Translations under genes and position numbers: made by a program
The notes under the pieces: model-generated
Database searches by the model: none
What the model was told of the DNA's origin: nothing
The model's input: the letters and a program-made list of their open reading frames with translations, nothing else
Assembly: GCF_900104695.1 (NCBI RefSeq)
Contig: NZ_FNSW01000001.1
Coordinates: forward strand, 3,038,001 to 3,102,000
Reading direction: 5' to 3'
Length of the DNA stretch: 64,000 nucleotides
Source: Paenibacillus sp. GP183
GTDB taxonomy: Bacteria; Bacillota; Bacilli; Paenibacillales; NBRC-103111
Shown here: positions 1-64,000 of the stretch, in pieces
How the letters are laid out: every line of letters starts with the position of its first letter
Numbering within the stretch: the stretch's first letter is position 1

Positions 1-527
1 TCAGCGGTCATATCGATGATCGTTGTAAATCCAGCAATGACGCTTTGGGCATCCTCTTCCGATACATCTTTGCATTCCTTCCCGATAATGATGCCGAGTT
101 CAGATTCGGCTGTTGTGCGTTTGGACTGCACGGGAATCTGGATCTCATCGCCCGGGCCTATAATCGTAGTGTCCGGTTTCATAAAGCTTGCGGGTTCGGT
201 ACTTGGTGCTTTTTCATGAAGGTCTGCAGCGTGCTCGACATAATTAAGACCGATGCCCCATATTTTTCGCGGATGGCGGTAAAGCGGTCCGTAGTTCACT
301 TGAACAAGTGGAATCATCTCATCTGCTATTGATTTAATATCCTTCTTCCCACCGTTTTGAAACCAGATTTTCATTTCTTCCAGCTGCCCTGTCATTAACA
401 GTTTCAACAGCTCTGTCGACCAGGATTTATTAAACTTTGCATTTAATGTCTCCACGGGAATGACTCCATTTTCTGTCACGACTGCGGTGGCTTCCGAACC
501 ATTAAGCTTGATAGTGGCAAGGCGCAT
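1..527 (-). CDS. FAH-family hydrolase, N-terminal part (runs off left edge)
   Basis: The first 175 residues of a fumarylacetoacetate hydrolase family enzyme are visible; the C-terminal part lies beyond the left edge. Family members use a divalent metal to cleave or decarboxylate acylpyruvates or 2-keto-3-deoxy sugar acids. Residues 1-80 are the variable N-terminal part. From residue 89 the core is recognisable: IWGIGLNYVEHA at 89-100, FMKPDTTIIGPGDEI at 115-129, and the metal-ligand glutamate pair ESE at 141-143. The ATG at 527 follows AAGGAGAGGG at good spacing. The neighbouring epimerase and dehydrogenase on the same strand suggest sugar-acid or aromatic catabolism, but the substrate cannot be read from the sequence. 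Confidence 0.85.
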   Translation of the reverse strand, partial: MRLATIKLNGSEATAVVTENGVIPVETLNAKFNKSWSTELLKLLMTGQLEEMKIWFQNGGKKDIKSIADEMIPLVQVNYGPLYRHPRKIWGIGLNYVEHAADLHEKAPSTEPASFMKPDTTIIGPGDEIQIPVQSKRTTAESELGIIIGKECKDVSEEDAQSVIAGFTTIIDMTA

Positions 528-661
528 AATTTAACCCTCTCCTTAGATAAAGTTTGACTTCTTCTTCTGAATTCCTGGCTTTTTCGTATACGTACACGGC
601 TGCTTCAATGAAATTAAATTTCAATTACAAGTGGCTCTCAAGGTCTATGAATTATCCATAA

Positions 662-690
662 AAAAAGAGGTCCTATTTTAAAGGCCCAAT
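662..690 (-). terminator. possible terminator after the epimerase gene
   Basis: On the minus strand GGGCCT, a short A/T loop and AGGACC form an imperfect stem with one mismatch that overlaps the stop codon and runs into CTCTTTTTTT. The U-tract is good and the stem is weak. Bases 528-661, between the FAH gene and this site, hold nothing else I recognise. Confidence 0.35.
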
Positions 691-1682
691 GAATGACTAC
701 TTTCAGTCCAAAATCCAGAGGTGTCCCGAATCCACTGCATATAATCGCTAAATGATTCTTCCAATCCATACTGAGGCGCATATCCTACGTCTTCTTTTAT
801 TCTGTTGATCGCAAGCGGAGAACGATCTCCGCTGTATGGAATATTTGCCATTTCATTACTATTTACTAATTTATAATTGAATTCCGGAAATTCTTTTGCT
901 AGTTTTTCACACCAATCTAACACAGACCAAATAACACCTGAACTTAAATGATAGACATCATGTTTTAAATTTTTGCAAAACAATAAAGAGGTAAGTGCCC
1001 GCGCAATATCCTTGCTATAGACCCAATCCTTGTGAAATGGATTTGAAAGGATCGCTTCTTTCCCAAGGACCGCCAATCTTGTCGTTAAAAAAAGTGGACT
1101 TAACGTATCTCTGACGCCGGTATAACGTTCCCAAGGTCCAAAAACCGTTCCGACTCTCGCAACAGTAAGATTCATATCAAAAAGTTCTTTATACCTTAAA
1201 ACAGTTCTTTCACCAGCGAATTTACTAATTGCGTATAAAGTCGTTGGTCGAGGGTACGTTTTCTCTTCGCTAAGCCAATCATCATCAAGTGCTGCTTCTC
1301 CATAGACCGAACCCGAACTTAAATAGATGAGTTTTTCAATGTTATTTCGTTTTGCGGCCTCCAATATTTCTACAGTTCCCATAAAATTGACTTGCATAAT
1401 ATTTCTGCTTTCGCTTCGTTCTCTTTCTAAATCCGGCGTAATTACTGCAGCATGCACTATACTCGTCACACCATATTTTTTTATAATATGATCTAAGTCA
1501 TTTCCGTTTAATATATCTGAATGAACAAATGAGTAATTTCCTTTTCTACGGTCTAAAGTGGTTTTCGCTTCCTCAGGCAGTGAAGCCCGTGCAAATAAGA
1601 CGACATCCGTGCCCATATCGGTTAGTTCATCAGATAAATTAATACCTATAAAACCTGTTCCTCCGGTGATTAGTACCGTCAT
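678..1682 (-). CDS. NAD-dependent epimerase/dehydratase (extended SDR)
   Basis: A 334-residue extended short-chain dehydrogenase/reductase of the sugar-nucleotide epimerase/dehydratase type. The N-terminal NAD-binding Rossmann motif is GGTGFIG at residues 7-13, the catalytic YxxxK is Y150 and K154 (YAISK), and the conserved serines lie in LSSGSVYG at 121-128. I start at the ATG at 1682 because GGGGAGG sits just upstream, giving the family-typical MTVLITGGTGF; an in-frame ATG 24 bases further up would add eight unlikely residues. It is co-oriented with the SDR and FAH genes but separated from the SDR gene by about 155 bases holding a gene remnant. The substrate is unknown. Confidence 0.87.
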   Translation of the reverse strand: MTVLITGGTGFIGINLSDELTDMGTDVVLFARASLPEEAKTTLDRRKGNYSFVHSDILNGNDLDHIIKKYGVTSIVHAAVITPDLERERSESRNIMQVNFMGTVEILEAAKRNNIEKLIYLSSGSVYGEAALDDDWLSEEKTYPRPTTLYAISKFAGERTVLRYKELFDMNLTVARVGTVFGPWERYTGVRDTLSPLFLTTRLAVLGKEAILSNPFHKDWVYSKDIARALTSLLFCKNLKHDVYHLSSGVIWSVLDWCEKLAKEFPEFNYKLVNSNEMANIPYSGDRSPLAINRIKEDVGYAPQYGLEESFSDYMQWIRDTSGFWTESSHSLGL

Positions 1683-1722
1683 TTCTTTCGCTTCCTCCCC
1701 GGCCATTCGGCGTTCATGTTAT

Positions 1723-1791
1723 TTATGCCAGATATGCTTCATTCACGTGATCGTTGGAAAGCAGTAGCTTGGCGTCGTCATCCAGATTATT
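1723..1791 (-). pseudogene. possible C-terminal remnant of a LivF-type ABC ATPase
   Basis: Between the SDR and epimerase genes one frame reads NNLDDDAKLLLSNDHVNEAY followed by L-A-stop. The ending resembles the typical C-terminus of branched-chain amino acid ABC ATPases (LivF/LivG, which end in VxEAYLG). No Walker motifs or other ABC sequence precede it; the next gene upstream is the unrelated SDR. I read it as a scar of a deleted gene. The match is short and uncertain. Confidence 0.3.
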
Positions 1792-1837
1792 ATGATTTTT
1801 GTCCTTCCGTATTTCTGTTTATCAACCGATGCCTGGT

Positions 1838-2605
1838 TCAGATCGCCGTGTAACCACCATCGACCAATAGATCGGCACCGGTCATAAAGCTGGAGGCATC
1901 GCTCGCTAGAAAGACTGCTGCTGCAGCGATCTCATTCGGCAGGCCGATACGGCCGACCAGGTGCTTCGGCCCCAACTCGGCACGTGCCGCCTCCATGCTG
2001 CCGAAGCGCATCATGCGCTGTGTCTCGACCGCGCCTGGAGACAGGGCGTTGACGCGGATGTTCTGGGATGCATGGTCGATCGCCATCGCCTTCGCAAGTT
2101 GGATCAGCGCCCCCTTTGTTGCGCAATAGACCGCGCGCTGTGGCGCGCCGACCCGGCCCAACTGAGAAGCGACGTGGATGATCGACCCGCCGCCGCTAGA
2201 CGCGATTGCCGGCACCGCCCATTTGCTCATCAGGAACGCGCTCCGGACATTGACAGCGAAGACCATGTCCCAGTCTGCGGGTGTGCAGTCGACCACGGTG
2301 CTCGTCGGGTCGGATGCGGCAGCGCAGTTGAGAAGCACATGCAGGGCGCCAAACGTCGTCACAACGCGATCAACAGCGTCGCGCGTATCTGCCTCCTCTG
2401 CGACGTCGCAGCGGATCGCGATGCCGTGCGTTCCGGTGGCCGTCACTGCGGCGACTGTGGCCTCCGCGAGCTCAAGATTGAGATCGAGGCAGGCGACGGA
2501 TGCACCCGCCTCGGCAAAAGCGACCGCGATTGCGCGGCCGATGCCGCCTCCCGCGCCGGTCACGATCGCCACCTTGCCGCTCATTGAAAATCCTTTCTCC
2601 GTCAT
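1838..2605 (-). CDS. short-chain dehydrogenase/reductase (SDR)
   Basis: A 255-residue classical SDR predicted to oxidise or reduce a hydroxyl/keto substrate with NAD(P). TGAGGGIG at 16-23 is the cofactor motif, N93 lies in the NAG-equivalent NCAAA, and the catalytic triad is S147, Y160 and K164 (YCATK). C-terminal VDGGYTAI is typical. The ATG at 2605 has AAAGGAGAGAG upstream; a second ATG at 2584 is the usual family start. The body is strikingly GC-rich with proteobacterial-style codons (GCG, GGC, CTC), while the first seven codons and the ribosome site look native. This suggests transfer, with the coding body joined to a local start region. It sits directly downstream of a peptide-binding protein gene. 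Confidence 0.9.
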   Translation of the reverse strand: MTEKGFSMSGKVAIVTGAGGGIGRAIAVAFAEAGASVACLDLNLELAEATVAAVTATGTHGIAIRCDVAEEADTRDAVDRVVTTFGALHVLLNCAAASDPTSTVVDCTPADWDMVFAVNVRSAFLMSKWAVPAIASSGGGSIIHVASQLGRVGAPQRAVYCATKGALIQLAKAMAIDHASQNIRVNALSPGAVETQRMMRFGSMEAARAELGPKHLVGRIGLPNEIAAAAVFLASDASSFMTGADLLVDGGYTAI

Positions 2606-2650
2606 AGTTCTCTCTCCTTTGTCATCAAATGGACTCAATTCCTGCTATCC

Positions 2651-4231
2651 TTAATTTTTACTCAAATTAACGGTGCGGATTATACCGTCGGATACGTACT
2701 TATAGCCTTGAACCGCTTTGGAAAGTCCGAAAACATAATTCGAATGAAACAGAAACACATAAGGGACATCCGTATTGAGCGTTTTCATCAGATTATCGTA
2801 ACTCAATTTGCGCTTGGCTTGATCATCCTCCATGCGGGACTCATTGAGAGACTTATCGGCTTCCGGATTGCTGTATTTGGAATAGTTCAAATAGCCTCCA
2901 GTTATGAATCTATCGTAAGCATTTTGGTCCGGGTCCGTCCGTCCGCTCCATGTTTGCAGGGCCGCCTCGAAATTCATTTTAACAAGTTGATCCTGATGCG
3001 CGGTGGCGTCAAGGGCTTCCAGAATGACATTGATGCCGGCCTGCTTAAGCATGGCTTGAATCATTTGGACAACCTGCTGGAGCGTCGGATTTTGGATGTA
3101 TATCAGTTTAAAGGAGAATCCGTCCGGCACACCGGCCTTTTTCAGAAGCTCTTTAGCCTTCACTATGTCGGGCTTTGCAGCTTTATCGTTGTTGCCATAA
3201 GCAAACTGCGAAGGCACAAAAGGCGAATTCGCCGGAATAGCCGCACCATTCAGTGCCACGTTGACAATGGCATCCCGGTCAATCAGCAAATCGACGGCTT
3301 GACGCAATTCCACCTTATCGAAAGGCGCTTTATTCAAATTCATAAATAATCCGGAAAACCCTTGACCGGCTTCATTAATGACTAGAGTCTTAGGATCGTT
3401 TTTCATATTGGCGATTTCCTTGGAAGGAAACGAGTCAGTTATATCGACGGCACCGCTCTTCAAATTGACAAATGCGACATTCGGGTCCGGAAAGATTTTA
3501 TAGACGACCTGGTCGAGCTTCGGCAAACCCTGCTGCCAGTAATTCGGGTTCTTATCCAGGACAATCGATGATCCTCGGGTGTATGTTTTAAGCATAAAGG
3601 GCCCTGTACCCACCGGATTTGATTTAAAGTCTGCGCCGTATTTTTTTACCGCATCCGGCGATACCATCATGCCTGAACGGTCCGTTAAAATGGAGAGGAA
3701 GGCGGAAAATGGCTGTGTCAGCACGATCTGCACTGTATGCGGATCGAGTACCGTTACTTTGTCCACAAATTTCAGCTCGTTTTTACGCGGGGAGGTGTCT
3801 TGCTTATTTCGCTCAAAGTTAAACTTAACCGCCTCGGCGTTAAAGTCGGTTCCATCTTGGAACTTAACCCCTTGACGCAGATTGAACGTATACGTTTTTT
3901 TATCGTTCGAGATGCTCCATTTCTCGGCCAGCATCGGCACCATTTTCCCCGAGGTGTCCAACTCGACCAGCTTGTCGTATATACTTTGATAGACTTGTCG
4001 TTCATAACCGAGAGCTGAAGTGCTGGGATCTAGAGACGCAGTGTCCCCTGACAGCGAAATGTTTAACGTGCCTCCTGTTTTCGGTGTACTGCTGGCGGTA
4101 CTCGCACTCGTACTCGTGCTGCCTACTTTTGTTGTTGTCTGATTGGCGATACCGGCGGAACATCCTATTAAAGTTAGCAGCAAAGAGGACGCTATCGCTA
4201 AATTGGCGATCCACTTGACGTTTTTTCTCAT
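2651..4231 (-). CDS. peptide/solute-binding lipoprotein of an ABC transporter (SBP family 5)
   Basis: A 526-residue extracytoplasmic substrate-binding protein of the DppA/OppA family. A lipoprotein signal peptide (basic MRKNVK, hydrophobic core, lipobox LIGC near residue 24) is followed by a Ser/Thr-rich linker, then the family 5 fold: GGTLNISLSGDTASLDPS, YTFNLRQGVKFQDGT and NPVGTGPFMLK are signatures. GGAGGGTC precedes the ATG. No permease or ATPase genes adjoin it, so it is an orphan in this window; it may serve the Dpp-type transporter at 9-14.6 kb or a distant one. The GAF protein gene lies just upstream on the same strand, the SDR gene just downstream. Confidence 0.92.
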   Translation of the reverse strand: MRKNVKWIANLAIASSLLLTLIGCSAGIANQTTTKVGSTSTSASTASSTPKTGGTLNISLSGDTASLDPSTSALGYERQVYQSIYDKLVELDTSGKMVPMLAEKWSISNDKKTYTFNLRQGVKFQDGTDFNAEAVKFNFERNKQDTSPRKNELKFVDKVTVLDPHTVQIVLTQPFSAFLSILTDRSGMMVSPDAVKKYGADFKSNPVGTGPFMLKTYTRGSSIVLDKNPNYWQQGLPKLDQVVYKIFPDPNVAFVNLKSGAVDITDSFPSKEIANMKNDPKTLVINEAGQGFSGLFMNLNKAPFDKVELRQAVDLLIDRDAIVNVALNGAAIPANSPFVPSQFAYGNNDKAAKPDIVKAKELLKKAGVPDGFSFKLIYIQNPTLQQVVQMIQAMLKQAGINVILEALDATAHQDQLVKMNFEAALQTWSGRTDPDQNAYDRFITGGYLNYSKYSNPEADKSLNESRMEDDQAKRKLSYDNLMKTLNTDVPYVFLFHSNYVFGLSKAVQGYKYVSDGIIRTVNLSKN

Positions 4232-4339
4232 TAGTTAGACCCTCCGCTAATCCAAATTTTTAAGTGTTGAATCATGATTGCACCATTTTCGTACGATTAA
4301 ATCTCGGTGTTCGGATGCCCGTTTGATCGAGTATCACAC

Positions 4340-4801
4340 TTACCTCACCCATTGAGCTTGTTTTAAACGGGTCATGACACGTTCTTTTACATCATCGAGT
4401 GCGGTAATTTCATTTTGGCTCCAATGGCGGGTACTTGGTGTATAATGCACCGAGATAAAACCAACCAACTTATGATCCCAAACAAGTGGCCCTAACATCT
4501 GCGCCTTAACGCCGTATACTTGAATTAAATCCTTCGGCGGGGAAACATCAGAGTTGGCACAATCTTCTTGTATGAGGTTGCAACGATTTTCTTCCATAAA
4601 CATCACCGTAGGAAGTTTGCGTTGTTCCAACTTTGCGAGCGATTTTATAGAACGAATACCGGGTGCTAACACCTCGATTAAAGGTGCATCTATGTTGCTG
4701 TTTTGCTCTGGAATATCAATCCTCAAGGTAGTCCGGCTCGCATCGGTTAGCTGAAGAAGATCTTCGAGAATGAGCTGAAGATCGGAAATCGTTTCATTCA
4801 T
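4340..4801 (-). CDS. GAF domain protein
   Basis: A 153-residue protein whose central and C-terminal parts fit a single GAF sensory domain (roughly residues 10-145): the IQVYGVKAQMLGPLVWDHKL segment followed by VGFISVHYTP is the characteristic ending of a ligand-binding GAF fold. I start at the ATG at 4801 because AGAAAGAGGT lies upstream; the frame stays open for 58 codons more, but those residues do not look like GAF sequence. No output domain is attached, so it may sense a small molecule and act through a partner. It lies 108 bases upstream of the orphan substrate-binding protein gene and may be co-transcribed with it. Confidence 0.7.
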   Translation of the reverse strand: MNETISDLQLILEDLLQLTDASRTTLRIDIPEQNSNIDAPLIEVLAPGIRSIKSLAKLEQRKLPTVMFMEENRCNLIQEDCANSDVSPPKDLIQVYGVKAQMLGPLVWDHKLVGFISVHYTPSTRHWSQNEITALDDVKERVMTRLKQAQWVR

Positions 4802-5009
4802 TTTGTTACCTCTTTCTGTCTGCAATTTTTTATAGTGAACATAACTCGTAAAGCAAAAGTCCGAAAAAAACAATTCATGAATCATACCTTCATTAAACGA
4901 ACCGGCTAATAGAACATGATCGAATTCCTCCAGCAAACGATAAGCGACTTTAATGGTATACCTTGTTTGCGGCATCGAGGTAACAACCGAGAATTCCCTC
5001 GTTTACTAA

Positions 5010-5104
5010 TGTCATGTATAATAACATCAAAATGAAAAAACTACAAAATAATTCTTTGTTTTATTTCCCACCAGCTATAATCATGTCATGTATAATAACA
5101 TCAA
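5010..5104. promoter_or_regulatory. duplicated dyad, candidate operator pair
   Basis: The same 21 bases occur at 5010-5030 and 5084-5104. Each copy contains an imperfect dyad, ATGTCAT, GTATA, ATAACAT (six of seven arm bases pair), and also a TATAAT-like hexamer. The pair lies upstream of the minus-strand GAF/binding-protein genes and before the plus-strand GNAT remnant. Two exact copies of a dyad 74 bases apart look like a regulator-binding site pair, though no regulator gene is adjacent. Confidence 0.4.
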
Positions 5105-5151
5105 TTATTAGCTATAAGCTATCGTACTTATTTAGGCGACTCTAAATATAA

Positions 5152-5376
5152 GATTCACCGAAGTACTCGGCGGACCTATACTTGCATGAATTCAGGGGAA
5201 AAGGAATTTCTAAGCATTTAATGGTGCTTTATGGTGCTATTGATCACCTAAAACTTTAAGGATACCCTGAAATTCGTCTAAGTGCCTTTGCAGAGAACCA
5301 TGCTATTCAACTCTACGAAAAAATGGGTTTTTCTTTGAAAAATATTACGATGAGTTTGCTTGCGAGAAATAGTTAG
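5152..5376 (+). pseudogene. GNAT acetyltransferase remnant
   Basis: One frame reads DLYLHEFRGKGISKHLM, continues to HLKL, meets TAA at 5257-5259, then resumes GYPEIRLSAFAENHAIQLYE with KMGF. RGKGI is the acetyl-CoA-binding RxxGxG/A motif and the ENHAIQLYEKMGF block is the classic GNAT C-terminal motif, so both halves of the family signature are present in one frame. The N-terminal half is missing (a TAA stands at 5149) and there is an in-frame stop. No start codon with a ribosome site is present. This is a decayed acetyltransferase gene. Confidence 0.65.
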
Positions 5377-5482
5377 TTCAATCAAATAAAATGTGTTGCA
5401 GGATTTAATGGTGAATTTTGCTAATTATAAGTATTATAATGATGAAAAGGTTCTGGTGCATAAAGACAAGGAGGATTAAAGG

Positions 5483-6205
5483 ATGAAACCGCTAATTGGA
5501 ATTACAAGCACCAAAGTATCCATAAATCCTCAAGCAATGGGTTGCTACGTGGCAGACGGGTATTATAACGGAGTGGCAAAATGTGGAGGAATTCCTATCG
5601 TTATTCCTTTGCTTGAAGATGAAGAGTTAATAAAGGAAATTATAGATCGGACAGATGCGTTGATCTTTACCGGCGGTGAGGATATAGGGCCCCATCATTA
5701 CGGAGAAATGCCTCATCGATTTCTAGGGGAAGTTTTTCCGCTTCGGGATCAAATCGAGCTCATGAGCGTTCGATATTCGTTATCGAAAGATAAACCGATT
5801 CTGGGGATTTGCCGAGGGGCTCAATTGATCAATGTGGCGATGGGAGGGACACTCTATCAAGATCTTCCTTCTCAAATGAAAGATAGTAGCCAGCATATGC
5901 AAAAAGCGCCTCGCCCAGATGCCAGCCACTATGTTTCTCTGCAAAAGGGCAGTAAGCTTTTTGAAATCTTTCAAAAAGGACAGGTATTCAGCAATAGTTT
6001 TCACCATCAGGCAGTTAAAGATTTGGCACCTCATTTCATGATTGCCGCACAAGCTGAAGATGGGGTGGTAGAAGGAATTGAGAGTACAGTACATCAATTT
6101 GCTTTAGGTATCCAATGGCATCCTGAAATGATGTGGGGCAAAAGTGAAGAAATGTTGCAGGTATGTCAGTACTTCATTGATTATGTAAAAAGTCAAATGA
6201 ACTAA
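5483..6205 (+). CDS. gamma-glutamyl-gamma-aminobutyrate hydrolase family protein (peptidase C26)
   Basis: A 240-residue class I glutamine-amidotransferase-like hydrolase of the PuuD type, expected to hydrolyse a gamma-glutamyl amide in the cytoplasm. The nucleophile elbow is GICRGAQ with C110; H213 and E215 in QWHPE complete the catalytic triad; FTGGEDIGPHHYGE at 62-75 is a family hallmark. Length is normal. AAGGAGG lies eight bases before the ATG. It stands alone, with a decayed GNAT gene upstream and an insertion sequence starting 32 bases downstream, so its original downstream context is lost. The true substrate (gamma-glutamyl-GABA or another gamma-glutamyl amine) is not determinable. Confidence 0.9.
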   Translation: MKPLIGITSTKVSINPQAMGCYVADGYYNGVAKCGGIPIVIPLLEDEELIKEIIDRTDALIFTGGEDIGPHHYGEMPHRFLGEVFPLRDQIELMSVRYSLSKDKPILGICRGAQLINVAMGGTLYQDLPSQMKDSSQHMQKAPRPDASHYVSLQKGSKLFEIFQKGQVFSNSFHHQAVKDLAPHFMIAAQAEDGVVEGIESTVHQFALGIQWHPEMMWGKSEEMLQVCQYFIDYVKSQMN

Positions 6206-6236
6206 CTTAAAAAAGGTGGGATAATCAACTTTTTTT

Positions 6237-6262
6237 AAACTACGATAGCACAATTAACAAAC
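6237..6262 (+). repeat. left terminal inverted repeat of the IS
   Basis: Begins AAACTACG and ends TTAACAAAC. The reverse complement of 7982-8007 matches 23 of 26 positions; the three differences are TA/CG at positions 10-11 and T/C at position 19. Confidence 0.85.
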
Positions 6263-6324
6263 AGGATTTTCCTTTCTTTTGTCGAATACATAAAGGACAA
6301 CAATTTCTCTAGGAGTTGACCCTT

Positions 6325-7428
6325 TTGCTTTCGAAAAATCGCCTCGGCGCCGCGCCGAAAATTTACTTCAGACCCGAAATGAAAAACTGCCCGCATTGCG
6401 GGATCAGATTAAAGCGTTCCCACACTGCATGGAACAAGAAAATTTCAACACTCAGCGGCGTCATTCACGCTTGGAGCATGGCTTATGCCTGTCCCAACAT
6501 AGACTGTCCGCACGCTGGTGTCACGTACAAATCGGCTGAAGCGGAAGCGCTGAGTATGAAGCACTCCTCATACAGTTACGATGTGCTCTGTCTCGTCGGC
6601 GAACTGCGCTTCAAACAGCATCGCACCTGCAAGGAGATTGCGGATACGCTAAATGAGCGCGGTATAGTGACGAGTGAAAGATACGCACAAACCTTATATG
6701 AACGGTATCAAACACTGCTAGCTGCAAGCCTTGACGATTACGTCAAACAAATCTTGGCGGAAACCACAGCACAGAATGGCGGCATCATCCTTTCCATGGA
6801 TGGCGTCCAACCCGAAAAAGGAAACGAGATGTTATACGTCATCCGAGAAGTATTTAGCGGCACGATTCTAGCGGCTCAGAACATGAAGAGCGGAGCCGCC
6901 GCCGAATTACGGACACTTATCGATCCGATTATTGAACTGGGTTATCCCATCGTAGGGATTGTCAGCGACGGGCAGGTTTCCATCCGGCAGGCTTTCGAAT
7001 CGCTCTTGCCTGATGTACCGTATCAGTACTGCCAATACCATTATCTGAAAGACATCGCAAAGCCTGTTGTGGATGCCGATCGCAAACTCAAAATGGAACT
7101 GAAAAAGAGCATGCGCGGCCTGCGGGATATAGAGCGAAAAATCGAGCAAGCCGAGAAAAAAGCAATCACGGAAGCACAGGCAAGCGCAAAAGCGAGTCCC
7201 CTTGCATTGAGCGATGCACCAGAAGCGCCCTCGTACAAGGAGGCCCAGGTGGCAAAGGGTTATGCCGCTGCAGTGCGCGCTTTACTCCTGGAAGATGGCG
7301 AACCACCACTTGATTTGCCCGGTATGCTGATCTATGAACGAGCCCAGGCCATACAGGCGTCGCTACAGCGATGCTTGACTAAAAAAAGAGCCTCATCTTC
7401 TTCAGGGTATGGTCAGAATTTTCAGTAA
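6325..7428 (+). CDS. IS transposase, N-terminal part (DDE type)
   Basis: First part of the transposase, about 367 residues from the TTG at 6325, chosen because AGGAG lies nine bases upstream. Near the start a zinc-ribbon-like set of cysteines (CPHCG, then CPNIDCPH) suggests DNA binding. Residues FSMDGVQP-like (SMDGVQ) and IVSDGQ carry the first two catalytic aspartates of a DDE/MULE-like nuclease. A Lys/Glu/Ala-rich helical insert follows the CQYHYLKDIAKP motif. The frame ends at 7428, shortly after the A7 run at 7381-7387; removing one A would join it to the next segment as TKKEPHLLQG. Either an indel inactivated it or slippage at A7 makes the full protein. Confidence 0.75.
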   Translation: MLSKNRLGAAPKIYFRPEMKNCPHCGIRLKRSHTAWNKKISTLSGVIHAWSMAYACPNIDCPHAGVTYKSAEAEALSMKHSSYSYDVLCLVGELRFKQHRTCKEIADTLNERGIVTSERYAQTLYERYQTLLAASLDDYVKQILAETTAQNGGIILSMDGVQPEKGNEMLYVIREVFSGTILAAQNMKSGAAAELRTLIDPIIELGYPIVGIVSDGQVSIRQAFESLLPDVPYQYCQYHYLKDIAKPVVDADRKLKMELKKSMRGLRDIERKIEQAEKKAITEAQASAKASPLALSDAPEAPSYKEAQVAKGYAAAVRALLLEDGEPPLDLPGMLIYERAQAIQASLQRCLTKKRASSSSGYGQNFQ

Positions 7429-7990
7429 ACTAGACGAACTTGGGGTCCTTTATGAAACCGTATGTCGCTGGGCAAAGCCGATTTCACATATAGCGGCGGC
7501 GTTGGAGCCGGAAGTAGACAAGACCAGCGAAACGGCTGAATGGGAAATGACTCATGTGCTGAACTGGCTCAAACAGACGTATTCCGACGAGACCGATGCT
7601 CCCATGGTCGACAATGTGATCCGCTACTCTCGCGGGTTCTGGAAAGGGTTGTTTACCTGCTACGACCACTATTACCTCCCGCGAACGAACAACGATCTGG
7701 AGCAATTTTTTCGGCGGACGAAATCTTGCCATCGTCGGATCACAGGTCTTCGGAATTGGAATAGTTACATCATACGTAACGGAGAAATGATTGTACTTGT
7801 TGATGATGCGCTTCGTCAGAAGCACGTCGTCGCCCGTTTACGAACCGTGAGCTATGAAACCTATACAATGCGCAAAGCACAATGGAGCGAACGACTATCC
7901 GAAAGCGTTCAACGAAGACGGTTTAATCGCAATCCCCACAATTTTCTGCAACAACTGGAGAATCAATGGGATCAAGTGGTAGTTTGTTGA
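7409..7990 (+). CDS. IS transposase, C-terminal part in a shifted frame
   Basis: Second part of the same transposase, in the frame one base ahead. It is open from 7379 and overlaps the first part. TNNDLEQFFRRTKS carries the catalytic glutamate of the DDE triad, in the TNN-LE-FR context usual for these enzymes, followed by a basic tail ending about 190 residues on. The listed ATG at 7409 is simply the first ATG in this frame; no ribosome site is visible, so independent translation is unlikely. The stop codon falls inside the right inverted repeat. Confidence 0.7.
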   Translation: MVRIFSKLDELGVLYETVCRWAKPISHIAAALEPEVDKTSETAEWEMTHVLNWLKQTYSDETDAPMVDNVIRYSRGFWKGLFTCYDHYYLPRTNNDLEQFFRRTKSCHRRITGLRNWNSYIIRNGEMIVLVDDALRQKHVVARLRTVSYETYTMRKAQWSERLSESVQRRRFNRNPHNFLQQLENQWDQVVVC

Positions 7991-8007
7991 TTGTGCCGTC
8001 GTAGTTT
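7982..8007 (-). repeat. right terminal inverted repeat of the IS
   Basis: Inverted partner of 6237-6262. It begins GTTTGTTGATTG on the plus strand and includes the TGA stop of the transposase. Only 15 bases separate it from the stop codon of the convergent aminopeptidase gene. Confidence 0.85.
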
Positions 8008-8022
8008 TAAAAGCTAAAACAT

Positions 8023-9105
8023 TCATATTTCCTTGCTAGTAAAACCCATGTTTTCGTAAGGTATCGCGTGTCGAATTCTTCCATATTGACCGCGAATCGT
8101 AGTTGCTTTACATAAAGAGTTCCAAATCGCTTCCTCGACAGCCTCCACGGTCATTTCAAACAAACGCGAAATATACTCACCACTTTCAACAAGATAAGAA
8201 CATGTATTTGTTAATGCGGTTGGATAATGGGGAAAACGGTGCGCAGTAGAAAACGAAATGACAATGTCTCCGCTTCCATGGGCAGCGTAAGATCCTGTAC
8301 GTGCAAGCCCGAATGCCGCCCGTTTGGCTATCCGATGAAGCTGTCTCTCGCTTACTGGCGCGTCCGTTGCAATGACAATCATAATAGAGCCGTCCGGACC
8401 ATTCTCATCATTTTGTTCTCCGATAAGGACCGCTGTTGGGATACAATAAGGAAAATGGAAATCTTCTCTTTTGCCAAAATTGCTTACAACGAGTGCTCCT
8501 ACCGTATATGATTCAGAATGAAACGAGGCTTTTCTGGAGCTTGTTCCGACTCCTCCTTTGTATCCAAAACAAGACATGCCTGTTCCGGCACCTACACATC
8601 CTTCTTCTATCATTTCTGATTTCGCTGATTGAATGGTTTTATACACATCTTCAGGTTTCACATGTAGTCCGCGAATGTCGTTTAAATACCCGTCATTACA
8701 CTCGCCGACGATTACATTTACGGTTCCCGTCGTATCGCCAATATCCTTATTTTGTTCGAGCAGGTAGCGGATCGTCCCTTCCGCAGCAGCAGGAACGGAT
8801 AGTGTATTGGTCAGCACAATCGGGCTCTCAATGAGACCAAGCTCCTGCAATTGCACACTTCCGACTGTTTTTCCAAACCCATTAATGACATAATAGCTGC
8901 CTAACACTTTTTCTTGAAATATGTTTCCTGGGTGCGGCAATATAGCTGTTACCCCAGTTTGTGCAAATTTTCCGCCTGACAATTCATAGGAGAGCGTTAG
9001 TTGACCGACCAATACTCCTTCAACGTCTGTAATACCGTTCCACTTTCCCGTTTCAAATTTCCCTATGTTTACTCCGAGCTCCCGTAGTCTATATCGTGTT
9101 TCCAA
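8023..9105 (-). CDS. P1/DmpA-family aminopeptidase (S58)
   Basis: A 360-residue member of the L-aminopeptidase D-Ala-esterase/amidase (DmpA) family, self-cleaving N-terminal-nucleophile enzymes that release N-terminal residues from small peptides. The self-cleavage site is GGVGTSSRK, with the nucleophile serine near residue 189. N-terminal RLRELGVNIG, ITDVEGVLVGQ and C-terminal GSGDIVISFSTAHR are family blocks. I choose the TTG at 9105: AAGGGAGG lies six bases upstream, the protein then begins as its relatives do, and the overlap with the ABC gene upstream disappears. It ends the transporter operon, so it probably degrades imported peptides. Confidence 0.87.
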   Translation of the reverse strand: METRYRLRELGVNIGKFETGKWNGITDVEGVLVGQLTLSYELSGGKFAQTGVTAILPHPGNIFQEKVLGSYYVINGFGKTVGSVQLQELGLIESPIVLTNTLSVPAAAEGTIRYLLEQNKDIGDTTGTVNVIVGECNDGYLNDIRGLHVKPEDVYKTIQSAKSEMIEEGCVGAGTGMSCFGYKGGVGTSSRKASFHSESYTVGALVVSNFGKREDFHFPYCIPTAVLIGEQNDENGPDGSIMIVIATDAPVSERQLHRIAKRAAFGLARTGSYAAHGSGDIVISFSTAHRFPHYPTALTNTCSYLVESGEYISRLFEMTVEAVEEAIWNSLCKATTIRGQYGRIRHAIPYENMGFTSKEI

Positions 9106-9121
9106 GGGTGCCCTCCCTTCG

Positions 9122-10090
9122 TCATCCATATAAATGGCAGGCTGCAAAATGACTCGGCTCAATCTCATTTAATTCAGGAACGGTCGTCTTGCAAATATCC
9201 ATACAGGACCGGCAGCGTGGGTGAAACGCACATCCTTTGGGCGGATTGGATGGACTTGGAATATCCCCTTCCAGGATGATCCGTTCTTTCTTAATACGCG
9301 GATTCGCTACCGGAACAGCAGATAATAAAGACTGGGTATAAGGATGTAACGGTTTATCATACAGAGAATCCTTGTCAGAAATCTCGACAATTCTTCCCAG
9401 ATACATGACGCCTACGCGAGTGCTTATATGCTCCACAATGCTAAGGTCATGGGAGATAAATAGATAGGTCAACCCACATTCCTGTTGCAAATCCTGCATA
9501 AGGTTCAACACTTGGGATTGAATGGAAACATCAAGCGCTGAAACAGGCTCGTCAGCCACAATCAACTTTGGATTCAAAGCAAGAGCTCTAGCAATCCCGA
9601 TTCGTTGCCTTTGGCCTCCGCTAAATTCATGGGCATAGCGTTTCGCGTGATAAGAAGTGAGGCCGACTAATTCCAACAACTCATGGACACGTCTCTCTTT
9701 CTCTTTTCCAGCCAGCATGTTATGAACGACTAAAGGCTCCGCGATGATTTCTCCGACTGTCATCCGAGGATTAAGGGAGGCATAAGGATCCTGAAAAACC
9801 ATCTGCATTTCTTTTCTTATCTCCCGCAACTGATGGTCATTGAACTGGCTGATGTCTTTGCCATTAAACCATATTTCGCCTTCAGTCGGCGCTAATAACC
9901 GCATGATCATGCGTCCTGTCGTAGACTTTCCGCATCCGCTTTCTCCAACCAATCCGAGCGTTTCTCCCTTGTGAATGGAGAGAGAAACCCCGTCGACAGC
10001 ACGAACATACGATTTTCTCCGACCTAGTAACCCTTTGTTAACCGGGAAGTATTTCTTTAAATTTCTCACTTCGACTAACAGATCACCCAT
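9122..10090 (-). CDS. dipeptide/oligopeptide ABC transporter ATPase (DppF/OppF type)
   Basis: A 322-residue ATP-binding subunit of a peptide importer. Walker A is GESGCGKST, the Q-loop is VFQDPYASLNPRMT, the signature is SGGQRQRIGIARAL and Walker B is LIVADEPVSALD. The C-terminal oligopeptide extension with the cysteine motif (GCAFHPRC, then CMDIC) marks the OppF/DppF branch and may hold a 4Fe-4S cluster. AAAGGAGG precedes the ATG. The gene follows the DppD-type gene by three bases and precedes the aminopeptidase gene. Confidence 0.95.
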   Translation of the reverse strand: MGDLLVEVRNLKKYFPVNKGLLGRRKSYVRAVDGVSLSIHKGETLGLVGESGCGKSTTGRMIMRLLAPTEGEIWFNGKDISQFNDHQLREIRKEMQMVFQDPYASLNPRMTVGEIIAEPLVVHNMLAGKEKERRVHELLELVGLTSYHAKRYAHEFSGGQRQRIGIARALALNPKLIVADEPVSALDVSIQSQVLNLMQDLQQECGLTYLFISHDLSIVEHISTRVGVMYLGRIVEISDKDSLYDKPLHPYTQSLLSAVPVANPRIKKERIILEGDIPSPSNPPKGCAFHPRCRSCMDICKTTVPELNEIEPSHFAACHLYG

Positions 10091-10093
10091 TCT

Positions 10094-11086
10094 TTACGCC
10101 TCCTTTGCAAGTTTATTCACATTTAGGAGGAAACAGCGACATTGATGGCCATCTGCGATTTGCATCAAATCAGGGTCTTGTTCCCAGCAAATGTCCATGG
10201 CTTGCGAGCAGCGCGGAGCAAATTTGCACCCAGTCGGCATATTCGCCGGAATCGGAACGTTGCCTGGAATGGACTCCAGCCGATCCATTTTTTGACGCAG
10301 CTTTGGAATGGAGTTAAGCAACCCTTTCGTATAAGGGTGTTGCGGATTTTCAAAAATTTCAAAAACATCGGCTTCCTCTACCACTTTTCCTGCATACATC
10401 ACCACGACACGGTCGCACATTTCAGCCACAATGCCCAAATCATGGGTAATCAGCATGATGGCTGTCCCTTTTTCTTCTTTCAGCTTCTTCATCAAATCAA
10501 GGATCTGCGCTTGTATGGTAACATCAAGAGCGGTTGTCGGTTCATCAGCGATTAACAGCTTTGGCTCGCATGACATGGCCATCGCAATCATCACTCTTTG
10601 CCTCATTCCGCCGGACAGCTGGTGCGGATACTCGTCCATAATTTCCGTCGCGCGTGGAATTCCCACTAATTTCAACATATTCTTCACATGTTCCCGGGCC
10701 TGTTTCTTGTCGAGCTTTAGATGAAGCCGCACAGCCTCGCCAATCTGGTCTCCAATTTTAAAGACCGGGTTTAGGGAAGTCATCGGCTCCTGGAAAATCA
10801 TCGCGATTTCGTTACCCCGGATCTCTCTCATTGCATTTTCCGATAGGGATAAAAGGTCCGTTCCTTCAAATCGAATCGACCCATCGACCACTCTTCCCGG
10901 AGTATGCGCTAACAGACGCATGATAGAAAGAGAGGTGACGCTTTTGCCGCAACCGGATTCGCCTACAATTCCGAGCGTCTCCCCTTTGCGTATAAAAAAA
11001 TCGACACCATTGACAGCAGGAACTTGACCGCTATCTAAAAAAAAATAAGTTTTTAAATTCGAAATTTCCAATATCTTGTCGTTCAT
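10094..11086 (-). CDS. dipeptide/oligopeptide ABC transporter ATPase (DppD/OppD type)
   Basis: A 330-residue ATPase that pairs with the DppF-type subunit. Walker A is GESGCGKSV, signature SGGMRQRVMIAMAM, Walker B LIADEPTTALD, and the C-terminal peptide-transporter extension has GCKFAPRC, then CWEQ. GGGAG lies before the ATG at 11086. It follows the permease gene at 11105 by 18 bases. Both ATPases keep all catalytic motifs, so the transporter should be functional. Confidence 0.95.
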   Translation of the reverse strand: MNDKILEISNLKTYFFLDSGQVPAVNGVDFFIRKGETLGIVGESGCGKSVTSLSIMRLLAHTPGRVVDGSIRFEGTDLLSLSENAMREIRGNEIAMIFQEPMTSLNPVFKIGDQIGEAVRLHLKLDKKQAREHVKNMLKLVGIPRATEIMDEYPHQLSGGMRQRVMIAMAMSCEPKLLIADEPTTALDVTIQAQILDLMKKLKEEKGTAIMLITHDLGIVAEMCDRVVVMYAGKVVEEADVFEIFENPQHPYTKGLLNSIPKLRQKMDRLESIPGNVPIPANMPTGCKFAPRCSQAMDICWEQDPDLMQIADGHQCRCFLLNVNKLAKEA

Positions 11087-11104
11087 GTAACCACTCCCTG
11101 TCTG

Positions 11105-12010
11105 TTAATCTTTCAGCTTTGGATCAAGGGCGTCCCGCAAACCGTCACCTAGCAGATTGAAGGAAAGCACAGTAATGAATATCGCAAATGCCGGAAAAAA
11201 GACAATATAAGGGGCTGTATTCAAAAAGTCTCTTCCGGAGCTGAGCATCGCGCCCCACTCCGGCGAGGGAGGCTGCGCGCCCAATCCCAGAAAGCTGAGG
11301 CTGGCCGCAGTCAAAATCGAGGTTCCAATCCGCATCGTAAAATACACAATAATGCTGGACAACGTCCCCGGAAATATATGCTTCCAAATGATGCGGCGAT
11401 GGGAAGATCCAATGGATCGGGCAGACTCGACAAATACCGCGGCTTTGATGGAGAGTGTACTGCTTCGTACGATTCTAGCGAAAACAGGAATGCTAAAAAT
11501 CGCAACAGCAATGATGACATTTCCTAAACCCGGTCCCAAAATAGCAATAATGCCAATGGCCAGCAAAATTCCCGGAAACGCTAGCAAGACGTCACACAAT
11601 CGCATAATGATGCTGTCCAGCCATCCCCCGTAGTAACCGCTTAATATGCCTAGGATTGTTCCTACGATCCCTCCTGCGAATACGGAGGTCAATCCGACAA
11701 ACAAGGAGATTCTCGTGCCTTCAATAATCCGGCTTAAGATATCTCTTCCGAATGCATCGGTCCCTGCCAGGTGTTGGAAAGAGGGACCGCTCAAAATATG
11801 ATCATAGTCCGGCTCTACAGCTGAATAGGGAGCGATTTGAGAACTGGTCAAGGCGACAATCACCATCATCACGATAGAGCATGCGGCTATGAGCGCCATT
11901 CGCTGCTTTTTAAATTTTCGCCAAAACTCGGATAACGGGGTATGTACCTTTTCCGCTTCTTGTTGAACGATACGTTCATTGGGTCGGACTACTGCATGGC
12001 TATTTGGCAA
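11105..12010 (-). CDS. peptide ABC transporter permease (DppC/OppC type)
   Basis: A 301-residue inner-membrane permease with about six hydrophobic segments. The N-terminal 30-40 residues are cytoplasmic, followed by the OppC-N helix ([16 protein letters not shown]). [20 protein letters not shown] is the conserved DppC block, and the EAA loop occurs at [20 protein letters not shown]. The start is a TTG at 12010 with GAGGAGGAGACGG upstream. It follows the DppB-type gene by 18 bases. Confidence 0.93.
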
Positions 12011-12028
12011 ATCCGTCTCCTCCTCGTC

Positions 12029-12949
12029 CTACTCATAGCGAATTTGTGGATTCATGACCGCATACAAAATATCGACTATTAAATTGATCATAATGAACTC
12101 GAGAGCAAACAATAGCATTTCCGCCTGGATCACCGTGAAATCGCGGAAAGATACCGAATCGATCAGCAATCGTCCCAATCCCGGCCAACTGAATACGGTC
12201 TCCACGACGATGGAGCCTCCGAGCAAAAATCCAAACTGCAAACCCGTCATTGTTATAACCGGTATCATCGCATTTTTCAAGGCATGCTTCCACACCACCA
12301 CATTTTCCTTCAAGCCCTTGGCTCTTCCCGTACGAACATAGTCTTCCTTGAGAATATCCAACAGGGAAGAACGCACGAACCGGGCAATGACCGCGGCGAC
12401 CCCGGCTCCTAATGTGATCGAGGGCAGAACATAGCTTTGCCAAGAGTCTTTGCCTCCTGTCGGCAGTAGGCCGAGCTTGACCGAAAATATTTGAATCAGC
12501 ACCAGACCGAGGCAGAAGGCTGGCAATGAAATGCCGGATACCGCACTGAACATGCCGACGTAATCCTGCCACTTATTCCGCTTTGTCGCCGAGATGACAC
12601 CGATAAGCAAACCGAGCACGACCGCCCAAGCCATGCTGCATACAGTCAGCCATAATGTGGGCATAAACCTTGCAGCGATTTCCTCAAATACGGGCCGTTT
12701 GGTTTTCATGGATACTCCCAAATTGCCTTGCACCAGTTTACCGACGAAGTTTATATACTGCGCCACGAGCGGCTTATCCAAACCAAGCTGCTGGCGAACA
12801 AGCTCCACATCCTTTTGACTGGCGTCCTGGCCTGCCACAAGCCTAGCAGGGTCGCCAGGGATCAAATGAACAAACAAAAAAATAAAAATGGAAACGATCA
12901 ATAGAATAGGGACGATGCCAAGCAAGCGTTTAACGATATATCGAAGCAT
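12029..12949 (-). CDS. peptide ABC transporter permease (DppB/OppB type)
   Basis: A 306-residue permease with about six transmembrane helices. The N-terminal [17 protein letters not shown] and [11 protein letters not shown] blocks are characteristic of DppB/OppB; the EAA loop is in [26 protein letters not shown] precedes the ATG. With its partner it forms the membrane channel that receives peptides from the lipoprotein encoded immediately upstream. Confidence 0.94.
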
Positions 12950-12979
12950 ACCGCGCCTCCTACCGGTTGAATATGAGGA

Positions 12980-13002
12980 GAGCGCTAATCATCTTAGCGC
13001 TC
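12980..13002 (-). other. intercistronic hairpin between binding-protein and permease genes
   Basis: GAGCGCTAA, TCATC, TTAGCGCTC forms a perfect nine-pair stem in the gap between the binding-protein stop and the permease start. It has no strong U-tract. In transporter operons such hairpins often stabilise or partly terminate the message, giving more binding protein than membrane subunits; that role is inferred here. Confidence 0.6.
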
Positions 13003-13015
13003 TTCCAAATTCTCA

Positions 13016-14650
13016 TTAATGTTTAATTTCCGCCTCTTTAACACTTAGGGCGCCGTCAGGAATCAAATAAACCCCATCCAAATAGTTCTTTCTTCCCGCC
13101 AACGTGTCTTCGACGATAAGGCCTGCCCATGGGGCGTCTTGCCAAATCATTTTCTGCACCTCAGCATATGTCGCTTTCCGCTTTTCTGGATCCGCGGTAT
13201 TTAGGCCTGCGCTAATGAGCTGATCGGCCTTTTCATTCGTGTAGTAAGCTGTGTTATAGGACTTCGGCGGGACGGATTCGCCGGCTAACAATGGACGAAT
13301 CCCCCAGTCTGCATCTCCTGTGGAAGAAGACCAACCACCATAGTAGAGCTCGATTTCCGCGTCTTTCGGATCTTTAACGTTCCAAATTTTTGATGAGAGC
13401 GTGCCCGATTCCATCGGAACTACCTTTACCTTAATGCCTACTTGCGCTAATTGCTGCTGCAGAAATTCCATCGCTTTCATCGCGGTAGAGTTGTTGGCTC
13501 CCCAGATTTGCGTTTCAAAGCCATTTTCATAACCGGCTTCTTTCAATAATTGTTTGGCCTTTTCTAAGTTGTACGCATAAGGCGTCTGCTTAGAGTAAAA
13601 TTGCAGGCCAGGTGGAATGATCGAATCCAAGACACTCCCATAACCGCGGAATACAACCTTCAAGAAAGCTTCTTTATTGATCGCGTAGTTGATCGCCTGA
13701 CGCACTCGAACGTCATTGAAAGGCTTCTTCGTTGTGTTCATGGCCACATAGCGGGCAATGATGGATGGCTTATTTTCGACAACGATGCCGTCTTTTCCAC
13801 TAATGGCCTGGGCCTGGTCGGAAGGAAAGGGATAAATAAAATCAACTTCCCCCGTTTGCAGCATCGCTACACGCGATCCGTTTTCCGGTACCGGTTTGAA
13901 TTTGATACCATCCACCTTCGGCAATCCTTTTTGCCAATAGTCTGGATTTTTTTCAACCATCAGATGATCGCTTGGGTCCCACTCGACAAATTTGAACGGG
14001 CCTGTTCCGATAGGATGCTTGGACACATCTTTGCCGTATGTCGCCAAAGCCTTTGGACTGATGATCCTCGCCGCCGGATGGGCGAAGTTATTCAGCATCG
14101 CACCGAACGGTTCCTTTAATGTCACCCTGAAGGTGTACTCGTCTACCGCTTCAGTTTTGACAATGAGGGCAAACAGGCTGTATCGTTTTAATTTATTGTC
14201 CGGATTGGACACTCTGTCGAAGTTGGCCTTCGCGGCGTCCGCATTAAACGGGGTTCCGTCGTGGAACTTGACCCCCTTGCGCAGCTTGAAGGTGAATACC
14301 TTCGCATCGGCGCTTGCTTCGTAGCTTTCCGCCAGTACGGGGATCATCTTCATATCCTTGTCGAAACCGAGCAATCCTTCGAACATGGTTGCTTGCGCGG
14401 AACCGGACAATGTGTCGTTCGTGTCGTGGGGATCCATGCTAATAAAGTTATCCGCTACCGCGATCGTAAGCTTGTTCCCTTCCTTTTTCGCCAGAGTCTG
14501 CGCTTCCTTCTTGATCTCCGGTGCCCCAGATGAAACTGGTTTTTGGCTTGCATCGGATGAAACCGGCTTGCTTGTGCTGCAACCAGCTAATGTAAGGCTA
14601 ACGGTCATCAAGCCAATTAAAACGGTTGCCAAATACTTTCGTTTCGTCAT
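13016..14650 (-). CDS. peptide-binding lipoprotein of the ABC transporter (DppA type)
   Basis: A 544-residue family 5 substrate-binding protein. The signal peptide ends in the lipobox TLAGC near residue 24, so the mature protein is lipid-anchored. KVFTFKLRKGVKFHDGTPFN, HPIGTGPFKFVEWDPSD and VRQAINYAINKEAF are family landmarks. AAAGGGAGG precedes the ATG. It is the first gene of a five-gene cluster (binding protein, two permeases, two ATPases) ending with an aminopeptidase, so it probably supplies di- or oligopeptides. It is clearly diverged from the orphan binding protein at 2.7-4.2 kb, suggesting different ligands. Confidence 0.95.
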   Translation of the reverse strand: MTKRKYLATVLIGLMTVSLTLAGCSTSKPVSSDASQKPVSSGAPEIKKEAQTLAKKEGNKLTIAVADNFISMDPHDTNDTLSGSAQATMFEGLLGFDKDMKMIPVLAESYEASADAKVFTFKLRKGVKFHDGTPFNADAAKANFDRVSNPDNKLKRYSLFALIVKTEAVDEYTFRVTLKEPFGAMLNNFAHPAARIISPKALATYGKDVSKHPIGTGPFKFVEWDPSDHLMVEKNPDYWQKGLPKVDGIKFKPVPENGSRVAMLQTGEVDFIYPFPSDQAQAISGKDGIVVENKPSIIARYVAMNTTKKPFNDVRVRQAINYAINKEAFLKVVFRGYGSVLDSIIPPGLQFYSKQTPYAYNLEKAKQLLKEAGYENGFETQIWGANNSTAMKAMEFLQQQLAQVGIKVKVVPMESGTLSSKIWNVKDPKDAEIELYYGGWSSSTGDADWGIRPLLAGESVPPKSYNTAYYTNEKADQLISAGLNTADPEKRKATYAEVQKMIWQDAPWAGLIVEDTLAGRKNYLDGVYLIPDGALSVKEAEIKH

Positions 14651-15231
14651 TGTATTTCCTCCCTTTATATTTAGTCTGACAGCATATCAAACTTTTGAAC
14701 TCTCTTTACTTAATGCACCAGAAAAAAAAGATCCTACTTAAAGCAAGCTTTTCATGGTGTAGACTTCGGATTTTTTTTGGGGGGGTGCAACATTTTCCAA
14801 TGAAAGAATTTGAGCCAAAATATATGAATATATGAAGCAGATGACTAGATTCATCAACCCGTTATCCTTCATGAAGGTGAAGAATTTGTCGGTTTCCGGA
14901 GACAACTCCCAGACATCTTCGCGCCGTACTCCACGATCCACATAATTTAAGAAGATAAAGGCTTATACTTTGTAAGATAAGGTAACATGAATTAGGAAAA
15001 TTTGTCAAGAAAAATCCGGTGATGTGTATTTTATGGATGCAACATTATTAAAATATTACATTGTACATTAACATAATGGGATACCAACATTTTACCTATT
15101 AATTAGAGATGGATCATATGCAGCAAGCTTGATATCTATAAGACGGAACTAAGTGGATTATTTTTGACGGTGCCCATGCTGGGCGTTCTAAAAGCAACAC
15201 AATCTGATTATGTTGCTTTCAACAATAAAGA

Positions 15232-15256
15232 AGGAGACGCCGCGGCATCTCCTTTG
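15232..15256. terminator. hairpin in the 15-kb intergenic region
   Basis: AAGGAGA, CGCCGCGGCA, TCTCCTT forms a strong stem, followed on the plus strand by TTGGTATAAAAA and on the minus strand by a short T-rich stretch. It may be an orphan terminator left from a decayed gene. Bases 14651-15320 otherwise hold no gene I can support. Confidence 0.4.
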
Positions 15257-15320
15257 GTATAAAAATTCTAATCCAGTCTTCGAACGGATCCATCAAGAAA
15301 CCATTTGGCTTTTTGTCCAA

Positions 15321-15575
15321 TTAGATTCTACGTACCCTCTCCATACCCGTTAATCCAAGTTCACCTAAAATCTTAATTACACAGTCTACTGATGATGCAG
15401 TTTGGGTTACATCATTGAATGTATCAGATCGATGAATTACTTCAATAATTCGTTCGATATAATCTCTAAAATCTGCAGCCCATTCCTCCAAAGTAATACC
15501 GTGCCTGCGTACGGCCCAGCAAAATTTAGAAGATGTAATAAAGAAAATGATTGTTTGGAAGTACCAGCTCGAAAA
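15321..15575 (-). pseudogene. unrecognised gene remnant
   Basis: An open stretch of about 85 codons, stop at 15321, reading FCWAVRRHGITLEEWAADF and RDYIERIIEVIHRSDTF, ending ILGELGLTGMERVRRI. Composition is protein-like (amphipathic helices, acidic/basic alternation), but there is no start codon with a ribosome site and the frame is blocked upstream by TAA at 15576. I do not recognise the family. It lies in a stretch of decayed genes, which is why I call it a remnant. Confidence 0.35.
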
Positions 15576-15693
15576 TTAATGACGTTTCTGATAAACGGGT
15601 GTTTTATACTCTTCTAATAATAGATTCAACGATATTGATGTTTCTTTATTTCATGATACCATTTAATTAGAACAAATGTTCCTGAAGGGATGT

Positions 15694-15810
15694 GTACTCG
15701 TTGAAAAAGATATTTGTCTCAACAGGTTTTGGTTCGGCCATGGCGAAGGTAAAGTCCCCAATGAGTTGGTACCACTAGAAGAAAGAAAAAGTAGACTGTT
15801 AAACGAATGA
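15694..15810 (+). pseudogene. unrecognised C-terminal gene remnant
   Basis: One frame reads VLVEKDICLNRFWFGHGEGK, then VPNELVPLEERKSRLLNE and stop. The phrase looks like the end of a real folded protein and is unlike random intergenic DNA. There is no ribosome site or upstream coding continuation. Family not recognised. Bases 15811-16202 hold further short protein-like stretches in broken frames that I could not assemble. Confidence 0.3.
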
Positions 15811-16202
15811 TTTCAAAGGATCCTTCCTCATAGGTTATTATGCATTCCTCGTCATACACAAATCCTCGATTTCCAAACAATTCTGGATAGGTAGCACAGG
15901 TCCAACATATTTGTAAAACAAGTTCCCAGGAATCGAACGCCTTCAGCCAGAGGTTGGTGATATTCCCTCAGAAGGACGTGGTTAAATTAAACGGAATATT
16001 TTGCAATGCAACATATGATGTTCTTGTAACACCTTTTTGTTATCAGCGTTTTGCGTGATAAATTGGAGGAAATTATGAAGGACGTCTGCGCGACTCTTCG
16101 AGGGCGATCCACTCGTTCACTTTGTGGATGATGTCGCCGCCCAATACAGGAAGTTGAGAAACGGTTAAAACTGCAACATTTATTTACCGTTTATAAGACT
16201 CA

Positions 16203-16474
16203 TCAATTTCTTATCAGAAGAATCTGCTGAATTATTTGCATAAGATCGAATGTCTCACATCTGTCGAGATTGATAAAGAAGGCAAGGGGAAGGCTTGGTT
16301 CCTTGGCAGATAGATCACCACGATTTCATCATGGAGGACAACTTTGAGAATTACCAGGAGATTTTTGGATCACTTATCGATCCTGAGGCGTGGGGGATGA
16401 TTTGCGCCATCATGGGTGATAAGATCGCTCACTTTTTGGGAAAAGCTATGGCGATGGACGGAACAAAACGATAA
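16203..16474 (+). pseudogene. unrecognised frameshifted gene remnant
   Basis: Two adjacent frames read as one broken protein: KNLLNYLHKIECLTSVEID, then KEGKGKAWFLG to a stop at 16311, then in another frame QIDHHDFIMEDNFENYQEIF, GSLIDPEAWGMICAIMGDK and IAHFLGKAMAMDGTKR with stop at 16472. A single indel near 16308 would join them. No family is recognised. The fragment is acidic and helical and sits just before the IS110-type remnant. Confidence 0.35.
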
Positions 16475-16543
16475 GCTGACGGCATGAAAGCCGTTCATAA
16501 ACCCTACTGATCAATACCGGAAGTCCTCCTAGTATTTGTATTT

Positions 16544-16975
16544 TTGAACTCTATCACACAAGGGACTAATATTAAGAAGCAGTTTCCCAGTTCTGCGCTT
16601 TTATGTTCATGGGCAGAACTGTTACCTGGACATAACGAAAGTGCAAAAAAAAAGGAAATCTTCCAAAGCCAAATCGGAAACAAATATCTGAAATCTGCTT
16701 TAATCGAAGCAGCACATTCCGTTGCAGCTTCAAAAAACTATCTCGGTGCCATGTACAGACGTACAGCAGCACGAAATGGTAAAAAAGAGCAGCAGTAAAT
16801 GTGCTTATGCTATGTTAAGAATTGCCTTCTATATCTTAACTCATAAGGAAATGTACGTAGACTTAGTGAAGATTATTTTGACAAACAAAAGCAACAATCT
16901 ATTGTAAAGTACGCAGTTCGACGACTAGAAAACTTAGGTTATACCGTGACTATTACAGATCTAAGATACCAATAT
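16544..16975 (+). pseudogene. IS110-family transposase remnant (C-terminal half)
   Basis: The C-terminal Transposase_20 region of an IS110/IS116/IS902-family transposase, broken by two frameshifts. The first segment (16544-16798) has LCSWAELLPGHNESAKKK, NKYLKSALIEAAHSVAASK and YLGAMYRRTAARNGKK, which follow the IS110 order exactly. A second frame continues CAYAMLRIAFYILTHKEMY, and a third gives DYFDKQKQQSIVKYAVRRLE with NLGYTVTI. The N-terminal RuvC-like DEDD half is absent and no element ends can be seen. It is dead and probably old. Confidence 0.8.
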
Positions 16976-16997
16976 TCTTTATTTCGGGCGCTGCACG

Positions 16998-17039
16998 AAA
17001 AAAAGAGACCTCTCACAAGTTCGGCAAACTCATGAGAAG
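16998..17039 (-). terminator. groESL terminator
   Basis: On the minus strand CTTCTCATGAGTT, TGCCG, AACTTGTGAGAGG form a 13-pair stem (with G-U pairs), followed by TCTCTTTTTTT. It lies about 90 bases beyond the groEL stop codon. Confidence 0.75.
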
Positions 17040-17128
17040 CCTCTAATCCAACACGATGTGGTCAAAATGTGGTCAATCGGGTGTTCCAGTTAAGGAAACC
17101 CTTGATACATAAGGGATTTAACCCTTTT

Positions 17129-18781
<1,653 letters not shown>

Positions 18782-18853
18782 CTAAGAGTAATTGGTAAGT
18801 AGGTGAAACGGATCCATAAGTATGCTTGCTGCGGACTCTATACCTGCAATCGA

Positions 18854-19135
18854 TTAGGCTAATACAGCGAGAATATCGCTTTCGCGCAAGATCAACAGTT
18901 CGCGTCCTTCGTATTTCACTTCAGTGCCTGCATATTTGGAGAAAATGATACGGTCGCCTTCTTGGACTTCAAGCGGAACACGCACTCCATCCTTCAAAAC
19001 GCCTGCTCCCGCAGCAACAACTTTGCCTTCCTGCGGTTTTTCTTTTGCAGTCTCTGGCAGCAAGATGCCGCTTGCAGTAGTCTCCTCTTTCGCAATAGCT
19101 TCAATGATTACGCGATCACCTAACGGTCTGATCAT
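18854..19135 (-). CDS. groES: co-chaperonin GroES (10 kDa)
   Basis: A 93-residue GroES that caps the GroEL chamber. It starts [18 protein letters not shown]; the mobile loop is [20 protein letters not shown] and the C-terminal strand is [19 protein letters not shown]. The ATG at 19135 is preceded by AAGGAGG at a slightly long spacing; the longer open frame upstream runs back through the CIRCE element and promoter and is not coding. It is the first gene of the groES-groEL operon. Confidence 0.97.
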
Positions 19136-19182
19136 GGAAAAATAGCCTCCTTCAAATATGGTTCTTGTGAAATTTTTGGTTA

Positions 19183-19209
19183 TTAGCACTCGTATGCGTT
19201 TAGTGCTAA
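19183..19209. promoter_or_regulatory. CIRCE operator (HrcA-binding)
   Basis: TTAGCACTC, nine bases, TAGTGCTAA. The consensus is TTAGCACTC-N9-GAGTGCTAA, so only one base of the right arm departs. It lies between the promoter and the groES ribosome site, so the repressor HrcA should control groESL as in other Bacillota. Confidence 0.95.
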
Positions 19210-19220
19210 CAACAATTCTT

Positions 19221-19249
19221 ATGATAAACATTTCGGCTGTATTTTGCAA
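19221..19249 (-). promoter_or_regulatory. groESL sigma-A promoter
   Basis: On the minus strand, -35 TTGCAA (19244-19249) and -10 TATCAT (19221-19226) are separated by 17 bases and lie directly upstream of the CIRCE element. This is the expected arrangement for HrcA repression. Confidence 0.8.
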
Positions 19250-19340
19250 GTCCTTTTACACTTTTTTCAAACTTTTTTGTACCTCTCTCATTGTATCCAT
19301 CAGTTGGACAAATATTCCAAGTGTACAAGATCAGACTGTT

Positions 19341-20099
19341 TTATTTGGCTCCGTATTCTTGTTCCCATGCAGCGTCCTGATTTTGCTGCTTCCTGTAGAT
19401 CCTGGACGATAAGAGCACCCCGATCTCGTACAGAACAATGAGGGGAATAGCGACCATTATCGCTGAGATGGCATCCGGCGGTGTAATCACAGTCGACAGA
19501 ATGACCATCAGCATGTACGCATAGCGTCGAAATTTCTGCAGGCGCTTTGGATTGAGCAGTCTTATTTTCGTAAGGAACATCACGAGAACCGGCAATTCAA
19601 ACACAATCGATAACGGAATGATGATATTGAACATAAAAGAAAAATACTGAGCAGCCCCATACAACTCGTTAATATCCAGGCTTTTGCTGATGGAGGAGGT
19701 GAAATGAAAAGCCAGCGGAAACACAACAAAATACCCGAAAGCCAGGCCAGCCAGAAACAGCACAAAGGCGCCCGGGATATAGATGATTGACGCTTTTTGC
19801 TCGATGGGACGAAGCCCCGGCCTTACGAATGCCCACAGATGGTAAAAGATCACCGGCAAAGTGACCAGCAGGCCAATCGCCAGCCCGAAATTCATATACA
19901 GCTTAAGCGCATCCCAGGGTGAAAATACACTCCAGCTGATGCCGCTTGCAGGCGGGATGCTTTTCATATAGCGAATCAGCGGCCGCGCACAGATTAGACC
20001 GGCGATCATACCGGCCACGAGTACGAGCAAAATCCACATAATCCTTTTGCGGAGCTCACCGAGGTGATCCACCAAAGACATTTCATCATTCGTAGACAT
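19341..20099 (-). CDS. tatC: twin-arginine translocase subunit TatC
   Basis: A 252-residue membrane protein with six predicted helices that recognises twin-arginine signal peptides and exports folded proteins. The N-terminal MSLVDHLGELRKRI is the TatC hallmark, and the periplasmic-loop/TM2 region has FVRPGLRPIEQKA, also conserved. Length is normal. It follows tatA by 27 bases on the same strand, giving a minimal TatA-TatC system of the Bacillus TatAy-TatCy type. Its place next to groES repeats the B. subtilis order. Confidence 0.96.
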   Translation of the reverse strand: MSTNDEMSLVDHLGELRKRIMWILLVLVAGMIAGLICARPLIRYMKSIPPASGISWSVFSPWDALKLYMNFGLAIGLLVTLPVIFYHLWAFVRPGLRPIEQKASIIYIPGAFVLFLAGLAFGYFVVFPLAFHFTSSISKSLDINELYGAAQYFSFMFNIIIPLSIVFELPVLVMFLTKIRLLNPKRLQKFRRYAYMLMVILSTVITPPDAISAIMVAIPLIVLYEIGVLLSSRIYRKQQNQDAAWEQEYGAK

Positions 20100-20126
20100 G
20101 TTTCACCAACCCTACTCTTGCTAGTT

Positions 20127-20456
20127 TCAATCCGGCAGACGCCTTGGATCGCTTCTCGGAGGAGACGGCTCAGGCTTTACCTCGGTAGGAGCATCCGAAG
20201 CTGTGTCTGCTCGCGCTGGAAGCTCTGAGGGAACAACCACCGGTTCAGATGAAGGCAGCTTCTCCACCAGTTCGGCAGGAGCTTCTCTTGGCGGCTCTGT
20301 CTTCACCTCTTCAAGCAGTCCGCGCGCGCTTTTTCTGAACTCATTCAACGTTTTACCGACCATTTTGCCGATTTCCGGCAGCTTCTGCGGTCCAAACAGA
20401 ATGAGCGCAACAATACCGATTAATAATATTTCAGAGAAGCCAATATTTTGCAGCAT
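20127..20456 (-). CDS. tatA: twin-arginine translocase subunit TatA
   Basis: A 109-residue TatA/E-type pore subunit. One N-terminal transmembrane helix (ILLIGIVALILFG) leads into the FGPQKLPEIGKMVGKTLNEF amphipathic-helix motif, then a long Pro/Glu/Ser-rich tail. The tail (about 55 residues, rich in EPP and PSPPRS) is longer than in many TatA proteins. AAGGTGGTG precedes the ATG. No tatB is present, as usual in Bacillota. Confidence 0.95.
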   Translation of the reverse strand: MLQNIGFSEILLIGIVALILFGPQKLPEIGKMVGKTLNEFRKSARGLLEEVKTEPPREAPAELVEKLPSSEPVVVPSELPARADTASDAPTEVKPEPSPPRSDPRRLPD

Positions 20457-20500
20457 GGTGTCACCACCTTAATCGGGAGTCCTGACTCCCCCATCTTATT

Positions 20501-21508
20501 TTAAGTAAGCCCGCCATAGCCCATGTTCGTAATGTCTTCACGCGTGATGATTTCTCCCGCGCACACTCTCGGCAGCAAAACATCAAACGAAGTATACGGA
20601 TCATGCATCACGCATCCAGGCAATCCCATTACGGGGATGTCACCCAAATAGGCCATCATCAGCATCGATCCTGGCAGCATCGGTGTCCCATAGCTGATTA
20701 TGCGCGCACCAGCTTGCCGTATGGCTCCAGGTGTCCGATCATCGGGATCAACCGACATGCCGCCGGTCAGCAGGATGAGATCCACGCCGCCTTCTTCCAC
20801 ATAAGCGCGAATATGGTGAACAATCATTTCACTGTCATCCGGCGCTAAATGCTGGTCGATCACCTCCGAACCCAGCGCTGCGACCTTCGCTCTTACAACC
20901 GGGCCGAATTTATCCTGAATGCGGCCCTTGAACACTTCGCTGCCGGTGGTGATCAGACCCACCCGCAGCTTGCGGAACGGCTTGACCTCGATCAAGCTCA
21001 CTTGCTCCTGTTGCAGCTCCCTTGCTTGCAGTTCAACACCCACGACCTTGGCTTCCTCGACGATCAGTGGAATCACCCGAGTAGCCGCAATCGATTGCCC
21101 TGCTTGGACAACACTGTTCGTGGTGATTGTGGACAGCACCAGCTGATCCACAGCATTCACGCTGTCGATAAAAGCTTTATTCAGCTTCGCCAGCCCCTGG
21201 ATCGCCGACTTCAAATTGACTTTGCCTTCATTCGGCTCCGTCAAAACCACATTCGCCCCGCGAATAGCCTCAGCCATGCGCAAGGCCGCTTCATCCTCGT
21301 GCAGATAGCCGGGCTGCAGCTCCATCACATAAATATGCTCCTTGCCTATGCTGAGCAAAGCCGGGATATCGGACTCCTGAATCTGGTGTCCTTTACGAAA
21401 CAACCGGCCCTTGAATTCGCCGGGCAAAATCTGCGTCAAATCATGCGGCAGGATCATGCCCACCGCATCTTCAACCTTCACTTCGCGCAGCATCGTTTCA
21501 TGTTTCAT
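20501..21508 (-). CDS. MoeA-like molybdopterin-binding protein
   Basis: A 335-residue protein of the MoeA-like branch of molybdopterin-binding proteins. The C-terminal two-thirds is a MoCF_biosynth domain: VGLITTGSEVFKGRIQDKFG and LLTGGMSVDPDDRTPGAIR are the substrate-binding signatures. It lacks the full MoeA domain organisation, so it may not be the molybdate-insertion enzyme itself. Its start overlaps the end of the moaB-type gene by 11 bases, which implies translational coupling. Role inferred: a late step in molybdenum cofactor handling. Confidence 0.85.
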   Translation of the reverse strand: MKHETMLREVKVEDAVGMILPHDLTQILPGEFKGRLFRKGHQIQESDIPALLSIGKEHIYVMELQPGYLHEDEAALRMAEAIRGANVVLTEPNEGKVNLKSAIQGLAKLNKAFIDSVNAVDQLVLSTITTNSVVQAGQSIAATRVIPLIVEEAKVVGVELQARELQQEQVSLIEVKPFRKLRVGLITTGSEVFKGRIQDKFGPVVRAKVAALGSEVIDQHLAPDDSEMIVHHIRAYVEEGGVDLILLTGGMSVDPDDRTPGAIRQAGARIISYGTPMLPGSMLMMAYLGDIPVMGLPGCVMHDPYTSFDVLLPRVCAGEIITREDITNMGYGGLT

Positions 21509-22001
21509 CAGGATGATCCCCTTCCTTGCTGCCGGTCAGGATGCCGAGGGCATGAGACAGCTGGTCGATAATCGCCATCAAATTTTCCTGAACGCCCTTC
21601 GGACTGCCAGGCAGATTAATGATCAGCGTCCGCCCCCGAATGCCGGCAACTGCGCGTGACAGCATAGCCCTCGGCGTCTTCTGCATTGAATACATCCTCA
21701 TGGCTTCAGCGAATCCCGGAGCTACACGATCAACAACCTGGAGCGTCGCTTCCGGTGTTATATCTCTAGGCGCAAGCCCTGTTCCACCAGTAGTCAAAAT
21801 CAAATCGGCTTGGTAATAATCCGTCATCTCTATCAATGAGGCCATAATTTCATCCATCTCATCCGGAACAACCCGATACTCGATGACCTCGCCCTGAAGC
21901 TCCTCTTCCACCAGCTCACGGATTACCTGTGCACTCGTATCTTCCCGTTCCCCTCGAAAACCGCGGTCACTTGCGGTAAGAATCGCAACCTTCCAGCGCA
22001 T
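21498..22001 (-). CDS. moaB: MoaB/Mog-family molybdenum cofactor protein
   Basis: A 167-residue MogA/MoaB-family protein that binds molybdopterin, usually to adenylate it. WKVAILTASDRGFRGEREDT at the N-terminus, then LILTTGGTGLAPRDITPEAT and GRTLIINLPGSPKGVQENL, are the family motifs. I start at the ATG at 22001, after AGAGGTG; an in-frame GTG lies three codons upstream. It lies between moaC and the MoeA-like gene on the same strand. Confidence 0.92.
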   Translation of the reverse strand: MRWKVAILTASDRGFRGEREDTSAQVIRELVEEELQGEVIEYRVVPDEMDEIMASLIEMTDYYQADLILTTGGTGLAPRDITPEATLQVVDRVAPGFAEAMRMYSMQKTPRAMLSRAVAGIRGRTLIINLPGSPKGVQENLMAIIDQLSHALGILTGSKEGDHPDET

Positions 22002-22041
22002 CAAACTCACCTCTTCTCTCTTTTACTTTAACAAAAATAGA

Positions 22042-22536
22042 TTAAGAAAGTGTTTCTTTTCTGTAAAAATCTCCGCTTTTACCTCCTGTCTTGGCGAGCA
22101 GCATCGTAGAGCTGATCACCATATCCTTTTCCACAGCCTTGCACATATCATAAACGGTTAGAGCGGCCGCAGATACGGCGGTCAAGGCTTCCATTTCTAC
22201 GCCTGTAGGCCCGGTCGTGCGGACAGTAGCTTCTATGTATAACTCATTTTCACCATTGTCGGTAAATTGAATATCAACGCCGGTCAGAGCAATCGGATGG
22301 CACATGGGAATCCACTCTGAAGTTCGTTTGGCGGCCATAATACCTGCAACCTGCGCTACGGCCAGAACGTCGCCTTTTTTAAGCTTTCCTTGCTTGATAA
22401 GCTCCAGCGTCGTGCTTTTCATCGTAATAATGGATGTAGCTGTGGCGGAACGCTTCGTTGCCGCTTTATCCGAGACATCGACCATGCGGGCGCGTCCTTG
22501 TTCATTAAAATGGGTTAAATCAGAGGTAGATTCCAT
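22042..22536 (-). CDS. moaC: cyclic pyranopterin monophosphate synthase MoaC
   Basis: A 164-residue MoaC, which with MoaA makes cyclic pyranopterin monophosphate, the first molybdenum-cofactor intermediate. [19 protein letters not shown] and [20 protein letters not shown] are the active-site blocks. CTAAGGAGG, part of a dispersed hairpin element, precedes the ATG. MoaA, MoaD and MoaE are not in the window. B. subtilis has moaC at the equivalent place between ydiF and tatA. Confidence 0.96.
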
Positions 22537-22542
22537 TAACTC

Positions 22543-22581
22543 GCCTCCTTAGAGTTTTCGTAGAAAACTTACTTCGTAAGC
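22543..22581 (-). repeat. dispersed hairpin element including the moaC ribosome site
   Basis: On the minus strand this reads GCTTACGAAGTAAG, then TTTTCTACGAAAA, then CTCTAAGGAGG. It contains two small hairpins (CTTACGAAGTAAG and GTTTTC-TAC-GAAAAC) directly before the Shine-Dalgarno sequence. The same design, with a different but still paired second hairpin, occurs twice before gltD at 49485-49557. Confidence 0.7.
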
Positions 22582-22605
22582 ATCTGCCATGTTTCATTTA
22601 TGCGC

Positions 22606-23208
22606 TTAACGACTGGGCTGCTGCAAATTCAAGGATTCCGTGATCAAGCCATCCAGCCGAAAATCATGCCAAGAAACTGGAACCTCCGGGACAACCTGCA
22701 CATCAAAAGCTGCGGCGACCGAGTATGGCCTGTCGAGGCCGCGCGAGCTATATAACTGCATGAAGCGGTCATAAAAACCTCCGCCATAACCCAAACGGCC
22801 TAAATCCGTGTCAAAAGCAAGCCCTGGCACCAAAATCATCGAAATCGATAAAATTTGATCCTCCATTGGCAAGTCCACTTTGGGCTCTCTGATCCCCCAT
22901 GAGTTGCTCTCAATTTCGCCGTACCCGTTAACAGCATGCAGAACGAAACTGCGGGTTTCTTTGATCACTCTGGGCAAAAGTACACGAATGCTTTCCTTCC
23001 AGCACCATTCCATAAAAGGAGTGACATCCGGCTCAGAACGAAAGGGCATATAGGTAAACACGGTTAGCGGCAATATCCGCTCTTTGGCCAACGCTACCAG
23101 CTTTTGATTAATGATCCTTTGCTTGTCGGATCGTTCTTCAGCGGTCAGTAATGCGCGTTTCTTTTCGATTTCCTGGCGCAGCTCGATTTTTCGCTCTCGG
23201 ATGTTCAT
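22606..23208 (-). CDS. 5-formyltetrahydrofolate cyclo-ligase
   Basis: A 200-residue enzyme that converts 5-formyl-THF to 5,10-methenyl-THF with ATP. The C-terminal signature DLGRLGYGGGFYDRF is unmistakable, and the N-terminal basic helix (MNIRERKIELRQEIEKKRAL) is typical. GGAAGCGA before the ATG is a weak ribosome site. It is the first minus-strand gene of the moaC-moaB-moeA-like group and is divergent from the ABC-F gene. Confidence 0.95.
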   Translation of the reverse strand: MNIRERKIELRQEIEKKRALLTAEERSDKQRIINQKLVALAKERILPLTVFTYMPFRSEPDVTPFMEWCWKESIRVLLPRVIKETRSFVLHAVNGYGEIESNSWGIREPKVDLPMEDQILSISMILVPGLAFDTDLGRLGYGGGFYDRFMQLYSSRGLDRPYSVAAAFDVQVVPEVPVSWHDFRLDGLITESLNLQQPSR

Positions 23209-23260
23209 TCGCTTCCATGCCCTTCCTGGAGAGTGGTTTTTTTCATTTTATCATATGGAG

Positions 23261-23290
23261 TTGAAAAACTATACTTTTTCCAGGTTATAC
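23261..23290 (+). promoter_or_regulatory. possible promoter of the ABC-F gene
   Basis: TTGAAA (23261-23266) and TTATAC (23285-23290) are separated by 18 bases, about 100 bases before the ABC-F start. Confidence 0.4.
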
Positions 23291-23392
23291 AACCGAATGC
23301 ACAGGACTACCGCCTACACATCTGCCTGTACAATAGTGTATACTTGTGAATTAATGCTTCATGTAAATGATAGTCGAGGGAGGCACTTCCAC

Positions 23393-25336
23393 ATGCTTTT
23401 GCAAGTATCCAACGTGTCCAAAGGATATGGGGTTCGAACGATACTTTCCCAAATAACCCTGCAGATCGAGGATCGTGAGAAAATTGGTCTCGTCGGTGTG
23501 AACGGGGCGGGTAAATCCACGCTTTTGCAAATCATTGCCGGCGAGCTTTCCTATGACAGCGGGAACCTGTTCAAGGCCAAGGAAACCAAGATCGGATATT
23601 TACGCCAAAACAGCGGGTTGAACACGGATAAATCCATTTGGGACGAGCTGCTCAGCGTATTCACCTCTCTACTGGACACGGAAAAAGAGCTGCGAGAGCT
23701 GGAAATGCTTATGGCCGATCCCAAGCTCATTGAGGATGAGAAATTGTACGAATCGACAATGAACCGATATGCTGTCAAGTCGGAATGGTTTCGAGAGCAT
23801 GGCGGGTATGAAATTGAAGCGCGTATTCGCGGGATTTTGCATGGAATGGGCTTTGGCCAATTCTCCCCAAGCACACCCGTGAACACACTCAGCGGCGGAC
23901 AGAAAACCAGGCTTGCATTGGCTAAAATGCTGTTGGAAGAGCCGGACCTGCTCATGCTGGATGAGCCAACCAACCATCTGGATATCCCCACCCTTACCTG
24001 GCTGGAAAGCTACCTGCGCAGTTATCCGGGCGCGATTCTTGTCGTATCGCATGACCGCTATTTTCTGGATGCGCTGGTCACTTCCATTTATGAGATTGAA
24101 CGGAACTCCTCACGCCGATATACGGGTAATTATTCCCGCTTTATAGAGATTAAAGAAGCCGAGTTTGAAGCGCAGATGAAGCAATTTGAAAAACAGCAGG
24201 ATGAGATAGCGAAGCTGGAGGAGTTTGTACAGCGCAATATCGTGCGTGCCTCTACGACCAAACGGGCGCAAAGCCGCCGCAAGACGCTGGAAAAGATGGA
24301 CCGTCTGGATAAGCCGCTCGGCGATTTGAAGCGCGCTTCCTTCTCCTTTGAGATTGAGCAGCAAACGGGCAAGGAAGTTCTGCAGGTCGAGCAACTGGCG
24401 CTCTCCTATGAGGGCCAGAAACGGCTGCTCGAAGACGTATCCTTTCAATTAAAGCGAGGTGAAACCGCAGCGCTGATCGGACCTAACGGTGTCGGGAAAT
24501 CGACGCTGCTCAAAACACTAATCGGACAGCATAAGCAGGACCGGGGCAGTTACAAGTGGGGCGCGAATGTGAAGATCGGCTACTACGATCAGGAGCAAAC
24601 CGGGCTGAACCCCGCTAACAGCGTGCTGGATGAGGTTTGGAACCAGTATCCGACTTTGGAGGAAGCGCGCGTTCGAACCGTTCTCGGCAATTTCTTGTTC
24701 AGCGGCGAGGATGTGTTCAAGAAAGTAGCGGCACTCAGCGGCGGGGAGAAAGCCAGAGTGTCTCTCGCCAAGCTGATGCTGCTAAACGCAAACGTACTGA
24801 TTCTCGACGAGCCGACGAACCATCTGGATCTGTACAGCAAAGAAGTTCTGGAATCCGCGCTCATGGACTATGAAGGAACTCTGCTGTTCATCTCGCATGA
24901 CCGATACTTTCTGAATAAAATGGCGGAAAGCATGCTCGAGCTGACACCGTATGGCATAACCGGCTATCTGGGGAATTATGACGATTACGTGGACAAGAAA
25001 GCCGAGCTTGCGGAGATCGAGGCAGCCCGCCTTGCAAAGGAAGCGGCGAAGAAAGCGGTCGGTTCGCATGGCGCGCAAGCAAGCGCCTCTGCAACAGGCG
25101 GGGCAAACGCCGGCAAGGACGCCAAGCGCGAAGAGCGCAGCCGCCAGCGGAAGCTGGAGCAGCTGGAGCTGGACATCGCCCGGCTGGAAGACGAAGTGGC
25201 CGCCCTCGAGGCGGAACTGGCCGATCCGGCCGTGTACAATAACTATGTGCTCGTCCAGGAGAAAACGACGGCCGCCGAGCACAAAAAGACCGAGCTGCAG
25301 GGCTATTACGAGGAGTGGGAAGCCCTCCTGTCTTGA
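23393..25336 (+). CDS. ABC-F family ATPase (Uup/YdiF type)
   Basis: A 647-residue soluble ABC-F protein with two nucleotide-binding domains and no membrane domain; such proteins act on the ribosome. Domain 1 has Walker A GVNGAGKST, signature LSGGQKTRLALAKML and Walker B LLMLDEPTNHLD. A charged linker follows (KQFEKQQDEIAKLEEFVQRN). Domain 2 has GPNGVGKST, LSGGEKARVSLAKLM and LILDEPTNHLD. An Ala-rich stretch leads to a C-terminal coiled coil (REERSRQRKLEQLELDIARL), as in Uup and YdiF. The ATG at 23393 follows GAGGGAGG. It matches the place of ydiF in B. subtilis. Antibiotic protection cannot be inferred from sequence alone. Confidence 0.94.
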   Translation: MLLQVSNVSKGYGVRTILSQITLQIEDREKIGLVGVNGAGKSTLLQIIAGELSYDSGNLFKAKETKIGYLRQNSGLNTDKSIWDELLSVFTSLLDTEKELRELEMLMADPKLIEDEKLYESTMNRYAVKSEWFREHGGYEIEARIRGILHGMGFGQFSPSTPVNTLSGGQKTRLALAKMLLEEPDLLMLDEPTNHLDIPTLTWLESYLRSYPGAILVVSHDRYFLDALVTSIYEIERNSSRRYTGNYSRFIEIKEAEFEAQMKQFEKQQDEIAKLEEFVQRNIVRASTTKRAQSRRKTLEKMDRLDKPLGDLKRASFSFEIEQQTGKEVLQVEQLALSYEGQKRLLEDVSFQLKRGETAALIGPNGVGKSTLLKTLIGQHKQDRGSYKWGANVKIGYYDQEQTGLNPANSVLDEVWNQYPTLEEARVRTVLGNFLFSGEDVFKKVAALSGGEKARVSLAKLMLLNANVLILDEPTNHLDLYSKEVLESALMDYEGTLLFISHDRYFLNKMAESMLELTPYGITGYLGNYDDYVDKKAELAEIEAARLAKEAAKKAVGSHGAQASASATGGANAGKDAKREERSRQRKLEQLELDIARLEDEVAALEAELADPAVYNNYVLVQEKTTAAEHKKTELQGYYEEWEALLS

Positions 25337-25351
25337 AGCTGCAGCAGCTCA

Positions 25352-25397
25352 CACAGCAAAGCCCCCGTATCTTGTTGGTACGGGGGCTTTGGCTGTG
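25352..25397 (+). terminator. ABC-F terminator hairpin
   Basis: AAAGCCCCCGTA, nine bases, TACGGGGGCTTT is a perfect 12-pair stem, extended by CACAGC/GCTGTG around a bulge. The T-run is short. Confidence 0.65.
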
Positions 25398-25404
25398 TGG
25401 TTGT

Positions 25405-25582
25405 GGTGCAAACATGCACCTAATTCAAGGTCGAACTGCAGAGTTGCTGGAATAAGGTGCAGAAACGCACCTAGGTCCGGCTGCTTTAGAAGCTTGAACC
25501 AAATATGGTGCAGAAATGCACCTGGCTCCAGCTACTTTAGAAGCTTGATCGAAATATGGTGCAGAAATGCACCTGGTTCCAG
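25405..25582. repeat. 51-base tandem repeats carrying a small palindrome
   Basis: Four diverged units with period about 51 (starting near 25405, 25456, 25507, 25558). Each begins with a palindrome of the form AGGTGCAGAAATGCACCT and most continue with TTTAGAAGCTTGA. No open frame runs through them. They belong to a wider group of intergenic palindromes in this window. Confidence 0.75.
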
Positions 25583-25594
25583 TGAGTTACATTA

Positions 25595-25675
25595 GGCAAC
25601 AGGATGAGATGCATTACCTGCATCTAAAATTGCCAACAAGCCTGCTATCTATAGAACCAAATGTAAATCCTACAT
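25595..25675 (+). repeat. 81-base direct repeat, copy A
   Basis: Starts GGCAACAGGATGAGATGCAT and ends GTAAATCCTACAT. It is repeated at 25845-25924 with few differences. It includes the palindrome AGATGCATTACCTGCATCT. Confidence 0.8.
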
Positions 25676-25719
25676 CCCAAGTAGCCAATCTTCCTTAATT
25701 TCCAACGATTTCGGAAATT

Positions 25720-25796
25720 TAGATGTAGGTTTTGCATCTCAGCAGCACATTTACAGGTCAAATCAGGAAACTAGATGTAGGTTTTGCATCTCAGCA
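25720..25796 (+). repeat. paired 25-base direct repeat with a palindrome
   Basis: TAGATGTAGGTTTTGCATCT followed by CAGCA occurs at 25720-25744 and 25772-25796, period 52. AGATG and CATCT arms surround a T-rich centre. Confidence 0.75.
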
Positions 25797-25844
25797 TCCT
25801 TGTACAGCCGAATTTGGGTTGTTTGTGAGAGAGACATGCATGGG

Positions 25845-25924
25845 GGCAACAGGATGAAATGCAATACCTGCATCTAAATTGCCAACATGCCTGCTTTCTA
25901 TAGAACCAAATGTAAATCCTACAT
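25845..25924 (+). repeat. 80-base direct repeat, copy B
   Basis: Second copy of the repeat at 25595-25675, one base shorter and with scattered substitutions. Bases 25925-26160 contain a run of CCA triplets and A/T-rich hairpins but no gene that I can support. Confidence 0.8.
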
Positions 25925-26167
25925 AATTTGGACCGACTGTTGTTCATAAATAAATGTCTAGTCAGCACGAAATAGCCGCTTTTCTCGAATGACTGCCCAC
26001 CACCACCACCACCGTGGTCTTTCGAGTCGCTTTTTCAAAGTGAAAAGCCTAAAAAGCTTTTTCTGAGATATCTACAATTCGACAATGCGCATGATTCTGT
26101 CGAGAATCAAGACTCCCCACTAGACAGGTACATAACAAACTTTAACAATCACCTCTTGACATCGAAC

Positions 26168-26286
26168 TTATACACACTTTCCACAAAACCATGAAAAAGT
26201 TATCCTTTTTCATAGTTATTTACAATCCCTTCATACACATGCTTACAGCAAATCTTATCCACAATATCCACAGGGGGTGTGCATAA
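26168..26286. promoter_or_regulatory. DnaA-box cluster
   Basis: Within 119 bases there are three exact DnaA nonamers of the form TTATNCACA: TTATACACA at 26168-26176, TTATCCACA at 26255-26263, and TTATGCACA on the minus strand at 26278-26286. One-mismatch versions are TCATACACA (26231-26239), ATATCCACA (26264-26272) and TTATTTACA (26216-26224), and a weaker CTTTCCACA is at 26177-26185. A hairpin lies in the middle. There is no dnaA or dnaN nearby, so it is not oriC. In B. subtilis a stable DnaA-binding cluster is known beside gcp (tsaD), next to ydiF, and here the cluster lies between the ydiF-like and tsaD regions. Confidence 0.8.
26191..26213. other. hairpin inside the DnaA-box cluster
   Basis: ATGAAAAAG, TTATC, CTTTTTCAT is a perfect nine-pair stem. 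It could serve as a weak terminator for leuA on the minus strand, or be a structural part of the DnaA-binding region. Confidence 0.5.
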
Positions 26287-26317
26287 GTTGCATCAGTTAC
26301 TCACATCTCAATTTTCT

Positions 26318-27868
26318 TTACGAGGTTGCCGATTTTGTAAGAACGGCTGTCTTTTGCACTCTGACGGCTTGGTTGCATGCGGACACGAAGGCTTTAGCCA
26401 CAGCTAACAGCACATCTTGATCAATGCTGGAGTTTTTATACATTTGTCCGTTGACGGTGATGGTGACCTCTGCTTCACCGGTTGCTTTTTCCCCAGTTGA
26501 TAAAGATTGCAGCTCCATGTCCGAGAATTCCACTGGCATCGGAATGGCCTGCTTCAAGCTGTTGACAATTGCTTCTATCGGACCATCCCCCGTTGCGGAG
26601 TAAATGTGCTCCTCGCCGGTTTGATTGTTGCGGATCGTTACGGATGCCATCCTGCTGCGATCGCTGCTGCTCACTACTTGCATTTGAACAAGGGTGTAAG
26701 CTTCTTTTTGTCCATCTGCGGTAGACCCGACAAGCTCCATAAGCTGATCATCGGTTACGACCTTTTGCTCATCGGCCTTTGCCTTGAATCGAATGTACAG
26801 TTCTTCAAGCTCTTCCGTATTTAGATCTATGCCAAACTGGGTGACCCTATGCTTCAATGCATGTCGGCCGGAGTGCTTGCCCAAAATGATCATGGAACGG
26901 GGAATGCCCAGTTTTTCGGGATCCATAATTTCGTAGGTGTTTCGATTTTTCAGTAAACCGTCTTGGTGGATACCCGCTTCGTGTTGAAAAGCATTACGTC
27001 CCACAATGGGCTTGTTAAACGCGATTGGAAAATGCATGATTCTGCTGATCATTCGCGAAGTGTTGAAAATCTCCTGAGTTACAATGCCCGTTTCCACACC
27101 CATGGTTTCCTTGCGGGTTTCAATAGCCATGACCAGTTCCTCCAGCGAGCAATTCCCCGCTCTTTCCCCAACACCGTTGACTGTAACCTCTACATGGGTA
27201 ACGCCGGCAGCAATCGCCGACAGACTATTGGCAACCGCCAGCCCCAAATCATTATGGCAATGCGCACTGTATTCGACATTCTCACCACCACGAACGCCTT
27301 CTCGAACTCTGCGGAACATCCTGCCATATTCCTCCGGCATCGCATATCCGACTGTATCGGGAATGTTCAAGATGGTTGCGCCCTCGGCAATAACGGCTTC
27401 CAGCACTTCAAACAAAAACTCTTCTCCGGTTCGTGTTGCATCCATCGGCGAAAATTCAATTCGATCGACGCGGCTTTTGGCGTAGGCGACCATGGTTCTT
27501 GCCATTTCAACGACTTGCTGACGGGACTTGCGCAGTTGAAAATCAAGATGAATATCCGAGGAAGAGAGGAACAAATGCAGACGGCGCTGTGCTGCATCCT
27601 GTGTCGCTCTAACTGCTGCGTCAATGTCCGCTTTGATCGATCTGGCGAAGCCGCAAATCTCAACGGTTTGAAGCTCTCTGGAAATTTGCTGAACCGCATG
27701 AAAATCTCCAGGACTCGAGATTGGAAATCCCGGCTCTATCGTATCCACACCGAGCCTCGCAAGCTGCTTGGCAATGCGAATCTTTTCTTCCGGATTGAGC
27801 GATGCTCCCGGTGCCTGTTCTCCATCCCTGAGCGTCGTATCAAATATGCGAATGCGTTTGTTTTCCAT
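26318..27868 (-). CDS. leuA: 2-isopropylmalate synthase
   Basis: A 516-residue LeuA that condenses acetyl-CoA with 2-oxoisovalerate, the first committed step of leucine synthesis. The HMGL-like barrel starts IRIFDTTLRDGEQAPGASLN, with the metal-binding HCHNDLGLAVANSL; the C-terminal leucine-binding regulatory domain (about residues 385-510) is complete, so feedback inhibition is expected. GGAGG lies nine bases before the ATG at 27868; a TTG two codons upstream is less likely. Other leu/ilv genes are not adjacent; it stands alone behind two T-box leaders. In B. subtilis leuA belongs to the ilv-leu operon elsewhere, so its presence between ydiF-like and tsaD genes is a lineage-specific placement. 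Confidence 0.97.
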   Translation of the reverse strand: MENKRIRIFDTTLRDGEQAPGASLNPEEKIRIAKQLARLGVDTIEPGFPISSPGDFHAVQQISRELQTVEICGFARSIKADIDAAVRATQDAAQRRLHLFLSSSDIHLDFQLRKSRQQVVEMARTMVAYAKSRVDRIEFSPMDATRTGEEFLFEVLEAVIAEGATILNIPDTVGYAMPEEYGRMFRRVREGVRGGENVEYSAHCHNDLGLAVANSLSAIAAGVTHVEVTVNGVGERAGNCSLEELVMAIETRKETMGVETGIVTQEIFNTSRMISRIMHFPIAFNKPIVGRNAFQHEAGIHQDGLLKNRNTYEIMDPEKLGIPRSMIILGKHSGRHALKHRVTQFGIDLNTEELEELYIRFKAKADEQKVVTDDQLMELVGSTADGQKEAYTLVQMQVVSSSDRSRMASVTIRNNQTGEEHIYSATGDGPIEAIVNSLKQAIPMPVEFSDMELQSLSTGEKATGEAEVTITVNGQMYKNSSIDQDVLLAVAKAFVSACNQAVRVQKTAVLTKSATS

Positions 27869-27902
27869 GTTCAATTTCCTCCTCTATAGTGGTTTAAAAT
27901 AT

Positions 27903-28260
27903 AAAAAACCCGCCATCTCTATAAAAAGAGACGACGGGTTGTTCAACCTGGCGCGGTACCACTCTTGTTGGCTCGACGATGCGAGCCCGCTCTAGACTCT
28001 CACCGACGGCATCCGAATGGACAAATTCATGCATCCATGCCTTATCCGGCGAGAGTCACCCGATCACGGAGGTTACCCGTTGATGCCTAACCGCCAATTA
28101 GCCGCTCAGCATTACCGCTCCCAAGCGAGTTCAAGGCCCCTGCAGTCTGCGTCGCATCCATTGGTTAAAGCTGACTATGTTACTTTACGTAGTTCGCTTT
28201 AACTAAACCCGCAGCTTTCTGTACTGTTGGGATTGCCTTTACTACTCTTGATCTTTGCGT
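27903..28260 (-). promoter_or_regulatory. T-box riboswitch, leuA-proximal copy
   Basis: A tRNA-sensing leader read toward leuA. The conserved T-box AGAGTGGTACCGCGC lies at 27951-27965 and the terminator (AACCCGTCGTCTC, then GAGATGGCGGGTT and a T-run) at 27903-27941. Upstream, CAGAAAGCTGCGGGTTTAG resembles the AG-rich stem I motif, and TTGAACTCGC near 28127 offers CUC, a leucine codon, as the likely specifier. Uncharged leucine tRNA should stabilise the antiterminator and allow leuA expression. Confidence 0.9.
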
Positions 28261-28321
28261 TTGTTATATGTTTTTGAGTATCAAGGATAAGCGTTACGCC
28301 TTCCTAAATACGAGAACAACC

Positions 28322-28625
28322 AAAAAAGCCTGCCATCTCTATAAAAAGAGACGACAGGCTACAGCCTTCCGCGGTACCACTCTAGTTGATTCAGGCTTCC
28401 CTGAATCCGCTCATGCACCCGTTCACGAGGGTCAACCGTCAAGACCTACAGAGAGAGATCGCATGGATCCATTTCTTCGGCCTTACCGCTCCAAGGCGAG
28501 TTCAGGTGATGTTTCGACTGCGTTGCACCTATTCCTAAAGTTGACGATACCTCTGTCCGCTTTAGAAAACCCGCAGCTCTCTGCACGAAATCCATCTTCC
28601 TTACTGATCCCATTCATAGCGTTTA
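28322..28625 (-). promoter_or_regulatory. T-box riboswitch, promoter-proximal copy
   Basis: A second complete T-box immediately upstream of the first. T-box AGAGTGGTACCGCGG is at 28369-28383 and its terminator (AGCCTGTCGTCTC, then GAGATGGCAGGCT and six T) at 28323-28360. The AGAGAGCTGCGGGTTTT motif is in stem I and TGAACTCGCC near 28498 again offers CUC. The leader is clearly related to the proximal copy, including its terminator loop, so this is probably a duplication; both copies keep paired stems. Confidence 0.9.
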
Positions 28626-28641
28626 TTAGATATTGTACATG

Positions 28642-28670
28642 ATTATAGTATGCGTTTCATTCGATGTCAA
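28642..28670 (-). promoter_or_regulatory. sigma-A promoter of the T-box/leuA transcript
   Basis: Perfect consensus on the minus strand: TTGACA (28665-28670), 17 bases, TATAAT (28642-28647). It lies just upstream of the promoter-proximal T-box, so one transcript passes through both riboswitches before leuA. Confidence 0.9.
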
Positions 28671-28769
28671 TACGTCAAACGTTGATATTAGCAATCCATA
28701 AGAAACCTCCACCATTTACAAATGATAAAATTAAGGTGTTAAAATTATGCTGGATTTGGAGGAGAATCG

Positions 28770-29552
28770 ATGCAAACAGTACGTTCAAAGGACGGTACGA
28801 CTATTGCGTTCGACAAGTTTGGCCATGGACAGTCGATCATCTTGGTAGGGGGTGCATTGAACAATCGAAACACCCCGCCAGTAGGCAAACCGCTGGCAGA
28901 ACTCCTATCTGCCAATTTTACCGTGTTCGCCTACGATCGACGGGGTCGTGGTGCGAGCGGAGACACGTCGCCCTATGCGGTCGAGCGTGAGATCGAAGAT
29001 TTGCAAGCTCTCATCTTGGAGGCTGGTGGAGCAGCGAATGTGTTCGGCCTCTCCTCAGGTGCAATTCTCGCGCTTGAAGCAGCAGCTTACGGGCTGAATA
29101 TCAAAAAGTTGGCGTTGTTCGAGCCGCCTTTTAATGTTGTCGACAGTCGTCCCCGAATATCGTTTGCGCCGCACGTAAATGATCTGATAGCTTCAGGCCG
29201 CCGGGGGGATGCGCTCGAATTCTTCATGACTAAGGTCGTGGAGATACCTAGCGAGGTTGTTGCCCAATTCCGCAACGCTCCGATGTGGCCTTCTCTTGAA
29301 GGTCTGGCGCATACGCTCGTGTATGACCTCACGATCGTTGGGTATGGCTCGTTGCCGACCGAGCGAATCAACACTATCCTAGCTCCCGCACTGTTGATAG
29401 TCGGTGGGACAAGCCCTTCCTGGATGCGCCAAGCAGGAAAAGCGGTCATGGATGCCCTTCCACATGGGCAAGTTCGAATCCTGGAAGGTCAGAATCACTC
29501 TGCAGGACCGGAAGCCCTGGCACCCGTGTTGCAGGAATTCTTCGAAGACTGA
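28770..29552 (+). CDS. alpha/beta hydrolase
   Basis: A 260-residue alpha/beta-fold hydrolase. The oxyanion region VGGALNNR, the DRRGRGASG block, the nucleophile elbow GLSSGA and the late GQNHSA histidine are in the expected order, giving Ser and His of the triad; the acidic member is less obvious (VGGTSPSWM follows strand 6). GGAGGAG precedes the ATG. Codon use is more GC-rich than in nearby genes and the sequence style resembles actinobacterial hydrolases, so transfer is possible. Divergent from the leuA leader. Substrate unknown. Confidence 0.88.
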   Translation: MQTVRSKDGTTIAFDKFGHGQSIILVGGALNNRNTPPVGKPLAELLSANFTVFAYDRRGRGASGDTSPYAVEREIEDLQALILEAGGAANVFGLSSGAILALEAAAYGLNIKKLALFEPPFNVVDSRPRISFAPHVNDLIASGRRGDALEFFMTKVVEIPSEVVAQFRNAPMWPSLEGLAHTLVYDLTIVGYGSLPTERINTILAPALLIVGGTSPSWMRQAGKAVMDALPHGQVRILEGQNHSAGPEALAPVLQEFFED

Positions 29553-29612
29553 TACAAATTAAGGATGCATCGCAATATGGTCGGCGTAACCTTCAAAGTT
29601 ATACTGGGATCA

Positions 29613-29657
29613 AAAATAATAACGGGGGTGCCTTGACAGGCTCCCCCGTTATTATTT
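29613..29657. terminator. strong bidirectional terminator
   Basis: AAATAATAACGGGGG and CCCCCGTTATTATTT form a long perfect stem around TGCC-TTGACA-GGCT. The arms' A/T ends supply U-rich tails in both directions. Confidence 0.8.
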
Positions 29658-29808
29658 ATTTCACCCTTCGCCTTCTTTTAAAAGAAACTCGTTATATTCC
29701 AACGCTAACTCAACTATCCTGCTTGTTAATGAACGATTGTTCTGACTATGCACTCATCTAAGGTAACTATTTCTTCAAATGTTCCCCGGATTTGAAATCA
29801 TGTGTGAG

Positions 29809-29942
29809 TAACTGCAAAACATACAGTTATTTCTCTAACAATCGTGATTCTGGATGATGTAAGTATAAAACCTGCAGGTAATTCGAGTCAAAACCTCCGA
29901 ATAATCAAAAAAAGCAGAAAATAACTGTACATTTTGCAGTTA
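29809..29942. repeat. inverted pair of 21-base palindromic elements
   Basis: TAACTGCAAAACATACAGTT followed by A (29809-29829) and TAACTGTACATTTTGCAGTT followed by A (29922-29942) are near-exact inverted copies of each other and each is itself a small palindrome (TAACTG and CAGTTA arms). Between and beyond them, ACCTGCAGGT near 29871 and a CCTGCA-to-ACAGG pair near 29964 follow the same plan. No gene is seen between 29658 and 30138. Confidence 0.65.
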
Positions 29943-30138
29943 GCTGTCCAAAAAAGAATCATTCCTGCAAAATGAGATGTACTTTTTACAGGTAGCAGGG
30001 TAGACAGCAGTATCCGATTCCTAATTAGAGTACATAGTTAGAAAAGAAAATTTGGTGGCAAGCAGATTAGCCATGTTTTGCTACTTATTGCGCTTCAAGG
30101 GGCTCAATGGCTCTTTGGAGAGGCTTGCTCATCGCAAG

Positions 30139-31254
30139 CTACCACTGCTCCAAATCGAGCTGTGCCTCTGCTTTTAAATCAAGCGCGGCGTACTCCCGCT
30201 TGTCCCATTTCAGAAATGCAGCTGCGCCAATCATAGCTGCATTATCTGTGCATAGGCTCAGCGGGGGCAGCAGCAAGGGCACCTGCAGCTCGGCGCAGCG
30301 CTCCGCGAGCTTGCTGCGCAACCCCCGATTGGCCGCGACACCGCCGGCCAAGAGCAGCTGCTTCGCTCCGTATTCACGGACGGCGCGGCTGGCTTTCTCG
30401 ACAAGAACCTCGGTTACGGATTCTTGAAAGCCTTTGGCGATTTGCGCGGTTTGCACGGCCTCACCGCGCATTTTGGCCTGATTCACTACGTTCAGTACAG
30501 CGGATTTTAATCCGCTGAAGCTGAAGTCGTAGGAATCAGGCTCGAGCCAGGCACGCGGCATGGTCACCGCGTGCTCGGCTTCGTGGGCGAGCCGATCCAT
30601 GTGCGGGCCGCCCGGGTAGGGAAGGTGCATCGCCCGTGCCACCTTGTCGTAAGCCTCTCCGGCAGCGTCGTCGCGGGTGCGGCCGATAATATGGAAGCGG
30701 CCCGGGGCTTCCATGTGGATCAGTTCCGTATGACCGCCCGATACAACCAAGGCGATCAACGGATATTCCAAATCATGCGTCAGCTGATTGGCATAAATAT
30801 GCCCGGCAATGTGGTGCACGCCGATCAGCGGCAGTCCCAGTGCACTGGCCAGTGCCTTGCCGGCCATAACCCCAACCAAAAGAGAGCCCACCAATCCCGG
30901 TCCCTGAGTGACGGCTATCGCTGATAATTGCTGGAGCGAAACCTGTGCCTGATCCACAGCCTCTTCAAGGATCCAGGTTATGGACTCCACATGCTTACGC
31001 GAAGCAATCTCCGGAACGACACCTCCAAAGCGCTGATGGGTCTCAATTTGGCTGGAAACCACGTTGGACCGAATAATGCGGCCATTTTCAACAATGGCCA
31101 CAGAGGTATCATCACAGCTTGTCTCAATAGCGAGTATATACACAGGCTCGTCCTGACTATCCTCATTCCCGTTCTTAGCGGGCTCGTCACGTCTATCCTT
31201 ACTCCTGTTCCTAACAGGCTCGTCCTGCCTGGTATCATTACGCTCATTCTTCAT
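30139..31254 (-). CDS. tsaD: tRNA t6A threonylcarbamoyltransferase TsaD
   Basis: TsaD (Kae1/Gcp), which transfers threonylcarbamoyl to adenosine 37 of ANN-decoding tRNAs together with TsaB and TsaE. The ASKHA core is complete: [15 protein letters not shown], the metal ligands in [21 protein letters not shown], and SFSGLKSAV. From the ATG at 31254 the protein has 371 residues, with a 37-residue Asp/Arg/Asn-rich extension coded by tandem repeats. A GTG at 31143, with AGGA seven bases upstream, gives a 334-residue protein of normal length, and the ATG has almost no ribosome site, so the real start may be the GTG. Confidence 0.96.
31144..31242 (-). repeat. tandem repeat at the 5-prime end of tsaD
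   Basis: Units of about 36-39 bases beginning GATAG or GATACC and containing GACGAGCC occur about three times. They code for RQDEPV, RRDEPA and SQDEPV segments. Two units contain small palindromes with different but paired arms (CCTGTT-AGG-AACAGG and CCCG-CTAAGAA-CGGG). Confidence 0.7.
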
Positions 31255-31266
31255 AGTGTTTGCGCT

Positions 31267-31770
31267 TCAGTCTTCCGGACTGTCCCTTCTGTACTTCGGC
31301 AGGTCGGTCCACATGATGATCGCGTCCTCCCGATTATCGGTATAATAGCCTCTGCGTATGCCCGCAGAAGCAAAGCCTAACTTATCATACAAGCTTTGTG
31401 CAATATGGTTGGATGCACGGACTTCAAGCGTCATGCGCTTTGCACCCAGATAGCTTGCCGTCCGCATGAGCTCTTGGAGCAGGCGCTTTCCGAGCTTCTG
31501 TCCCCGGTACGTATTCTTAATGGCTATGTTGGTGACATGGGCTTCATCCATGATGAGCCACATACCGCCATAACCGGCAACTTCACCGCTTATATCCAGA
31601 ATCATATAATGGGCGAATTGATTGTTGGTGAGTTCGTTATGAAAAGCACCCGAGGTCCAAGGTGTGGCAAAGGCCTCCTGCTCAATTTCGCATACATGGG
31701 GAATATCCTCATATCGCATGGATCGAAATTCAAGAGCAGACTCCGGCCGCTGAAAATGCTGCTGCTCCAT
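31267..31770 (-). CDS. rimI: ribosomal protein S18 alanine N-acetyltransferase RimI
   Basis: A 167-residue GNAT acetyltransferase of the RimI family. The acetyl-CoA motif is RGQKLGKRLL, and MTLEVRASNHIAQSLYDKLG with FASAGIRRGYY is the family C-terminal block. GGGGGAAG precedes the ATG, which lies two bases after the tsaB stop. It is between tsaB and tsaD, the standard order in Bacillota. Its in vivo substrate there may be broader than S18. Confidence 0.93.
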   Translation of the reverse strand: MEQQHFQRPESALEFRSMRYEDIPHVCEIEQEAFATPWTSGAFHNELTNNQFAHYMILDISGEVAGYGGMWLIMDEAHVTNIAIKNTYRGQKLGKRLLQELMRTASYLGAKRMTLEVRASNHIAQSLYDKLGFASAGIRRGYYTDNREDAIIMWTDLPKYRRDSPED

Positions 31771-31771
31771 T

Positions 31772-32671
31772 TCAATCTTCCCCCTTCTGTGATTTGGCTG
31801 ACAGATTCACTTCCGCTTCTGTCAGCTGTGCGTAATTTGGAACAAAGGTATGAACTTCCTGCAGTTCGCCTTGTGACCATTTCGGATAGGCCAGCAAACC
31901 TATATTCACAGCCGATAACAAATGGGGAACCACTAAAACTTCACCTATCCATTCCTCATCAAAGTTGGCAAGCATCGAGGCAAAGCCCTCTGTCTCACCT
32001 ACAAAAACAAGGCGAGCAGGAGCGCCCCATTCCGTTTTCCCGGAAACATTTCGCCGCAACCCAGCATCATCTGCCAGATTCGCGATTTGCTCCAGCCATG
32101 GGTCCATCACCCGAATGGTATCTGGAATCAAAACTCTCCAGTGGTTGTTTAAATCGAAATGGTCATCCGCTGCTTCCTCGGGATTCCACTTGCCGCGGCT
32201 CTCATAAATGGCTGTAAATGCCTGTCGTCGCCGGGCATCCATGAGTGGAATGAACCAGGTGGTTCTATCCTGAATCACATTTGGGTTGCTGTCGAGAGCA
32301 GCCACGGCTTTCGCCCCAGCGCTCTTCCCGCCAAGCGCCATGGCTTCCAGGCTGGAAACGGCAATTAAAGGCAAGCCTAATGACCAGGCAAACGTTTTGG
32401 CTGCGGTAACCCCAATCCGGACTCCCGTGTAAGATCCCGGTCCTTTTCCTACCGTAATCGCTTGCAATTCTTTCGGTTTTAAGGCCAATGAAGCCAACAG
32501 TTCCTCGATGTTCGGCAAAAGTCCTATGGAATGATTTCGGTCCGCGTACGTACTCAGCTCTCCAAGAGACTTACCCTTCTCCAAAACGGCCACGGTCAAA
32601 GACGATGTGGAGGTATCTATAGCGAGTAACGGTCTGTAGGCTGCGGCACTATTTTTCAATATATCGGTCAT
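31772..32671 (-). CDS. tsaB: t6A biosynthesis protein TsaB
   Basis: TsaB is the catalytically inactive TsaD paralogue that scaffolds the t6A complex. LLAIDTSTSSLTVAVLEKG and TVGKGPGSYTGVRIGVTAAK are diagnostic. I start at the ATG at 32671, whose ATGA overlaps the tsaE stop codon, giving 299 residues; an in-frame GTG 11 codons upstream is possible. Longer than the roughly 230 residues common in the family, because of insertions around residues 125-230. Confidence 0.92.
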   Translation of the reverse strand: MTDILKNSAAAYRPLLAIDTSTSSLTVAVLEKGKSLGELSTYADRNHSIGLLPNIEELLASLALKPKELQAITVGKGPGSYTGVRIGVTAAKTFAWSLGLPLIAVSSLEAMALGGKSAGAKAVAALDSNPNVIQDRTTWFIPLMDARRRQAFTAIYESRGKWNPEEAADDHFDLNNHWRVLIPDTIRVMDPWLEQIANLADDAGLRRNVSGKTEWGAPARLVFVGETEGFASMLANFDEEWIGEVLVVPHLLSAVNIGLLAYPKWSQGELQEVHTFVPNYAQLTEAEVNLSAKSQKGED

Positions 32672-33159
32672 TGTAAAATTCCGTTCTCCTTCATTTTCCG
32701 GCACCAGCTGAGATACATTTCTCCATGCGGTACAATGTGAAATAATCGCTCTTGCTCACCCATTCGCTCAATGGTCAAGCTAAGGCGCTCCACCGGCAGT
32801 AAATTTTCGATTCGGCTGGACCATTCGATGAGGGTAACTCCTTCCCCATAGAAGTATTCCTCCAACCCCAAATCCTCGGCTTCCTCCTGCGTTATGCGGT
32901 AAACATCCATATGATAAAAGGGAAGCTGCGCCCCTTCATATTCCTTAATAATGTTAAATGTGGGACTGTTTACGATTTCTGTAATCCCCATTGCTCTGGC
33001 GAGCCCTTGTGAAAATCTGGTTTTACCCGCTCCCAAATCACCATCCAAAGTTAGCACAGTGCCTGGAGTCAGGAACAAGGAAAGCTGTTTAGCCAGATTT
33101 TCGGTTTCATTTTCACCCGAGGATTTGTATCCATAGACCGCCTTATCCAGCTTCCTCAT
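32668..33159 (-). CDS. tsaE: t6A biosynthesis ATPase TsaE
   Basis: A 163-residue P-loop ATPase that drives the TsaB-TsaD cycle. Walker A is GDLGAGKT, followed by FSQGLARAMGI; SPTFNIIKEYEG and FYHMDVYRI are family motifs, and LIEWSSRIENLLP is the C-terminal block. The ATG follows AAGGA with almost no spacer, so translation may be weak or begin elsewhere. First gene of the tsaE-tsaB-rimI-tsaD run. Confidence 0.95.
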   Translation of the reverse strand: MRKLDKAVYGYKSSGENETENLAKQLSLFLTPGTVLTLDGDLGAGKTRFSQGLARAMGITEIVNSPTFNIIKEYEGAQLPFYHMDVYRITQEEAEDLGLEEYFYGEGVTLIEWSSRIENLLPVERLSLTIERMGEQERLFHIVPHGEMYLSWCRKMKENGILQ

Positions 33160-33182
33160 TCCTTCAATTTCTTATTTCCCCT

Positions 33183-33211
33183 ATTATAGCCGCGCAAAAG
33201 TGCCTTAGCAA
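33183..33211 (-). promoter_or_regulatory. promoter of the tsaE operon
   Basis: Minus-strand TTGCTA (33206-33211), 17 bases, TATAAT (33183-33188), about 25 bases before the tsaE start. Confidence 0.7.
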
Positions 33212-33223
33212 CTTAAGGAAACA

Positions 33224-33262
33224 CAAAAAAAGTTATCAAGCTCCATCAAAGCTCAATAACTT
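33224..33262 (-). terminator. terminator of the small acidic protein gene
   Basis: AAGTTATTGAGCT, TTGATGG, AGCTTGATAACTT pairs over 13 positions (two G-U pairs) and runs directly into TTTTTTTG on the minus strand. Confidence 0.85.
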
Positions 33263-33268
33263 CAACGT

Positions 33269-33553
33269 TTATTCTTCCAGTACCGATTCCGCATCATCCA
33301 TAGTATCTGTGGTGGAGGCATCGATAAGTCCGTTATTCTCGGTTACATAGCCTCCCCCCAAGCCTTCATTGACCATTCGGTCAATATCGATGAAGTGCTC
33401 ATCCCTGCCTTCAACATTGTGATCCTGCTGCGGTTTTACAGAGTTCTCCAACTTAGACACCGGTTTCGTTTTTTCAAGCTTCTCCAGCTTAGACACCTCC
33501 TTTGTTGCTGCCTGTTTCACTCTGATTATTTTCTCCGCCCCGTTTAAAACCAT
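33269..33553 (-). CDS. small acidic hypothetical protein
   Basis: Up to 94 residues, hydrophilic, with a Lys/Glu-rich N-terminal half (KLEKLEKTKPVSKLE) and a Gly/Asp-rich C-terminal half ending DTMDDAESVLEE. It has its own strong terminator directly downstream. The ATG at 33553 has a poor ribosome site; a GTG at 33520 with GGCGGAG upstream may be the true start (83 residues). No domain, signal or membrane segment is visible. I do not recognise it. It is divergent from Ku, with only about 15 bases between its start and the Ku promoter. Confidence 0.6.
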   Translation of the reverse strand: MVLNGAEKIIRVKQAATKEVSKLEKLEKTKPVSKLENSVKPQQDHNVEGRDEHFIDIDRMVNEGLGGGYVTENNGLIDASTTDTMDDAESVLEE

Positions 33554-33568
33554 TCCTGTATTTTTTTC

Positions 33569-33598
33569 GAATACCGAGCACCTAATATGGATATACTA
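33569..33598 (+). promoter_or_regulatory. sigma-G-like promoter of the Ku gene
   Basis: GAATA (33569-33573), 18 bases, TATACTA (33592-33598), 36 bases before the Ku start. The sigma-G pattern is GNATR-N18-CATNNTA, so only the first base of the -10 departs. Forespore expression of Ku is known in B. subtilis. Confidence 0.55.
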
Positions 33599-33634
33599 AT
33601 CCGAAAGGACTAATGAATGAGGGAGGCTTTTTTC

Positions 33635-34477
33635 ATGCATACCGTCTGGAAAGGTGCCATCAGCTTTGGGCTCGTCCATGTACCCGTCAAGATGTTCTCT
33701 GCTACGGAAGATAAGGATATTTCCATGCGTTATATCCATAAGACCTGTATTACCCCTTTGTCCTATATCCGCAAATGCCAGACGTGTGACAAAGAAGTCG
33801 ACTGGGAGGAAATCTCCAAGGGCTATGAATATGAACCGGGTCGGTTTGTGCTTTTCGAAAAAGAGGAGCTTGAACAGGTTAACGGCGAGGCGAACAAAGA
33901 GATCAAAATTCTCGATTTTGTTCATTTGACTGACATTGACCCGATCTACTTCCAAAAAACCTACTACTTGGCTCCAGGGGAAACAGGTGCAGGCGCTTAT
34001 AATCTGCTGCTGGAATCGATGCGTCAAACGGGGATGATCGGCATTGCCAAAATTTCGATCCGCTCCAAAAGCTCATTGGCTGCGATCCGAGTCATTGAGA
34101 ATTGTATAGCGATGGAAACTATTTTTTATCCGGACGAGATTCGTTCCATTACCCAGGTGCCCAATTTACCGGAAAAGGTCAATGTCCAGGAACGTGAATT
34201 GGATATGGCCAAAATGCTCATTGAGCAGCTATCCACGACCTTTGATCCGGAAAAGTACAAGGATGAATACCGCGGCCGGCTGCTGGAAGCTATCGAACAT
34301 AAAGTCGCAGGCGAAGAGGTGCAGACCGCTCCGGAACCGCATCGGGCTAATGTCATTGATCTGATGGCCGCCTTGCAGGCTAGTCTTGATGCAACCAAGA
34401 AAGAAAAGGACGAACCTGCCGCCCGAAAGCCAAGAGCCAAAACGAAAAAGGAAAAACCGCAAGAAACTGTGTCATAA
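33635..34477 (+). CDS. ku: Ku protein (non-homologous end joining)
   Basis: A 280-residue bacterial Ku homodimer subunit that encircles DNA ends and recruits LigD. It starts MHTVWKGAISFGLVHVPVKM as in the family, with HKTCITPLSYIRKCQTCDKE and the DFVHLTDIDPIYFQKTYYLA block; the C-terminal 30 residues are Lys-rich (RKPRAKTKKEKPQ), as expected for the DNA- and LigD-contacting tail. The ATG at 33635 follows GAGGGAGG. No ligD gene adjoins it. With the sigma-G-like promoter it probably repairs spore DNA breaks. Confidence 0.95.
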   Translation: MHTVWKGAISFGLVHVPVKMFSATEDKDISMRYIHKTCITPLSYIRKCQTCDKEVDWEEISKGYEYEPGRFVLFEKEELEQVNGEANKEIKILDFVHLTDIDPIYFQKTYYLAPGETGAGAYNLLLESMRQTGMIGIAKISIRSKSSLAAIRVIENCIAMETIFYPDEIRSITQVPNLPEKVNVQERELDMAKMLIEQLSTTFDPEKYKDEYRGRLLEAIEHKVAGEEVQTAPEPHRANVIDLMAALQASLDATKKEKDEPAARKPRAKTKKEKPQETVS

Positions 34478-34491
34478 CGTTGCTCTTGAGA

Positions 34492-34559
34492 AGGGCTGAC
34501 CCCCATGCGTCATAGCGTGATTGTATTCACGCTGATGTGCCGGGATTGGCTCTTTTTTT
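34492..34559 (+). terminator. Ku terminator
   Basis: AGGGCTGA pairs with TTGGCTCT, enclosing CCCC/GGG and an inner AGCGTGA/TCACGCT stem, then seven T. Confidence 0.75.
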
Positions 34560-34622
34560 GTTGTTGTAATAAATTTTTGTTTTTTTGTGGAAAATAATCC
34601 TCGATAAGGAGGTGGCTGCAGG

Positions 34623-36284
34623 ATGGCATTCGCAAAAAAGGGACTGCTGGAGCTTATTTTACGCTTTCGCGGACAAGGAGAAGGCCAGGAAAACGCCCCT
34701 TCAGAGGCAGCAGATGCCTTGGATTATCATTTCATCGCAGAGCTTAAGAAAACTTCATTATCCCCGTCTCTGGATGCTAATTACCAATTTCTGAAACAGC
34801 TGTTCGACGATTGCTCGGACGTGGTCATTCGGGAATTTCAAATAGATGAAGCCGTGCCTGCATTGCTCGTGCTTGTCGACGGCCTTGTCAACTCCGAGCT
34901 GGTTAATCAAGCTATGAAGACATTAATGGTCCTGGGCGATGATGAAACTGACATTGAGCGGATCCTGGGAAACATACTTCCCGTATCGCAAACGCAAGTC
35001 ACAGATAATTTCGGGGATCTGCTTCAAGGGGTGCTTAGCGGGGATACCTGTCTGATCGTTGAGAACAATACGAAAGCGATCCTCATGGGTATGCGCGGAC
35101 CAGAGAAGCGCGCTGTCGCACCACCGGATACAGAGAGTGTTGTGCGTGGGCCAAAAGAAGGCTTTGTGGAGAACCTGCGCACCAACACCTCGCTTATTCG
35201 CCGAAGGCTCAAGACACCTCGGCTGAAGATGAAATCGATGACCGTAGGCAGGGAAAGCAATACTAGTCTGGTCATCGTGTATTTGGATGACCTAGCGATG
35301 CCTTCTATGGTGGAAGAGGTCGTCAAGCGGATCCAGAGGATTGACATCGATGGTATTTTGGAATCCGGCTATATTGAAGAACTGATTCAGGATGACGCCT
35401 ACTCTCCGTTTCCACAAATACAAAACACGGAGCGTCCTGATGTGGTTACCAGCGGCTTGCTTGCGGGAAGAGTTGCCATCCTCATAGACGGGACCCCATT
35501 CGCTCTCTTGGTTCCTTTCGTGTTTGTACAGATTTTGCAGGCAAGCGAAGATTACTACGAACGGTATCAAGTCGCCACATTACTTCGTTGGCTGCGCTAT
35601 TTATTTTTATTCCTGTCTCTAACCACTCCTGCCTTGTATGTAGCCATCACTACTTTTCACCAGGATTTATTGCCCACCACTCTCATGCTCAGTGTTGCAG
35701 CCGCTCGAGAGGCGATTCCCTTTCCCGCGTTTGTTGAAGCCCTGATTATGGAGATTACCTTCGAGGCATTGCGCGAAGCAGGGGTACGGCTGCCTAAGGC
35801 TGTTGGCTCTGCGGTCAGTATTTTGGGCGCCCTTGTCATTGGACAGGCCGCCGTTCAGGCTGGCATCGTATCTGCTCCCATGGTCATTGTCGTTTCCATT
35901 ACCGGTATCGCTTCCTTTACGATACCCCGCTTTAACGGAGCGATTGCCGTTCGCATGCTGCGCTTTCCTGTTCTATTTGGGGGAGCCCTCTTTGGGCTCT
36001 ACGGTATCTTTATTTGCATGATGATCATGATTGGACATTTAGCCAATTTGCGCTCATTCGGCGTACCGTATTTGTCACCCATTGGCCCGTTATCTATGGG
36101 AGATCTCAAAGATGTAGCCGTTCGTGCGCCATTGTGGAAAATGATAGAACGTCCCGCCTTCCTGCCCGTTCAGGATACTCAGAGAATGGACGCGGAGATG
36201 GTTAGCCATATCTCTCAAGATGGCGGAATGTCTGGTGATGACATCCTGCATAAGTTCAAGTCCAGCGAGGAGGAGGACAACTAG
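34623..36284 (+). CDS. spore germination receptor subunit A (GerA family)
   Basis: A 553-residue GerA-type subunit of a nutrient germinant receptor in the spore inner membrane. The N-terminal half is soluble (FKFLKQLFDDCSDVVIREFQ-like segment at about 55-80, LLQGVLSGDTCLIVE, RGPKEGFVENLRTNTSLIRR); the C-terminal half has several transmembrane helices, with REAIPFPAFVEALIMEITFE and EAGVRLPKAVGSAVSILGAL. AAGGAGGTGG precedes the ATG. It opens the operon A-C-small protein-B. The germinant is not predictable. Confidence 0.96.
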   Translation: MAFAKKGLLELILRFRGQGEGQENAPSEAADALDYHFIAELKKTSLSPSLDANYQFLKQLFDDCSDVVIREFQIDEAVPALLVLVDGLVNSELVNQAMKTLMVLGDDETDIERILGNILPVSQTQVTDNFGDLLQGVLSGDTCLIVENNTKAILMGMRGPEKRAVAPPDTESVVRGPKEGFVENLRTNTSLIRRRLKTPRLKMKSMTVGRESNTSLVIVYLDDLAMPSMVEEVVKRIQRIDIDGILESGYIEELIQDDAYSPFPQIQNTERPDVVTSGLLAGRVAILIDGTPFALLVPFVFVQILQASEDYYERYQVATLLRWLRYLFLFLSLTTPALYVAITTFHQDLLPTTLMLSVAAAREAIPFPAFVEALIMEITFEALREAGVRLPKAVGSAVSILGALVIGQAAVQAGIVSAPMVIVVSITGIASFTIPRFNGAIAVRMLRFPVLFGGALFGLYGIFICMMIMIGHLANLRSFGVPYLSPIGPLSMGDLKDVAVRAPLWKMIERPAFLPVQDTQRMDAEMVSHISQDGGMSGDDILHKFKSSEEEDN

Positions 36285-36285
36285 A

Positions 36286-37473
36286 ATGCGGTCTTCAAGA
36301 ATCTTGATTCGGCATTTGTTTCTTCTGGCTTTGCTGCCGATTCTACTAAGCGGCTGCTGGGATCGGACCGAAACCAACGACCTTGCTTACGTGATATCCA
36401 CCGCCATTGATTTGGAAGATGATGGAAATGTGCGTATCTCTTTTTTGATGGCGCTTCCGGGGCAAATGGGCGGCGCCACCGGCGGCGGCGGAGGCACAGC
36501 CGGCAAGAAAAGCTTTTACGTAGATTCAGAAGTAGGCACCACTGTGAGGGACGCCACAAACCGGTTGCAAAAAAGGACCTCACGGAAGATTAATCTAGCT
36601 CACCGCCGAATAGTTGTGATCGGAGAAGCTGCTGCCAGGCAACGAGGGATTTATCCAATGTTTGATTCAATTCCCCGGATAGCCGAAAGCCGTATGAGCT
36701 CCTTTTTGGTTGTAGCCAAGGGCAAAGGTTATCAACTGCTCAATGCTCAGCCTAAATTTGAACGCTTCTCGGCTGAAGCAATTCGCGAGCTGGCCAAGCC
36801 TCCATTGACCATGAGATTATCGACGAAGGACGTTGGCTTAACGCTCAGCATGGGAAGTGATCCCGTCATCGCCTACATGGAATTGGCCAAAAGCCAAAAA
36901 GGCAAAAATCCAAGCGAAGAAATACAATGGATCGGCTATGCGCAATTTCAGGGTGATAGAATGGTTGGAGCTTACCAGGATGAATCCGCGATTGCTCTGA
37001 CTTGGTTGAAAAATAAAATCATGGACAGCACGATCACTTTTCCGATGCAAAAAAAAAAAGAAATCAGTATTCGAGTCGTCGATGGCCATTGCTGGGTGAC
37101 TCCAACTCTGAACAACGGTCAAATTTCCTTTGATGTCGACATCCAATTAAATGGGAAAGTCAGAGAGGATTTCTCAGGGCAAGACTTAAACAAAGCCTCT
37201 GCCCTGCAGAATGTGGAAAGCAAATTTTCCTCCTATGCCAAACAATATATGCAAAAAGCTATAAAACAAATGCAGGAAAGCCAAACAGATTCCGCTCAAT
37301 TTGGCATGAGGGTCAGGGAAAAGTATCCTCTTGAATGGAGGCAAGGCTTGAAGAACAATTGGCGGGAGCTGTTCAGCAAAGCGACAATTTCTATCCACCT
37401 GAATACCTCGATTACAGAAACGGGACTGATCAATCAAAACATAATAAAAAAAGAGGAGGCTGAGATGCCATGA
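36286..37473 (+). CDS. spore germination receptor subunit C (GerC-type lipoprotein)
   Basis: A 395-residue Ger(x)C family lipoprotein. The signal peptide ends in LLSGCWDRTETNDLAYV, the family's diagnostic lipobox context. FYVDSEVGTTVRDATNRLQK and the late MQKAIKQMQ helix are typical. I start at the ATG at 36286, which follows GGAGGAC and lies one base after the gerA-type stop; a longer frame upstream is overlap only. A Gly-rich insert (MGGATGGGGGTAGKK) near residues 60-75 is a variable loop. Confidence 0.96.
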   Translation: MRSSRILIRHLFLLALLPILLSGCWDRTETNDLAYVISTAIDLEDDGNVRISFLMALPGQMGGATGGGGGTAGKKSFYVDSEVGTTVRDATNRLQKRTSRKINLAHRRIVVIGEAAARQRGIYPMFDSIPRIAESRMSSFLVVAKGKGYQLLNAQPKFERFSAEAIRELAKPPLTMRLSTKDVGLTLSMGSDPVIAYMELAKSQKGKNPSEEIQWIGYAQFQGDRMVGAYQDESAIALTWLKNKIMDSTITFPMQKKKEISIRVVDGHCWVTPTLNNGQISFDVDIQLNGKVREDFSGQDLNKASALQNVESKFSSYAKQYMQKAIKQMQESQTDSAQFGMRVREKYPLEWRQGLKNNWRELFSKATISIHLNTSITETGLINQNIIKKEEAEMP

Positions 37474-37700
37474 ACAGCATTTTTGTAACCAGTTTTGCTT
37501 TCGTCATGTTCTTCACATGCCTTAAAGATTTGCCAAAACTGCAAGCAGGCAAAACTAGCCGGAAAATCTTATACGGGCTTATTTGCCTCACTACATTGGT
37601 ATTATTGATCTGCAGACAATTCCACATAAATGTTCCCATGCCTGCGCATTTTTTTACAAATACAATTTCCCCATGGGTAATCCGGATAATTGGGATTTAG
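37470..37700 (+). CDS. small membrane protein in germination operon
   Basis: A 76-residue protein with two predicted membrane segments (FVTSFAFVMFF and GLICLTTLVLLI). Its ATG overlaps the gerC-type stop codon as ATGA, so it is translationally coupled and very likely real. It ends 26 bases before the gerB-type start. Small membrane proteins of this type occur in some germination receptor operons (GerD-like or subunit-D proteins modulate the receptor), but I cannot assign it to such a family from sequence. Confidence 0.7.
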   Translation: MNSIFVTSFAFVMFFTCLKDLPKLQAGKTSRKILYGLICLTTLVLLICRQFHINVPMPAHFFTNTISPWVIRIIGI

Positions 37701-37725
37701 CCTTGGGGCAGAAACGGAGGGGCTT

Positions 37726-39129
37726 ATGGACCATGAACAGATTCTGAATCAAAGGCAGCTTGGTTGGCTGACAGCTTCAATCATTTCAAGCGTCGGTATG
37801 ATGTTCCTGCAAAACGTATTGATTCGGATCAGTGAATCAGATGCTTGGTTGAGCTTTTTGATACCGATGATTTACATATTTCTTATTGCTGCTTTTTTCG
37901 CTTATTTAGCGAAGAGATTCCCTCGGAAGCATATTTTTGAAATTTCCATGCTGCTTTTGGGACGATGGGGAGGCACCTTCATAAATGTGTTGATGTTGTT
38001 CCATTTCTGGATGATCCTTATGCGTGATATTTCCTTATATTCCAAATTTACTTCTACCATTTTATTGGAGAGAACCCCTTTTGAAGTCTTGACTTTACTG
38101 CCATGCCTAGTGCTTATGTACTACGGAAGAACAAGCATCGAGGTTACTGCGCGGGTCAACGATATTTTCTATCCGCTGTTTTTTGTTTCCATTGCGATGA
38201 TGCCGATTCTTTTATCCAATGAAATGTCTCCGGGACTCCTGAGACCTGCTCTCAGCATGCCGCCTCTGAACATTTTGAAAGGAAATTTTCTTGCCTTTGG
38301 CGGAGCCGGAGACGTCTTTGTGCTTGGCGCCTTCTTGCACACTTTGTCTAATTCCAATCAGATTCGCTCCTCAATCCGTCATGGTGCTTTCCTGGGTACT
38401 GGTTTACTTATTACGAGCACTTTAATGATTATCATGGTACTGGGTCCCAAGATGCCGGGCAACTTCTTATATCCGGGTTTCAATCTCGCGCAAATGGTCC
38501 AAATTACTGACTTTCTGGACAGATTGGATCTGATCATGTTAATCGTCTGGTACCCGACGCTCATGTGCAAAATGTTGACTGCCTATCTCGCTTTATTAAT
38601 CGGAATCAGCAGCTTGCTGAAAGAGAGAAATTATCCGATTTTCAATAAGCCCGCCGCTTTATTTGTAGCGATCACATCTCTGTTTTCTTTTCAAAGTGCA
38701 ACGGATCTTTTCTCTTACTCCAACTATAGCTCTGCTGTCATTACGCTTGGATATCAGCCTTATGTGATGATCATTTTGATGATCGCGGTTCGAACTCGCA
38801 AGCGGCAGCTTTCCGAGAATGAACAGCGCAGTGAAACTGTCCCTACAACTAAAACGAGTACAGGAAAGGCTCCCGGGTCGTGGCTGTCCCGCCTTTCTTA
38901 CAAGAGCTGGCTGCGGATCAGCAACGGTTTATTGGCGCTTAGCTTCATTCTCGCAGCTATTGGGCTTTTTTATGGCCGTACCCGCCCATCTCTTGGTTTT
39001 GCATTTGCAGCAGGATATTTGTTATGTCAAGCTTTATTGATTTGGTCGACCTACAGGGAGGTTACTAAATTGAAGCAAATCGAGAAAATGAAAAACGTGC
39101 CTGCAGCAAGCGCAGACACGAATATGTAA
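37726..39129 (+). CDS. spore germination receptor subunit B (GerB family), extended
   Basis: A 467-residue GerAB-type permease-like subunit of the amino acid/polyamine transporter superfamily, probably the germinant-binding component. QLGWLTASIISSVGMMFLQN begins helix 1, and about ten helices follow. The usual length is about 365; here a hydrophilic linker (near 365-400) leads to a C-terminal extension with two additional hydrophobic segments (LLALSFILAAIGLFY and LGFAFAAGYLLCQALLIW). The ATG at 37726 follows CGGAGGGG; a TTG 12 codons upstream is unlikely. Confidence 0.93.
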   Translation: MDHEQILNQRQLGWLTASIISSVGMMFLQNVLIRISESDAWLSFLIPMIYIFLIAAFFAYLAKRFPRKHIFEISMLLLGRWGGTFINVLMLFHFWMILMRDISLYSKFTSTILLERTPFEVLTLLPCLVLMYYGRTSIEVTARVNDIFYPLFFVSIAMMPILLSNEMSPGLLRPALSMPPLNILKGNFLAFGGAGDVFVLGAFLHTLSNSNQIRSSIRHGAFLGTGLLITSTLMIIMVLGPKMPGNFLYPGFNLAQMVQITDFLDRLDLIMLIVWYPTLMCKMLTAYLALLIGISSLLKERNYPIFNKPAALFVAITSLFSFQSATDLFSYSNYSSAVITLGYQPYVMIILMIAVRTRKRQLSENEQRSETVPTTKTSTGKAPGSWLSRLSYKSWLRISNGLLALSFILAAIGLFYGRTRPSLGFAFAAGYLLCQALLIWSTYREVTKLKQIEKMKNVPAASADTNM

Positions 39130-39135
39130 GAACAG

Positions 39136-40230
39136 TTATAGCGGAGTGTTTTGGTTCATCCGGTTTTTGGCGACCTTCAGATATCCGTACATGTTCAGGT
39201 ACTCGCTGTCCGGAGCAAACCGCAGCCTCATCGATCCAGCCGACTCAAGGATGTAAGGCTTAAGCGCAGCTGCACCGCCGCCGATCACATAGAAGCACTG
39301 GATATCCGGGTACTTTCTCCAGCGCTTTTTGATCATTTCGACCATGCGCTGAGCGGCTCTGCGGAAGTAAAGATCAACAATCGGCCGAATATCGACCTGG
39401 CCTTCTCCCACAAGCTGAATCGTATATTCCCGATTCTTGATTCGCTGCACCAGCTTCGCCCGGCTCGGGAACGCATACCCATATGCATCCTCAACGTCGC
39501 GTATGATCGAGTCCAGGTAAGTGGCTATGCCGATTTGCTCACCGTGGCTAAAATGATTGTCGATGGCCATCCGCTTCACCACCGGGAAATCGGTGGTCAG
39601 CGCGCCAATCTCACACACGCCGATAACCCCATAATAAATCTCTTCATCCTTCACCTGCAAGCTGTCGTGAGTGGCAAGATGGAACAACGCAGCCGCGCCT
39701 TCTATGGAAATCACGGATTTGCGTATGCACACTTTAATCTTGCGGTTCTTCAGCTGCGGCGTTGAAAGGAATGTCACTTCATGCTCGCCGACCAGACGCT
39801 GCTCGAACTGCTGATTGTACTTGGCATAAGCGCGAACCGGAAGGCCGGTGCCGAGAAAATATTCAATTTCATCGGTATTGCCATAGTTTCCGCTATTGTA
39901 GGCTTGGCTCATCAGACCTTGATAAGCCAGCGCCGTTAGCGCGACGATCAGCGCCTGTTCGGAAAGTGCCTTATTATCGCTTTCTTCCAGCTCTACATTA
40001 TCTTCATGTTCCATCGCCAGCACGCCTACGAAATAACGTTGATTGCTTTGCGCCAATGCATGGCTATGTATCATCACATCCAACGCATTGAGCGCTGAAT
40101 CTTCTTCTTGTAAAATATGCCTTTCATATCCCGGAGCCACAATGTTCGGAATTACCAAGGGCTCTCTGGATCCATCAAGAACCAGCTTTATGCTGTCGTT
40201 ACCTATATCAATTCCTGCCAGCTTAATCAT
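39136..40230 (-). CDS. ParM/StbA-type actin-like protein
   Basis: A 364-residue protein of the ParM/Alp family of actin-like ATPases. The phosphate-1 loop is GIDIGNDSIKLVLDG; a second nucleotide motif is VCEIGALTTDFPVV (DxGxxT-like, though imperfect), and the adenosine loop is YVIGGGAAALKPYI. ParM relatives usually form plasmid-segregating filaments, but no parR or plasmid genes are here; chromosomal copies are known in Bacillota with uncharacterised roles. It is convergent with the gerB-type gene and divergent from the peptidase-bactofilin pair. AAGGAGG precedes the ATG. Confidence 0.85.
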   Translation of the reverse strand: MIKLAGIDIGNDSIKLVLDGSREPLVIPNIVAPGYERHILQEEDSALNALDVMIHSHALAQSNQRYFVGVLAMEHEDNVELEESDNKALSEQALIVALTALAYQGLMSQAYNSGNYGNTDEIEYFLGTGLPVRAYAKYNQQFEQRLVGEHEVTFLSTPQLKNRKIKVCIRKSVISIEGAAALFHLATHDSLQVKDEEIYYGVIGVCEIGALTTDFPVVKRMAIDNHFSHGEQIGIATYLDSIIRDVEDAYGYAFPSRAKLVQRIKNREYTIQLVGEGQVDIRPIVDLYFRRAAQRMVEMIKKRWRKYPDIQCFYVIGGGAAALKPYILESAGSMRLRFAPDSEYLNMYGYLKVAKNRMNQNTPL

Positions 40231-40417
40231 ATATTCCTCCTTGTGTTATACCGTAAGTCATCTATGTATAACTAAGTAATTTCGCTTATTTTGCAGAAAA
40301 TCCTTCCTGCTTCAGCTTTTTTTTCGCAATTTGTCGGGACAGGGAGGTTTCTTGACGAATAATGGCGAATACTCATAGAGTTGCTTATGCCAAAATCAAC
40401 CAAGAGAGAGGGAACCC

Positions 40418-41422
40418 ATGAATCTGAAGTGGACTAAAAAGAAGCTGACAGTCGTAGTTATCCCTGATGTCAACCAAGCTGTTGTCAGACTTCGCATTCC
40501 GAATTTCTTGCCCTACGCTGCCGCCGTCTTGCTAATAGCTTTGATCTCCATTTCTTTAACGATGTCTTACTTACATATGCATTCCCTGAGCACCGCCTAC
40601 GAATTAAAGTCTGAGCTTGCTCTGATCAACAATGAACGAAACGAAACCGTAAACTCCAAGGAGCAAGCCATTAGAGAGCTGCAAAATGAAGTGATTACGC
40701 TCGCCAAACAAGCGGAACAAATGAAGACCAAGGTCGCAGAGATGAAAACGTTCGAAAGCGATTTGAAATCCATCGCCCAAATTGACAGTCCAGCTCAAGG
40801 GGGCAAGGAAACACCCGCGCCCAAGGGTGCATCCACAGCTGCGGCTATAGGTGAGGGCGGGAGCTTGATTCCGGTCACACAAGATGAGATCCTGAAGCTT
40901 GGCCAACAAACAGAGGTGGACATGGCAACACTTGGCAAAGAGATCGAAGTGCTGCGTTCGAACCTCACGGTAACCAAGCAAAAGGTTGAAGAAAAGCAAA
41001 GCTTGCTTCGGGGTACCCCGACCATTTGGCCAACGACTACAACAACCGTAACCTCCAATTTCGGCTATCGAAGGGATCCGTTCACCCAAAATCCGAGCTT
41101 TCACTCCGGTATCGATTTTGGCGCCAGAGAGAATGATCCTGTCTACGCCGCTGCGGATGGAACCATCCTCACAACAGGCTCAGACAGCGCCCATGGCAAT
41201 AACATTGTGATCCAACATCCTGGCAGCATCCGTACATGGTATATGCATTTGAATAAAATCAATGTTCATGTTGGCGACAACGTAAGCAAGGGACAAACAA
41301 TTGGCCTTGTTGGCTCTACAGGAAGAAGCACAGGACCACATCTTCATTATGAAGTTATCAAAAATGGAACCAGTATAGATCCGACTCCCTATTTACAATC
41401 ACTCAGAAAGGATGATCGATAA
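40418..41422 (+). CDS. M23 (LytM-type) peptidase, membrane-anchored, copy 1
   Basis: A 334-residue protein with one N-terminal membrane helix (about 28-50), a predicted coiled coil (about 60-115) and a C-terminal M23 zinc endopeptidase domain (about 205-325). Zinc ligands are visible in HSGIDFG (H and D) and HLHYE. It should cut peptidoglycan cross-links outside the membrane. GAGAGGG precedes the ATG. Its TAA overlaps the ATG of the bactofilin gene as TAATG, implying coupled translation. Copy 2 at 58702 has the same layout, down to the overlap. Confidence 0.95.
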   Translation: MNLKWTKKKLTVVVIPDVNQAVVRLRIPNFLPYAAAVLLIALISISLTMSYLHMHSLSTAYELKSELALINNERNETVNSKEQAIRELQNEVITLAKQAEQMKTKVAEMKTFESDLKSIAQIDSPAQGGKETPAPKGASTAAAIGEGGSLIPVTQDEILKLGQQTEVDMATLGKEIEVLRSNLTVTKQKVEEKQSLLRGTPTIWPTTTTTVTSNFGYRRDPFTQNPSFHSGIDFGARENDPVYAAADGTILTTGSDSAHGNNIVIQHPGSIRTWYMHLNKINVHVGDNVSKGQTIGLVGSTGRSTGPHLHYEVIKNGTSIDPTPYLQSLRKDDR

Positions 41423-41874
41423 TGTTTAAGAAAAAAGATTCACCTATTAATCCGAATACGACAGACACCTTGATCGGTGAAGGCTCAGTATTCGAAGGTC
41501 GCATACGCTCCGAAGCAAGCATTCGTATAGAAGGCCATATCACCGGAGACATTGAATGCGCCGGAGATGTCATTGTTGGCGAGAAGGGCGTTGTCAAATC
41601 GAATATTTCGGCCAGAGATATCATTATTGGTGGCAGCGTTCATGGTAATATGGTGACCAAGGGGAAGCTGACCATCACCTCCACTGGCTTGCTTCATGGC
41701 AACACAAACGCCGCTTCATTTATTATCGAGGAAGGTGCAGTCTTCCAAGGCAGCAGCAAAATGGAGCCGAAAACCGCCAATAGCGGATCTTCTTCCCATG
41801 ACACTGAGTCAGGCAATGGTAACAAGCCCTTTTCCGCTCCTGGAGGCTATAACGGAAATTCTGTCGCGCTTTAA
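41422..41874 (+). CDS. bactofilin, copy 1
   Basis: A 150-residue bactofilin, a nucleotide-independent beta-helical polymer. The core (about 12-110) has the repeating hydrophobic pattern: DTLIGEGSVFEGRIRSEASI, IRIEGHITGDIECAGDVIVG, LTITSTGLLHGN. The tail is Ser/Asn/Gly-rich. It is translationally coupled to the M23 peptidase. In other bacteria bactofilins position M23 peptidases (for example LmdC), which fits the pair. Confidence 0.95.
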   Translation: MFKKKDSPINPNTTDTLIGEGSVFEGRIRSEASIRIEGHITGDIECAGDVIVGEKGVVKSNISARDIIIGGSVHGNMVTKGKLTITSTGLLHGNTNAASFIIEEGAVFQGSSKMEPKTANSGSSSHDTESGNGNKPFSAPGGYNGNSVAL

Positions 41875-41894
41875 AACCCACACACATCCACTCG

Positions 41895-41921
41895 TTGAAA
41901 CTGCCTGCAGCATGATATAAT
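41895..41921 (+). promoter_or_regulatory. possible promoter of the HAD gene
   Basis: TTGAAA (41895-41900) and TATAAT (41916-41921) at a short 15-base spacing, about 35 bases before the HAD start. The -10 is perfect and the spacing is poor. Confidence 0.45.
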
Positions 41922-41954
41922 TAAAGCAATCGGCATGGATAGGAGATAGATGAG

Positions 41955-42704
41955 ATGAAAGAACAGACGATCCTTTTTGATCTGGACGATACCTTGATTC
42001 ACTGCAACAAATATTTTGATTATGTCATCGAACAATTTGCGCAGATTATGGCCTCTTGGTTTAAAGATTTCGACCTTAAAGCCGAAGACATCAAGCAAAA
42101 GCAGCTCGAAATTGACCTGATAGGCGTCAACCTTCATGGCTTTTTGGCCAATCGATTTCCGGAATCCTTCGTTGAGACCTACCGCTGGTTCTCGTCGCAT
42201 TACAAACGCCTCATGATGCAGAAAGAAGAAGATCTGCTGCTGCAGCTCGGCCATACCGTATACGAATTTACAGCAGAGCCTTACCCCCAAATGACTGAAA
42301 CCCTGGATATTCTGGCGGGGTCCGGACATCAATTGTATCTTTACACAGGCGGAGACGCATCGATTCAGATGAAGAAGGTTCAGGACACCGGGTTGGACGC
42401 CTACTTTCAGGATCGCATCTTCATCACCGTGCACAAAGACAACGAGTTCATGGAGTCCCTTTTGCGCACTCACACTTTTGACCGCAACCGCACATGGATG
42501 GTCGGCAATTCCATTCGTACCGATGTGCTTCCCGCGCTGCATGCCGGCATTCATTCCATCTACATTCCCGCCCCAGTAGAGTGGCAGTATAATGTGGTAG
42601 ATATTGACATCGCACCCAAAGGCGCCTTTTACCAGCTGCCTTCCCTGCAGGAAGTACCTGACGCGATTGGCGATTATATACAGAAAAAAGCGAGCTCCCT
42701 TTAA
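41955..42704 (+). CDS. HAD-superfamily hydrolase
   Basis: A 249-residue HAD phosphatase. Motif I is FDLDDTLIHC (nucleophile Asp and general acid Asp), motif II YTGGDASIQ-like, motif III Lys in the QMKKVQDTGL region, and motif IV MVGNSIRTDV. A helical cap (about 20-105) lies between motifs I and II, so it is a subfamily I enzyme for a small phosphorylated substrate. GGAGATAG precedes the ATG. Substrate unknown. Confidence 0.88.
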   Translation: MKEQTILFDLDDTLIHCNKYFDYVIEQFAQIMASWFKDFDLKAEDIKQKQLEIDLIGVNLHGFLANRFPESFVETYRWFSSHYKRLMMQKEEDLLLQLGHTVYEFTAEPYPQMTETLDILAGSGHQLYLYTGGDASIQMKKVQDTGLDAYFQDRIFITVHKDNEFMESLLRTHTFDRNRTWMVGNSIRTDVLPALHAGIHSIYIPAPVEWQYNVVDIDIAPKGAFYQLPSLQEVPDAIGDYIQKKASSL

Positions 42705-42728
42705 GCATTTAGGGAATTCGCTTTTTTT
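42684..42728 (+). terminator. HAD gene terminator
   Basis: AAAAAAGCGA, TCCCT, a loop, AGGGA, TCGCTTTTTTTT forms a stem with an internal mismatch and a long T-run. It overlaps the end of the gene and may also stop the convergent ABC-2 transcript. Confidence 0.8.
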
Positions 42729-42751
42729 TGTGTTCAGACTGGCAAGAAGAT

Positions 42752-43702
42752 TTATGCGGCTACATCACGTTTCTTGAAAATGCTCCAGGAAAGAACATTA
42801 AAGATAACGAAGTAAACGATAAGCACGGTGATAGAGAATCCCATGGACATGCCATCCCGAAGCGGTTGACCTTCCAGATATTGCGTTAGATCCGTGTTGG
42901 CAAACAGAAAATATTTGCCCCAGCTGTAGCGCATTAGCAGCATGGCGATCACTTGTCCTGCAAACATGATAAAGATACTGATCCCAATGGCCAATGAAGC
43001 ACTTCTGAAAACGGTAGAGATCATGAAGGCAAGAGTTACAACCATCACAAGCTCAACCAGCTTATAGGCATAAGTAGTAAACACATGGAACACCAAATTG
43101 CTTTCATGAACCGTACCGCTTGAATCGACACTCAAGAAAGGCATGCCTATATCATGAAATCCATTTAAAATTCCATTCACAAGTACGGCGCTTATAAATA
43201 AAGTGAGAAGTAACACAAGCGCAAAGAGCAGAGTGCTTATATACTTCGACAGCAAAATTTTGCTCCTGCTGGCCGGGCGTATCAAGAGAAGCTTAATCGT
43301 ACCCCAAGTGAACTCTCCAGCAACCATATCACCGCAAATGATGACTGTGAAAAGAGTTATAATTTGCACCAGATTGGCCGCGTTCATCACTCCGCCCCAA
43401 AGTGTAGTTTGCATCGAGGGAATGTTGTGCTCAAGCGAGTATTGGTCTAGCTTGAGGGCTTTTTCGATTTCTGCCCTGGCTGTTCTCGGCAAGTTCGGAT
43501 CCTGCAATTGTTTTTGGTTTTCTTGAATGGATTGCTGGTAATTCGATTTCCAATCGGCCTTGCTGTTATTTCCCCTGTCATAATGGCCCAAAATGGATAC
43601 CATGCAGCAAAAAGCAACGAGCAGCAGCAATAAAATCCAGGTTCGCAATCTGCGGTACACTTTCATATTTTCATTTTTCACAAGATTAAGCAATTTGATC
43701 AC
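42752..43702 (-). CDS. ABC-2 type transporter permease
   Basis: A 316-residue membrane protein with about six hydrophobic segments and a large extracytoplasmic loop after the first helix (RGNNSKADWKSNYQQSIQE). The MVAGEFTWGTIKLLLIRPAS motif is the hallmark of ABC-2 permeases of the bacitracin/lantibiotic type. The GTG start overlaps the ATPase gene by 17 bases. With the ATPase it forms an exporter whose substrate is unknown. Confidence 0.92.
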   Translation of the reverse strand: MIKLLNLVKNENMKVYRRLRTWILLLLLVAFCCMVSILGHYDRGNNSKADWKSNYQQSIQENQKQLQDPNLPRTARAEIEKALKLDQYSLEHNIPSMQTTLWGGVMNAANLVQIITLFTVIICGDMVAGEFTWGTIKLLLIRPASRSKILLSKYISTLLFALVLLLTLFISAVLVNGILNGFHDIGMPFLSVDSSGTVHESNLVFHVFTTYAYKLVELVMVVTLAFMISTVFRSASLAIGISIFIMFAGQVIAMLLMRYSWGKYFLFANTDLTQYLEGQPLRDGMSMGFSITVLIVYFVIFNVLSWSIFKKRDVAA

Positions 43703-44618
43703 TTCCCGTCATTTCCAGGAATTTGTCCTCGAGTGTTTTCGAAGTCGCTTGAATGCTGTAAACCTTGATGCCTGCCTGAACCAAAAGCTTATTCACTTCT
43801 GCGATTTGTTCCTTTTCCAGTAGGAGCAGGATGCGGTTCCCTTGAACGGCTATGTTCAGTTCCTGCATCATTTTATCCAAATGCTCTTTCGCCGTCTGTG
43901 CCTGATCAACCTCAAACATCACTTCTGCCATCCCGTCTTCCCCATATTCCTTGATCAGGCGCACGTCGATGAGCTTGCCGTTTTGAATGATCGCCACCCT
44001 GTCGCACATAAGCTCCATCTCGGAAAGCAGGTGACTGGATACAATGACGGAAATCCCATCCTCGCGAGTCAGCTTCCGAAGGTGATCCCTCAGTTCTCGA
44101 ATTCCTGCCGGATCCAACCCATTGGTAGGTTCGTCCAGAATCAGCACAGAGGGCTTGTGGAGCAAGGCCTGCGCAATTCCGAGCCTCTGGCGCATGCCGA
44201 GCGAATAGGTTTTGACTTTGTCATCGATTCGATTTTCCATCATGACCAGGGAAACTACTTCTTCTATTCGTTCTTTGGTAACGCCTGGAATCATCCGTGC
44301 ATAATGGACTAAATTTTGATATCCTGTGAGAAATTTGTACATCTCCGGATTTTCAACGATTGCCCCTACATGGCGGATGGCTTTTTCAAAATCTGTGCGG
44401 ATGGAGTTCCCTCCAATCCATATATCACCGGAGGTTATCGACATAAGGCCAACCATCATGCGAATGGTCGTGGTCTTTCCTGCACCATTGGGACCCAGAA
44501 ATCCGAATACTTCTCCGGGCGGCACATCGAAGCTAAGCTTGTCAATAATCGTTTTACTGCCGATTCGTTTGGTTATTTCCCGGATTTGAACGATCGGTGT
44601 TATCTTTGAGCTGGACAT
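43686..44618 (-). CDS. ABC transporter ATPase (BcrA-like)
   Basis: A 310-residue ATPase. Walker A GPNGAGKTTTIRMM, signature YSLGMRQRLGIAQALL, Walker B LILDEPTNGLDPAG, then a C-terminal extension as in bacitracin/lantibiotic exporters. AAGGAGAG precedes the ATG. The divergent gene pair is a sensor kinase and response regulator, an arrangement typical of peptide-antibiotic sensing and detoxification modules in Bacillota; this role is inferred. Confidence 0.95.
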   Translation of the reverse strand: MSSSKITPIVQIREITKRIGSKTIIDKLSFDVPPGEVFGFLGPNGAGKTTTIRMMVGLMSITSGDIWIGGNSIRTDFEKAIRHVGAIVENPEMYKFLTGYQNLVHYARMIPGVTKERIEEVVSLVMMENRIDDKVKTYSLGMRQRLGIAQALLHKPSVLILDEPTNGLDPAGIRELRDHLRKLTREDGISVIVSSHLLSEMELMCDRVAIIQNGKLIDVRLIKEYGEDGMAEVMFEVDQAQTAKEHLDKMMQELNIAVQGNRILLLLEKEQIAEVNKLLVQAGIKVYSIQATSKTLEDKFLEMTGSDQIA

Positions 44619-44700
44619 ACTTTCTCTCCTTCATGACTGCGCTAATAAGTTTCAATGTAATCAGCATACCAAGATTGACAAAAAGTTCCTAGTGAAACGG

Positions 44701-44741
44701 GTCATAAAAAGTCATAGCAAAAGTCATAACGCTCATATGAC
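44701..44741. promoter_or_regulatory. repeated GTCATA, candidate response-regulator sites
   Basis: In the divergent region between the ATPase and kinase genes, GTCATA recurs at 44701, 44711 and 44723 and then inverted as TATGAC at 44736-44741. Spacing of 10-12 bases puts the copies on one face of the helix. This is a plausible operator for the response regulator encoded nearby. Confidence 0.5.
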
Positions 44742-44815
44742 CTGAAACACTACTCGAACCTGGGAATATTAGATACAATAGCATAAAGCGTTATGATAAC
44801 CTGCTAAGGAGATCC

Positions 44816-46027
44816 ATGATGGTCCAAAGAAAACAATTTGAATGGGTAGACTGGTCATTATTTGCTATCTTTATTGGTTCGTTTGCCGTTAATGTTCTTT
44901 TTATGGCAACTTCACCAAAGGAGTTTGAGCATACCACCACACAGTTTTTACTCGGGGCTTTCACTGCAGCCTTCGCTTTCCCGATGATTTTTTGGCGGCC
45001 GAATTATGTGAATCCTGTATGGTTTCCGGTTGCAGTCCTGCTTTCCATTGGCTCTGTTCAGCTTTATTTGACTTGGCTTACCCAGGTGAGCTACGGTATC
45101 CTATATTGTCCCTTGATTGTTGTCGGATACTTGTCCGACCGTAAGAATGCCTGGTGGACAGCTCCAGTCTTCATCTTGGGCTTTCCGATTGCTTCCTTTT
45201 TTCTGATTCACGGTGGACCTACACTGATAGGCTTTGTCTTCAGCATCGTCAACGGGACGCTTTTCTTCGGGATCGGGCTTGGAATACAACGATTCCAAAA
45301 TACGATCGACAAGTCGAAAAAGCTGCTTCAAGAAAATCAGTACCAATATCAGCTTATCCACCAGCAAAATAAAGTATTGGAGCAGTATGCGAATCAAATT
45401 GAATACCAGACTCTCGTGGAAGAGCGGAATCGAATGGCTCGTGAGCTTCATGATACCGTAGGGCATACTTTTACCTCCGTCATTATGGGGATGGACGCAG
45501 TCTCCTATTTAATTGAAGCCTCTCCGCAAAAAGCGTTGGAAAGGCTGGATATTCTTCGTCATGTAACACGCAATGGTTTGGAAGAGGTGCGGCGCACCAT
45601 TCATCAGATGGCTCCCGTAGGTGACGATTTGCTGCTCTCCTTGCAGCTGGCCGGACTGGTCAATGAGTTTGCTTTACATACGGGAACAAAAGTACATGTG
45701 GAGACGAGAGGAACCGAATATGATCTGCCCAAGCAGACGAAGCTTACTTTTATCCGCTGTTTGCAAGAGGCCCTCACCAATGCCAAGCGGCATGGCAGCG
45801 CTTCTACCGTTCATGTGGTGCTGATCTTCCAAGCCAACCGGGTTGAACTCAGCATCGAAGATGACGGAGAGGGAACTAATGAATTTAAAGCAGGCTTTGG
45901 CATCACCTCCATGCAAGAGAGGATTTCCGCATTACAAGGCATGCTTCATGTGAAATCCGCATCAGGGAGAGGAACGACCGTGGTGTGCTCAATTCCAACT
46001 CGTCTTGAGGCATACCGTGAGGCATAA
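44816..46027 (+). CDS. sensor histidine kinase (NarL-type partner)
   Basis: A 403-residue kinase with about five or six N-terminal membrane helices (up to about residue 160), a short coiled linker, and a HisKA_3 domain with the phosphorylated His in ARELHDTVGHTFTSV. The ATPase has EALTNAKRHG (N box), EDDGEG and FGITSMQERI. No extracytoplasmic sensor domain is obvious, as in intramembrane-sensing or DesK-like kinases. AAGGAGATCC precedes the ATG. It pairs with the response regulator 105 bases downstream. Confidence 0.94.
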   Translation: MMVQRKQFEWVDWSLFAIFIGSFAVNVLFMATSPKEFEHTTTQFLLGAFTAAFAFPMIFWRPNYVNPVWFPVAVLLSIGSVQLYLTWLTQVSYGILYCPLIVVGYLSDRKNAWWTAPVFILGFPIASFFLIHGGPTLIGFVFSIVNGTLFFGIGLGIQRFQNTIDKSKKLLQENQYQYQLIHQQNKVLEQYANQIEYQTLVEERNRMARELHDTVGHTFTSVIMGMDAVSYLIEASPQKALERLDILRHVTRNGLEEVRRTIHQMAPVGDDLLLSLQLAGLVNEFALHTGTKVHVETRGTEYDLPKQTKLTFIRCLQEALTNAKRHGSASTVHVVLIFQANRVELSIEDDGEGTNEFKAGFGITSMQERISALQGMLHVKSASGRGTTVVCSIPTRLEAYREA

Positions 46028-46131
46028 CCACAGGCATTTACGGTGTCAAGCTAGCTAGCTTGGACAGCGTTTAAATAGCTGAATTCGTTCCATAATGATA
46101 CAATAAGAGAAGAACACGCAAGGGGGATACC

Positions 46132-46824
46132 ATGAAAGAGATCAAGCTGCTGTTGGTCGATGACCAGGATTTAATCAGAGAGAGCCTGCATATAGTACTG
46201 GACATGGATCCCGAGATTAAAGTCGTGGGATTAGCGGAAAATGGTGCTGTCGCTTTGTCCCTCTGTGAGGATGATCAGCCTGATGTCGTTTTGATGGATA
46301 TTCACATGCCGGTCATGGATGGTGTGGAAGCAACTCGACAACTTAAAACCAGATGGCCTCAAATTCGCGTTATCATCCTGACCACCTTTCAGGAAGTCAA
46401 TTATGTGGTGGATGCTCTAGGTGCAGGAGCGGAAGGATATTTGCTCAAAGCCATACACCCCAAGGATCTTGCTGCTGGTATCAAATGGGTAAGCCAAGGC
46501 GGTACACTGATTCCTCAGGACGTCGCCAAGCTGCTTGTAAAGCAGCTGCAAGATGATAGGGCCCAGGGCTCTGCCGGGGGAACCGTGCAAGCAGCCTCAA
46601 GCTCGGGCGATGCCGCCATCCGTTCAGAGGCTTATGGACTTAGCGACCGTGAGCAGCAGGTTCTGCAGTGTATCTCAGATGGACTGAACAACAAAGAAAT
46701 AGCGGAAAAGCTCTATCTCTCGGAAGGGACCGTCAAGAATTACATCTCCAGCATCTATTCCAAAATGGATGTCAGGGATCGCATTCATGCCTCCCGCAAA
46801 GCTCACGATGAAGGCATGCTGTGA
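46132..46824 (+). CDS. LuxR/NarL-family response regulator
   Basis: A 230-residue response regulator. The receiver domain (1-120) has acidic DD near residue 10, the phosphorylated Asp in VVLMDIHMPVMDG, Thr in ILTTFQ and Lys in YLLKAI. The C-terminal HTH (LSDREQQVLQCISDGLNNKE, IAEKLYLSEGTVKNYISSIY) is of the LuxR type. A Gly/Ala/Ser linker joins them. AAGGGGG precedes the ATG. A perfect 16-base palindrome (CAAGCTAGCTAGCTTG, 46047-46062) lies between the kinase and regulator genes. Confidence 0.95.
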   Translation: MKEIKLLLVDDQDLIRESLHIVLDMDPEIKVVGLAENGAVALSLCEDDQPDVVLMDIHMPVMDGVEATRQLKTRWPQIRVIILTTFQEVNYVVDALGAGAEGYLLKAIHPKDLAAGIKWVSQGGTLIPQDVAKLLVKQLQDDRAQGSAGGTVQAASSSGDAAIRSEAYGLSDREQQVLQCISDGLNNKEIAEKLYLSEGTVKNYISSIYSKMDVRDRIHASRKAHDEGML

Positions 46825-46938
46825 CAAGCAGATTATGGCATGCTGCGAAGCTGTAAAGTGGCGATTTGCGGCGATGGCGATATAGTGTTGAGTCTCCCGA
46901 GATAAAGGATACCTGGTTGCGATAAGATATACATAACT

Positions 46939-46983
46939 AAGGGTTGTCCCTCAGCTAAATTTATAGCTTTAGGGACAACCCTT
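46939..46983. terminator. bidirectional terminator
   Basis: AAGGGTTGTCCCT and AGGGACAACCCTT form a perfect 13-pair stem around a 19-base loop that itself has CAGCTA/TAGCTT arms, with T/A runs on both sides. It serves the response regulator and the convergent small gene. Confidence 0.85.
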
Positions 46984-47009
46984 TTACTAGATTTCATGGA
47001 TGAATACAA

Positions 47010-47411
47010 TTAGTCCAGCATTTTTTGAAGGAGTGATTTTTTCTTTTTGCGGTTCCGACCATAGCTTTCAATGCGGGAGAACGTTCCGGGCTCCGGAGTG
47101 GGAGGCACAACCGTTTCAATCGCGGTCGAGGCATGAGCAGCCGCAGCTTCCATCAAAGCTGTTTGCTGCTGGATCTGATACTCAAGCGCTTCAATTCGAA
47201 GAGTTAAAGATGAGACAGCTTCTTGAAGACGCGTAATGACAGCTTGATTCAAAGCTGCTGCAGTTTCCTCGGAAGTCTTTTCGTCAGTTCCGGCGCTGCT
47301 GACTTCATCATCGCCGCTCACAAAAGCTTCTTTTGCTCCCAACTGTTCTCTTTCCTCTGGCGTCAATAAGGCATTCAACTCAGCGGCAGTTATGAGATTC
47401 TCGCTTTTCAT
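47010..47411 (-). CDS. coiled-coil hypothetical protein
   Basis: A 133-residue hydrophilic protein. An N-terminal helix (ITAAELNALLTPEEREQLG) is followed by an acidic Ser/Thr linker, a predicted coiled coil (AVITRLQEAVSSLTLRIEAL), an Ala-rich helix, a Pro-rich hinge and a basic tail (GRNRKKKKSLLQKMLD). I start at the ATG at 47411 after AGGGGTG; the frame opens six codons earlier. No known domain. The layout suggests a structural or adaptor protein with a basic membrane- or nucleic-acid-binding end. Bases 47430-47885 upstream contain no gene I can support, only repeated GTTTAA-type A/T-rich segments. Confidence 0.65.
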   Translation of the reverse strand: MKSENLITAAELNALLTPEEREQLGAKEAFVSGDDEVSSAGTDEKTSEETAAALNQAVITRLQEAVSSLTLRIEALEYQIQQQTALMEAAAAHASTAIETVVPPTPEPGTFSRIESYGRNRKKKKSLLQKMLD

Positions 47412-47889
47412 GGGTTCACCCCTGTCCATTCCATTGGGCTGCCAAGCTTTAAGCGAGCCCTATGGTCCTATTGTACCTCATAATTCATAAATATTCACTG
47501 TATTTGCTCATGAATAAGGATGATTAATGGAACCCCCCTGAGGCTCTGACGAGCAGAGGATCTTAATTTGCCGTTTAATATTTAATAAGGTTAAACTCAG
47601 GTTTAATGACTCCAAAGTCATTATTTTTCCCAATTCTTTTTGTGCAGCGTGCTACAGTGATCCCAATGTCCTAATTCGGAAGGTTTGGTTCACTAGTAAT
47701 GAGCTTTCGATCACTATGGCAAGTCACATTAAGATTATGCTGAAAAATACTGAGGCTAGGTTTATTGATTGTGAGTTTAACCTCATTAACCATTAATTGC
47801 CGATCAATACAGCCAACAAATGGCAGCCTCAGAAGAGGTGTTAATGTTTCCTACGTGATGGGAAACAGCGCTATTGTGATTTAAATCAT

Positions 47890-47917
47890 AAAAAAGAAAG
47901 ACCATCGATACTTTCTC
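47890..47917 (-). terminator. possible gltD terminator
   Basis: On the minus strand AGAAAGT, a nine-base loop and CTTTCT lead into TTTTTT, about 65 bases after the gltD stop. Strong GC-rich hairpins (GAGCCCG-AA-CGGGCT and CCCCC/GGGCG) lie between the stop and this site. Confidence 0.5.
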
Positions 47918-47980
47918 GACAGTCCCGGGTGCCCGCCTGGGGGCTGTAGCCCGTTCGGGCTCTCTGGAATGATTTATGAA

Positions 47981-49465
47981 TTATGGAAGATTGCTTGAGC
48001 CCATCAAGTAACGGTCTACTTCACGAGCTGCCTCACGGCCCTCATTGATTGCCCATACGACAAGGCTTTGGCCCCGGCGCATATCTCCGGCTGCGAAAAT
48101 GCCTTTCACGTTCGTAGCGAATTTGCCATGCTCCGCTTTGGCATTGGAGCGCTCATCCTTCTCTACTCCAAGCTGATCGAGAACTGTATTCTCCGGTCCC
48201 ATGAAGCCCATGGCGAGCAGCACCAATTGTGCTGGGTAGACCTTCTCGCTGCCCGGAACTTCTGCTGGTACGAAGCGGCCTTGGTCGTCTTTCTTCCACT
48301 CGACCAGTACCGTATGCAGCTCCTTTACGTGCCCATTCTCATCTCCCACGAATTTCTTCGTGTTGATGAGATACTGGCGCGGGTCTTGACCCTGCAGTGC
48401 AGCCGCTTCCTCTTGGCCGTAATCCATTTTATATACCTTCGGCCATTCCGGCCAAGGATTGTTTGCCGCTCTTGTATCCGGAGCTTTAGCCATGATCTCA
48501 AACTGCGTAACACTGTTTGCTTTATGGCGAAGCGATGTGCCGATGCAGTCGGTACCGGTGTCGCCGCCGCCGATGACGATCACATCTTTGCCTGCAGCCG
48601 AGATGAATTGTCCATCCTGATGCTTGGAATCGAGCAAACTCTTTGTGTTTTTGCTAAGGAATTCCATCGCCAGATGGATTCCCTTCAAGTCTCTGCCTTC
48701 GATCGACAGATCACGGCCCTTAGTGGCTCCGCCGCAAAGCACTATAGCATCGAATTCTTCTTGCAGCTTCTCAACCGGATAGTTGACACCGATATGCGCG
48801 CCTGTGACGAAGGTTACACCTTCTGCCTCAAGTAAATCTACACGGCGCTGTACATATTTCTTGTCCAGCTTCATATTCGGAATGCCATACATCAGCAGTC
48901 CGCCAATGCGATCCGCCCGCTCATACACGGTCACCCAATGACCGGCTTTGTTTAACTGTGCAGCAGCAGCCAGTCCCGATGGACCTGAACCGACTACGGC
49001 TACCTTCTTGCCGGTCCGAATTTCCGGAGGCTCCGGTACGACCCAGCCCTCGGAGAACCCTTTATCAATGATAGCTTTCTCAATGCTTTTGATAGTCACC
49101 GGTGTATCATTCAGGCCTACCGTACAGGAGCCTTCACATGGAGCCGGACACACACGACCCGTAAACTCGGGAAAATTGTTCGTCTTATGCAGACGATCCA
49201 GCGCCTCTCTCCATTGTCCGCGATACACCAAATCATTCCACTCGGGAATCAGGTTATTGATGGGGCAGCCGGCAGCCATGCCGCTGATCAGCTTGCCCGT
49301 GTGGCAAAATGGAATGCCGCAATCCATGCATCTTGCGCCCTGCGTTTGCAGCTTATCGTCCGGCAGAGGGGTGGTGAACTCCTTCCAGTGGCTGACACGC
49401 AAAAGCGGAGAGGCATCGGTTGCTACTTCACGATTATATTCCATAAATCCGGTAGGTTTACCCAC
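47981..49465 (-). CDS. gltD: glutamate synthase small subunit (NADPH)
   Basis: A 494-residue GltD, the subunit that passes electrons from NADPH through FAD and 4Fe-4S clusters to GltB. N-terminal cysteines are in [18 protein letters not shown] and [12 protein letters not shown]; the FAD site is [19 protein letters not shown] and the NADPH site is [13 protein letters not shown]. The start is a GTG at 49465 after AAGGAGG; the ribosome site is part of a hairpin element present in two tandem copies. It follows gltB by about 120 bases. Confidence 0.97.
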
Positions 49466-49472
49466 TGTGCTT

Positions 49473-49557
49473 CTTCCTCCTTAGAGTTTTGCTTTAGCAA
49501 AACTTACTTCGTAAGCGTAATCTTGAGTTTTGCTTTAGCAAAACTTACTTCGTAAGC
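49473..49557 (-). repeat. tandem dispersed hairpin elements before gltD
   Basis: Two copies of a 32-base unit (49485-49516 and 49526-49557, period 41). Each contains CTTACGAAGTAAG and GTTTTGC-TAAA-GCAAAAC hairpins on the minus strand; the gltD-proximal copy runs through CTCTAAGGAGG, the ribosome site. A related element precedes moaC. Confidence 0.8.
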
Positions 49558-49583
49558 ATTAACTGTATAAATAGATAATGGCA

Positions 49584-54176
<4,593 letters not shown>

Positions 54177-54313
54177 GGTGTATCCTCTCTATCCTAATAA
54201 ATTTTGTCAATGCTTTGTCCGATGTATGCTTTAAAGCGTTAAAACCTTTATGTTATAAATCCACCTATTTCCATCGAAAAAAAGGAAATCTATGTCTTCA
54301 TATTTTTTATATT

Positions 54314-54342
54314 ATATTAACACTTGAAGTACCATAGATCAA
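54314..54342 (-). promoter_or_regulatory. possible gltB promoter
   Basis: Minus-strand TTGATC (54337-54342), 17 bases, TAATAT (54314-54319), about 135 bases before gltB. Each hexamer matches four of six consensus bases. The leader beyond it is A/T-rich and could hold regulator sites. Confidence 0.4.
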
Positions 54343-54361
54343 TTTAAAAAAATTAGAAAAT

Positions 54362-55570
54362 TTACTTATTGACGCTAGGCTTCTCATAGGAAGGCCTGCG
54401 TTCATCTATGACCTCGTTCACATCAAATAAAGGCAGCAATCTTTTCTTTTGATCGTGAAAAGCTATCCCGTCGATATGGCGTCGGTCCATCCTTACACTG
54501 TCCGTGCTTACCATGAGATAGGGCGCCGGCCCCACAGAACAGAACATGCGGAATCCCGAATCTAGCAGGAATGTATATTTCGGATCTCCCGGCAAAACTT
54601 TGCTGCCAAAGGGAAATATATAAATATTGGTTGGACCTATGAGGGGCTCAACTTCTTTAATCCAGCGCGACGTGTCTTTGGAAAAGCGATCGAAGGTTAC
54701 TTTTGCCGCATCCAGATGCCCGTAACCATGTGAAGCAAAGGTCCATCCGGTATCTTTTAATTGTTGAATAACAGGTAAAACCGCTGCTTTATTTTTCTCA
54801 AAATCAGGCGAATTGAGTTGGTCCGTTCTGTATCCCAATATCCCCTCATACCCAGTCAGGGCGATAGTACCCTTGGCTCCATCCACCGAAAAATCAGGAT
54901 GCAGCTTCACAAAATCGTCGAGGATCGGAATGATTTCATTATCGCGTGAAACGGACTCTTCACCTTGGGGCGTTACTGAGTAAGCAGCTATTTCCCCCTG
55001 TTTATCGAGGACAAGCCGAAATACATTTCCGTTTTCACGCATATACGTATAGTAGTTTAAATCATCAATGGAGAGAACGAGCGGCTTTTTGCCAGGAGGA
55101 AGCTTTAAAGATTTGGATTTGATCTCCGTTTTGCCTGCATTTTGCTTTTCCTCATATAGGGAACGGATATCAATCAGCACATACTGCTTGGCGTATAGAG
55201 AGTCCAGAATTTTTTTGAATTCTTTTACGGTAACAAACCAGTCGTCATATCCCTTGGACAGCGAATCCCCGTCAAAAGCAAGCTCTGGATAAGCGATCAA
55301 TGGATGAAAAAAAATATGTTCAATCTGGCCTTCATAGGCAACCGTGGGGATTTGCGCCGGCGGCTCCACTTTCAATTCATTGCCTGGTTCAGAAGCGAGT
55401 TTGGAATTATGTTCTGTAAGCAAATCTGGCGGGATGCTCGATGGCGTTACAGACGGCGTTGGTTTTCCTGAATGGCTGTTATGAGCTGTGAACCACATGA
55501 ATGAAGAGATTCCTAATGCAAGTAAACCCAACGTAAACCCGACCATTATTTTCCCGGAAAAAAATTTCAT
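54362..55570 (-). CDS. polysaccharide deacetylase-like protein
   Basis: A 402-residue protein with one N-terminal membrane anchor (about 8-28) and a Ser/Pro linker, then a domain resembling the NodB/polysaccharide deacetylase fold: PLVLSIDDLNYYTYM supplies the Asp pair (SIDD in place of the usual TFDD), and TFASHGYGHLD has the two metal-binding histidines. A long insert between these parts carries the segment from about 185 to 270. Probably acts on cell-wall polysaccharide outside the membrane. The ATG at 55570 follows GGGGAGG. Confidence 0.75.
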   Translation of the reverse strand: MKFFSGKIMVGFTLGLLALGISSFMWFTAHNSHSGKPTPSVTPSSIPPDLLTEHNSKLASEPGNELKVEPPAQIPTVAYEGQIEHIFFHPLIAYPELAFDGDSLSKGYDDWFVTVKEFKKILDSLYAKQYVLIDIRSLYEEKQNAGKTEIKSKSLKLPPGKKPLVLSIDDLNYYTYMRENGNVFRLVLDKQGEIAAYSVTPQGEESVSRDNEIIPILDDFVKLHPDFSVDGAKGTIALTGYEGILGYRTDQLNSPDFEKNKAAVLPVIQQLKDTGWTFASHGYGHLDAAKVTFDRFSKDTSRWIKEVEPLIGPTNIYIFPFGSKVLPGDPKYTFLLDSGFRMFCSVGPAPYLMVSTDSVRMDRRHIDGIAFHDQKKRLLPLFDVNEVIDERRPSYEKPSVNK

Positions 55571-55723
55571 AAAACTTGCCTCCCCCAATATTATCCATTT
55601 ATATAGACGCAGGGGTCCCAAGACCGGTTCACTCCCGTTATAGCAAATATTTGCGATTTCATGTTATGATTACGTAAACAACAAGTTTAACAGCTAGAAT
55701 CCGCGAGCTAGGAGGAACCTAGT

Positions 55724-56704
55724 TTGAGCCTTGAACATACCTTTACTTCGGGCCGTATTTGGGAGCCGCTCTATCAGTGGGAGAAGCATCCTCTTCCCGT
55801 AGAGGTCGAGCTCTTTCAATCGGCGCCGGTTCGACGTTTGAAATTTTTATTTCATTTCGGGGCGTCCGCTCTGTTCTCGCCGATTGTTCATTCACGGTTG
55901 GAGCATACTATTGGAGTCTGGTCGCTGATGGTTCACTTTTTTCCAGATAAGCCGCTGCTGAGAATAGCCGCACTGCTGCATGATATCGGCCATTTGCCCT
56001 TCTCGCACGCTGTGGAGAAAACGCTCGGCTTCGATCATCACATGAATACGGCTGAGCTGATCGAAAGCAGCTGTATTGCAAATATATTGATCAAACACGG
56101 TGTGTCTCCTGCCTCCATCATTTCGATCCTGAATGAAGACAGTCCGTTATCCACCCAAACGCCCTTGCTCGGACTGGATCATCTGGACAGCTTTCTGCGA
56201 GATACTTTCGCTGCGGGCCAATATTTGATACTTCCTTCGGAGCTTGTCAGAAAGCTTAGCTTTCGAGGTGACTTTTTGGAGGCGGAGCTTGATGCAGTCA
56301 TTCCTTTGGTCACGGCAATCGTGAATGATCATCATATGTTTCTCCAGCCGAAGTTTCTTGCGATGGACGCTCTGCTTGCCAAAGCCGTCGTTCATCACTG
56401 CGAGGCTCATCCCGGCGCGAGACTGCTGCTTCCCGGACTTGTGGACCGTGAACTGATTCAAGAGCTGCAGCAAAGCAGTGATGCTATTGCAAGGGACGTC
56501 ATTCAAGTGCTGCAATATGAACCTCACCGGATATTGATCAGTGATGAGCCCGCTAGGGGAAGCATTCAGGTAAAGATCTGCAAGCTGTACAAAAAAGAGC
56601 CTCTTGTCGATGGATTGCCCGCTTCCGAAGTCATACCTGAAGCAGCCGACAAGCTTGCAGAGCTCAATCATCTTGCCGCCTCTTATTTTTTCACTTATTC
56701 ATAA
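55724..56704 (+). CDS. HD-domain phosphohydrolase (dNTPase-like)
   Basis: A 326-residue HD hydrolase of the SAMHD1/dGTPase-like family. RLEHTIGVW, then LLHDIGHLPFSHAVE (the HD pair) and DHHMNTAEL supply metal ligands, and LLGLDHLDSFLRD is the later aspartate motif. The start is a TTG after AGGAGGAAC. The substrate could be a deoxynucleotide or other phosphomonoester. It is followed after 39 bases by thymidine kinase, which supports a nucleotide role (inferred). Confidence 0.85.
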   Translation: MSLEHTFTSGRIWEPLYQWEKHPLPVEVELFQSAPVRRLKFLFHFGASALFSPIVHSRLEHTIGVWSLMVHFFPDKPLLRIAALLHDIGHLPFSHAVEKTLGFDHHMNTAELIESSCIANILIKHGVSPASIISILNEDSPLSTQTPLLGLDHLDSFLRDTFAAGQYLILPSELVRKLSFRGDFLEAELDAVIPLVTAIVNDHHMFLQPKFLAMDALLAKAVVHHCEAHPGARLLLPGLVDRELIQELQQSSDAIARDVIQVLQYEPHRILISDEPARGSIQVKICKLYKKEPLVDGLPASEVIPEAADKLAELNHLAASYFFTYS

Positions 56705-56743
56705 CTCAAGCAGCATCTACAGATAGAGAGGAATGTCACAGCT

Positions 56744-57340
56744 TTGGCTAAACTTTATTTTCGTTATGGCACGATGAACAGCGGCAAATCGATTGAGGTG
56801 CTTCGAGTAGCCCACAATTATGAAGAACAGGGCAAAAAAGTTCTGCTTTTCACCCCATCCATCGATGACCGCTTTGGCATGGGAATGGTCAAATCCAGAA
56901 TCGGCATGCAAAAAGAAGCGATCGTGGTCGATGAACATCTCGATATGAGAGTTGTGGCTGCTGCAGAGAGACCGAACTGCGTTTTGGTCGATGAAGCTCA
57001 ATTTCTTCAACCCTACCAAGTTAAACAATTGATCGATATCGTGGATGACCTCAACATTCCAGTGATGGCCTATGGACTCAGGGCTGACTTTCTGGGCCAG
57101 CTGTTTCCGGGCAGCAGTCAATTGCTTGCCGTTGCCGATACGATTGAGGAAATTAAAACAGTATGCTGGTACTGCGACAAGAAAGCGATTATGAATATGC
57201 GCTGCAAAGACGGCAAGCCCATTTTTCACGGGGAACAGATTCATATTGGCGGCAATGAAAGCTACATTCCTGTTTGTCGCAAATGCTATGCCTCCAAAAA
57301 AAAAATCTTCCTAGAAACTTTGAAGGGGTTATCGCTCTAA
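56744..57340 (+). CDS. tdk: thymidine kinase
   Basis: A 198-residue type II (TK1-like) thymidine kinase for dTMP salvage. Walker A GTMNSGKS at 9-16, the catalytic glutamate in VDEAQFL, LRADFLGQLFPGSSQLL (lasso region), and the zinc cysteines CWYC and CRKC. Start TTG at 56744 after AGAGAGG. It lies between the HD hydrolase and the UgtP-like gene. Length and motifs are normal. Confidence 0.95.
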   Translation: MAKLYFRYGTMNSGKSIEVLRVAHNYEEQGKKVLLFTPSIDDRFGMGMVKSRIGMQKEAIVVDEHLDMRVVAAAERPNCVLVDEAQFLQPYQVKQLIDIVDDLNIPVMAYGLRADFLGQLFPGSSQLLAVADTIEEIKTVCWYCDKKAIMNMRCKDGKPIFHGEQIHIGGNESYIPVCRKCYASKKKIFLETLKGLSL

Positions 57341-57366
57341 AATCGCCCCAAGGAAAGGTGAGTTTC

Positions 57367-58547
57367 TTGCGTAAAAAACGAATTTTGCTTTTGTCTGAAG
57401 GATTTGGCAAAGGACACACTCAAGCTGCATACGCGCTTTCAGTAAGTATTCGGCAGAGCTCAACTGAGGTCATAACCCGAGTGATGGAGCTCGGCGCTTT
57501 TTTACATCCTACGATTGCACCCTGGATTTTTTCGGCCTACCGCCGGACCGTGACTTCACAGCCCCGGCTTTACGGCATGTTTTACCGCCGTCAGTATAAA
57601 AAATCGTTAAATCGCGTTGCGGGGCTTGCCTTACATCGTATTTTCTATAACCAGACCAAAGCAATCATCGCCCAATTGAAGCCTGACATTATCGTCTGTA
57701 CGCATCCTTTTCCCAATATTATCGTCTCCCGTCTCAAACGAGCCGGTCTTTCCACTCCTTTGTTCACGCTCATCACGGATTATGACGCTCATGGAACGTG
57801 GGTCGATTCCCAAGTAGATAAATATTTGGTTTCCACCGATGCCGTGAGAAAAAAGCTGCTCGATCGTGGAGTCCCGGGATCACATATAGATGTAACGGGA
57901 ATCCCCGTTCATCCCAACTTCCGCATGGAGCACAGCAAGGAACCGATTTTGCGGCAATTCGGGCTGAGGACATGCCAACGGTCATGATTATGGGGGGCGG
58001 CTGGGGTGTTTTCAGCAAGGAAGAAAAAGAACGGCTAGTGACCTACGTCTCCAACTGGCGCGACTCCATCCAGTTCCTTTTTTGCCTTGGCACCAATGAA
58101 AAGGCGAAGCAGCAGCTGCTTGAGGATAAAACCTTTCAGCATCCGAATATCCATCTGATCGGCTATACCAATGAAATCAGCAAGATTATGGATGTATCCG
58201 ATCTGCTGATTACGAAGCCCGGCGGCATGACCTGTACGGAAGCGATGGCCAAAGGTATTCCGATGTTGTTCTTCAATGCCATTCCCGGTCAAGAGGAAGA
58301 GAATTGGCACTACTTCGAGGAACAGGGATACGGACAAATGATCACCTCTCCGGAGATGGTTAACCACTGGTTCCGATTGCTGCTTGAACAGTATCCGTCC
58401 ATGGTTCAGCGCCGATACAATATTCGCAATCGATTGCAATTTCAAGATCAGGACAGCGTTCAAGCGATTATGCAATACTTGAAGCTATCCGCAAATCGGA
58501 CTTACATAGAAGAATCGACCCAAGCACCGCTCATTCAATGGTACTGA
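57367..58547 (+). pseudogene. UgtP/MGDG-synthase-like glycosyltransferase, frameshifted
   Basis: A processive diacylglycerol glucosyltransferase-like enzyme (UDP-glucose to glycolipid/lipoteichoic acid anchor) split by one frameshift. The first part has ILLLSEGFGKGHTQAAYALS (acceptor-binding MGDG synthase domain) and DIIVCTHPFPNIIVSRLKRA; the second, in a frame shifted by one missing base, starts MPTVMIMGGGWGVF and has LITKPGGMTCTEAMAKGIPM, the donor-binding motif. The junction is near 57965-57975: adding one base to CTGAGGACATG would restore GLRDMPTV. Start TTG at 57367 (or GTG at 57358). The rest is intact, so a recent mutation or sequencing error is likely. Confidence 0.85.
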
Positions 58548-58573
58548 CCATGGATGAGGTGGTGCTTTTTTTG
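58523..58573 (+). terminator. terminator of the tdk-glycosyltransferase run
   Basis: AGCACC and GGTGCT arms enclose TCAT/ATGA and GGT/ACC pairs, followed by seven T. It overlaps the end of the glycosyltransferase gene. Confidence 0.75.
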
Positions 58574-58701
58574 TTGATCAGAGCGAATCCTGCAAAGAAG
58601 CAGTCCTAAAAATGTGGCATGCACCTCGCCTTTGAAGAATACAATCGAAATAAGGAGGTTTTTAAACAATAAGATTTTTTTACGGAAAAGTAGGTGATCG
58701 A

Positions 58702-59670
58702 TTGAAGTTGATCTGGGGGAAGAAAGCATTCACCTTAATGATCATTCCTGGCGCGAACCGTCGTACCGTAAGAATCAAGCTTCCGCAGAGCAGCCTTTAT
58801 CTCGTGCCCGGCCTGATGCTGCTCGTTCTGGGCGGGTTCTGTTTTACGATTTATTGGCAAAATGTTCAATCCATTCAAACCAAAAACTCCCTGCAGCAAG
58901 CCTATAGCGGACAAGAGCAAAAACTCACAAGTCAAATTGCGGATCAAAACAAGGAGCTGGTGGAGCTTCAAGCGAATCTGATCGAGATGTCCCATCAAAC
59001 AGAGGCATTTCAGGCCAAGCTTGAGGAAATTAAACAACTCAGGAACGTCGCAGAACTGATGACCTCTTCAGAGTCTGCCCATAAGGAAAAAAGCCAGCAT
59101 GTCGGCGGGACAACCTCCCCCGTTACCCCCGAAAATGCTGCAGCCCTGGCAACAGGCACCAAGCAAGGGCTCACGCTGTTGGTACATGATATGAACGATA
59201 TCGTTACAAGTTTAAAAGAATCGGAAAAACAGATTGTGGAGGCGCAGCATCTGAAAAGCATAACCCCTACGATCTGGCCGATAGCTTCACGCACTATTAC
59301 CTCGGGCTTTGGGATTCGCAGCGATCCCTTCACGCAGAAACCCAGCATGCATACCGGTCTGGATATCGACGGCGAGCTGAACGATCCAGTTTATGCGACA
59401 GCTGAAGGCACAGTGCTCCTGTCCACTTGGGATACCGATCACGGCAACCATATCGTTATCGATCATACCCGAGGGATTAAAACGGAGTATCTTCATTTGA
59501 ACAAAATGCTGGTCAGCCGTGGAGCGAAGGTGGTTAAAGGCCAATTAATCGGGCTTGTCGGCTCTACCGGCCGCAGTACAGGCACTCACTTGCACTATGA
59601 GGTCCGTGTCAACGATGTACCCGTAAATCCGCGGCCCTATCTTCTTAGTGATAGAAAGGATGAACCCTAA
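58702..59670 (+). CDS. M23 (LytM-type) peptidase, membrane-anchored, copy 2
   Basis: A 322-residue paralogue of the peptidase at 40418: one N-terminal membrane helix (about 29-51), a coiled coil (about 55-115) and a C-terminal M23 domain (about 190-315) with HTGLDIDG and HLHYE zinc ligands. The N-terminal LIWGKKAFTLMIIPGANRRT matches the start of copy 1 in pattern. The start is a TTG with AGGTGATC upstream. Its TAA overlaps the next ATG as TAATG, as in copy 1. Confidence 0.94.
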   Translation: MKLIWGKKAFTLMIIPGANRRTVRIKLPQSSLYLVPGLMLLVLGGFCFTIYWQNVQSIQTKNSLQQAYSGQEQKLTSQIADQNKELVELQANLIEMSHQTEAFQAKLEEIKQLRNVAELMTSSESAHKEKSQHVGGTTSPVTPENAAALATGTKQGLTLLVHDMNDIVTSLKESEKQIVEAQHLKSITPTIWPIASRTITSGFGIRSDPFTQKPSMHTGLDIDGELNDPVYATAEGTVLLSTWDTDHGNHIVIDHTRGIKTEYLHLNKMLVSRGAKVVKGQLIGLVGSTGRSTGTHLHYEVRVNDVPVNPRPYLLSDRKDEP

Positions 59671-60113
59671 TGCTTGGAAACAAGAATAAAACGAATCCCA
59701 AAACAACCGACACACTGATCGGGGGATGCACCATCTGCGAAGGGAAGGTTATCTCGGAAGCGAGCCTTCGCATCGAAGGCCAGATGAACGGAGATATTGA
59801 GTGCGCCGGAGATATCACCATCGGCGAAAATGCCGTGGTTCAATCCAGCATTCACGCGCGTGATGTTATTTTGGCAGGCAAGGTGAATGGCAACATCCAT
59901 ACCAAGGGCAAGCTTACCGTATTGAGTACCGGTGTCCTGATCGGCAACATCGATGTGCGCTCCTTTGTTATTCAGGAGGGCGGGATTTTTCAAGGAAGCA
60001 GCATGATGAACCTGACTGCTCATGGGGCTGACCTGGCGGGCAGCGGCAAAGTCGTCGATGCCATTGCCCATAAGCAGAAAAATGAGAAGTCGGCGGCTGC
60101 AGCAGGCGGGTAA
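59670..60113 (+). CDS. bactofilin, copy 2
   Basis: A 147-residue bactofilin, a paralogue of copy 1 (DTLIGGCTICEGKVISEASL, LRIEGQMNGDIECAGDITIG). The beta-helical core is complete and the tail is short. It is coupled to the M23 peptidase by TAATG. Two peptidase-bactofilin modules in one chromosome segment suggest two cell-wall-shaping complexes, perhaps for different stages. Confidence 0.95.
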   Translation: MLGNKNKTNPKTTDTLIGGCTICEGKVISEASLRIEGQMNGDIECAGDITIGENAVVQSSIHARDVILAGKVNGNIHTKGKLTVLSTGVLIGNIDVRSFVIQEGGIFQGSSMMNLTAHGADLAGSGKVVDAIAHKQKNEKSAAAAGG

Positions 60114-60145
60114 CTAATTCGATAAAGGAACACAAATATAAACAA

Positions 60146-60195
60146 ATGGAGCTGCCTCTAAGGTCTACAAGACCTTTGAGGCAGTTCCATTTTTG
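60146..60195. terminator. bidirectional terminator between bactofilin 2 and the DUF445 gene
   Basis: ATGGAGCTGCCTC and GAGGCAGTTCCAT arms, with AAGGTC/GACCTT inside, then TTTTTG. The A/T flanks serve the convergent gene. Confidence 0.85.
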
Positions 60196-60215
60196 CATGG
60201 GACGATTATAAGGGT

Positions 60216-61475
60216 TTAAAACAAAAGCTTTATTCCGGCCAAAGCTAATCCAATGAAAAAGCCGCAGATGGCGCCGTTAACGCGAATCCATTGAATATCC
60301 CCGCCGATCTTGTCTTCCATCATTTCAATCAAAGTCTCGTTATCCAGCTTATCCAGATTTTCTTGAACCAGCTGTCCGATTTTGCTGTGATTTTGTTCCA
60401 AATACCCGATGATCCGCTGCTGAATCCAGGCTTCTCCCCGCTGCACCGTTTCCGGATTCTCTTTGATCGAATCCACCAGCTTGGTTAGAAGCGGAATCAC
60501 ATGAACCGGAATAAAATCCGGCCGTTCCACGAACTCCTCCGCTTGCTTGCGAAGCCGCTGCATAAGCTGAACCAGCTTATCCTCGATAGCAAAGAACGCA
60601 GGCAGCTGCGCCTTCCAAGCCTCCAGCTCCGCCAGGAGCGTCGGGTTATACTCCAGCTTTTGCAGCTCTGAGCGTATCGCCTGGAGCATAGACTCACGTC
60701 GTGGGTGATCCAAAGTGCGAAGCTGCTCCGTATAAGAAAGAATGAAATTCTGCAGGATGGAGCCGAGCTTTTCTTCATTGACCATGCCGATAAAAGCATT
60801 CACGGCAAACTGCATGAATCCGTTCGTCTGCAGACCTTCAAAAGCCTTTAGCGCCATGGCCCCGAGCTGCAGCTGGGTCTCTTCCTTCGCCGCCCATGCA
60901 TCGACTTTGTCGAGGATAAAATCAAACGCCTTCTCATCATAGTTATGGGCGGTAATGCGCTCTACAATCGTGCGAAGCAGGCGGGACGTATCCACACCCT
61001 GGATCGCTTTGTCAATTTCCTTGGCTATGACAGGAACCAGATTCTCCAGGTCAACAGCCTGAATAGCCTGCCTGCTCAGATGGACAAGTCCTTGCTGCAA
61101 AGCCTCATTATGGAAGTTCTTTTCAGCCAGCTCCAAGCCTCTCTTCAGGAATTGAATCTGCTGGAGGCGCATGCTAATCGTCTCTTTGGAGAGGAGCTGA
61201 TTTTCAACAGTTGAAACCAGCGCCTTGGTAATTTTCTCTCTATTGTTGGGCAGCAAAGCCGTATGCGGAATCGGAATGCCGAGCGGATGGCGAAATAAGG
61301 CCGTGACGGCAAACCAGTCCGCTAGTCCGCCGACGACTCCTGCCTCAAAACCACCCTGCAGCAGGATTTTCATCGTAGAGGGTTCAAGCGGCAGTGTCGC
61401 TGCAAATCCTGCACCCATAATACCCAGGGATATGGTTGCAATATGTTTAACTTCATCTTTCATTGACGTATACAT
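60216..61475 (-). CDS. DUF445 family membrane protein
   Basis: A 419-residue DUF445 (YheB/YjiN-like) protein. A hydrophobic N-terminal segment, then GGFEAGVVGGLADWFAVTAL and RHPLGIPIPHTALLPNNREK, is the family signature; long amphipathic helices fill the middle; a C-terminal membrane helix ends GLALAGIKLLF. I start at the ATG at 61475, nine bases after GGAG; a TTG five codons upstream has no ribosome site. The molecular function is not established for the family. Confidence 0.9.
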   Translation of the reverse strand: MYTSMKDEVKHIATISLGIMGAGFAATLPLEPSTMKILLQGGFEAGVVGGLADWFAVTALFRHPLGIPIPHTALLPNNREKITKALVSTVENQLLSKETISMRLQQIQFLKRGLELAEKNFHNEALQQGLVHLSRQAIQAVDLENLVPVIAKEIDKAIQGVDTSRLLRTIVERITAHNYDEKAFDFILDKVDAWAAKEETQLQLGAMALKAFEGLQTNGFMQFAVNAFIGMVNEEKLGSILQNFILSYTEQLRTLDHPRRESMLQAIRSELQKLEYNPTLLAELEAWKAQLPAFFAIEDKLVQLMQRLRKQAEEFVERPDFIPVHVIPLLTKLVDSIKENPETVQRGEAWIQQRIIGYLEQNHSKIGQLVQENLDKLDNETLIEMMEDKIGGDIQWIRVNGAICGFFIGLALAGIKLLF

Positions 61476-61602
61476 CTCTTTCTGCTCCAAATTTAGGTGA
61501 AGCGATCAGCAGCTGGAAGCATACTTGTATTTTAGCATAAAAACCTGCATTGTCATTCCTTCCCGACACTGAAGCGGTTTATCAGCTCTGCCTTATCTTA
61601 TC

Positions 61603-62259
61603 TTATCTTTTCCCTTCCCACTCCAGATAAAACTGCTCCAGAAACTGCTCCATGAAGCGGTGCCGCTCCTCGGCCAGCTGCCGGGCGTAGCCGGTGTTCA
61701 TCAGCTCCTTCAGCTTCAGCAGCTTCTCATAAAAATGATTGATCGCCGTATCATTGCCGCTGCGATACTCTTCCGCCGTAAGCCGCTCTCTTGGCGGCAT
61801 GGACGGGTCATGGATCGGGCGGCCCTTCCATCCCGAATAAGCAAACACGCGCGAGATGCCCACCGCGCCTATTGCATCCAGACGGTCGGCATCCTGCACG
61901 ACCTGCCCTTCCAGCGTGCGCATCGGCGGCCGCTGCCCGCCCTTGAACGACATCGTCGCAATAATCTCCAGCACATGGGCTGTCGATTCTGCTCCTGCGC
62001 CGCTCGCTTCCAGCCATTCCCGCAGCTCCCTCTCCGCGGCTGCCGGGTCGGCATTCAGCTTCTCGTCGGCTGCATCGTGCAGCAGCGAGGCCAGCTCGCA
62101 TACGAACAGATCCGCCCGCTCCTGGGCAGCGATCGTTTTCGCTGTCTGTGTCACGCGGTAGATATGCCACCAATCATGGCCGCTGCTGTCCTTCCCCAGC
62201 TTTGTTTTAATAAACGACTCAGCCTCATCCAATATCGCTCTCTCCTGAGCTGCTTTCAT
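61603..62259 (-). CDS. HD-domain phosphohydrolase (YedJ-like)
   Basis: A 218-residue HD hydrolase. SGHDWWHIYRVTQTAKTIA, LLHDAADEKLNADP (HD pair) and VQDADRLDAIGAVGISRVFA are the signatures of the YedJ/PgpH-like small HD family. Its ATG overlaps the TrmB-family gene stop codon (ATGA), so it is translationally coupled to that regulator. Substrate unknown. Confidence 0.88.
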   Translation of the reverse strand: MKAAQERAILDEAESFIKTKLGKDSSGHDWWHIYRVTQTAKTIAAQERADLFVCELASLLHDAADEKLNADPAAAERELREWLEASGAGAESTAHVLEIIATMSFKGGQRPPMRTLEGQVVQDADRLDAIGAVGISRVFAYSGWKGRPIHDPSMPPRERLTAEEYRSGNDTAINHFYEKLLKLKELMNTGYARQLAEERHRFMEQFLEQFYLEWEGKR

Positions 62260-63086
62260 CTCTTTTTTCTCCTTTTTAGTTCGGTGTTGGTTGCAGTCGT
62301 ATATTTTTGGATGATTTTTTTAAAATTCCTGCCATATCGATCCTCCAGCTTAGCACCCGAATCCTGCTGCAGCTCGTGGAGCACGACATCCTGAAAGAAG
62401 CTGTGGATCAGCAGCTCCACCATAGCGGGGTGCTCGGTAATTACAGCCTTTGTAGGTTCAGATCCGCCCCTTGTTCCGATAATCGCGAGATTTCGGTCAA
62501 GCACAAAAGAAAACTTTCTTCCGGAACCTTCCTGCCAAGCTTCGTCCCGGACATGAGGGAATACCTGAATCCCGGGCAAATCTGATGCACCTACTGCAGA
62601 TACAAGGATTCTCGCCCCCTGCTCCACCGCTTGATTCAATGCCTTCGACCATAGCTTTGCTTCCTCGGACCATAAATCACAGAGCGCTTCTGTCTTCACT
62701 TTGCCGAGCTCTGCGCGGATCCGCTCCAAAACCTTGGCGTCGCCATCTACAGTAAAGTATTCAGTCCGCTTCGCATCCTGCTTGGGCATATGCTCTTTGA
62801 CATAGCGAATGGACGCTTTAAAATGGGCTTCGATGGTATCTGCGATCTCGTCGATTGAAATGGTCTGATACAAGGTCGGCTCTCCTTTGCTTTCAAGAAC
62901 GAAACCCTTCTCCACCAGCTTCTGTAAGGCGGCATACACATTGGATCTGGAAATTCCCATCCTCTTGGCGATTTCATAGCCGGTTATCGAGCCCAATTCC
63001 GAAAGTACATGCAAGCACTTGGCCTCAAGCTCCGTAAAACCAAATCTTCGCAAATGTTGAAAAAGCTCTGTTGCTGCTGCCAACAC
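62256..63086 (-). CDS. TrmB-family transcriptional regulator
   Basis: A 276-residue regulator with an N-terminal winged helix (GSITGYEIAKRMGISRSNVY, about residues 30-50) and a C-terminal TrmB-like effector domain with LDRNLAIIGTRGGSEPTKAV. TrmB relatives sense sugars in archaea; bacterial copies have varied ligands. Start GTG at 63086 after GAGGGAGGG. Cotranscribed with the HD hydrolase, its probable partner or target gene. Confidence 0.85.
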   Translation of the reverse strand: MLAAATELFQHLRRFGFTELEAKCLHVLSELGSITGYEIAKRMGISRSNVYAALQKLVEKGFVLESKGEPTLYQTISIDEIADTIEAHFKASIRYVKEHMPKQDAKRTEYFTVDGDAKVLERIRAELGKVKTEALCDLWSEEAKLWSKALNQAVEQGARILVSAVGASDLPGIQVFPHVRDEAWQEGSGRKFSFVLDRNLAIIGTRGGSEPTKAVITEHPAMVELLIHSFFQDVVLHELQQDSGAKLEDRYGRNFKKIIQKYTTATNTELKRRKKR

Positions 63087-63183
63087 ACTTTCCCTCCCTC
63101 AAGTTCATACAAGTCCGATCCATAGTAGTAATTAATACAACAACTTTAGTACAATCTCGTGCTATTTACAATTTCCATAGACC

Positions 63184-63219
63184 AAAACGCCCTCCAGGAT
63201 TTGTAAAATCCGAAGGGCG
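63184..63219 (-). terminator. terminator of the GGDEF gene
   Basis: On the minus strand GCCCTT and GAGGGC arms enclose GGATTT/AAATCC, followed by GTTTTGG. Stem strong, T-run short. Confidence 0.65.
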
Positions 63220-63249
63220 GCCTTCTTTGTAAAACTTTATGGACATGGA

Positions 63250-64000
63250 TCATTTGCGATTCATGAACATTTCCTGGTTATAAAACTGATAGCCGTTTCT
63301 GCCTTTGCCTTTTACATGGTAGAGTGCTATATCGACCTTCTTCAGAAGCACACTGTAGTCTTCACCATCCGTTGGATATAGGGCAATTCCCATGCTTATC
63401 GATGATTGAAACTGATTGCCGTCCAGCTGGTACGGTTCCTCGATACTCTGGAAAATTCGTTTTGCCACAGTTTCCACACTTTGGACCGAATCCATTAACG
63501 GAAGTAAAATGGTGAATTCATCGCCCCCCATTCGTGAGAACAAATCCACTTCCCGCAGACAGCTGCGTACTCGATGGGAGAAAGCTTGAAGAAAAGCGTC
63601 GCCCACATCGTGTCCCATGGTATCATTAATAATCTTGAAATCATCGAGATCCAAATAAAGCAAAGCCATCATTTTTCCGGTTCGCTTCGCATAAAGGATT
63701 TCTTGATGCAAATGCTCTTTAAACCGTCTGCGATTCGGAAGTCCCGTCAGAGGATCGTGGTAGGCCATAGCTATAAGCTTAGCCTCCTGTAATTTTTTGA
63801 CGGTAATGTCATTGGACATGAAGGCAACTTGATAAATCGTCCCGTCGGGGTCCCGGATTGGAAGCGCCAGAGTTTCAAACCAAAGCCAACTTCCATCCAG
63901 AATCTGAAAGCGGAACTCCAGCCTGCCTTTTTTGCCGATTTGCACGGCATTGTGAAACAGTTTGCGCATGTCGACCCGATATTCCGAATCCACTCGAGCA
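63250..64000 (-). CDS. PAS-GGDEF diguanylate cyclase, C-terminal part (runs off right edge)
   Basis: The last 250 or so residues of a cyclic-di-GMP synthase; the N-terminus lies beyond the right edge. First comes the end of a PAS domain with its PAC motif (GRLEFRFQILDGSWLWFET, PIRDPDGTIYQVAFMSNDIT), then the GGDEF domain: DPLTGLPNRRRFKEHL, LYLDLDDFKIINDTMGHDVG, and an intact GGDEF active site in FSRMGGDEFTILLPL. REVD five residues before GGDEF is a complete inhibitory I-site, so product feedback is expected. The GTG at 63993 is only internal; the frame continues to the edge. Confidence 0.95.
   Translation of the reverse strand, partial: ARVDSEYRVDMRKLFHNAVQIGKKGRLEFRFQILDGSWLWFETLALPIRDPDGTIYQVAFMSNDITVKKLQEAKLIAMAYHDPLTGLPNRRRFKEHLHQEILYAKRTGKMMALLYLDLDDFKIINDTMGHDVGDAFLQAFSHRVRSCLREVDLFSRMGGDEFTILLPLMDSVQSVETVAKRIFQSIEEPYQLDGNQFQSSISMGIALYPTDGEDYSVLLKKVDIALYHVKGKGRNGYQFYNQEMFMNRK

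Follow-up and report, generated by a model that had tools for sequence, protein, structure and literature searches.

The off-origin DnaA clusters of Bacillus subtilis are usually viewed as largely redundant sinks. One of them, the gcp-ydiF cluster, is region 4 among the non-origin DnaA-binding regions of this species, and has a Kd of 0.15 uM and a 16-fold ATP preference at 55 nM (PMC4447404). PMC5295017 and PMC13220808 report that deletion of six non-origin clusters leads to early initiation and that restoring one of them brings partial relief; Okumura et al. 2012 (as cited in PMC5295017) very probably included the gcp-ydiF cluster among the six that they deleted. The datA locus of E. coli requires IHF and promotes ATP hydrolysis (PMC5295017), and B. 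subtilis has neither IHF, Hda, datA nor DARS (PMC13220808). The locus described here bears on the question of how initiation is kept in check in Gram-positive bacteria, which do so in the absence of datA, DARS and Hda.

We analyzed a window of 64,000 nucleotides in which an array of DnaA boxes lies downstream of both tsaD (gcp) and a YdiF-like ABC-F gene. This is also the arrangement in B. subtilis, whose site was taken from PMC4447404. Both arrays are oriC-proximal, at 628 kb in the 4.2 Mb chromosome of B. subtilis and at 504 kb in the genome of the window. They differ in that leuA and a small hydrolase-like ORF separate tsaD from the array in the window, in that they occupy opposite chromosome arms, and in that fewer boxes are intact in the window (three exact boxes versus 10 B. 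subtilis sites predicted by position matrix). The array also resembles E. coli datA, which lowers initiation from an off-origin group of DnaA boxes several hundred kb away from oriC, but the two are not homologous by location. With DARS1 and DARS2 it shares the form of a short ordered box array outside oriC, although DARS reactivate DnaA.

In our reading, to which we give a probability of roughly three in four, the window array would be the local copy of an ancient off-origin DnaA-box array and the counterpart of the gcp-ydiF cluster; by cooperative binding of DnaA it would hold initiation back. DnaA occupancy, its cooperativity and the effect on initiation are what we infer from the B. subtilis data.

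DnaA boxes in the window

The array and its neighbors comprise the following features, with offsets counted from the anchor box of the conserved array.

23396..25336, + strand: ABC-F ATPase gene (YdiF-like), 3' end towards the cluster
26091..26111: predicted places of two distal boxes, from offsets 175 and 187 in relatives; empty in the window
26168..26176, + strand: exact DnaA box TTATACACA, conserved offset 110
26177..26185, + strand: degenerate box CTTTCCACA, two mismatches, conserved offset 101; most relatives have a full or one-mismatch box here
26191..26205, - strand: conserved mid-array element, consensus G(A/G)ATAAcTTTTTca, window form GGATAACTTTTTCAT; in about 50 of 75 family members
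26191..26213: hairpin ATGAAAAAG-TTATC-CTTTTTCAT, z -6.0; left arm not kept in relatives
26216..26224, + strand: one-mismatch box TTATTTACA, offset not conserved
26231..26239, + strand: one-mismatch box TCATACACA, offset not conserved
26255..26263, + strand: exact DnaA box TTATCCACA, conserved offset 23; in tandem (9 bp) with the box at 26264
26264..26272, + strand: one-mismatch box ATATCCACA, conserved offset 14 from the anchor
26278..26286, - strand: exact DnaA box TTATGCACA, the anchor (offset 0); closest to the leuA 3' end
26297..26305, + strand: one-mismatch box TTACTCACA, aligned with a conserved box ahead of the anchor
26318..27874, - strand: leuA (2-isopropylmalate synthase), 3' end towards the cluster; between tsaD and the array
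30139..31254, - strand: tsaD (gcp), 3' end towards the cluster, beyond leuA

The sequence-only reading had counted three exact and at least three one-mismatch boxes in 119 bases, and this count holds: exact boxes (TTATNCACA) start at 26168, 26255 and 26278 within 26168-26286 and one-mismatch boxes at 26216, 26231 and 26264, a fourth one-mismatch box lying outside at 26297. A comparison with shuffled intergenic DNA had been set beforehand as one test able to overturn that reading, and the observed density is far above it. The intergenic region 25337-26317 (981 bp, from the ABC-F stop to the leuA stop) has a shuffled mean of 0.07 exact boxes; none of 5,000 dinucleotide shuffles placed three within 119 bp, and a single one placed two. 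When one mismatch is allowed, seven boxes fall within 149 bp, a number reached by none of 600 shuffles, the best of which had four. The whole genome (5.83 Mb) holds 249 exact boxes against 137 matches to a reversed control pattern, and if these 249 were spread at random about 0.003 such triplets would be expected genome-wide. Only at four sites of the genome do 250 bp hold three or more exact boxes, the window cluster and the dnaA-adjacent cluster being two of them.

The boxes are thus packed within a few hundred base pairs above chance, if more weakly than in most relatives. In the window copy, boxes remain at offsets 0, 14, 23 and 110, the one at 101 carries two mismatches, and those at 175 and 187 are missing; with three exact boxes where relatives typically have about five, it is among the weakest. 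It is a partly eroded copy, and its affinity may be lower because of this degeneracy. The hairpin noticed in the middle of the cluster does exist in the window strand, but does not belong to the conserved element: a matching left arm with at least 7 of 9 pairs was found in 0 of 50 relatives, and we rejected it as a part of the array.

The array lies between the 3' ends of tsaD and of the ABC-F gene, the latter assigned as YdiF-like by position and family, without a tree. The interval is shared by leuA and by a small ORF on the opposite strand, labeled by eye as alpha/beta-hydrolase-like, for which an NCBIfam search gave no match. As had been stated from the sequence, neither dnaA nor dnaN is found near the cluster, dnaA being about 504 kb away, so that the gene context is not that of oriC. 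This weighs on the idea that the array is a relic or secondary replication origin, which we hold to be very unlikely. The number of boxes and their tandem pairs are indeed origin-like, and the dnaA-adjacent cluster has just a few more exact boxes. However, dnaA, dnaN and other origin genes are missing from the neighborhood, a separate dnaA-linked cluster is present, and the B. subtilis counterpart is listed as a non-origin DnaA-binding region (PMC4447404).

Location across the class Bacilli

The position proposed from the sequence as conserved with B. subtilis proved to be so well beyond the genus. In the window's own family (f1), tsaD is present in 102 of 105 genomes, and 80 tsaD loci were scanned for boxes; three or more exact boxes per 250 bp lie between tsaD and ABC-F in 51 of the 54 loci that carry both genes, the exceptions being two loci with two boxes and one complete loss. 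The loss is in a 2.4 Mb genome (L086), whose tsaD-ABC-F gap is 28 bp. In the sister family (f2) the array, again with at least three exact boxes, is present in 10 of 10 loci. Absence from close relatives with the same gene order, the other outcome that could have told against the sequence-only reading, is accordingly confined to rare cases. Among the loci with a species name are those of Paenibacillus species and of Sediminibacillus halophilus.

That the cluster had stayed in place despite leuA was also borne out. In genera without leuA here (e.g. L053, L055, L089, L092, L096) it still lies between tsaD and ABC-F, and where leuA is present the inspected loci have it on the side of leuA towards ABC-F. 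The genes tsaD and ABC-F are separated in genera g18 and g21; in one complete genome (G069) tsaD lies 632 kb to the left and the ABC-F side 625 kb to the right of dnaA. Because these matching distances fall on opposite arms, the split apparently fits an inversion around the origin. In the split genomes the cluster is retained at the ABC-F/leuA side in 18 of 18 informative loci, with the caveats that L110 belongs to g9, in which just 22 kb separate the genes, and that L113 and L119 stop at contig ends; the tsaD side has no cluster. The tsaD contigs of g18 and g21 (L072-L078, L082, L088, L090, L091) end a few hundred bp past tsaD, which suggests a repeated element, e.g. an rRNA operon, at the inversion breakpoint.

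The class-wide search covered 201 genomes and took loci from 31 further families. The 30 other Bacilli families are represented by 66 loci; three or more exact boxes occur in 43 of these, and two or more in 54. The array was found in 20 of these 30 families and, counting the own and sister families, in 22 of 32 at the threshold of at least three exact boxes, so that the same location is continuous through intermediate lineages. A gapped-pattern search added two families with a box pair downstream of tsaD (G215, G196), and detected no tandem pair by tsaD in the tested genomes of f26, f5, f18, f21, f25, f34 and f15. The array is also missing in f16 (4 of 4 loci) and f31, and since some lineages (f16, f31, L086 and others) do without it, it is not indispensable. 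Outside the class, the few Clostridia tsaD loci used as outgroup (L015, L016, L017 and L022, 17-21 kb; L014, 5 kb) contain 0 exact boxes.

The real motif is positive in 129 of 177 loci, a total that includes uninformative contig ends, while the best of 60 permuted motifs reached 15 loci (TATCNACAT, effectively the box shifted by one base) and the next 1, with a median of 0 (scores below the top two are 0 where printed). In 1.74 Mb of flanking DNA outside the tsaD/ABC-F interval there are eight clusters. Six of them represent a single second cluster, conserved in g21. It has three exact boxes directly upstream of ABC-F, with its own fixed spacing of 12 and 78-79 bp, at the following sites.

L108:2372-2470
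L109:15728-15826
L115:2239-2337
L116:15984-16082
L118:15688-15787
L119:2429-2527

The genes around the array are less constant than the array itself. The flank on the ABC-F side varies (an unknown secreted protein, an amylase, an FBPase) while the array stays. In many g16 genomes, and in the window's congener, a secreted-looking protein of ~780-820 aa without a Pfam match (L026:6784-9240, L044:6557-8995) starts ~70-210 bp past the array; the window itself does not have it. This turnover matters for the proposal that the array controls transcription of an adjacent gene via DnaA, which several B. subtilis DnaA sites at promoters (PMC4447404) and the fact that the next ORF on the ABC-F side points away from the array in about half of the loci would favor. 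Yet in the window both leuA and ABC-F point their 3' ends at the array, 57 of 132 scored loci have convergent flanking genes, and the gene pointing away belongs to different families in different genera. Since neighbors turn over while the array stays, we regard a transcriptional role as improbable; regulation of a conserved neighbor gene was downgraded because the neighbors differ between genera.

Geometry of the array and its possible mode of action

In the own and sister families the arrays share offsets 0, 14 and 23, followed by a tandem pair with boxes at +9, +21, +74 and +86. Among 79 arrays anchored on a + box with a - box 23 bp on, a - box lies at +14 in 67. When 81 arrays are anchored on the second tandem pair, for which the +9 box is present by definition, boxes lie at +21 in 57, at +73/74 in 57 and at +85/86 in 55. 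Box order, orientation and spacing are retained while neighbor genes turn over, and in the family alignment of 75 loci the box columns are conserved and most spacers have diverged, with the mid-array element as the one non-box stretch kept. Elsewhere in the class, same-strand spacings of 9, 12, 21/22, 31, 42/43, 52-54, 63/64 and 73-75 recur, near multiples of 10.5 bp (R 0.52, mean phase 0.6 bp). In the own and sister families the phasing is weak (R 0.24), so we rejected a strict helical phasing of all arrays and do not claim it for the window.

These data leave next to no room for a chance or compositional artefact, or for unconstrained ancestral sequence that has merely hitch-hiked. Intergenic DNA is A+T-rich and close relatives share sequence by descent, but shuffles and permuted motifs fail to match the observed array, boxes are kept where most spacers have diverged (75 loci), and conservation extends to other orders and families. 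Presence in more than 20 families, survival through gene insertion and inversion, and base-exact spacing in two families argue that the cluster is under selection as a structure.

As to what is selected, the same initiation-restraining role as in B. subtilis is the most economical reading because the location corresponds. The array would be a high-affinity docking site near oriC, on whose tightly spaced tandem boxes ATP-DnaA would assemble cooperatively; doubled soon after initiation, it would draw free DnaA away from oriC and thereby restrain re-initiation. The constraint on spacing exceeds the needs of a simple sink; affinity alone and a datA-like activity are both candidates. It is possible, though we do not consider it probable, that an ordered ATP-DnaA complex on this fixed geometry alters the nucleotide state or the partners of DnaA, as E. 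coli datA and DARS do, and is more than a passive sink. Spacing and orientation are base-exact across genera when a pure sink needs number only, the non-box element G(A/G)ATAAcTTTTTca is kept, and the B. subtilis site prefers the ATP form (PMC4447404). Against this, B. subtilis is without the IHF, Hda, datA and DARS of that comparison (PMC13220808), and tight spacing may serve cooperative affinity only. Only tentatively, then, would we extend the restraint of initiation to a class-wide, ordered control element of Bacilli that acts on DnaA state or assembly beyond titration, in a location selected near but off oriC on either arm. The array permits a direct test of spacing versus box number. We found no report of the class-wide conservation and fixed geometry in the literature consulted; earlier reports of conservation within Bacillus may exist.

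Chromosomal position and other clusters of the genome

The window cluster (C1:3064168-3064286) is oriC-proximal, ~504 kb from dnaA (C1:3568092), or ~9% of the chromosome contig. Across 51 chromosomes, with lengths rounded for a few genomes, the cluster or locus lies at a median of 12% of chromosome length from dnaA, and below 25% in 49; it is on the right arm in most, and on the left in the window's genus and its neighbors. This proximity may simply reflect where tsaD lies, and we take it as supporting evidence only.

As for the other sites of the genome, the dnaA-adjacent cluster (C1:3567703-3567985) has five exact boxes. With many boxes and tandem pairs, the window array is like a bacterial oriC, from which it differs in lacking a dnaA/dnaN context and in coexisting with this dnaA-linked cluster. 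An off-origin cluster of four exact boxes (C1:4744615-4744713; L214:5116-5214) lies between an IscA/ErpA-like and a thioredoxin-reductase-like (YumC-like) gene and adjoins an NADH-dehydrogenase-like gene, a neighborhood that presumably resembles yutM/yumC/yutJ of B. subtilis. It is possibly a second position conserved with that species, in which DnaA binds at yuzB-yutJ (PMC4447404). Another off-origin cluster, with three exact boxes (C1:3684338-3684402; L213:3839-3903), lies between fliS/fliT-like genes and hpf-secA, ~116 kb from dnaA, and directly precedes a cold-shock-protein-like ORF.
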